IMG/VR virus record: IMGVR_UViG_3300028864_000097
Span: 1 to 24,826 of that record
From: a virus
Strand: one strand, 5' to 3'
DNA length: 24,826 bases
Of the stretch, positions 1 to 24,826 are shown one piece after another. Both the position numbers and the translations under genes were made by a program. The number at the start of each line of letters is the position of its first letter. The stretch's first letter is position 1. The notes under the pieces are model-generated. The model was not told where the DNA came from. It did no database searches and saw only the letters and a list, made by a program, of their open reading frames with translations.

Positions 1-1129
1 GACAGTCGATATTGTCATCCCTTTCACAATCAATCTTAAATATATAGATCTGATTTGCGTATTCTCGGTTCTGTGGGGTATCAATTATGAATAATTTTTG
101 TGTTAATACATCAAAGTTAGCCATGATTCGCTCAAATTTATCCGCCCGGCTGTTCCAACTATCTACTGGTATTTGAGATGATACACAGTCATTATAGAAC
201 TTTAACCCAATTTGACCATTAGTTTCGATAAATGTTCTGATCACCGGATAATCTCTTTGCCACTCTTTAATTTTTTCGGCTAATAATACCTTTTCAATTT
301 TATTTCTCGATATACTATCAATTAAATAAACGTTACCGCTCATATCGGTAGCAGTCAATGTAAGCGCAAAATTATCACCACCCTTAGCATTAGACGGGTC
401 AGCAAAGATAATGTAGTTATGAAGACCTATTGGCTTAACGCTTGTAAAGTGTATGTTTTCCGTTGTGAATATCTCCCCGGTTATCTCTGCAAATATGCCT
501 TCACACATCACCTGCCATCGCCAATAATCATAGGAGCCTATTTCAGATGCTTGTCCTTTCTTTGTCCACTCCAGGAATAAGTTAATTTGATTAGTGGTTA
601 GGAAGGGGTTATCTTTCCAGGTGGTTTTCAGAAAGTTTGTTTCAGTTATTAGGTCGTTAATCCAAAATTCACGGTACGGGTTGTAGTCAAAAAACATTTG
701 ACCCCGGTTGTTAATCATTAATTTCTCAACCGTATCTTTTGAAAATGTGTTGCATTCGTTAATATAGCGAATATCACACGCCCCCAGGGAGTTGGCTATG
801 TTGTTTGCGTTGGTATTATCAGCGATATTTATAAAGGCGAGCTCGTTATTTTTGTATTGGAAAGTTTTTCTCGTCTCGTTAACCTTAATTTTATGTAAAA
901 TTGGGTTAAATATTTGTTTAAAATCAGACATTAAACCAAAGTTTTGTTGCTTTGGGGACTCTGAAAACATTTGAAACTTCTTAAAATTGGTGGATAAGAA
1001 ATCAATTCCGTTATGTTGGAGGATGGAGAATGTTTTTCCGGATCGTTTAGACCCCTGGATTATGACAAGGGGTTCGTTTTTTGTTGCTTCAAAAAAATCT
1101 CTATACTTTTTTATAACATTAATTTGCAT
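1..1129 (-). CDS. Phage terminase large subunit (3' end outside window)
   Basis: ATP-driven DNA-packaging motor and headful or site-specific nuclease of the capsid. The 376 visible codons start at an ATG (1129-1127) that overlaps the stop of the small subunit by one base (TAATG). A Walker A motif GSKRSGKT lies at residues 26-33, and a Walker B-like segment IRYINECN at about 120-127. The C-terminal RNase H-like nuclease is suggested by IFADPS (D244), TFIETNG (E302) and an acidic CERDDNID near residue 368-375, immediately before the edge. Large subunits of this family usually have about 400-450 residues, so only the last few dozen are likely missing. The large-subunit call is firm from motif order and from the small subunit just upstream. 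The subfamily is not assigned. Confidence 0.9.
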   Translation of the reverse strand, partial: MQINVIKKYRDFFEATKNEPLVIIQGSKRSGKTFSILQHNGIDFLSTNFKKFQMFSESPKQQNFGLMSDFKQIFNPILHKIKVNETRKTFQYKNNELAFINIADNTNANNIANSLGACDIRYINECNTFSKDTVEKLMINNRGQMFFDYNPYREFWINDLITETNFLKTTWKDNPFLTTNQINLFLEWTKKGQASEIGSYDYWRWQVMCEGIFAEITGEIFTTENIHFTSVKPIGLHNYIIFADPSNAKGGDNFALTLTATDMSGNVYLIDSISRNKIEKVLLAEKIKEWQRDYPVIRTFIETNGQIGLKFYNDCVSSQIPVDSWNSRADKFERIMANFDVLTQKLFIIDTPQNREYANQIYIFKIDCERDDNIDC

Positions 1130-1551
1130 TATTCGACAATTTTAATAGTAATTTCATTGTCGGTTCCGTCATTTTCAGATATTGGGGTATTTCCGTATTT
1201 CTTCGGATTCATTCTTGAGGCAACCCATTTACGAGCATCTATTTTTAGTCGCCTATGTTCTGTCATGTCTCCGGTTTCGGTTATTAATCCTTTCGGGGTA
1301 TCTTTTGTCTTTGTACCCTCTTCGGTGGTATCTGCAATATCTATAATTTCTTCGAATAACACATCAGCCCTAATGTCACGTGCGTACTTATAACGCTCTT
1401 TAAATGGGTCACTTTTCGTTAACCATCTATAAAAAGTCATTAGATTTATTTCGCTTTCTTCAATTGCTTTGTTAAAAGATGTTTTATTATTAACAACTTT
1501 ATCACATATTTCATTGAATATCTTTTGCTTTTGCTTTACTGTATAAGCCAT
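1129..1551 (-). CDS. Phage terminase small subunit (Sf6 gp1-like)
   Basis: DNA-recognition subunit of the packaging machine, 140 residues, directly upstream of and overlapping the large subunit by one base. The N-terminal third looks like a helix-turn-helix segment (NLMTFYRWLTKSD, about residues 37-49). The C-terminal part carries TEHRRLKIDARKWVASRMNP followed by KKYG, a block I associate with the Sf6-type small terminase family and with many Bacteroidetes phage homologues. It ends in an acidic tail. The ATG at 1551 is preceded by an A/T-rich leader without a clear Shine-Dalgarno. A packaging role is inferred from family and position. Confidence 0.85.
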   Translation of the reverse strand: MAYTVKQKQKIFNEICDKVVNNKTSFNKAIEESEINLMTFYRWLTKSDPFKERYKYARDIRADVLFEEIIDIADTTEEGTKTKDTPKGLITETGDMTEHRRLKIDARKWVASRMNPKKYGNTPISENDGTDNEITIKIVE

Positions 1552-1572
1552 TTAGGTAGATTTATTTAAATG

Positions 1573-1588
1573 CAAATGTACAAAATTA
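1573..1588 (-). promoter_or_regulatory. Candidate leftward promoter for the terminase genes
   Basis: Read on the minus strand, two adjacent octamers fit the Bacteroidetes -7 consensus TAnnTTTG: TAATTTTG (1588-1581) and TACATTTG (1580-1573). The second is followed by CA, as in the box at 1824. The start codon at 1551 is only about 20 bp downstream, leaving a very short leader. I see no matching TTG about 20 bp upstream, so this is a half-site prediction. Confidence 0.35.
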
Positions 1589-1666
1589 TTTTAATAGTGG
1601 TAATTTAAATGAATAATGTATGTGGGTTTTGATCGGAATATTATTTTTATAATGCAAATAATAAAT

Positions 1667-1730
1667 AATATTAACTAAAATTTTATCTGATAATTAGCAT
1701 TTTACAATATTATTAACTAATATTATTAAC
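1667..1730. repeat. AT-rich direct repeats in the divergent control region
   Basis: The 372-bp stretch between the terminase start (1551) and the first rightward gene (1924) contains no convincing gene and is extremely AT-rich. It holds two perfect 12-bp direct repeats AATATTATTAAC at 1706-1717 and 1719-1730 (period 13 bp). A shortened relative, AATATTAACTAA, lies at 1667-1678. The placement between divergent transcription units suggests operator sites or iteron-like origin repeats. In DNA this AT-rich, chance repetition is also possible. Confidence 0.45.
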
Positions 1731-1823
1731 ATATTATTATGAAGAAAATAATATTTTTCGGGGTGTTCATAACTATTTTTAAAAAATAAGCGGAGAAATA
1801 GTACTAATGTTATAAAATTGTCT

Positions 1824-1831
1824 TATATTTG
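1824..1831 (+). promoter_or_regulatory. Candidate rightward early promoter (-7 box TATATTTG)
   Basis: TATATTTG fits the Bacteroidetes -7 consensus TAnnTTTG and is followed by CA. It lies 93 bp upstream of the first rightward gene. No TTG is found at the usual 19-21 bp upstream distance, and the 24-bp element shared by the three downstream promoters is absent, so this site may answer to a different control. An AAAAGGAG at 1853-1860 resembles a Shine-Dalgarno but has no start codon at the right distance. Confidence 0.4.
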
Positions 1832-1923
1832 CATCGCCTTTAGGATTAAGCCAAAAGGAGTATTGTTATAGAATAGTTTAGCCATTTGAATAGATGGTAA
1901 TTTTTTACATTAAAAATTTGAAA

Positions 1924-2076
1924 ATGAATAAAGTTAATATATCTGGAAATGTATATCTGTCTATCCCCGACTATGCGGAATATTGTGATGTAACCGTTGC
2001 AACTGTTTATAATTGGATTAAAGATGGTAAGGTAGAAACGAGAAAGCTATTAAATACTACGTTTATAAAGCTGTAG
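1924..2076 (+). CDS. Small helix-turn-helix (MerR/excisionase-like) DNA-binding protein
   Basis: A 50-residue protein if translation starts at the ATG at 1924. A longer 60-residue reading from 1894 is possible, but the extra ten residues look unlike the family. The segment SIPDYAEYCDVTVATVYNW followed by IKDGKVETRK has the layout of the HTH_17 or excisionase class: tyrosine-containing first helix, recognition helix VTVATVYNWI, then the basic wing. It is the first rightward gene after the divergent control region, which is where a phage regulator or excisionase would be expected. The role is inferred. It could equally be a small structural DNA-binding protein. Confidence 0.6.
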   Translation: MNKVNISGNVYLSIPDYAEYCDVTVATVYNWIKDGKVETRKLLNTTFIKL

Positions 2077-2119
2077 TATTTTTTGGCAAAACTAATTATA
2101 AAAATTTTAAAAAAATGAT

Positions 2120-2494
2120 ATGATTGAAAACGAGATTTGGAAAGATACACCCGGGTACAGGGGAATTTATCAGGTTAGTAATTTTGGAAGGATTAAAAGT
2201 TTTAAGTGTAAAAATGAAAAAATACTTAATTGTAGTTCTGATCTGGAAGGGTATACAAAAACTACACTTACTGGTAAACATGGAACATTGAGAGTAGTAT
2301 ATATTCATCAAATAGTTGCAGAAAATTTTGTACTTAACACAAAAATAAAAAGACTAAAATTAAAAAAGCGCATGGTCGTAGATCATATTGACGGCAATAG
2401 ATCGAATAATAGGAAAGATAATTTAAGATATGTAAGTTATTCGTTTAATTTATTTCAAGGGTTTAGAAAAGATAGAGGTTTCGCATATTGTTAA
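2120..2494 (+). CDS. NUMOD4-HNH endonuclease (homing-type)
   Basis: A 124-residue protein. The N-terminus WKDTPGYRGIYQVSNFGRIK is a clear NUMOD4 DNA-binding motif, about residues 7-26. A C-terminal HNH core follows: VVDHIDGNRSNNRKDNLRYV, about residues 86-105, with the metal-site histidine in DHIDGN and the terminal asparagine in DNLRYV. Proteins of this group are usually free-standing homing endonucleases. At 124 residues it lacks extra C-terminal NUMOD or AP2 modules. It ends 11 bp before the methyltransferase start and could be a mobile insertion beside that gene or a member of the early operon. No intron is apparent nearby. Confidence 0.85.
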   Translation: MIENEIWKDTPGYRGIYQVSNFGRIKSFKCKNEKILNCSSDLEGYTKTTLTGKHGTLRVVYIHQIVAENFVLNTKIKRLKLKKRMVVDHIDGNRSNNRKDNLRYVSYSFNLFQGFRKDRGFAYC

Positions 2495-2505
2495 ATTATT
2501 ATATC

Positions 2506-3189
2506 ATGATAAAAATTAGCGATACAGAATACTTTTCAAACGATAGGAGTATTCGATTCTTACAAGGGGACTGCAATGAGTTTATGGCAGGATTGAAAGA
2601 TAATGAGTTTGATTTGAATTTGAGTGACCCACCGTACGGGATAGGAGTTACAAAAATGAATATGGGAGGAAGAAAAACCATAAAACCGAATAAAATACAA
2701 TCATGGGATAATTGGACTCCTGATTTAAGTTGGTTTAATTTGTGTAAATTAACTGCAGATAATTACATTATTTTTGGTGGTAATTATTTTGAATGGTCGA
2801 CTATTTATAATCCAAAACTTAAAAGAGTAGTTGATTTTAAAAAATACGATGGTATAATATGGGATAAAGGCGAGACTCTTTTAGGGCGTGATTTTTCAGA
2901 GGCTGAAATTGCTTTTACTAATTTGAAAAATGGAATTTATAAATTAAGTCCAAATCAATTAGATAGAATACACGTCACCCAAAAGCCCATTGATCTATAC
3001 CGTTGGATTATTCAAAACTACACCAAACCAACAGATACTATCCTCGATTGTTTTGGTGGAAGTATGTCCAACGCCATAGCTTGCCACATGGAGCGCAGAA
3101 ACTTAACCATATTGGAGTTAGATCAAGACTACTTTAAAAGTGCCTTAGAACGCTTTAGAATTTACGAAAGTCAATTAACCTTATTTTAA
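2506..3189 (+). CDS. Site-specific DNA N6-adenine/N4-cytosine methyltransferase
   Basis: Transfers a methyl group from S-adenosylmethionine to an exocyclic amino group of adenine or cytosine. The catalytic motif DPPYGIG is at residues 41-47, and the SAM-binding motif LDCFGGS at about 180-186, preceded by HVTQKPIDLYRW. The order, catalytic motif before SAM motif, fits the beta class of the N6/N4 family. I chose the ATG at 2506. An in-frame TTG at 2488 would overlap the HNH gene and add six residues of no visible value. No restriction nuclease lies next to it, so it is probably an orphan phage methylase that shields phage DNA or marks it for regulation. The target sequence cannot be read from the protein. 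Confidence 0.88.
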   Translation: MIKISDTEYFSNDRSIRFLQGDCNEFMAGLKDNEFDLNLSDPPYGIGVTKMNMGGRKTIKPNKIQSWDNWTPDLSWFNLCKLTADNYIIFGGNYFEWSTIYNPKLKRVVDFKKYDGIIWDKGETLLGRDFSEAEIAFTNLKNGIYKLSPNQLDRIHVTQKPIDLYRWIIQNYTKPTDTILDCFGGSMSNAIACHMERRNLTILELDQDYFKSALERFRIYESQLTLF

Positions 3190-3202
3190 AATATAACATA
3201 TA

Positions 3203-3613
3203 ATGAGCAACTACGACAGTTTAGAGGTTATGAAGTTGAAAAAACTCATAGCCGGGAAAGAAAAGTATTTATCAACTATATCTCCGGACAAAGAGTATGC
3301 CTTTCAGATGATGCAAAACGAAATACTTTTTCTAAAAAATGATGTTCTACCCGTACTTCTCAAAAATACGAGCATTCAACATCAATCTTTTGTAAATTAC
3401 GCAGTATCTAAATATGATAAAGCAATAGGATTTAAAGCAAATGGAATACTGATTTACTATCCTATAGATGAGAATTATACCGATAGTCCAATAGTCGGAA
3501 TTGCAAACCTTAGAGCCAATCAAAACTTTGGAACATTCGGAGCAATGGAAGTATACATCGATAATATGGACGGTAACGGAGTCAAAGTTAAACCTTTAAA
3601 TTTAAACTTATGA
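3203..3613 (+). CDS. Hypothetical early protein upstream of the helicase
   Basis: 136 residues. I do not recognise the family. The first half is charged and helix-prone, with EVMKLKKLIAGKEKY near the N-terminus. The second half is beta-like, with AIGFKANGILIYYP and NFGTFGAMEVYIDN. It has no signal peptide or membrane segment. Its stop overlaps the start of the VirE/D5-like helicase by four bases (ATGA at 3610-3613), indicating translational coupling and a possible role in replication. Confidence 0.6.
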   Translation: MSNYDSLEVMKLKKLIAGKEKYLSTISPDKEYAFQMMQNEILFLKNDVLPVLLKNTSIQHQSFVNYAVSKYDKAIGFKANGILIYYPIDENYTDSPIVGIANLRANQNFGTFGAMEVYIDNMDGNGVKVKPLNLNL

Positions 3614-5061
3614 TTGATGAGGTAGAAGTAGAAGTAGAAGTATTTGATTTTTCGGCACCACAGAAACAAAAACAGAATTTAAAGGAAAATACCATATTAT
3701 CAAAAGTAAATGAGTTGATGTGTTGGGATGCATACCCCGAAGAAACTCACAAAGATGTATTCATCCGAAACGGCAATAGACTAAACGATTTGCCGAGCTC
3801 TGAGATTATAGATATAGTTTATATCGGTGGGATTCACAAATGGGCTGAGAGCTTAAATGTGGGCTCACAAGAGTATCTTTATGAGTCGATAGTAACAGCG
3901 ATGCGCAAATGTATATCCGAGCCGGTTTTTTATGACAAAAAGAAAATAGATAGTTTTCCTGTTCTCTCAAACTTCTTTTATTATTGTCAACGCTTGGATC
4001 GGGCCGGAAAAATTGCAAGTGAAGCAGAATCAATAGCAGATATAAGCTGGAACGGTGTAATCTGCCGGCGCAACCTTGCTGAAAATGTGGCAAAGATATT
4101 TAAGGAAAAGCCGGATCACAAAAAATATTTAGAAGCAGTCTCAAAAATTCGTAAAATTTGGGGATTCACTGAAAAAGAGGTTGACGCACTTCGCTATTAT
4201 GTTTGTCAGGTAAGACATGATCGGCATAATCCATCGATGAACAAATGCATTTATTTGTGGAGCAAATCAAAACAGACGGGTAAAACTACAATAGCCAGGG
4301 CAATAGTTACCATCCTGAACGGGGATAAGTTTGATTATTACGGGAAATATGAAAGTACATTGAGTACTGAAATGTCATACAATGATCACGATTTACCCCT
4401 GGCAGCCCTGTACAATGCCGTTCTACTTGATGAAGCAATGCCGAAAGATACTAAAAAATCTTATGGGGCAATAAAAAGGATATTAACTTCAAGCTCCTGT
4501 AACTATAATCCAAAATTCAGACAGGTTATTAATATTAAGTGTAAACGCTTTTATTTTTTCACTTCCAATGATGATATAATTGATTTCGTGCAGGATGATA
4601 GCGAGCGCAGATTTTTTGCCATTAATATAGAAGCAAAGCCGGAACAATTAAGTTTCGATGATATTTATAGTTTATGGTTGCAATTCTGCACAAACGCAAC
4701 CCCGGAAAGTGACTGGCAAAAGTGGTACGATTCTTTTGATTTTGTTGATGGATTAGCAACCAAGGATTGCAATGAGATAAAGAACGAAATACTGCTTAAT
4801 TCAGATTCCTTATTCGGGATCGGATCGGGAACGTATACGACAGTAAAAAAAGTATCAAGTAGTCTATTCAAGAACGAACCAACCCGGGAGCAAAAAAAAT
4901 CGGTTGGAGAAGCGATGACAGAATTATTCTCAAGCTGCAGACTTGAAAGCAATAAGGCGTACTACTCAATTTCAATGTGCAGGCAAAAGGCGTCCTCCAT
5001 TGGTGAGCTTGTAGGAGAAGAAGCTCCGGAAGTTGAAAGTAAAAATCTATTTCCGTTTTAA
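3610..5061 (+). CDS. VirE/D5-like superfamily 3-type replicative helicase
   Basis: 483 residues, probably an ATP-driven DNA-unwinding protein for phage replication. A P-loop lies at SKSKQTGKT (residues 218-226) and Walker B at VLLDEA (D274, E275). A sensor-like strand FYFFTSND follows, then an arginine-finger-like SERRFF (R333-R334). This motif order is that of VirE/DUF5906/D5-type helicases found in Bacteroidetes phages and elements. The N-terminal about 200 residues show no primase motifs that I recognise, so a primase, if needed, comes from elsewhere. The gene opens with an odd run of GTAGAA hexamers encoding alternating V and E (residues 5-11). The C-terminus is acidic and ends NLFPF, resembling the SSB tail tip. 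It is coupled to the preceding gene by an ATGA overlap. Confidence 0.8.
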   Translation: MIDEVEVEVEVFDFSAPQKQKQNLKENTILSKVNELMCWDAYPEETHKDVFIRNGNRLNDLPSSEIIDIVYIGGIHKWAESLNVGSQEYLYESIVTAMRKCISEPVFYDKKKIDSFPVLSNFFYYCQRLDRAGKIASEAESIADISWNGVICRRNLAENVAKIFKEKPDHKKYLEAVSKIRKIWGFTEKEVDALRYYVCQVRHDRHNPSMNKCIYLWSKSKQTGKTTIARAIVTILNGDKFDYYGKYESTLSTEMSYNDHDLPLAALYNAVLLDEAMPKDTKKSYGAIKRILTSSSCNYNPKFRQVINIKCKRFYFFTSNDDIIDFVQDDSERRFFAINIEAKPEQLSFDDIYSLWLQFCTNATPESDWQKWYDSFDFVDGLATKDCNEIKNEILLNSDSLFGIGSGTYTTVKKVSSSLFKNEPTREQKKSVGEAMTELFSSCRLESNKAYYSISMCRQKASSIGELVGEEAPEVESKNLFPF

Positions 5062-5065
5062 TCAA

Positions 5066-5129
5066 TTGAAAATAAATTATTCTTTTAACATATCTTCTTT
5101 GGTAATGTTAGTTTAAAGATATATTTTTG
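5066..5129 (+). promoter_or_regulatory. Early promoter A with shared upstream element
   Basis: A 24-bp element (TTGAAAATA-W-ATT, four variable bases, TTTTAAC) occupies 5066-5089. TTTG at 5098-5101 matches the -33 box, and after exactly 20 bp TATTTTTG at 5122-5129 matches the -7 box TAnnTTTG. The -7 box begins 56 bp after the start of the element, the same distance as in promoters B and C. Transcription would begin near 5136 and lead into the gene at 5174. Confidence 0.7.
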
Positions 5130-5173
5130 TCTCACTAATTAATCAAACCACAAACAATTAAAATTAATAAATT

Positions 5174-5371
5174 ATGAATGCTAAAAATCCAAAGTTCGCC
5201 ATACCACCGAAAGGATGTTGTAATTATTTAACACCTGGTAAAAAATATAGAATAATAGAAATTAACGGGTTATACTTTTCTTTGGATTTAGAAGAAAACG
5301 GGAAAGCCTATTGTAGGACAAAAGATTGTTGTCATTTAAACGGTAAAAATTGGATATTACGTAATAAATAA
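5174..5371 (+). CDS. Small cysteine-rich hypothetical protein
   Basis: 65 residues, not recognised. It has five cysteines: a CC pair near residue 15, a single C near 47 and another CC pair near 52. They flank beta-like sequence LTPGKKYRIIEI and YFSLDLEENG. That layout suggests a small beta-barrel or SH3-like fold, possibly binding a metal through the cysteines. It is the first gene after promoter A and begins a run of small early proteins. Confidence 0.6.
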   Translation: MNAKNPKFAIPPKGCCNYLTPGKKYRIIEINGLYFSLDLEENGKAYCRTKDCCHLNGKNWILRNK

Positions 5372-5376
5372 ACACC

Positions 5377-5490
5377 ATGAGAACAAACTACACACCTCTA
5401 ATTTTTGCATCATTGCTATTGTTGGCGATAATTGCATTTTACATCAAAAACGAATTTTCAAAACAAAGTAAGAAACGAATTAAAAAATAG
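5377..5490 (+). CDS. 37-residue single-span membrane protein
   Basis: Found by direct translation. An ATG at 5377 opens a frame closed by TAG at 5488-5490. A hydrophobic stretch LIFASLLLLAIIAFYI (residues 8-23) is followed by a strongly basic tail ending KQSKKRIKK. The pattern predicts one membrane span with the tail in the cytoplasm. It starts 5 bp after the preceding stop, and the next ATG (5492) follows one base after its stop, so the packing supports a real gene. Function unknown. Small membrane peptides of this kind are common in phage early regions. Confidence 0.6.
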   Translation: MRTNYTPLIFASLLLLAIIAFYIKNEFSKQSKKRIKK

Positions 5491-5491
5491 A

Positions 5492-5761
5492 ATGAAAGAT
5501 AAAAGAATTTTCATTGCTCCGGGATGTACCGGGAGAATTGAAGGAGTTAAGGTGTTGGCAAAAGAAGTGGGCGTAAATAACCCAAACGACATAAGACCGT
5601 GTGTTAGGTGTTTATTTGAATGTACAGGACTTTGCTTTGCAACTCATAGAGATAACAAGCTAAAACTTACAATCACAAAACAACTACCAACACGCCCTTG
5701 CTGTTTTGGTAATGATCCGGAGAATCTTAGTAATAAACCACTTTATTTTGTGAAAGAATGA
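5492..5761 (+). CDS. Cysteine-rich hypothetical protein
   Basis: 89 residues, not recognised. Cysteines occur in GCTGRIEG, RPCVRCLFECTGLCF and RPCCFGN, eight in all, enough for one or two zinc sites or disulphides. I chose the ATG at 5492 because it sits one base after the stop of the small membrane gene. An upstream in-frame start at 5432 would overlap that gene by about 60 bp. The stop overlaps the next start by four bases (ATGA at 5758-5761), so the two are probably co-translated. Confidence 0.6.
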   Translation: MKDKRIFIAPGCTGRIEGVKVLAKEVGVNNPNDIRPCVRCLFECTGLCFATHRDNKLKLTITKQLPTRPCCFGNDPENLSNKPLYFVKE

Positions 5762-6072
5762 AAACAATTAAAGAGTCAGCAAGTATTCATGCAATGTCGC
5801 TAGATGGCGGAATAAGTCGATGTAAATTAAATTCATTTAAAGCCGGTGTTTCACTTGCACAACGTTGGATTCCGGTTGATGAAGATCTTCCGGAAATCGA
5901 TGAAATTGTTCAGGTAAAAGTATTAGCTTCAGGTACGAAAGATAGCCCGAAATCAGAAACTTTTTATGATCATGATAAGTTGATTGTAAAAGAAAAAGAG
6001 ATGTTTTTATTCTCAATTGAGCAACAATGTGGGCTAAAAGTTATTTCATGGAGACCAATAGAACTAAAATAA
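5758..6072 (+). CDS. DUF551-like phage protein
   Basis: 104 residues. The middle and C-terminal part carry the layout of the DUF551 family common in phages: QRWIPVDEDLPEIDEIVQVK (about residues 35-54), then a variable charged section, then VISWRPIELK at the end. The family's biochemical role is unknown to me. The first 34 residues fall outside this domain. It is coupled to the cysteine-rich gene upstream through a four-base overlap. Confidence 0.6.
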   Translation: MKTIKESASIHAMSLDGGISRCKLNSFKAGVSLAQRWIPVDEDLPEIDEIVQVKVLASGTKDSPKSETFYDHDKLIVKEKEMFLFSIEQQCGLKVISWRPIELK

Positions 6073-6088
6073 ATAATAATTAACCAAA

Positions 6089-6337
6089 ATGAAAAATCAA
6101 AAAAAAATATTATCGATAGATGAAATGGAATCGATAAAAGGTATCAAGCAAGACACTTTGACCTGGTACACTTCCGTGGCAGAGGAAATCTATAAAGATT
6201 ATCCTGCTATCCGACTTACCGACTCGCAGCTCGCAAAACTAATCGTCTTAAAGTACAAAGGCGTTGAAGCAACCCACGTGACCAACATACGACGCACCAG
6301 GTGCAATGATAAGTCACGGCCTTATGTTTCTAAATAA
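6089..6337 (+). CDS. Hypothetical early protein, 82 residues
   Basis: Not recognised. It is charged and mostly helix-prone. The region LTDSQLAKLIVLKYKGVEAT followed by HVTNIRRTR (about residues 43-71) could be a helix-turn-helix, since it has two helices separated by a short turn and a basic end. That is weak evidence for DNA binding. It lies 16 bp after the DUF551-like gene and 8 bp before the HNH-like gene, in the same operon. Confidence 0.55.
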   Translation: MKNQKKILSIDEMESIKGIKQDTLTWYTSVAEEIYKDYPAIRLTDSQLAKLIVLKYKGVEATHVTNIRRTRCNDKSRPYVSK

Positions 6338-6345
6338 TTATAGTT

Positions 6346-6756
6346 ATGTTGTGTATAAAGTGCCATCAAAATGAGTCAGAAAAGCATCGTAAAACATGCT
6401 CCCGCTGTAATTACATTCAGAAAAAGAAATCAAACCCAATCCGCATCGCCTATACTTCGCTAAAGTACCATGCAAAAGAACGCGGAAAAGAATTTTCTTT
6501 AACAATTGATCAATTCAAAGAATTTTGTGTTAAATCGAACTACTTAAATTGCAAGGGTATTGAAAAGAATAGTTTCCATATTGACAGGATAGATGAAAGC
6601 AAGGGCTACGAAATCGGAAACATTCAGCTACTTACCAATACTGAAAATGTCAGGAAATACATTAAGTTCGTAGAAGTTAATAGACAAGGAAAGAGAATTT
6701 TTACCACGGAAACTAATTTAAAATTGCGCCACGTCGTAAATTCAGCACCATTCTAA
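6346..6756 (+). CDS. HNH-like endonuclease with N-terminal zinc ribbon
   Basis: 136 residues. The N-terminus has two CxxC pairs, CIKC (3-6) and CSRC (18-21), suitable for a zinc ribbon. The central section FHIDRIDESKGYEIGNIQLL followed by TNTEN (about residues 77-101) is the HNH fold core seen in many phage proteins, with HIDRID carrying the metal and catalytic residues and the asparagine in GNIQ closing the site. The usual cysteine knuckle just before the core is reduced to one cysteine (NCKG). It is likely a DNA nuclease, either homing-type or structural. The C-terminus ends SAPF. Confidence 0.65.
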   Translation: MLCIKCHQNESEKHRKTCSRCNYIQKKKSNPIRIAYTSLKYHAKERGKEFSLTIDQFKEFCVKSNYLNCKGIEKNSFHIDRIDESKGYEIGNIQLLTNTENVRKYIKFVEVNRQGKRIFTTETNLKLRHVVNSAPF

Positions 6757-6783
6757 CTTTAATTTGTTAAATCTTTCATGTTA

Positions 6784-6847
6784 TTGAAAATATATTTATC
6801 TTTTAACATTAAATAATTGCATATGTCATTTTGAAACTGTACTTTTA
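6784..6847 (+). promoter_or_regulatory. Early promoter B with shared upstream element
   Basis: The 24-bp element is at 6784-6807, ATTG ends at 6819, and 20 bp later TACTTTTA at 6840-6847 matches the -7 consensus except for the last base. The element-to-box distance is 56 bp, as in promoters A and C. Directly after the -7 box the sequence GTCAATAA recurs at the same position as in promoter C. The gene at 6885 begins about 30 nt beyond the predicted transcription start. Confidence 0.6.
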
Positions 6848-6884
6848 CAGGGTCAATAAGACAAACCAACTAAAACATAGTATT

Positions 6885-7073
6885 ATGAGCACATTAGTCT
6901 TTTCAACTCAAATTAATAACATTGGTATGTTTTTAATCAATTCTAAAACATCTTTTTCTTATGATAAAGAAAAGAATGTTATTATCGTAAACCATGGTAT
7001 TTCTATCGTAATGGATTTATTATTATCTTTCGGATTACGCAAAAATGATTTTTATTTAGAAAAGTTTATCTAA
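6885..7073 (+). CDS. Hypothetical early protein, 62 residues
   Basis: Not recognised. It has alternating hydrophobic and polar segments (LVFSTQINNIGMFLI and VIIVNHGISIVMDLLLSFGL) and no clear membrane span. The start is set by promoter B. The in-frame ATG-like start at 6831 lies upstream of the predicted -7 box and could not be on that transcript, whereas the ATG at 6885 sits behind an A-rich leader. It is the first gene of the second early sub-operon. Confidence 0.5.
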   Translation: MSTLVFSTQINNIGMFLINSKTSFSYDKEKNVIIVNHGISIVMDLLLSFGLRKNDFYLEKFI

Positions 7074-7086
7074 TTCTCAATAACTG

Positions 7087-7106
7087 CCCTATCGTGCTTC
7101 ACGGGG
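7087..7106 (+). other. Bulged GC-rich hairpin in a non-coding gap
   Basis: CCC (7087-7089) and CGTG (7093-7096) can pair with CACG (7100-7103) and GGG (7104-7106), leaving a TAT bulge and a CTT loop. It lies between the genes at 7073 and 7125 and is followed by A-rich rather than T-rich sequence, so it is not a plus-strand terminator. It may be an RNA structure near the next start codon or a chance fold. Confidence 0.25.
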
Positions 7107-7124
7107 ATTAAAAAAAATAAAGTT

Positions 7125-7308
7125 ATGTACTCAATAACGGCGTCAGAAAAAAAAAGAAGCTAAACGCAACTCAAGAATTTTTTATGAATATCGTTGCAGC
7201 TATTGTAAACAACCATTATTAGATGGAGAGTATAAAATACATGATGATTGTAAAATTAGAGAACAAGAAGAATACGACTTTTACAACAAAGAGCAAGAAC
7301 CATGTTAA
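7125..7308 (+). pseudogene. Frameshifted small zinc-finger-like protein
   Basis: An ATG at 7125 opens a frame that closes after 12 codons. The next frame (+1) is open from just before the A9 run at 7147-7155 to a TAA at 7306-7308. It encodes RCSYCKQPL and KIHDDCK, a Cx2C with a later HxxxC or C pair suggestive of a small zinc finger. Removing one A from the run joins both parts into a 60-residue protein. The downstream tiny gene starts inside its last codons, as expected if the restored frame is real. The break may be a sequencing error in a homopolymer, a genuine mutation, or a slippage-dependent gene. Confidence 0.55.
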
Positions 7309-7385
7309 TGTTATCGATAATCACATACTCACTATTCACAATCTTCTGTGTGATAGCCGTTAAATCAGATTCTAAAATCAATTAA
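7302..7385 (+). CDS. 27-residue hydrophobic membrane peptide (tentative)
   Basis: Found by direct translation. The ATG at 7302 overlaps the stop region of the frameshifted gene. The product is almost entirely hydrophobic (LSIITYSLFTIFCVIAV, residues 4-20), with a short polar end SDSKIN. It would form one membrane span. The overlap and the absence of another use for this stretch favour a real gene, but the size makes chance a serious alternative. Function unknown. Confidence 0.4.
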   Translation: MLMLSIITYSLFTIFCVIAVKSDSKIN

Positions 7386-7415
7386 CAAATACTAATCATT
7401 AAAAAATCAAATCCT

Positions 7416-7706
7416 ATGACATCAACTATCTATGTTATTGCTACCGTTTTACTTGTCGTGTGTTTTTTAATCATTGAAAAATCGTTATCCAGGGAGTCAA
7501 AAGCCCGCATTGTAAAACTTGAAAAAGAAATCAACCTGCGTGATCAAATGATTATTGCAAGGGATTTAACGATTAAAGGCTTAAAATCCGAAATTAAAAA
7601 TCATGTAGATCTAAATGTACTTCTTTCAAATTCAAATGTAAATTTGAAATCCAAACTCCACCGAAATCGAAACGCAAATGGAACTTTTGTAAAATCCGAA
7701 AAGTAA
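7416..7706 (+). CDS. Membrane-anchored coiled-coil protein
   Basis: 96 residues. An N-terminal hydrophobic segment [15 protein letters not shown] (residues 6-20) acts as a membrane anchor. It is followed by a heptad-like, charged helix (residues 25-80) and a short tail [13 protein letters not shown]. The layout of anchor, coiled coil and basic tail resembles small phage membrane proteins of unknown role. It follows the putative 27-residue peptide by 30 bp. Confidence 0.65.
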
Positions 7707-7732
7707 ATCAAACCAACAATAAACCAACAAAA

Positions 7733-8476
7733 ATGGAAACAAAAATTAAAATTAAATCAATTTTCGGATCATTACTTTTTGAATTAGAATGTGAAAATAA
7801 TTCTATTAAAAATACAATAGCAGAAGCAAATAATAGAAGTGCCAACCTAAGCGGTGCCAACCTGAGCGATGCCGACCTGAGCGGTGCCGACCTGAGAAGT
7901 GCCGACCTGAGCGGTGCCGACCTGAGCGGTGCCGACCTGAGAAGTGCCAACCTGAGAAGTGCCGACCTGAGCAGTGCCGACCTGAGAAGTGCCAACCTGA
8001 GAAGTGCCAACCTGAGCGATGCCGACCTGAGCGGTGCCGACCTGAGAAGTGCCGACCTGAGCGGTGCCGACCTGAGCGGTGCCGACCTGAGAAGTGCCAA
8101 CCTGAGAAGTGCCAACCTGAGAAGTGCCAACCACAATGAAAATACCGGATTTTTACTATCGCAGTGCCCAGACGGTGCATTTGTAGCGTACAAGAAAGCG
8201 CAAGGCAAGATCGTAAAAATTGAAGTTTGTGAGGATGCTAAACGAAGTTCTGCCACATCTTTAAAGTGCCGATGCTCAAAAGCGAAATGTTTAGAAATTC
8301 AAAATATTGATGGGTTAATTTCTGAATTAAAAGAAATTAGAAGCGATAATGATTCAAAATTTATTTACAAAGTTGGAGAAACCAACGAGATATTGGATTT
8401 TGATGAAGAAAGATTTAATGAGTGTTCGACAGGTATACATTTCTTTATCCGCAGAGAAATGGCAGTAAAATATTGA
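7733..8476 (+). CDS. Pentapeptide-repeat protein with DUF5758-like C-terminal domain
   Basis: 247 residues. Residues 37 to about 131 are 19 consecutive A(D/N)LxX pentapeptides with SG, RS, SD or SS in the last positions, which predicts a right-handed quadrilateral beta-helix. The C-terminal part has [20 protein letters not shown] then [23 protein letters not shown] and [11 protein letters not shown]. These match the DUF5758 domain that commonly follows pentapeptide repeats. Some pentapeptide proteins mimic DNA and bind gyrase. Whether this one does is not shown by the sequence. The repeat section is markedly richer in G and C than the rest of the window. Large minus-strand frames across the repeats are artefacts of the 15-bp periodicity. 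Confidence 0.9.
7854..8113 (+). repeat. 110-bp duplication inside the 15-bp pentapeptide repeat array
   Basis: Bases 7854-7963 and 8004-8113 are identical over 110 bp, at an offset of exactly 150 bp (ten pentapeptides). They lie within an array of about nineteen 15-bp units of the GCCGACCTGAGCGGT type spanning 7841-8125. Perfect identity, including synonymous positions, indicates a recent duplication or gene-conversion event that kept the reading frame. Confidence 0.85.
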
Positions 8477-8502
8477 TAAATAAATAAAACAAAACAAGCA
8501 AA

Positions 8503-10470
8503 ATGAAACTTCAAATCAACAAATTTAAACGACACGAAAATTTAACAGTGTCAATTCCTGCGAGAATATCAGGCGGTAATGAGCTTGGAAAATCAACAAT
8601 ACTTGAAGCAATAGGCTTCGTTCTAACAGGAAAAGATCTGTCAGGAAATGAATTTAAACAAGTATACGACAACCGTGTTGACATTCACGATGCAATTGCT
8701 GACGTGTCATATTTCGACAACTACGGAAACGAATACCATAGAATCGTACAGCCAGTATTTCAAACCGGCAGAGATGGAGTTGAAAGCATAAAGATTAAGT
8801 GTTCTACTGTATGCAAAAAAAATTCAATTCCCTGCAATGATTTTGCAGACGAATTCAAAGACTTTCAAAAATTCGGAACGGATTATTTCTTTGCTCCTAA
8901 AAAAGATTTAGAAATCGTCCAACGTTCAATCTTCATCGATATTTTAAAAAGTAAACTTCCGGACTACGATGTAAATTCTGCATCCCTGAAACTGAAAGAA
9001 CTTAAGAAAGCTCAGAAAATTGAGGTCGACCTGGTAAAGGGCTTACAGGATGCCAACAAGAATACAAAGGATGTGCCGGTGCCCGAATTTCCAAAGGATA
9101 TTTTGGCGATGAATGCTGAATATATTGCTTTATCCGCTTCGACAAATTCGGATGCCATTGCTGAAATTAACAAAAAAAATAATGAGGCGATGGGAGATTA
9201 TTATACCGAAAAAGGTAAGATCTCTACCGCCATCTCAGACACTGAAATTAAAATTGGAAGGCTTAAAAGTTCAATTGAAACCGAAAAAGAGCTTTTAGAG
9301 AGCGTAAAAAAGTCGGTATTTGCTCCGAAGGTTATTGAGCCTACGGAAAGACTCGAATCCGATGTAGATGTTCTTAAATCAGCATTAGAAAAGTCAGAAT
9401 ATTTTGAAAGTGTTGAAAAGTATGCAGAAAAGTACTTTGGAAATAACCCGGTTCTTGTTGAAAATGCTGCAAAAATAAAGGAAATTTCGGAACGGGTGTT
9501 TATTCCATCGGGTGAGATATCATCAAATTGCCCGCTAAATAATGAAAATTGCCCGGCTGCAAAATTGCATTCTGAAACTGCTGAAAAAATTAAATTTGAG
9601 GCAATGAACAATGCTATAATTGCCACATCAAGGACTCAAAATCGCACTATTCTCGAAAAAGAAATGTCCGCTATCAATTCAGAATATAGCGCTGTTAAAT
9701 CCGACTTGCAAGAAGCCGAAAGAAAGTTAAGCCGGGTGATTGAATCAAATAAATTGGTCGATGACGAAAATGAAACCAGGTTAAGAATAAAGAAAAAAAG
9801 AGATGCTGAGTTGATAGAAATATACAATTTGAATATCTCTCAATTTGAATCTGAACTCCATACAATAACAAAAGAATTGTGGAAAAAACAAACTGAACTC
9901 GCAAACCTTATCGACCCAACTCCCGAAAAACTCCCCGAATCAGTCGAAATTTCGGAAGAATTTAAGGATGCTCACGCAGCATACGAGCTATTGAAGATTG
10001 ACATCAACAAGGCTGTTGGCGTTAATGAGAATAATATCAAATTAATCGTTGAACGTTCATCCGAAATCAAAGAAAAACAAGCCAACCTACTTGAAATAAT
10101 TGAAAAAATAACAATCCTAACCACCGAAATATCAGATTATTTCAGTAACTTAGCAACTATTGTTAAACAGGAATTTGCAGGAGGTATTGCGTTGGATGTC
10201 GAATTGTTGGAGTACGTAATGAGTCGGGATGAATACAAAGATTGCTTTAAAATTACGGCAAACGGAAAAGTATTCCCTTATGAATGTAACGGGGCTTTGC
10301 AGAATAACGTTAAAATGCAAGTGTTATTTAATTTGCAACGCTTGAAAGGTTATACGGGCGTTACGGTAATGGACAATTGCGAGGCAAATACGACCCAACC
10401 AATCAATACTTTAGGTTTGAATTGCATATTGGCTTTTGCGACTAATGATAATGAATTAACAATTAAATAA
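8503..10470 (+). CDS. Rad50/SbcC-like AAA ATPase (phage recombination ATPase)
   Basis: 655 residues with the split-ATPase plan of SMC/Rad50 proteins. The N-terminal Walker A is GGNELGKST (24-32), followed by long charged coiled-coil sections (about 150-270 and 355-540). The C-terminal lobe has NGALQNNVKMQVLFNLQRL, a signature-like helix, then Walker B VTVMDNCEAN, which resembles the hhhhDNAE version of phage homologues. At the middle of the coiled coil are C343 and C350 in NCPLNNENCP, which could be a variant zinc hook, although Rad50 normally has CxxC. It probably assists end processing or recombination with RecT, 340 bp downstream. No partner Mre11/SbcD nuclease was found in the window. Confidence 0.8.
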   Translation: MKLQINKFKRHENLTVSIPARISGGNELGKSTILEAIGFVLTGKDLSGNEFKQVYDNRVDIHDAIADVSYFDNYGNEYHRIVQPVFQTGRDGVESIKIKCSTVCKKNSIPCNDFADEFKDFQKFGTDYFFAPKKDLEIVQRSIFIDILKSKLPDYDVNSASLKLKELKKAQKIEVDLVKGLQDANKNTKDVPVPEFPKDILAMNAEYIALSASTNSDAIAEINKKNNEAMGDYYTEKGKISTAISDTEIKIGRLKSSIETEKELLESVKKSVFAPKVIEPTERLESDVDVLKSALEKSEYFESVEKYAEKYFGNNPVLVENAAKIKEISERVFIPSGEISSNCPLNNENCPAAKLHSETAEKIKFEAMNNAIIATSRTQNRTILEKEMSAINSEYSAVKSDLQEAERKLSRVIESNKLVDDENETRLRIKKKRDAELIEIYNLNISQFESELHTITKELWKKQTELANLIDPTPEKLPESVEISEEFKDAHAAYELLKIDINKAVGVNENNIKLIVERSSEIKEKQANLLEIIEKITILTTEISDYFSNLATIVKQEFAGGIALDVELLEYVMSRDEYKDCFKITANGKVFPYECNGALQNNVKMQVLFNLQRLKGYTGVTVMDNCEANTTQPINTLGLNCILAFATNDNELTIK

Positions 10471-10478
10471 ATTACGAA

Positions 10479-10775
10479 ATGAAAAAAATGAATTATATAT
10501 TTGAAGTTGAAGTGTTGGAAGCTGGACAGAGGAAATCATATGGCGATAGTTATTATTCTTATAGCGTTTCATCAGAAAGACCAGAGAGAGAGGTAAAACT
10601 ATTCTGCATGAATGTTTTAAACAGAAGTTTTATTCCATCTGAAATGCCAAATCCATTTGCTGGCAAATTGCTTGAATTTAAAAAGATTACCGATAACAAC
10701 AAGGATAAATCTTTTATGGACAAAAGAGAGGTTGAAATATACTCATACAAATTAAGTAACGAATACACAGGATAA
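10479..10775 (+). CDS. Hypothetical protein in the recombination operon
   Basis: 98 residues, not recognised. It starts 8 bp after the ATPase and precedes RecT by 34 bp. The sequence is beta-rich at the start (YIFEVEVLEAGQRKSYG) with a run of tyrosines and serines (DSYYSYSVSSERP), then a mixed charged segment. A second in-frame ATG at 10488 is equally possible. Position between the Rad50-like ATPase and RecT suggests an accessory role in recombination, but nothing in the sequence proves it. Confidence 0.6.
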   Translation: MKKMNYIFEVEVLEAGQRKSYGDSYYSYSVSSERPEREVKLFCMNVLNRSFIPSEMPNPFAGKLLEFKKITDNNKDKSFMDKREVEIYSYKLSNEYTG

Positions 10776-10809
10776 TATTTAAGCTTAACAATCAAATAAA
10801 TACAAAACA

Positions 10810-11721
10810 ATGAGTACAGAACAATCAACAGCGCTTGAATTGCAAGACAATTTTAAACAGATGTCCGAAATGCACCTGACAATGAGAGGATCAAATAACC
10901 CTGAGTTCAAAATCCAGTTCATGAAAACTTTCTCCGACCTTATTTTCTCACAGAGTGATGAAATGCTGGAAAAGTTGAGTAAAACAAAACCCGCATCTTT
11001 GATGAATGCAGTTTTCCGGGCAACCGAATCTGGTGCATCATTCGCTAAAAAAGAAATTTCCTTTATTCCCTTTGAAATTTTCAAGAAAGAAAAAAAGAAC
11101 GGCGCAGACGTAAAAACAGCTACCGGGGAATACGAAGCCCTCGTTATTTTCGACATCAATTTTCAGAAACAACAAATACTTAAGCTCTCAAACTGTAAAC
11201 GCTTTTACACCTGTGAAATTCACGAAGGAGTCCAGGTAATTAGCGATATGACTACCGGCAATTACTCTTTTGATGGAAAGAACGATGTATTTAAACCGAC
11301 AGTTGGTTATTATGGTGTTTTCGTGACCACTGAAGACCAGATTTATGACATCTTTATGTCTTGTGCCGAAATTGTAGATCGTGCCAAATTTAGCCCTGGA
11401 TTCAAGGCGGACAACTACAAAAAAACAAACAACTCAATTCACTTTGAAAAGATTGTTGTCCGTAATTTAATGAAGATTATTCCACGCCCATCGGAAGAAT
11501 TAAAGTCTATCCTGGCATACGATGAAAGTTCTGAATACACACATTACGAAGACGTAACGAATGACGGCAAAGCGCTGGAGGAAGCAAAGAAAGAGCTATC
11601 TGGAAAAAAGGAACCGGTAAAGCCTGCCGAAAAATCGACTACGAAAGTTGAGAAAGAAGCGGAAGCTACTCCGACCGAGCCAGCAGAATCAAAACCATCA
11701 GAAATTCAATCATTCTTCTGA
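10810..11721 (+). CDS. recT: RecT-family single-strand annealing recombinase
   Basis: 303 residues. It anneals complementary single strands during phage replication and recombination. RecT-like features are SLMNAVFRATESGASFAKKE followed by ISFIPF (about residues 63-88), a central beta section, then CAEIVDRAKFSPGFKADN and IVVRNLMKIIPRPSEELKS near residues 190-237. These correspond to the conserved core and the late KxxxRxLxKxxP-like helix of the family. The last about 50 residues form a lysine- and glutamate-rich linker ending EIQSFF, probably disordered. Its stop overlaps the start of the MBL-fold gene by one base (TGATG at 11719-11723). Confidence 0.82.
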   Translation: MSTEQSTALELQDNFKQMSEMHLTMRGSNNPEFKIQFMKTFSDLIFSQSDEMLEKLSKTKPASLMNAVFRATESGASFAKKEISFIPFEIFKKEKKNGADVKTATGEYEALVIFDINFQKQQILKLSNCKRFYTCEIHEGVQVISDMTTGNYSFDGKNDVFKPTVGYYGVFVTTEDQIYDIFMSCAEIVDRAKFSPGFKADNYKKTNNSIHFEKIVVRNLMKIIPRPSEELKSILAYDESSEYTHYEDVTNDGKALEEAKKELSGKKEPVKPAEKSTTKVEKEAEATPTEPAESKPSEIQSFF

Positions 11722-12404
11722 TGAAAATCAATGTAATCGCAACAGGTAGCGCAGGGAATCTTTACGAGTTAATCGACAAGGATGGAAATTCGATGTTGAT
11801 AGAAGCTGGTATGCCACGTGCTACTTATGTAAAATTTCGGGTGGGGGTAACTCCGCCTGAAATGTGCATAATTTCGCACTCTCACATGGATCATGCAAAA
11901 TACAAGGGTGAATTTATGGCTGTGATGCCTGTTTATTTGGCGCAGGAAAAGAACGTTAGTGAACATTTTAAAGTTTTCGGACTCCCATTGAATCATGGAG
12001 ATGTTACCACGATGACTTTTTTAATACATTCGTTGGTAGAAAGTAAATTTCTATATTTTGCGACCGATGTACAGTTTGACAATTTAACCGAAGATGTTTG
12101 TAGTGATTTAAAACACTTTGGAGTCGAAAACTTCCTAATCGAATGCAACTACAATGACTATCTTTTTCATCTTGCCACCGACGAACAGCGACAAGGGTGT
12201 TCAAGGCATTTATCCGATAACGATGTTATCAATTTTATCCGAAAATCAGGAGCTAAAAACCCAAAAATTATCACAATTCACGGGTCGAATAGATTAAGCG
12301 CAGATACTTACACAAAAAAGTATTTAAGCTCAAAGTTAATCACCTCAACTGTCAATGTGGCGGTAGGGGTCAAAGGAGGACAAAAAAATATATTTATAAT
12401 TTAA
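11721..12404 (+). CDS. Metallo-beta-lactamase-fold hydrolase
   Basis: 227 residues. The diagnostic metal-binding motif HSHMDH is at residues 53-58. Other family marks follow: TGSAGNLYEL at the N-terminus, LNHGD, FATD, IECNY and ITIHGSN, which supply the later metal ligands. The fold is used by hydrolases including nucleases of the SNM1 and RNase J type, but those carry a beta-CASP insert that is not evident in this short version. Tight coupling to RecT (one-base overlap) and no other exonuclease nearby make a DNA-end processing role plausible. A phosphodiesterase or other small-substrate role is the alternative. Confidence 0.82.
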   Translation: MKINVIATGSAGNLYELIDKDGNSMLIEAGMPRATYVKFRVGVTPPEMCIISHSHMDHAKYKGEFMAVMPVYLAQEKNVSEHFKVFGLPLNHGDVTTMTFLIHSLVESKFLYFATDVQFDNLTEDVCSDLKHFGVENFLIECNYNDYLFHLATDEQRQGCSRHLSDNDVINFIRKSGAKNPKIITIHGSNRLSADTYTKKYLSSKLITSTVNVAVGVKGGQKNIFII

Positions 12405-12415
12405 AGAAAAACAAA

Positions 12416-12622
12416 ATGGAGCAAATTGATTTTTTAGAACAAGAACTTAAGCAAATGCTTGAAAATATAGAAAGGGTTAAATCCTATAAAAAAAAATACG
12501 AACCGGGAGTATACCACCCTTGTAATTCTTTAGTAATCGGAGAGTTGAAGCACAGGTCAGTAGCATTAAAACAAAGACTAACCGCTATTTCCCACATCTC
12601 TACAAACGACATATTTAATTAA
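12416..12622 (+). CDS. Hypothetical helical protein, 68 residues
   Basis: Not recognised. The first 28 residues are a charged heptad-like helix (FLEQELKQMLENIERVKSYK), followed by a short loop with PGVYHPCNS and a second helix. It could be a small two-helix coiled-coil. It is the last gene before promoter C, 11 bp after the MBL-fold gene. Function unknown. Confidence 0.55.
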   Translation: MEQIDFLEQELKQMLENIERVKSYKKKYEPGVYHPCNSLVIGELKHRSVALKQRLTAISHISTNDIFN

Positions 12623-12623
12623 T

Positions 12624-12687
12624 TTGAAAATATATTTCATTTTTAACTATAATTTCTTTGTAGTTTAAATTTGTTTATCTATTTTTG
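12624..12687 (+). promoter_or_regulatory. Early promoter C with shared upstream element
   Basis: The 24-bp element lies at 12624-12647. TTTG at 12657-12660 and TATTTTTG at 12680-12687 fit the -33 and -7 boxes, here with a 19-bp spacer. The element is still 56 bp from the start of the -7 box, as in promoters A and B, so the element-to-box distance is kept while the -33 spacing changes by one. GTCAATAA follows the -7 box as in promoter B. The first gene downstream begins at 12724. Confidence 0.7.
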
Positions 12688-12723
12688 TGGAGTCAATAAT
12701 TTATACACATAAAACCAAATAAA

Positions 12724-12918
12724 ATGGACACAACAAATTTCACTCCCTATCAGAAATTTATAATGGATTTAGCTCCTAAGTTTTTAGAATTAAACGCAGC
12801 GGACAATCCGATTGAAATAATGGAAATTATGTCTGAGATAAAGGGTATTCACGATTTATACATCAAAGCTCACGACTCCGAACTCCTTTCAAAAATTACA
12901 GAATTAATCAATCAATAA
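12724..12918 (+). CDS. Hypothetical helical protein, 64 residues
   Basis: Not recognised. It is mostly helical and acidic, with DLAPKFLELNAADNPIEIME and ELLSKITELI. There is no membrane or metal motif. It is the first gene behind promoter C. Confidence 0.5.
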   Translation: MDTTNFTPYQKFIMDLAPKFLELNAADNPIEIMEIMSEIKGIHDLYIKAHDSELLSKITELINQ

Positions 12919-12943
12919 TAATCATTTAAAACAAAACAGCACT

Positions 12944-13117
12944 ATGTTATTAAACACAGGCAAAAAAGACAAAAAGGGCAATGTGATTTATGTAAATAAA
13001 TTCACTGGAAAAGAAGAAAAAGCGCAAAGAATGACTTGGTCTATAACTAAAAGACTCCCGAATTATGCGCATTCTTTTATTTTTAATCCATTCAAAAATC
13101 CACAACCAAAATTTTAA
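12944..13117 (+). CDS. 57-residue basic hypothetical protein
   Basis: Found by direct translation. The ATG at 12944 leads to a TAA at 13115-13117. The product is lysine-rich (TGKKDKKGN, FTGKEEKAQ) and ends in FNPFKNPQPKF. Not recognised. The leader AAAACAAAACAGCA directly before its start region is repeated almost exactly before the next gene at 13129, supporting both starts as genuine. The basic character would suit nucleic-acid binding, but that is only a guess. Confidence 0.5.
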   Translation: MLLNTGKKDKKGNVIYVNKFTGKEEKAQRMTWSITKRLPNYAHSFIFNPFKNPQPKF

Positions 13118-13128
13118 AACAAAACAGC

Positions 13129-13591
13129 ATGAAAAAATTAAGTTTAGTCACAGCAAAAGTAGTTAGAGAAAACGAACAGTACGCTTACAAGTTAGTAGGC
13201 AAAGGCGAAAAATACCTGGTGCTACACGAAGATGGAGAAAAGCCGGAAGATGTTGTAATATCCGAGCTTGCTCCATTTTCAAAAGAACCTGTTTCCGTTG
13301 AAAGCGTAGTCCTGCAAAAAAAATTGCGAAATAATCGGGGATCAAGATCTTGATTATGTTTTCAAAGCAAACATGAAATTTATCTATTTGGATGAGGTGT
13401 CTGGGAAAGAAAAGAAATCATCAAAAAAATTCTTTGTTTTTTCCGACTCGTTACAAAATGCGACTAAATATGTTTCAAGTGAGATAATGAATGGTCATTT
13501 AGTTTCAATTTCCGAAACAAAGATACTGGATGTGTTTAATTTCAAGCCAACATTTAAAGTCTCCGTGGAGGAATTTGGAGAAATAATTTAA
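13129..13591 (+). pseudogene. DUF4494-like protein split by a poly-A frameshift
   Basis: Two frames look like one gene. The first runs from ATG 13129 to a stop at 13353. The second can start only at 13373, but its frame is open upstream to the A8 run at 13314-13321. Dropping one A joins them into 153 residues. The region just upstream of the second ATG then continues a sensible domain: LDYVFKANMKFIYLDE, later SISETKILDVF. I associate these with the DUF4494 family of Bacteroidetes phages and elements, whose N-terminal part also resembles the first frame. Without the A, the domain would lose its first strand. Sequencing error, mutation and slippage expression are all possible. Function of the family is unknown to me. 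Confidence 0.6.
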
Positions 13592-13606
13592 AACAAATCA
13601 AAAAAA

Positions 13607-14116
13607 ATGAAAGTAAAAATCATTAAAAAATCAATCAAAGAGGGCGATAATTACTGCATTAAATCGCTTTTCTGTTCTGTTGACAATAAAGAAGATGCAA
13701 ACGTCTTAGCAATGGCAGCGGCGGGGGCAGGAGCGACGAAAGAGCAGGTAGCTACACTTATTAAGGCTGGAGAATATAACGGTGTTACAACGTACGCATT
13801 TGGCTTGAATTGCTCAAACTTTACATTTGATCATGTCGAACGTTTCGGAGTTATTGATGCCGAGATTATTTACATCAAAAATGATAAGGGATATGTAAAT
13901 GCTAAAATTCAGATCGTTGATAAAGTTGAGCAAGTTCACGGCTATGAAGCTCCGGAAAGCGATGTAACTGGTTGGGCTTCTCCAGCACCCGAACTAAAAC
14001 CACAACCACCAATAGGAGATGGAAGTCACGCAGAACCCAATCCGATTGAACCGTTCGGAGCCCCAATATACGATCCAAATTCGTTGAATATACAGCCAAA
14101 TGACCTACCGTTCTGA
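13607..14116 (+). CDS. Candidate phage single-stranded DNA-binding protein
   Basis: 169 residues. The N-terminal about 115 residues contain beta-like strands (FTFDHVERFGVIDAEIIYI, GYVNAKIQIVD) and a helix with an alanine/glycine-rich segment. They are followed by a proline-rich, apparently disordered linker (about residues 120-160) and the tip NDLPF. Folded domain, flexible proline-rich linker and a final acidic-hydrophobic LPF is the architecture of bacterial SSB, whose tip is typically DDLPF or DDIPF and recruits partner proteins. I do not recognise classical OB-fold sequence motifs, so this rests on architecture and on the nearby RecT and helicase genes. It could instead be another partner-binding protein. 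Confidence 0.5.
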   Translation: MKVKIIKKSIKEGDNYCIKSLFCSVDNKEDANVLAMAAAGAGATKEQVATLIKAGEYNGVTTYAFGLNCSNFTFDHVERFGVIDAEIIYIKNDKGYVNAKIQIVDKVEQVHGYEAPESDVTGWASPAPELKPQPPIGDGSHAEPNPIEPFGAPIYDPNSLNIQPNDLPF

Positions 14117-14129
14117 TATTCAATGAGTT

Positions 14130-14312
14130 ATGACATTTAAAGCCCGTGATTCAAATTTAGTAGTATTTGAATTTGAAGTGGAAACCGTGAAAGATGCAAT
14201 TCAGCATCTTTCTGACTACGAAACTAAACATAAGGTTTCAACTCGCTGTTTTGAAAAATCGACAGGTAAGAGACTAATTGGAGGAGTATTACAAATTAGT
14301 AAACCATTTTAA
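14130..14312 (+). CDS. Hypothetical protein, 60 residues
   Basis: Not recognised. A beta-alpha-beta-like pattern can be seen: NLVVFEFEVETVKDAIQHLS, then a basic HKVSTRCFEKSTGKRLIGGV. It starts 13 bp after the SSB-like gene and ends 2 bp before the MazG-like gene. The C-terminus is ISKPF, one of four plus-strand products here that end in PF. Confidence 0.55.
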   Translation: MTFKARDSNLVVFEFEVETVKDAIQHLSDYETKHKVSTRCFEKSTGKRLIGGVLQISKPF

Positions 14313-14314
14313 AA

Positions 14315-14731
14315 ATGAATAAAACACTGAACGAAATATCAGAAGAGATTTACGAAGCAAATAAATTAAAAGGATTTGACGTAAAGGAGTGTAATATTGG
14401 ACAGACGCTTATGCTTATAGTTTCTGAGCTATCAGAAGCTTTAGAAGCCGACAGAAAGAATAAAAGAGTAAATATAAACGACACTAAGAATTTGACAAAT
14501 GACTATACTATTAGCGGTAATCTGAGTGGCTTTACAAAACAAGGTAAAACCGAAAAGTTTATTGATCTTTTCAAAGAGCAAGTAAAAGACACTTTTGAAG
14601 ATGAAATTGCTGATTCTTTTATTCTCCTTTTCAACTTAGTCGGTGCTTTAAATATAAATATTGACAGACACATTGAGTTAAAAAGACAATTCAATGCTAC
14701 TCGAGAGTATAGACACGGAAAAAGATATTAA
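14315..14731 (+). CDS. MazG-like nucleotide pyrophosphohydrolase
   Basis: 138 residues. The all-alpha NTP pyrophosphohydrolase pattern is visible: an ExxE helix in SELSEALEADR (about residues 32-42) and a second helix with FEDEIADSFI (about 93-102) that provides the E and D metal ligands. The C-terminus REYRHGKRY is typical of phage members. Between the helices is an approximately 45-residue insert. The enzyme would cleave (d)NTPs to monophosphates and could adjust nucleotide pools or remove modified nucleotides. It is the last rightward gene, 2 bp before the start of the terminator stem's A-tract. Confidence 0.8.
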   Translation: MNKTLNEISEEIYEANKLKGFDVKECNIGQTLMLIVSELSEALEADRKNKRVNINDTKNLTNDYTISGNLSGFTKQGKTEKFIDLFKEQVKDTFEDEIADSFILLFNLVGALNINIDRHIELKRQFNATREYRHGKRY

Positions 14732-14733
14732 TT

Positions 14734-14763
14734 AAAAAAGCGGTAATTATACCGCTTTTTTTT
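14734..14763. terminator. Bidirectional intrinsic terminator between convergent operons
   Basis: A perfect stem GCGGTA (14740-14745) / TACCGC (14750-14755) with an ATTA loop is extended by A6 (14734-14739) pairing with T6, and T continues to 14763. On both strands this gives a GC stem followed by a U-tract, so it ends both the rightward early operon (stop at 14731) and the leftward late operon. The stop codon of the leftward gene (14749-14747) sits inside the loop. Confidence 0.92.
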
Positions 14764-15088
14764 GTGACTGTTTTGGAAACTTCTTAAACTTTACAATATC
14801 CTTTGGATTCTCTTTTAAATATTCCTCCGCAATTTCATCCGTTAAAGTCGGTTGAGTATACCACTTTCCTTTGTGAAGAATTGGAATGTGTGCAAAAATA
14901 ATATATTTTCTTTTGTCCATGATTTTAACTAATATTTCAACGGCTGCATCATGTATGCAATTTGAACATTGTTGATCGGAAACCGTTTTGTTAAACAAAA
15001 ATTCATAATAGCTCAAAACATAAGAGCGTACACCGGAATCAATATCCGAATTGTACGCCCTTGCTAATATCTGTTCATTCATATCCAT
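14747..15088 (-). CDS. Small protein after the tail tube gene
   Basis: 113 residues from the ATG at 15088, which overlaps the tail tube stop by one base (TAATG). A start at 15082 (MNEQ) is also possible. There is a Cys pair in CSNCIHDAAVEIL (about residues 41-53) and a motif LTDEIAEEYLKENPKDIVKF near the C-terminus. I have a weak memory of this motif in Bacteroidetes phage proteins next to tail genes. Placement after the tail tube would suit a tail assembly factor, but the function is not proven. Its final codons KKAV and stop form part of the terminator. Confidence 0.6.
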   Translation of the reverse strand: MDMNEQILARAYNSDIDSGVRSYVLSYYEFLFNKTVSDQQCSNCIHDAAVEILVKIMDKRKYIIFAHIPILHKGKWYTQPTLTDEIAEEYLKENPKDIVKFKKFPKQSQKKAV

Positions 15089-15702
15089 TACACGGCAGCA
15101 GTTCCAAGGGCATCAAATAACGCCTTTGTTGCGGTGTATGAGGTAGAGTACCATCCTGTACGTGGGTGGTTATCTTCGCACTGTAAACCAGCAGCCCATC
15201 CGCCGGCAGTATCGGTAGATGATTTTGTATTCTTGATTGACTGTCCGGTTGAGCGCAATGGAGTTTCAAGTCCGTCAATTTGAAATGCAGAACTACCAGG
15301 GGAAAGGGTACGTCCGAAATCCTTGTAAATATTTTCGGTTACAGCCACAAATCCATCACCATCTTTTCTACCAAGCGACTCAATTACCGAACCGGGTACA
15401 TCACCATCATCGAGCAATACGAAAGAAAGAACGTGTTTCCATCGATTGACATTTGCACCGTCCACCTTTTCGACATCTTCGTCTTTGACGTTCGTCATTT
15501 GATAACCTTTAGCCCCTGTTTTTCTTATCAGAGAAGCATAAAGGTTATTAGATCCGGCTATTTTGGTGGCGATGGTGGCTTCTATGTCGACATCGCTACG
15601 ATTCAACAAATATCCGTTTAACTCCTTTCCTTCGACTACAGGGTTGGTGCAATTCGCAGCCAAATCAGCAGCTAATTTTTTGTTACAACTTGTTACAGGC
15701 AT
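15088..15702 (-). CDS. Putative major tail tube protein
   Basis: 204 residues. It starts MPVTSCNKKLAADLAANC, an opening I associate with tail tube-like proteins of Bacteroidetes siphophages. Other pieces of that group are GWAAGLQCEDNHPRTGWYST and a C-terminal ATKALFDAL. The content is beta-rich with a plausible core strand pair HVLSFVLLDDGDVP. Direct neighbours are the tape-measure gene upstream and a small protein downstream. It appears to have its own promoter-like box, as expected for an abundant subunit. The tube call is by resemblance and position. A capsid decoration role is less likely. Confidence 0.55.
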   Translation of the reverse strand: MPVTSCNKKLAADLAANCTNPVVEGKELNGYLLNRSDVDIEATIATKIAGSNNLYASLIRKTGAKGYQMTNVKDEDVEKVDGANVNRWKHVLSFVLLDDGDVPGSVIESLGRKDGDGFVAVTENIYKDFGRTLSPGSSAFQIDGLETPLRSTGQSIKNTKSSTDTAGGWAAGLQCEDNHPRTGWYSTSYTATKALFDALGTAAV

Positions 15703-15752
15703 AATTTTAATTTTTAATTAACGTTAATATAAATAGTTTTTTCTATAGATTG

Positions 15753-15760
15753 CAAATATA
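15753..15760 (-). promoter_or_regulatory. Candidate internal leftward promoter before the tail tube gene
   Basis: On the minus strand TATATTTG (15760-15753), followed by CA, matches TAnnTTTG and repeats the box at 1824. It lies in the 60-bp gap between the tape-measure stop (15763) and the tail tube start (15702), leaving about 45 nt of leader. No clear TTG is present about 20 bp upstream. Extra transcription of the tail tube would make sense because it is needed in many copies. Confidence 0.4.
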
Positions 15761-15762
15761 CA

Positions 15763-18399
15763 TTAAAGTTTCGAATTTTCCTTTACTGATACAACATTTT
15801 GCATTGTAGTTATTTCAGTTACGGATACTACAGGGTTAGGTACTGACTGTGCAATGATTTGCGCTGTCTCATTTTGGCTTGCATTTGATCCGTACATGCT
15901 ACTAATAGTCGGCAAATTGGTATATATTGTCGAGCTGCCGGGAGTAGCTACGGAAGTTACAGGGGATGAAGTATTTGGGACTGTTGATGTTCCGGATTCT
16001 GATACAGCCCACACCTGTTTTACGGCTTGTACTCCTGTTGCTATTACACCGTCGGCTGCAATAACACCTAAAGCAGGTCCAACTACAGGTATTTCAGCCA
16101 TAGAATTAAACGCTTTAATAGATCCTGCAATAGAGTCAATTGTAATGCCTATAGACGCTGCAACCTTTCCCGCCTGAGTAGTTTTACCGAAAATCTCAGC
16201 AAGCGAATTTGCGGTAGATGATGCAATAGATAATTTTGTTTGTAAAGACATCCTATCTAAATCACGTTCAGCCTTAGCATATTTTTTATTTATATTTTCT
16301 TTTTCGGTAGCTGTTAAATTTGCATTTTTAAGCTCATTTATTCTTTGAATATCAAGTGCTTGTTTTTTTAACTCGGTTTCTCTGTCTAATCCGGAAGCGG
16401 CAAAAGTTAATTGATTTTCAATATCATTTGACCATAACTGTTTTCTATTTTCAGAAATTGAGTTATCCAAATTCGCTGAATCGGTTGCAAATTGCTGATT
16501 AATTAAATCAGATTGATCAACATAATTTTTATCGTTCTCTAATTTTAAGCGATTTTGCTCGACAGATGCGTTATAATTTCTTTGCAAGTCATCTTTTTGC
16601 ATTTGAAATGTTTTACCACCTATTACCGTTTTTTCATCCTCCTGCAATTGAATTATTTTTAGCTCTTTTTGCATTTGGTCGATAAGTAAATTAGTTCTTA
16701 TTGTCGCAATATCTTCCAGTCTTTTACGTTCCTTATCAAAGACTACGGCTTTTGCAGCTTCTATCTTATCGGAAGTCCATTTTTCAAAAGAAGACTGTTT
16801 ATCAATCAACGAAATTTCATCTGTATAAAGTTTTTTGATCTTCTCAGTTCTTTTATTATAGTTTTCCTCTAAAATAAGTTCTGTTTTATTTTCATTATCT
16901 AAGACCTTACCCCGTTCATTTAATATCGTTTGAGTGCTTTTTATTTCCCTTGCTTCTTTAGTATCAGCAGCCTTTGCAAGTGTGTTATTAACCCTTCCAA
17001 CTCTGTTTTTAACACTTTGTTCAAATCGGTTATCTTCCGCAATGGTCTGAGTTACACGATTTTTTGCATCTTGAATGGCTTGAAGGTCTTTTTTAGATTT
17101 AACAGACTGTTCAAGTTGAACAATCCTTAAATTTTCATTTGCGAAATACATTTCTTTTTGATGCAGCTCGTTATCAATTTTTAAGGTCTGATCGGCCGCT
17201 TTTTTTCGTTCAGCAGGAGATAAATCAGATTGTCTAATTTTAAGAGCCAACACATCGATAATACCTTGCTGTCTTATTTTTTCATTTGAAAACTCCCTTT
17301 CTGCCTTTGTTAGTTTTTGTCTCTGATCTGCAATCTTATTACCTAATTCGTAATTTTTTTCTATATTTCCGCTTGCATTTTTCCAATTGTCGCCAATATT
17401 TTTTACATCGTTTCCAAGTTCTTTTACATTTCCTGTTAAAACATCAACAATCAACTTACCGAGTGACCCCATAAATTTAACACCTTCCTGAATAACGGCA
17501 TTAACCCCGGACATAACCCTTTGAAATTGTTTAGCACCCTCATTAGTCGATGTAAAATAAGATACCAAAGCTCCGAGCGCAATTACAATTAATCCGATCC
17601 CTGTAGATGCAAGCGCAACCTTGAATAGCTTCATTGCACCTGTTCCCGTTTCAGTTGCCACGGTTGCAGCAGCAGTGGCCGTAGCTCGTAAACTATCAGC
17701 AGCAGCAGCTTGTTCGGATGTTGCAGTTCCGGCAGCCTTAGCAATAGACAATTCAAGTTCTGCGGAGGTTGCGGCTTCATCTGCTATTATTGCTGCCGCC
17801 TGTGCTTCTTTTTGCAGTGCGATGCTTGCAATATATTCATCGGTAGCAGATTTTAACCCTCCGAAGCCTTTTGAAAATATACCTAATGTTTGTTCTGCCG
17901 AAGATGCAATATCTTGTATGGGTTTTGGAAGCATTCCAAGCGTACCGGCATAATTTCCGATATTATCTTTAAAATTTCCGACCGATAAATTTGCTTTATT
18001 TACATTTGTATTTAATTGCAGCATTTCGGCAGAAATAGCCCTCCCAACCGATCCCTCACGAGCTGATGCAGATAACGAATTATAAGACTTTTGTAAATCC
18101 GTAACCCTTACCCTCATTCCATTAATTGAGTCCCCGGCAGATGCAACGCTTGCAGCATTTGTTTTTATCTCTTTCGAATTTTCACGAATACCGGATGTAT
18201 TTTCTTTGATTTGAGCATTTAGTACCGCCCTTGTAGATGCAGCATCTTTATCTGTTATTTGTCCAGCCTCAACCGCTTTTTTTATGTCCAAAAGAGTGCC
18301 TTTTAGCTTATCGTTCGCAGCAGATAGCTTTTCTATATTGTTTAAGGCATCCTGATTTTGAACCTTAATATCGAGTAATACCTCCTCATTTACTGCCAT
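15763..18399 (-). CDS. Tail tape measure protein
   Basis: 878 residues. It sets tail length and is threaded through the tail. Nearly the entire sequence is helical and rich in A, K, Q and N, with coiled coils, especially about residues 325-700. Two hydrophobic stretches are TGIGLIVIALGALVSYF (about residues 264-280) and a second near the C-terminus rich in A, V, I and G (about 745-795). An N-terminal repeat-poor helical section contains NIGNYAGTLG. As a rough family rule (about 0.15 nm per residue) the length implies a tail near 130 nm. The gene precedes the tail tube gene in transcription, the reverse of the usual order. The ATG at 18399 overlaps the end of a 46-residue gene by ten bases. 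Confidence 0.88.
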   Translation of the reverse strand: MAVNEEVLLDIKVQNQDALNNIEKLSAANDKLKGTLLDIKKAVEAGQITDKDAASTRAVLNAQIKENTSGIRENSKEIKTNAASVASAGDSINGMRVRVTDLQKSYNSLSASAREGSVGRAISAEMLQLNTNVNKANLSVGNFKDNIGNYAGTLGMLPKPIQDIASSAEQTLGIFSKGFGGLKSATDEYIASIALQKEAQAAAIIADEAATSAELELSIAKAAGTATSEQAAAADSLRATATAAATVATETGTGAMKLFKVALASTGIGLIVIALGALVSYFTSTNEGAKQFQRVMSGVNAVIQEGVKFMGSLGKLIVDVLTGNVKELGNDVKNIGDNWKNASGNIEKNYELGNKIADQRQKLTKAEREFSNEKIRQQGIIDVLALKIRQSDLSPAERKKAADQTLKIDNELHQKEMYFANENLRIVQLEQSVKSKKDLQAIQDAKNRVTQTIAEDNRFEQSVKNRVGRVNNTLAKAADTKEAREIKSTQTILNERGKVLDNENKTELILEENYNKRTEKIKKLYTDEISLIDKQSSFEKWTSDKIEAAKAVVFDKERKRLEDIATIRTNLLIDQMQKELKIIQLQEDEKTVIGGKTFQMQKDDLQRNYNASVEQNRLKLENDKNYVDQSDLINQQFATDSANLDNSISENRKQLWSNDIENQLTFAASGLDRETELKKQALDIQRINELKNANLTATEKENINKKYAKAERDLDRMSLQTKLSIASSTANSLAEIFGKTTQAGKVAASIGITIDSIAGSIKAFNSMAEIPVVGPALGVIAADGVIATGVQAVKQVWAVSESGTSTVPNTSSPVTSVATPGSSTIYTNLPTISSMYGSNASQNETAQIIAQSVPNPVVSVTEITTMQNVVSVKENSKL

Positions 18400-18530
18400 A
18401 GCGAATTAACTTTATCAATCATTATATTTTGCTCTTTTTTAGCTCTCTTTAATTTCTTTGTAAGAAGGAAAAGTAGTACTATATCCTTTGCATCGGAGTA
18501 TTTCTGTTTAAAATAATTGATTATTTTCAT
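18390..18530 (-). CDS. 46-residue protein between gp10-like and tape measure genes
   Basis: Found by direct translation of the interval. The ATG at 18530-18528 overlaps the stop of the gp10-like gene by four bases (ATGA), and the TAA at 18392-18390 overlaps the tape-measure start by ten bases. It contains a hydrophobic run DIVLLLFLLT (about residues 16-24) and is lysine-rich after that (KKLKRAKKEQ). Position matches that of tail assembly chaperones in other siphophages, but this is far shorter. It may be a remnant or a separate small assembly factor. The end-to-end overlaps make it likely to be real. Confidence 0.6.
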   Translation of the reverse strand: MKIINYFKQKYSDAKDIVLLFLLTKKLKRAKKEQNIMIDKVNSLWQ

Positions 18531-19087
18531 TTTATTAATGCTTTTATTATTTGATCTTGTGTTTTATTCGCTATAAAAGTAGTGAAAAGTTCTATAACTT
18601 CGTTAAGTACCGGAGAATATACCGTCGTATCTGGGTTGATACGACGATTTGTGCCAAGTTTCTTTATCTTAAATGCTATAGCCCATGCTACGGAATTAAG
18701 CCCTCTTTCTTGTGGTGTATATTTTGGCTTCCAATTAATAGATGGTTGGCGAATATATGCTATTGACTTATAAGCTATTCTCTTTGCTTCTATCCATTCT
18801 TTAATACTTGTGATAGGTGGCATCTTTCCGGGTTCTCTTCCGTATTGTAATGTTGAAATTGGAGCCCGATTTCCTGCATCAGCTATAATTCTAAGCTCTT
18901 TTTCTCCGTCGACTGAATACCTAAGTGACTGTTGAGTCCGTCCGGTCGCTGTAATCTTCTTTGCGATGATTTGTTCCCTAATTTTTTCAACAGCATACTG
19001 ACCGATACGAGGGAGTCCATCTATTTTATTTTTATCAAAACGGCTTTCAATTGTTAATTTGGTTCGTATTTGTAAATCGCTTGCCAT
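18527..19087 (-). CDS. HK97 gp10-like head-tail joining/tail protein
   Basis: 186 residues. The N-terminal half, with GQYAVEKIREQIIAKKITAT followed by GRTQQSLRY and later APISTLQYGREPGKMPP, follows the HK97 gp10-like layout: a helix that ends in a TGxLxxS-type segment, then a glycine-rich loop. Such proteins act in joining head and tail or in tail completion. Here it lies between a tail-tip-like gene and the tape measure. It starts one base after the preceding stop. The call is by pattern only. Confidence 0.55.
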   Translation of the reverse strand: MASDLQIRTKLTIESRFDKNKIDGLPRIGQYAVEKIREQIIAKKITATGRTQQSLRYSVDGEKELRIIADAGNRAPISTLQYGREPGKMPPITSIKEWIEAKRIAYKSIAYIRQPSINWKPKYTPQERGLNSVAWAIAFKIKKLGTNRRINPDTTVYSPVLNEVIELFTTFIANKTQDQIIKALIK

Positions 19088-19088
19088 A

Positions 19089-20708
19089 TCATCTTAATTT
19101 TAGCAATTTTAAGGTAATAGTATTTTTTGTTGTCATTATGCTTTCAAGTGCAATATAAATACCACCCAATTGACGAATTAATAAAGGCTTTTTATTATCA
19201 GGGAAATAAATAAAATCAGCTTCAAATAATTTTGGATTAATTACCGGTGCATAAATATCGGCTAATTTATTTATTATTTCGAAATGTCCGTCCGGAGTTT
19301 GTTGTAACACCATTTTATCTGTTACTCTCTCAGATCCATTATCGTCCTGTATGCGAATAGCATCGATTGTAGCTACGTTATTCGTCCCAATGGGTAATGT
19401 TTCATCGTTGATTAAGACAGTGGCTATAACCTTGCTATCTGCATAACTAACAGTAGCATTATTTGAGTCAAGGAATCGGAAAGATTTTGTTTTCCATCCA
19501 ATTAATTTATCTGATACGTCAATTGCATTATGCCAGTCGAATATATCTTTAAAATCGATGAAATTTATTGCATTATCGAGGTATTCAACCATCTTCCCAG
19601 AACACAGCGCAATGGTTTCGATCATACTTTTAGCGGTAACTTTCGGTAGGTTCTGCCAGCAAGGGTAAAGCCCGGTTAATCCGAAATCCGCATAATCACT
19701 AAATCCTGCAGTCTCTTTCTCAAGTTCAGTATAACAAGCCATAGCTTCGACTGAAATGCTGAATTGTACGTATGCTTCCACGAACACCCCGATTGAATAA
19801 ACACCAGCAGGAAGTATTTTAGATTCCAATAAAAAATGGTCTGAAACGTCCCTTAGTGGCGAAGTTCCTATTATCGAATAAACACCAAGCGAATCCTTAG
19901 AATAAAAGCTGATATATGGCTGACTGGAATTGTTTGAAGTTACGTTAATAAAAAGTTTAAACGGGGATGTAGATGTTATCGATAACCCGTTTATAAAAAT
20001 TCCTTCCGTTTGAACTGATACACCTAAATCAATATCGTGATTCCGCGGATTTGAGCCCCCCGTGTTGTAATTCCTGCTTACCGGTGAGGTATAAGCAAGT
20101 GAGTTAGTGCGTCTTTTCCATTGATTTGAATACACTAAGTAGTTATCCGGTGCATTATTCAAAGTTACACCGTAAAATAATGCGAGTTGCTGAATTAAAT
20201 TTTCTGCATAAATATTTGGTCTTCCATTAGCAAAAACTCCATGAAAAATATTAGGTGCATTGGTACCCGGAACAAAAGAGTAATTATACAGCGATCCATC
20301 TTGAACATTTAACAAAACATCCTGCTTAGTTTTATTCTGAATTTCTGGTAAATAAATATCACATATATTCGTAGTGTCTTTCAACAAATTTGATACCCCA
20401 CCACTCCTGAATTGCTCCAGGTAGAACTTAATTGATGTTGGGGAAAACTCTTTAATATAAGCCCTCACACGCATTGAAGTTCCATTTACGTATAAAGCTC
20501 CATACAAGTATTTATTTGTCTTTGCGGAGTCTGAAAACACCTTATAGTCGGAAGCTTCACGGTTATTCTCTGTTAATGCTGCGGTTATATCAGTCGAGTA
20601 TGTAGATGATTCACCTTTCAAAGAATTTTGAATAGGATGTTTCCATTTCAACTCAAATTCTTGATTGTCCAAGTCAATCCAAATACCCTCTAAATTTAAT
20701 CGTACCAT
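19089..20708 (-). CDS. Putative tail-tip/baseplate structural protein
   Basis: 539 residues. It begins MVRLNLEGIWIDLDNQEFEL, a segment followed by KWKHPIQNSLKGESS and TYSTDITAALTENN, which resembles the distal tail proteins of Bacteroidetes siphophages. It is largely beta-structured with no membrane segment or enzyme motif. The start overlaps the stop of the preceding gene by one base (TAATG), indicating co-translation with that similar-sized tail protein. The assignment to the tail tip comes from sequence character and position next to the tape measure. Confidence 0.5.
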   Translation of the reverse strand: MVRLNLEGIWIDLDNQEFELKWKHPIQNSLKGESSTYSTDITAALTENNREASDYKVFSDSAKTNKYLYGALYVNGTSMRVRAYIKEFSPTSIKFYLEQFRSGGVSNLLKDTTNICDIYLPEIQNKTKQDVLLNVQDGSLYNYSFVPGTNAPNIFHGVFANGRPNIYAENLIQQLALFYGVTLNNAPDNYLVYSNQWKRRTNSLAYTSPVSRNYNTGGSNPRNHDIDLGVSVQTEGIFINGLSITSTSPFKLFINVTSNNSSQPYISFYSKDSLGVYSIIGTSPLRDVSDHFLLESKILPAGVYSIGVFVEAYVQFSISVEAMACYTELEKETAGFSDYADFGLTGLYPCWQNLPKVTAKSMIETIALCSGKMVEYLDNAINFIDFKDIFDWHNAIDVSDKLIGWKTKSFRFLDSNNATVSYADSKVIATVLINDETLPIGTNNVATIDAIRIQDDNGSERVTDKMVLQQTPDGHFEIINKLADIYAPVINPKLFEADFIYFPDNKKPLLIRQLGGIYIALESIMTTKNTITLKLLKLR

Positions 20709-21625
20709 TAAATAGCTGTTTTTGTTTCGTTTGTAACTGTAAAAATAAATTCGTCAATATCCTTGAAGTCTGTTGTGTCTTCGCTTTTAACATTTACACG
20801 TTCAGAGTTCATAAAAACGTACGAGCTTGATTTTATGCTGTTTAAAATTGAAAGAACATCTTTATTTTCATTTCCTGATGTGAAAATTCTTGATATAGTA
20901 TTCTTTTTTTGATCAATTTTGTTTATGCGTTCATTGCCGGATGCAGAATAATTTTTAATCAAGTCAACGGTTACCCCTTTTGAGCTCACTTTCGTTTCTG
21001 CAAGCTTGAAATACCACGAACGCCAATACCCATCATCATCGACCCAACTAAAAAATACATGATCCGGGCATACCTTTCGACTTTCGATGTAATATCCGGA
21101 TGATGGTATCATGTATTCCTCAGTGTATTCTTCGGTGTAAGCGCCTTTTGAGCCGGATAGATATTTTTCAACACCCGAAACAGTATTTTTCATGTTCCTT
21201 GGAAGTGTTATTTTTACGCCCGATCCATCGATAAGCTTAAATATGTCAACATCGTAGGTAGCAGAAAAAATATTATCACCATTCCAAAACGGGAGTAGTG
21301 ATGTTTGCATGGTTAAAATATCCCCTATTGATTTTTTAGGAAATAAATCGAAAGCCCAATAAAACGGATCTGTAATTTCGATATGTACAACTGCTTTTGT
21401 AAAGTCATTAAAAGTTAACGCATCAAAATAATAACGCCCTTTACCGTTCCACATTAAAATCGGAATGATTACGTCGTTTATCGTTACATTGAAGTACGAG
21501 CCATTGATGTATAATCCTGACGGGTCAATTATTTCAACAAATAATTCTTCATCGAACATCGAACCTACTAGTTCTGGAACGTATGCAATTATATTTAATC
21601 CGTTGGGGTTGGTTAGTGTTCTCAT
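20708..21625 (-). CDS. Putative tail structural protein
   Basis: 305 residues, not firmly recognised. Beta-rich, with LFVEIIDPSGLYINGSYF and KAVVHIEITDPFYWAFD, and with a tyrosine/tryptophan-rich centre (VDDDGYWRSWYFKLAETKV). No cleavage or enzyme motif is visible. It overlaps the upstream gene by four bases (ATGA) and the downstream gene by one base. The block with 19089-20708 and 21622-22020 suggests a neck or tail-tip component. Confidence 0.5.
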   Translation of the reverse strand: MRTLTNPNGLNIIAYVPELVGSMFDEELFVEIIDPSGLYINGSYFNVTINDVIIPILMWNGKGRYYFDALTFNDFTKAVVHIEITDPFYWAFDLFPKKSIGDILTMQTSLLPFWNGDNIFSATYDVDIFKLIDGSGVKITLPRNMKNTVSGVEKYLSGSKGAYTEEYTEEYMIPSSGYYIESRKVCPDHVFFSWVDDDGYWRSWYFKLAETKVSSKGVTVDLIKNYSASGNERINKIDQKKNTISRIFTSGNENKDVLSILNSIKSSSYVFMNSERVNVKSEDTTDFKDIDEFIFTVTNETKTAI

Positions 21626-22020
21626 GTGTTGCTACAAATTGGATCGTTTACGATGTCCAAAGCAAAAGCAGCGAAAGCCACGTTTGCATCGAACTTATTT
21701 AACTCCGAAAGCACTTGGTAACTTTTAATTTGATTTTGAAACGGATAAATCTTTTTCATTAGGTCGACTTCCATTGATTTAACGGTGTCATAAATGGCTG
21801 ACGTGGAAAAATCAAGCTCCATTATAGATAAAGAAGCTACTACGATAGTCTCGACAACTCTAAATCTGTCCGCAACGAATGAAATTTGCTTACTAACAGG
21901 AATTACCACAATGCAAGGATATGTTGCCGAGTCTAAAATAATATTCAACTCCTCGTAGCTTCCGAAGTAATGGTTATCGTATTTGGTTGCCAATAAATTG
22001 TAGACTTCTTTTGCGTTCAT
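21622..22020 (-). CDS. Tail terminator-like (tail completion) protein
   Basis: 132 residues. An alternating alpha/beta plan is seen: N-terminal helix, YPCIVVIPVSKQISFV, RVVETIVVASLSI, a helix SAIYDTVKSMEVDLMKKI, then ANVAFAAFALDIV. This plan resembles the gpU-like tail-terminator fold that closes the tail top. Sequence identity alone cannot prove it. It follows the spanin candidate by 9 bp and is translationally coupled to the next tail protein by ATGA. Confidence 0.4.
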   Translation of the reverse strand: MNAKEVYNLLATKYDNHYFGSYEELNIILDSATYPCIVVIPVSKQISFVADRFRVVETIVVASLSIMELDFSTSAIYDTVKSMEVDLMKKIYPFQNQIKSYQVLSELNKFDANVAFAAFALDIVNDPICSNT

Positions 22021-22029
22021 GGTTCAAAT

Positions 22030-22530
22030 TTACAAAATTTTAATCTTAATCAAAAATTTTATAATAAAAGTTATAGCAGCGAGCAAAATAATACCCCACA
22101 ACACCCACCCCGATCCATACATCCAATTTTCCAAGAATCGATCTGAATGCGTATAAACTTTTTCCGTCTTAGTGATGATTATTGGTGCAGGGGTATTGGT
22201 TATAGTCCTAATCGTATTCTTTATTTTAACTGTATCGACATTATTTTTAAGATTTGCCGATAAAAATAAGCTGTCATTAAAAATCCAAGCTTTCGAAAAT
22301 AGAAACTTAGTGTCTATAATAGCCAATTTATTCTTAATAGGTACTACCACGGTACTTTTTATAGTATCGTGGTGAATTAGTATTGCCGTGTCAATTAATT
22401 GAATAGAGTCGTTCTGTGTGACGTAATATGGACGATCAACATAGATCGTCCTGCATGAAAAAGTAAACAGCAAAAATCCAAATGTTATCGGAATCAAAAT
22501 CCACCAACAACGTTTTATTAAATTTCTCAT
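22030..22530 (-). CDS. Candidate unimolecular spanin (lysis protein)
   Basis: 166 residues with an unusual pair of features. An N-terminal signal (basic MRNLIKR, hydrophobic core, then FTFSC at C26) could be a lipoprotein signal. A C-terminal transmembrane helix WVLWGIILLAAITFIIKFL lies at about residues 142-160. The periplasmic part between them (about 27-140) is beta-prone with several T/N-rich strands. Outer-membrane lipoprotein plus inner-membrane anchor is the plan of the T1 gp11-type u-spanin that fuses the two membranes in the last lysis step. The lipobox has F at -2, which is not typical. It is coupled to the endolysin by a four-base overlap (22527-22530). Confidence 0.5.
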   Translation of the reverse strand: MRNLIKRCWWILIPITFGFLLFTFSCRTIYVDRPYYVTQNDSIQLIDTAILIHHDTIKSTVVVPIKNKLAIIDTKFLFSKAWIFNDSLFLSANLKNNVDTVKIKNTIRTITNTPAPIIITKTEKVYTHSDRFLENWMYGSGWVLWGIILLAAITFIIKFLIKIKIL

Positions 22531-22997
22531 AATTTTAAATTGTTTACCCGGTTAATCCATCCTTTTAAAAACTTTGCATTTTTACCTGTTCCAATTAATT
22601 TATAAAAATCAATACGAGCCTGTTTAAATGCTTCTACATGAGATCCCGTATTTACTGCCAATAAAGTATCTTTTCCAAACGCCCCATCGGCTTCAACTCC
22701 TATTACTTTTTGAAGTATTTTTATGGACCTACTATTTCCTGAATTTACAGCAAAATCAAAAACATGAAGTGCGAGTAATTCATCGCCTATTAAATCTATT
22801 TTGCATGGATCGAAATAAATTGATTTATAGATTTCAATAGCTTTTGCCTCAGTTAGATTTTTTATGTCGACATTTGGAAAGGATTTTTGAGAAATTCCGT
22901 ACTTTGTCAACCCTCCTGAATCGTTTGGATCGTTGGTCACTTTATCGCCACCCTCATTAAATAGTATTTTCGGTATAAATTTTTCGGCTCGTGTCAT
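22527..22997 (-). CDS. GH108-type endolysin (muramidase) with peptidoglycan-binding C-terminus
   Basis: 156 residues from the ATG at 22997. The catalytic region opens KILFNEGGDKVTNDPNDSGG and LTKYGIS, the glycoside hydrolase 108 signature with E15 in NEGG as catalytic residue. A peptidoglycan-binding segment follows, with GVEADGAFGKDTL and FKQARIDFYKLIG then KGWINRVN. Muramidases of this family cut the MurNAc-GlcNAc bond. I chose 22997 rather than the in-frame TTG at 23015, which overlaps the upstream gene by 17 bp. There is no signal peptide, so release needs the holin. It overlaps the spanin candidate by four bases. Confidence 0.85.
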   Translation of the reverse strand: MTRAEKFIPKILFNEGGDKVTNDPNDSGGLTKYGISQKSFPNVDIKNLTEAKAIEIYKSIYFDPCKIDLIGDELLALHVFDFAVNSGNSRSIKILQKVIGVEADGAFGKDTLLAVNTGSHVEAFKQARIDFYKLIGTGKNAKFLKGWINRVNNLKL

Positions 22998-22998
22998 T

Positions 22999-23337
22999 TT
23001 ATTTTGTATTACCAATTAAAACCCTTGTTGCAATCACAAAATCGCTTGAAACTTTTTCAAGTTTATCGAACAGCTTTCCGTGGTCTTCCCTGTTGTTTTT
23101 TGTATTGTCAAAAACCATTGATTCAAGCTTAGTAAATGATTCTCTATTTCCGTCCTTATGATCTGATACCTCCTTATTGAGAGCTACGTACTTCTCATTT
23201 AGCTTTGCAATCTCAATATTCATATTTAATTCAAATTCAGTCTGCTTTCGTTTTTGATTTTCAAAAAAAGCATAGGCAGCACCAAGGTTTGTAAAAAATG
23301 CTATTAAAATTGCAATCCAATCGTTTATTCCCAACAT
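22999..23337 (-). CDS. Membrane-anchored coiled-coil lysis-module protein
   Basis: 112 residues. An N-terminal hydrophobic helix NDWIAILIAFFTNLGAAYAF (about residues 5-24) anchors a long, charged coiled coil (about 27-100, ESMVFDNTKNNREDHGKLFD) ending VLIGNTK. Anchor plus coiled coil in a lysis cluster resembles XhlA-like and other holin-accessory proteins. A structural role at the membrane is also possible. It lies between the terminator after the holin and the endolysin, whose start follows two bases after its stop. Confidence 0.6.
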   Translation of the reverse strand: MLGINDWIAILIAFFTNLGAAYAFFENQKRKQTEFELNMNIEIAKLNEKYVALNKEVSDHKDGNRESFTKLESMVFDNTKNNREDHGKLFDKLEKVSSDFVIATRVLIGNTK

Positions 23338-23364
23338 AACAATTAATTTGACAAATTAAAAATA

Positions 23365-23386
23365 GCCCGCTATATTTCAAGCGGGC
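23365..23386 (-). terminator. Intrinsic leftward terminator after the holin gene
   Basis: GCCCGC (23365-23370) and GCGGGC (23381-23386) form a 6-bp stem with a 10-nt loop. On the minus strand it is followed by TATTTTTAATTT (23364 leftward). It lies 8 bp after the holin stop and 28 bp before the next gene. The U-tract is interrupted, so read-through is likely and may set the lysis-gene ratio. A T-rich tract on the plus-strand side is weaker. Confidence 0.75.
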
Positions 23387-23393
23387 ACTTATT

Positions 23394-23657
23394 TTATTTT
23401 GCAGCTTCGGCCTTCGCCTTAGTTACGGCATCTGCATCTGTGATAATAATCTGCGATGGAGTTAAAAAGTTTTTAACTAAATACGCAAAAGCTCCACCAA
23501 TAGCAGCTATTGCAATATTTTTCCAATCAAAAGTTAATACCCCGGCACTCAAACTATTTTGAATAATTGGGATAACAGGTGTTAAAACTGCGATGATTAA
23601 CGCTTTCAATAAATCTCTAAAATTTAAAGAAAGAAATGTGCTTGTTACTGTTTTCAT
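23394..23657 (-). CDS. Holin-like membrane protein
   Basis: 87 residues. The sequence LIIAVLTPVIPIIQNSL (about residues 20-36) and IAIAAIGGAFAYLVKNFL (about 48-65) make two membrane spans, with a charged C-terminus KAKAEAAK. The segment SLNFRDLLKALIIAVLTPV resembles a group of Bacteroidetes phage holins that I know. It would form the membrane lesion that releases the endolysin. It is the first gene after the tail fibre-like gene and is followed directly by a hairpin terminator. Confidence 0.7.
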   Translation of the reverse strand: MKTVTSTFLSLNFRDLLKALIIAVLTPVIPIIQNSLSAGVLTFDWKNIAIAAIGGAFAYLVKNFLTPSQIIITDADAVTKAKAEAAK

Positions 23658-23681
23658 TTTGTTTTTATTTAATTGTTAATA

Positions 23682-24826
23682 TTAAAATCCCTCTAAAATA
23701 ATAAATCCATCGCTCCCGGCGCCGGTTATTGTTACTGAAGAGTTACTTATCGATGAAGCGCTTCCTGAAGTTACGGCGGGAGTATACGTAAATGCTGTAT
23801 CAAAAGTATATGTAGCGCTACCACTTAAGGAGCTCGATCTTATTATAACTTTTTTATAAGTATTACCTGTAAACGGCTGATAGCAATATATCGCTCCAGA
23901 TATAGACCCATTGACTACAATGGGGGATTGATCTATATTTACTCTTGTCGAGCTGATTGTTCCGTTTGCAACTATGTAATCTGCCTTTATGTCTGAAACA
24001 GATAAGAAGCCGACTTGATTTTCTTCGGGTTGTTCTGGGTATAATATTGCATATTGATTATCATCCACACTTCCATCGGCTTTTAAAAATTGGGATGATG
24101 TCCCTCCATTCTTTATAAAATTCCCATATATTAATACATCATTATTTACTGTTAGTACATCGTCTGAAATAATTTTTCCTGCTGAATGAATATCCCCCGA
24201 TGCATATACGTTGCCGTTTATCCCTAACTTATTACCCGTTAAATCTGGATCATCAAAAGCATACCCAATATTTATCCTATCGTTAAAGTAAGATTTCCCA
24301 TTAACCGCTAACTTATTATTAGTTATTTCAGTTCCTGTTGTATATCCTATTCCAACGTTTCCACCATTCGGATTTAAACCTATATTTGTATAAGCTACGC
24401 CATCATGTAGAGATTGTATAGATGAAAAATCACCGTTGCTGTTATATTCTAATGATAGATTTTTTTCAGGCACATTACCCCTTAAATAAATATTTGTTCC
24501 ATCACTACTTATCGGACTATCAACCAACACTCCACTACTTTTCATCGGGATATAATTAGTTGATAGATTTGTTGGGGTAATCCCTGTTGTTTGGACGGTT
24601 GATGAAAATGTTGCTGAACCCGTTAAATCTATACTACCACTTTGAGCAGATGATGGACTTAGCAATACCGCCCCTGTAAGAGAAGTTAAATAGCTTCCCG
24701 ATGGTTGTTTATTGTTAAATATGTTAAAATTTGCAGCCGTTAATATTCCATCGGTCGCTGTACTTGCATTAGGGATACTCAATTGTACGCCAGAGCCTAT
24801 AACAGCCCCCGTGCCACCCACTACCG
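23682..24826 (-). CDS. Tail fibre-like structural protein (5' end outside window)
   Basis: The minus-strand frame is open to the right edge; codons before 24821 continue (GTA and onward), so the N-terminus lies outside. The visible 380 or so residues are glycine-, serine- and threonine-rich with repeats of the kind ASTATDGILTAANFNIFNNK and FLKADGSVDDNQYA, marks of Bacteroidetes phage fibre and appendage proteins. Regularly spaced NGNVYASGD and INGNVY-like pieces predict a beta-structured shaft. The end, STVTITGAGSDGFIILEGF-type, is a small beta-knob. It likely contacts the host surface. No S74 peptidase or other enzyme motif is visible. It precedes the holin. Confidence 0.7.
   Translation of the reverse strand, partial: VVGGTGAVIGSGVQLSIPNASTATDGILTAANFNIFNNKQPSGSYLTSLTGAVLLSPSSAQSGSIDLTGSATFSSTVQTTGITPTNLSTNYIPMKSSGVLVDSPISSDGTNIYLRGNVPEKNLSLEYNSNGDFSSIQSLHDGVAYTNIGLNPNGGNVGIGYTTGTEITNNKLAVNGKSYFNDRINIGYAFDDPDLTGNKLGINGNVYASGDIHSAGKIISDDVLTVNNDVLIYGNFIKNGGTSSQFLKADGSVDDNQYAILYPEQPEENQVGFLSVSDIKADYIVANGTISSTRVNIDQSPIVVNGSISGAIYCYQPFTGNTYKKVIIRSSSLSGSATYTFDTAFTYTPAVTSGSASSISNSSVTITGAGSDGFIILEGF

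Follow-up and report, generated by a model that had tools for sequence, protein, structure and literature searches.

A metallo-beta-lactamase-fold protein coupled to RecT and a Rad50-like ATPase in phages: a proposed nuclease partner

Introduction

The RecE/RecT, lambda Exo/Beta, and YqaJ/YqaK systems are each formed by an annealing protein and a coupled gene, are located in the phage replication region, and have a single partner per locus. RecE, lambda Exo, and YqaJ share one activity, that of a 5'-3' exonuclease on double-stranded DNA (dsDNA). In SbcCD/Mre11-Rad50, a Rad50-type ATPase with a CPxC zinc hook is encoded in an operon with a two-metal hydrolase-fold protein, and it is Mre11/SbcD that usually serves an ATPase of this type.

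Proteins with the metallo-beta-lactamase (MBL) fold are functionally diverse. One of them, YycJ/WalJ, which has a reported role in mismatch repair in Bacillus, has been described as a 5'-3' dsDNA exonuclease (PMC4801191, which cites Yang 2013), and walJ has been tabulated as an MBL 5'-3' exonuclease (PMC9836290). In the prophages of the Bacillales, recT has been reported beside a lactamase B2 gene at loci that lack an exonuclease, an arrangement that was taken to reflect the spread of lactamases (PMC8093625, 2021).

The present analysis is concerned with a 24.8 kb fragment of a virus record (referred to here as the window, that is, the whole stretch of DNA analysed), in which an earlier note had pointed to an MBL-fold gene at the place where the exonuclease partner of RecT would be expected. 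This gene is the third member of a recurrent phage module, composed of a Rad50-like ATPase, a RecT-like annealing protein, and the MBL protein. The module resembles the classical two-gene systems in the features listed above, and differs from them in that the partner has the MBL fold, follows recT, and is accompanied by the ATPase. The MBL protein probably resects DNA ends, acting as the nuclease partner of RecT together with the Rad50-like ATPase.

The Locus and the MBL Domain

The four open reading frames (ORFs) of the module region all lie on the plus strand (Table 1). The base 11721 is common to the stop codon of recT (TGA, 11719-11721) and the ATG of the MBL gene, which confirms the one-base overlap described in the earlier note. 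Small ORFs also occupy the slot between the ATPase and RecT in some of the relatives.

Table 1. Features of the module region, with coordinates in the window.
Feature	Coordinates	Strand	Details
Rad50/SbcC-like ATPase, 655 aa	8503..10470	+	phrog_77 SbcC-like, E 3.1e-7; Rad50 profile and fold matches
Walker A motif GGNELGKS, ATPase residues 24-31	8572..8595	+	motif scan
Variant zinc hook CPLNNENC, ATPase residues 343-350	9529..9552	+	relatives mostly CPxC
Small ORF, 98 aa	10479..10775	+	no family match in Pfam or PHROG
RecT-family annealing protein, 303 aa, C-terminus SEIQSFF	10810..11721	+	PF03837, E 1.1e-8; tail read in row L003
RecT C-terminal tip, last 7 codons, aromatic end	11698..11718	+	88/97 non-redundant pre-MBL annealing proteins end in F, Y, or W
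MBL-fold YycJ-like protein, proposed RecT nuclease partner	11721..12404	+	227 aa, ATG start
HSHMDH metal motif, MBL residues 53-58 (H53, H55, D57, H58)	11877..11894	+	invariant in 52 aligned members

The note had also recognised an MBL fold with an HSHMDH motif in a protein of about 225 residues that seemed to be without a beta-CASP insert, and the AlphaFold2 model (pLDDT 91.5) agrees with this description. The model comprises a single MBL domain of 227 residues, in which the metal residues are kept and the inserted beta-CASP domain, which was looked for, is absent. A beta-CASP nuclease of the SNM1, RNase J, or CPSF73 type was rejected on these grounds. The missing insert is no reason for doubt, given that YycJ is also a single-domain protein of similar size.

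In PHROG, the window MBL matched phrog_392, "metal-dependent hydrolase" (E 5.3e-26). On its own, it had no match in Pfam or NCBIfam; the Pfam model Lactamase_B_2 was matched by 49 of the 52 members of the MBL alignment. The nearest solved folds to the model are 1zkp, YhfI, RNase Z, and others, with Z values so close together that the fold cannot decide the function. The structural comparison proposed in the earlier note thus sets the protein apart from the beta-CASP group, and leaves the choice of function to other evidence. As the best fold matches include both RNase Z and YhfI, which prefers cAMP/cGMP (PMC9117128), and given the functional diversity of the MBL proteins, the fold alone does not choose DNA. 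Searched by sequence on its own, the window MBL matched no solved structure, and the family profile recovered only MBL-superfamily matches, mostly partial, with YycJ not being named among the solved-structure matches listed.

The ATPase-RecT-MBL Module in Phages and Bacteria

The module was observed in phages of the Bacteroidota, Bacillota, Thermotogota, and Gammaproteobacteria, with the order ATPase, RecT, MBL being found in phage regions of Cellulophaga, Porphyromonas, Stenotrophomonas, Aeribacillus, Marinitoga, Bacteroides, and Psychrobacillus. Relatives of the MBL protein were recovered by protein search from 90 named-phage records, 56 of them from Staphylococcus, and two scans of viral contigs yielded 5 and 77 loci. 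Synteny was counted at those loci, 73 in all from viral contigs, named phages, and the window, in which the MBL gene is preceded by 4 kb of DNA or more; near-copies were included. The ATPase lies upstream of the MBL in 72 of these loci, a protein matching the RecT HMM in 66, and the gap to the MBL gene is 10 nt or less in 62. The recurrence of the gene order and the narrow gaps indicate an adjacency beyond chance, and a fortuitous pairing of recT with the MBL gene was rejected. The system is not the "unusual" one that the earlier note had supposed, as the module is widespread in phages, and the adjacency without an exonuclease in the Bacillales was already in print (PMC8093625).

Four of the RecT slots without a match to the RecT HMM also hold recognisable annealing proteins: those of L019, L047, and L055 match the RecT-like phrog_2185 (E 1e-129 or better), and that of L035 is a PF03837 RecT (E 3.4e-40). 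The RecT-slot proteins of L019, L022, L047, L055, and L056 are RecT-like, mostly of about 380 residues, and have the same aromatic tip at the C-terminus; those of L019, L022, and L047 had no match in Pfam. A Leuconostoc phage has a solitary MBL relative, with neither RecT nor the ATPase, which counts against the reading of the MBL protein as a nuclease partner.

A scan of bacterial genomes found 80 MBL loci, divided into two blocks at a boundary set by the author of the analysis from the identity ranking. In the higher-identity block (L094-L134), which is prophage-like, the ATPase is present at 33 and RecT at 24 of the 34 loci with enough upstream DNA. In the lower-identity block (L135-L173, 26-32% identical), taken as cellular copies, the ATPase was found at 0 and RecT at 0 of 31 loci.

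In the Staphylococcus phage PVL (L010, 1125-4699), two ORFs, orf 41 and orf 42, share the ATPase between them, and orf 44 is annotated from 4214, which omits the HxHxDH part, although its reading frame is uninterrupted from a TTG codon at 3998 onwards. In L088, RecT and the MBL gene are separated by a transposase-like ORF (6833-7972), judged by eye to be of the TnpB type. In Porphyromonas phage005b (L009, 4001-4744), the protein is annotated as an anti-Pycsar nuclease, yet is part of an ATPase-RecT-MBL module, and its name may mislead.

The Rad50-Like ATPase

The ATPase fits the Rad50/SbcC plan, with a split ABC head containing the Walker A motif, a coiled coil, and a zinc hook in the middle. 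Against solved structures, the family profile matched Rad50 (3aux) first, at E 2e-14, and the Rad50 zinc hook (1l8d) at E 1.1e-6. The fold of the model, which has a moderate pLDDT of 76.5, matches Rad50/SMC heads. A mid-protein C[PA]xC hook is present in 99 of 110 full-length ATPases, and the window protein and its close relatives have a C-P-x5-C hook rather than CPxC.

A metallophosphatase (Mre11-type) domain was found in 3 of 50 MBL-holding records, in all cases kilobases from RecT and in none beside the module. Given this scarcity, the MBL protein stands out as the candidate for the nuclease that the Rad50-like ATPase lacks. The arrangement differs from SbcCD/Mre11-Rad50 in that the candidate nuclease has the MBL rather than the calcineurin fold, the ATPase has only about 655 aa, and the complex is a proposed one.

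The Rad50-type hook and head suggest a division of labour like that of SbcCD, and Mre11-type phosphatase domains were not found in 47 of the 50 records, both of which are consistent with the MBL protein being a structure-specific endonuclease, that is, a flap or end-cleaning enzyme working with the ATPase, and not a processive exonuclease. The nearest relative with a reported activity is a 5'-3' dsDNA exonuclease, however, and this alternative is considered rather unlikely.

Proposed Replacement of the Usual RecT Exonucleases

The survey of the 50 MBL-holding records covered 42 viral records and 8 named phages, with short contigs and near-copies being left out, and included L003, in which the MBL protein is identical to that of the window, and the relative L007. 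RecT is present in 45 of the 50 records, and domain searches found YqaJ, DUF3799, and PDDEXK_1 in 0/50, 0/50, and 0/50, respectively. The three models do work, as they were positive in 2, 1, and 12 of 14 known genomes used as controls. The earlier note had recognised no exonuclease beside recT, and this extends to the related records, with the window being a fragment whose missing part could hold one.

Two hundred Bacilli genomes, a sample chosen independently of the MBL, included 42 with RecT, in which 59 matches were reduced to 57 RecT loci by merging the split ones. Partners were counted within 5 kb of RecT, with the exonuclease class being YqaJ or DUF3799. An exonuclease only is present at 33 of these loci, the MBL only at 9, both at none, and neither at 15 (Fisher p 1.5e-4, shared ancestry ignored), which provides the frequency of recT-MBL pairs without an exonuclease that the earlier note had proposed surveying. 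The 15 loci with neither partner indicate that RecT is not strictly dependent on a neighbouring nuclease. A scan for the Rac RecT of E. coli returned 80 near-identical loci, which were not counted.

The sequence around 52 of the 57 RecT loci was retrieved (the other five being two each from G043 and G085, and one from G212), as was that around an MBL locus at which no RecT was recognised (L373). The ATPase HMM matched at none of the 33 exonuclease loci, at all 7 of the MBL loci fetched whole, and at 1 of the 12 fetched loci with neither partner (L383); it also matched C-terminal pieces at both G043 loci. At L383, a divergent Rad50-like ATPase lies beside RecT, and neither an MBL nor a known exonuclease is present in the region.

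The superfamily name of the MBL protein recalls a drug-resistance lactamase spread by phages, which is how PMC8093625 reads the recT-lactamase B2 pair. The tight overlap with recT, the mutual exclusion with YqaJ/DUF3799, and the sequence kinship to YycJ all argue against this reading, which is almost certainly wrong, and a true beta-lactamase was rejected. The recT-lactamase B2 pair of the Bacillales prophages, including its missing exonuclease, is very probably the Bacillota part of the present module, to which the other phyla and the ties to the ATPase and YycJ are added here.

Kinship to YycJ/WalJ

In each of the eight genomes searched with the phage MBL profile (8/8), one chromosomal MBL matched over its full length, with E values of 4e-27 to 6e-34, and the remaining non-prophage matches were partial, at E 3e-11 or weaker. 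The best-matching MBL of Bacillus spizizenii adjoins YycI (5.8e-60) and YycH (1.8e-80), neighbours that identify it as YycJ/WalJ. The best explanation is that the phage MBL belongs to a YycJ/WalJ-like branch of the MBL phosphodiesterases; YycJ/WalJ is the nearest cellular relative of the phage profile.

For the alignments, the truncated L057 and L063 were excluded from the 77 viral loci, and the rest were thinned to 49 at 80% identity. Residues H53, H55, D57, H58, H92, D116, and H187 are invariant in 52 phage rows and 8 YycJ rows, and, by homology, H92, D116, and H187 are further metal ligands; H163 is conserved in the family. The window MBL has all of the signature columns S10, G12, N13, E141, N143, H163, and S189, a signature derived from this alignment rather than from a published definition. 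Phage MBL and YycJ have in common a single MBL domain, HxHxDH, an S-x-G-N start, E-x-N, the late conserved H163, and H-x-S; both of the other MBLs in the alignment lack S10, G12, and N143. The phage protein differs from YycJ in being phage-borne, in its coupling to an annealing protein and a Rad50-like ATPase, in its separate branch, in its size (about 225-250 aa, compared with 264 aa in B. spizizenii), and in having S or G, rather than N, at position 193.

The window MBL shares 20-28% identity with the remaining phage rows, and forms a very long branch (3.07) with L004 and L005. The closeness to YycJ holds for the phage profile; the window MBL has an uncertain position in the tree. At four Bacilli loci (L366-L369), the MBL falls on the YycJ side of the tree, with a support of 100/100 for the four together, and of 95/89 for the branch that unites them with YycJ and the cellular sequences, to the exclusion of the main phage clade. 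These MBLs also sit after RecT and a divergent, shorter ATPase, in what looks like a second recruitment of a YycJ-side MBL, or an exchange.

The anti-Pycsar phosphodiesterase Apyc1 is also a phage MBL of the same fold class, and the window protein could be an Apyc1-like cyclic-nucleotide phosphodiesterase, a counter-defence enzyme degrading Pycsar signals, whose association with recT is incidental. The fold matches include the structure of Apyc1 (7u2s, E 3.9e-8), a homologue in Porphyromonas phage005 is annotated as Apyc1-like (PMC10367356), and the Apyc1 Pfam model was weakly matched by 18 of the 52 members, with a best E value of 2.3e-4. The members remain below the cut-off of this model, 50 bits, and the window MBL did not match it; the YycJ of B. 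spizizenii also touches it, at 17.6 bits. The gene neighbourhood differs from that given for SBSphiJ in PMC9117128. There would be little reason for an anti-defence gene to exclude YqaJ, or to accompany a single ATPase-annealer pair in several phyla, and the phage profile prefers YycJ over the other MBLs of the same genomes. An Apyc1-like function, kept as an alternative mainly on account of the name of the Porphyromonas homologue, is quite unlikely, and was rejected as the first choice, with the evidence favouring a recombination nuclease.

The Aromatic Tip of the Annealing Protein

Among the proteins that precede the MBL gene, 88 of 97 that are non-redundant at 80% identity end in F, Y, or W, with 71/78 at the RecT-HMM loci and 17/19 for the other pre-MBL annealing proteins. 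In this count, L088 was scored as non-aromatic because the transposase-like ORF was picked; the actual RecT ends in SPSY. The tip is often GPGF or similar, following an acidic or Gln-rich stretch. An aromatic end is present in 2/33 of the RecTs beside YqaJ/DUF3799 (tails not thinned by identity), in 1/13 of a Listeria A118-type RecT set, and in 5/12 of the RecTs with neither partner. Such an end is seen in no more than 2/7 of the MBL-linked RecTs of the unbiased Bacilli sample, which counts against a role for the tip, and the tip is absent from the divergent L366-L369 (0/4), so that it is not universal.

The possibility that the tip is merely the Shine-Dalgarno (SD) sequence of the MBL gene was rejected. 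In 48 tails of the GPx[FW] type, all four Gly codons and all four Pro codons are used, and TTT and TTC occur equally; no SD-like 4-mer was found upstream of the MBL gene in 82 of 110 loci; and F or Y is still the last residue in 5/7 of the RecTs separated from that gene by more than 15 nt. The free variation of synonymous codons, and the persistence of the tip where the genes are apart, indicate a feature of the protein.

The tip resembles that of single-stranded DNA-binding protein (SSB), the C-terminus of which has the form DDIPF, and is a possible docking motif. The SbcC of B. subtilis is among the proteins that need the C-terminus of SSB for their localisation (PMC3000357), which makes the ATPase one candidate receptor of the tip. 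The MBL protein is another candidate.

Proposed Function and Implications

In the proposed mechanism, the Rad50-like ATPase would bind DNA ends, the MBL protein would resect them, most likely by a 5'-3' exonuclease action on dsDNA, and the exposed 3' strand would then be taken over and annealed by RecT. The MBL protein would thus do the job performed elsewhere by lambda Exo, RecE, or YqaJ, and would take the place of Mre11/SbcD beside the ATPase. The suggestion in the earlier note of an MBL standing in for the exonuclease, together with a Rad50-like ATPase, is strengthened by the synteny, the complementary distribution, and the kinship to YycJ, from which we infer the nuclease activity itself and its polarity.

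A broader reading, which is tentative, envisages a further type of resection machine, in which a YycJ-type MBL nuclease replaces Mre11 beside a zinc-hooked Rad50-like ATPase and is tied physically to the annealing protein through the conserved SSB-like aromatic tip, so that resection and annealing would take place in one complex. On this reading, YycJ-type MBLs would have entered a module of this kind on two or more occasions.

Literature listings on recT with MBL, SbcC, or YqaJ yielded no paper whose title or abstract names an MBL as the nuclease of RecT. MBL neighbours of recT may already have been listed by Iyer in 2002, which could then have priority for the recT-MBL observation. Within the reach of these searches, the new elements are the link to YycJ, the occurrence of the three-gene module in several phyla, the exclusion of the exonucleases, the Rad50 hook, and the tip. 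The proposal provides a testable function for a large phage family, phrog_392, now annotated as a lactamase, a hydrolase, or an anti-Pycsar nuclease, and would explain how RecT phages without YqaJ or RecE could make 3' single strands. If true, it would offer three-gene recombineering sets for the Bacillota and Bacteroidota, and an example of an MBL enzyme in the role of Mre11.

Other ORFs of the window include a pentapeptide-repeat protein with DUF5758 (7733-8476), directly upstream of the ATPase, and, at 2120-3189, ORFs for an HNH endonuclease and then for a DNA methyltransferase, the latter spanning only part of the family profile. A pyrophosphatase-like protein (phrog_9236, E 2.9e-29) is encoded at 14315-14731.
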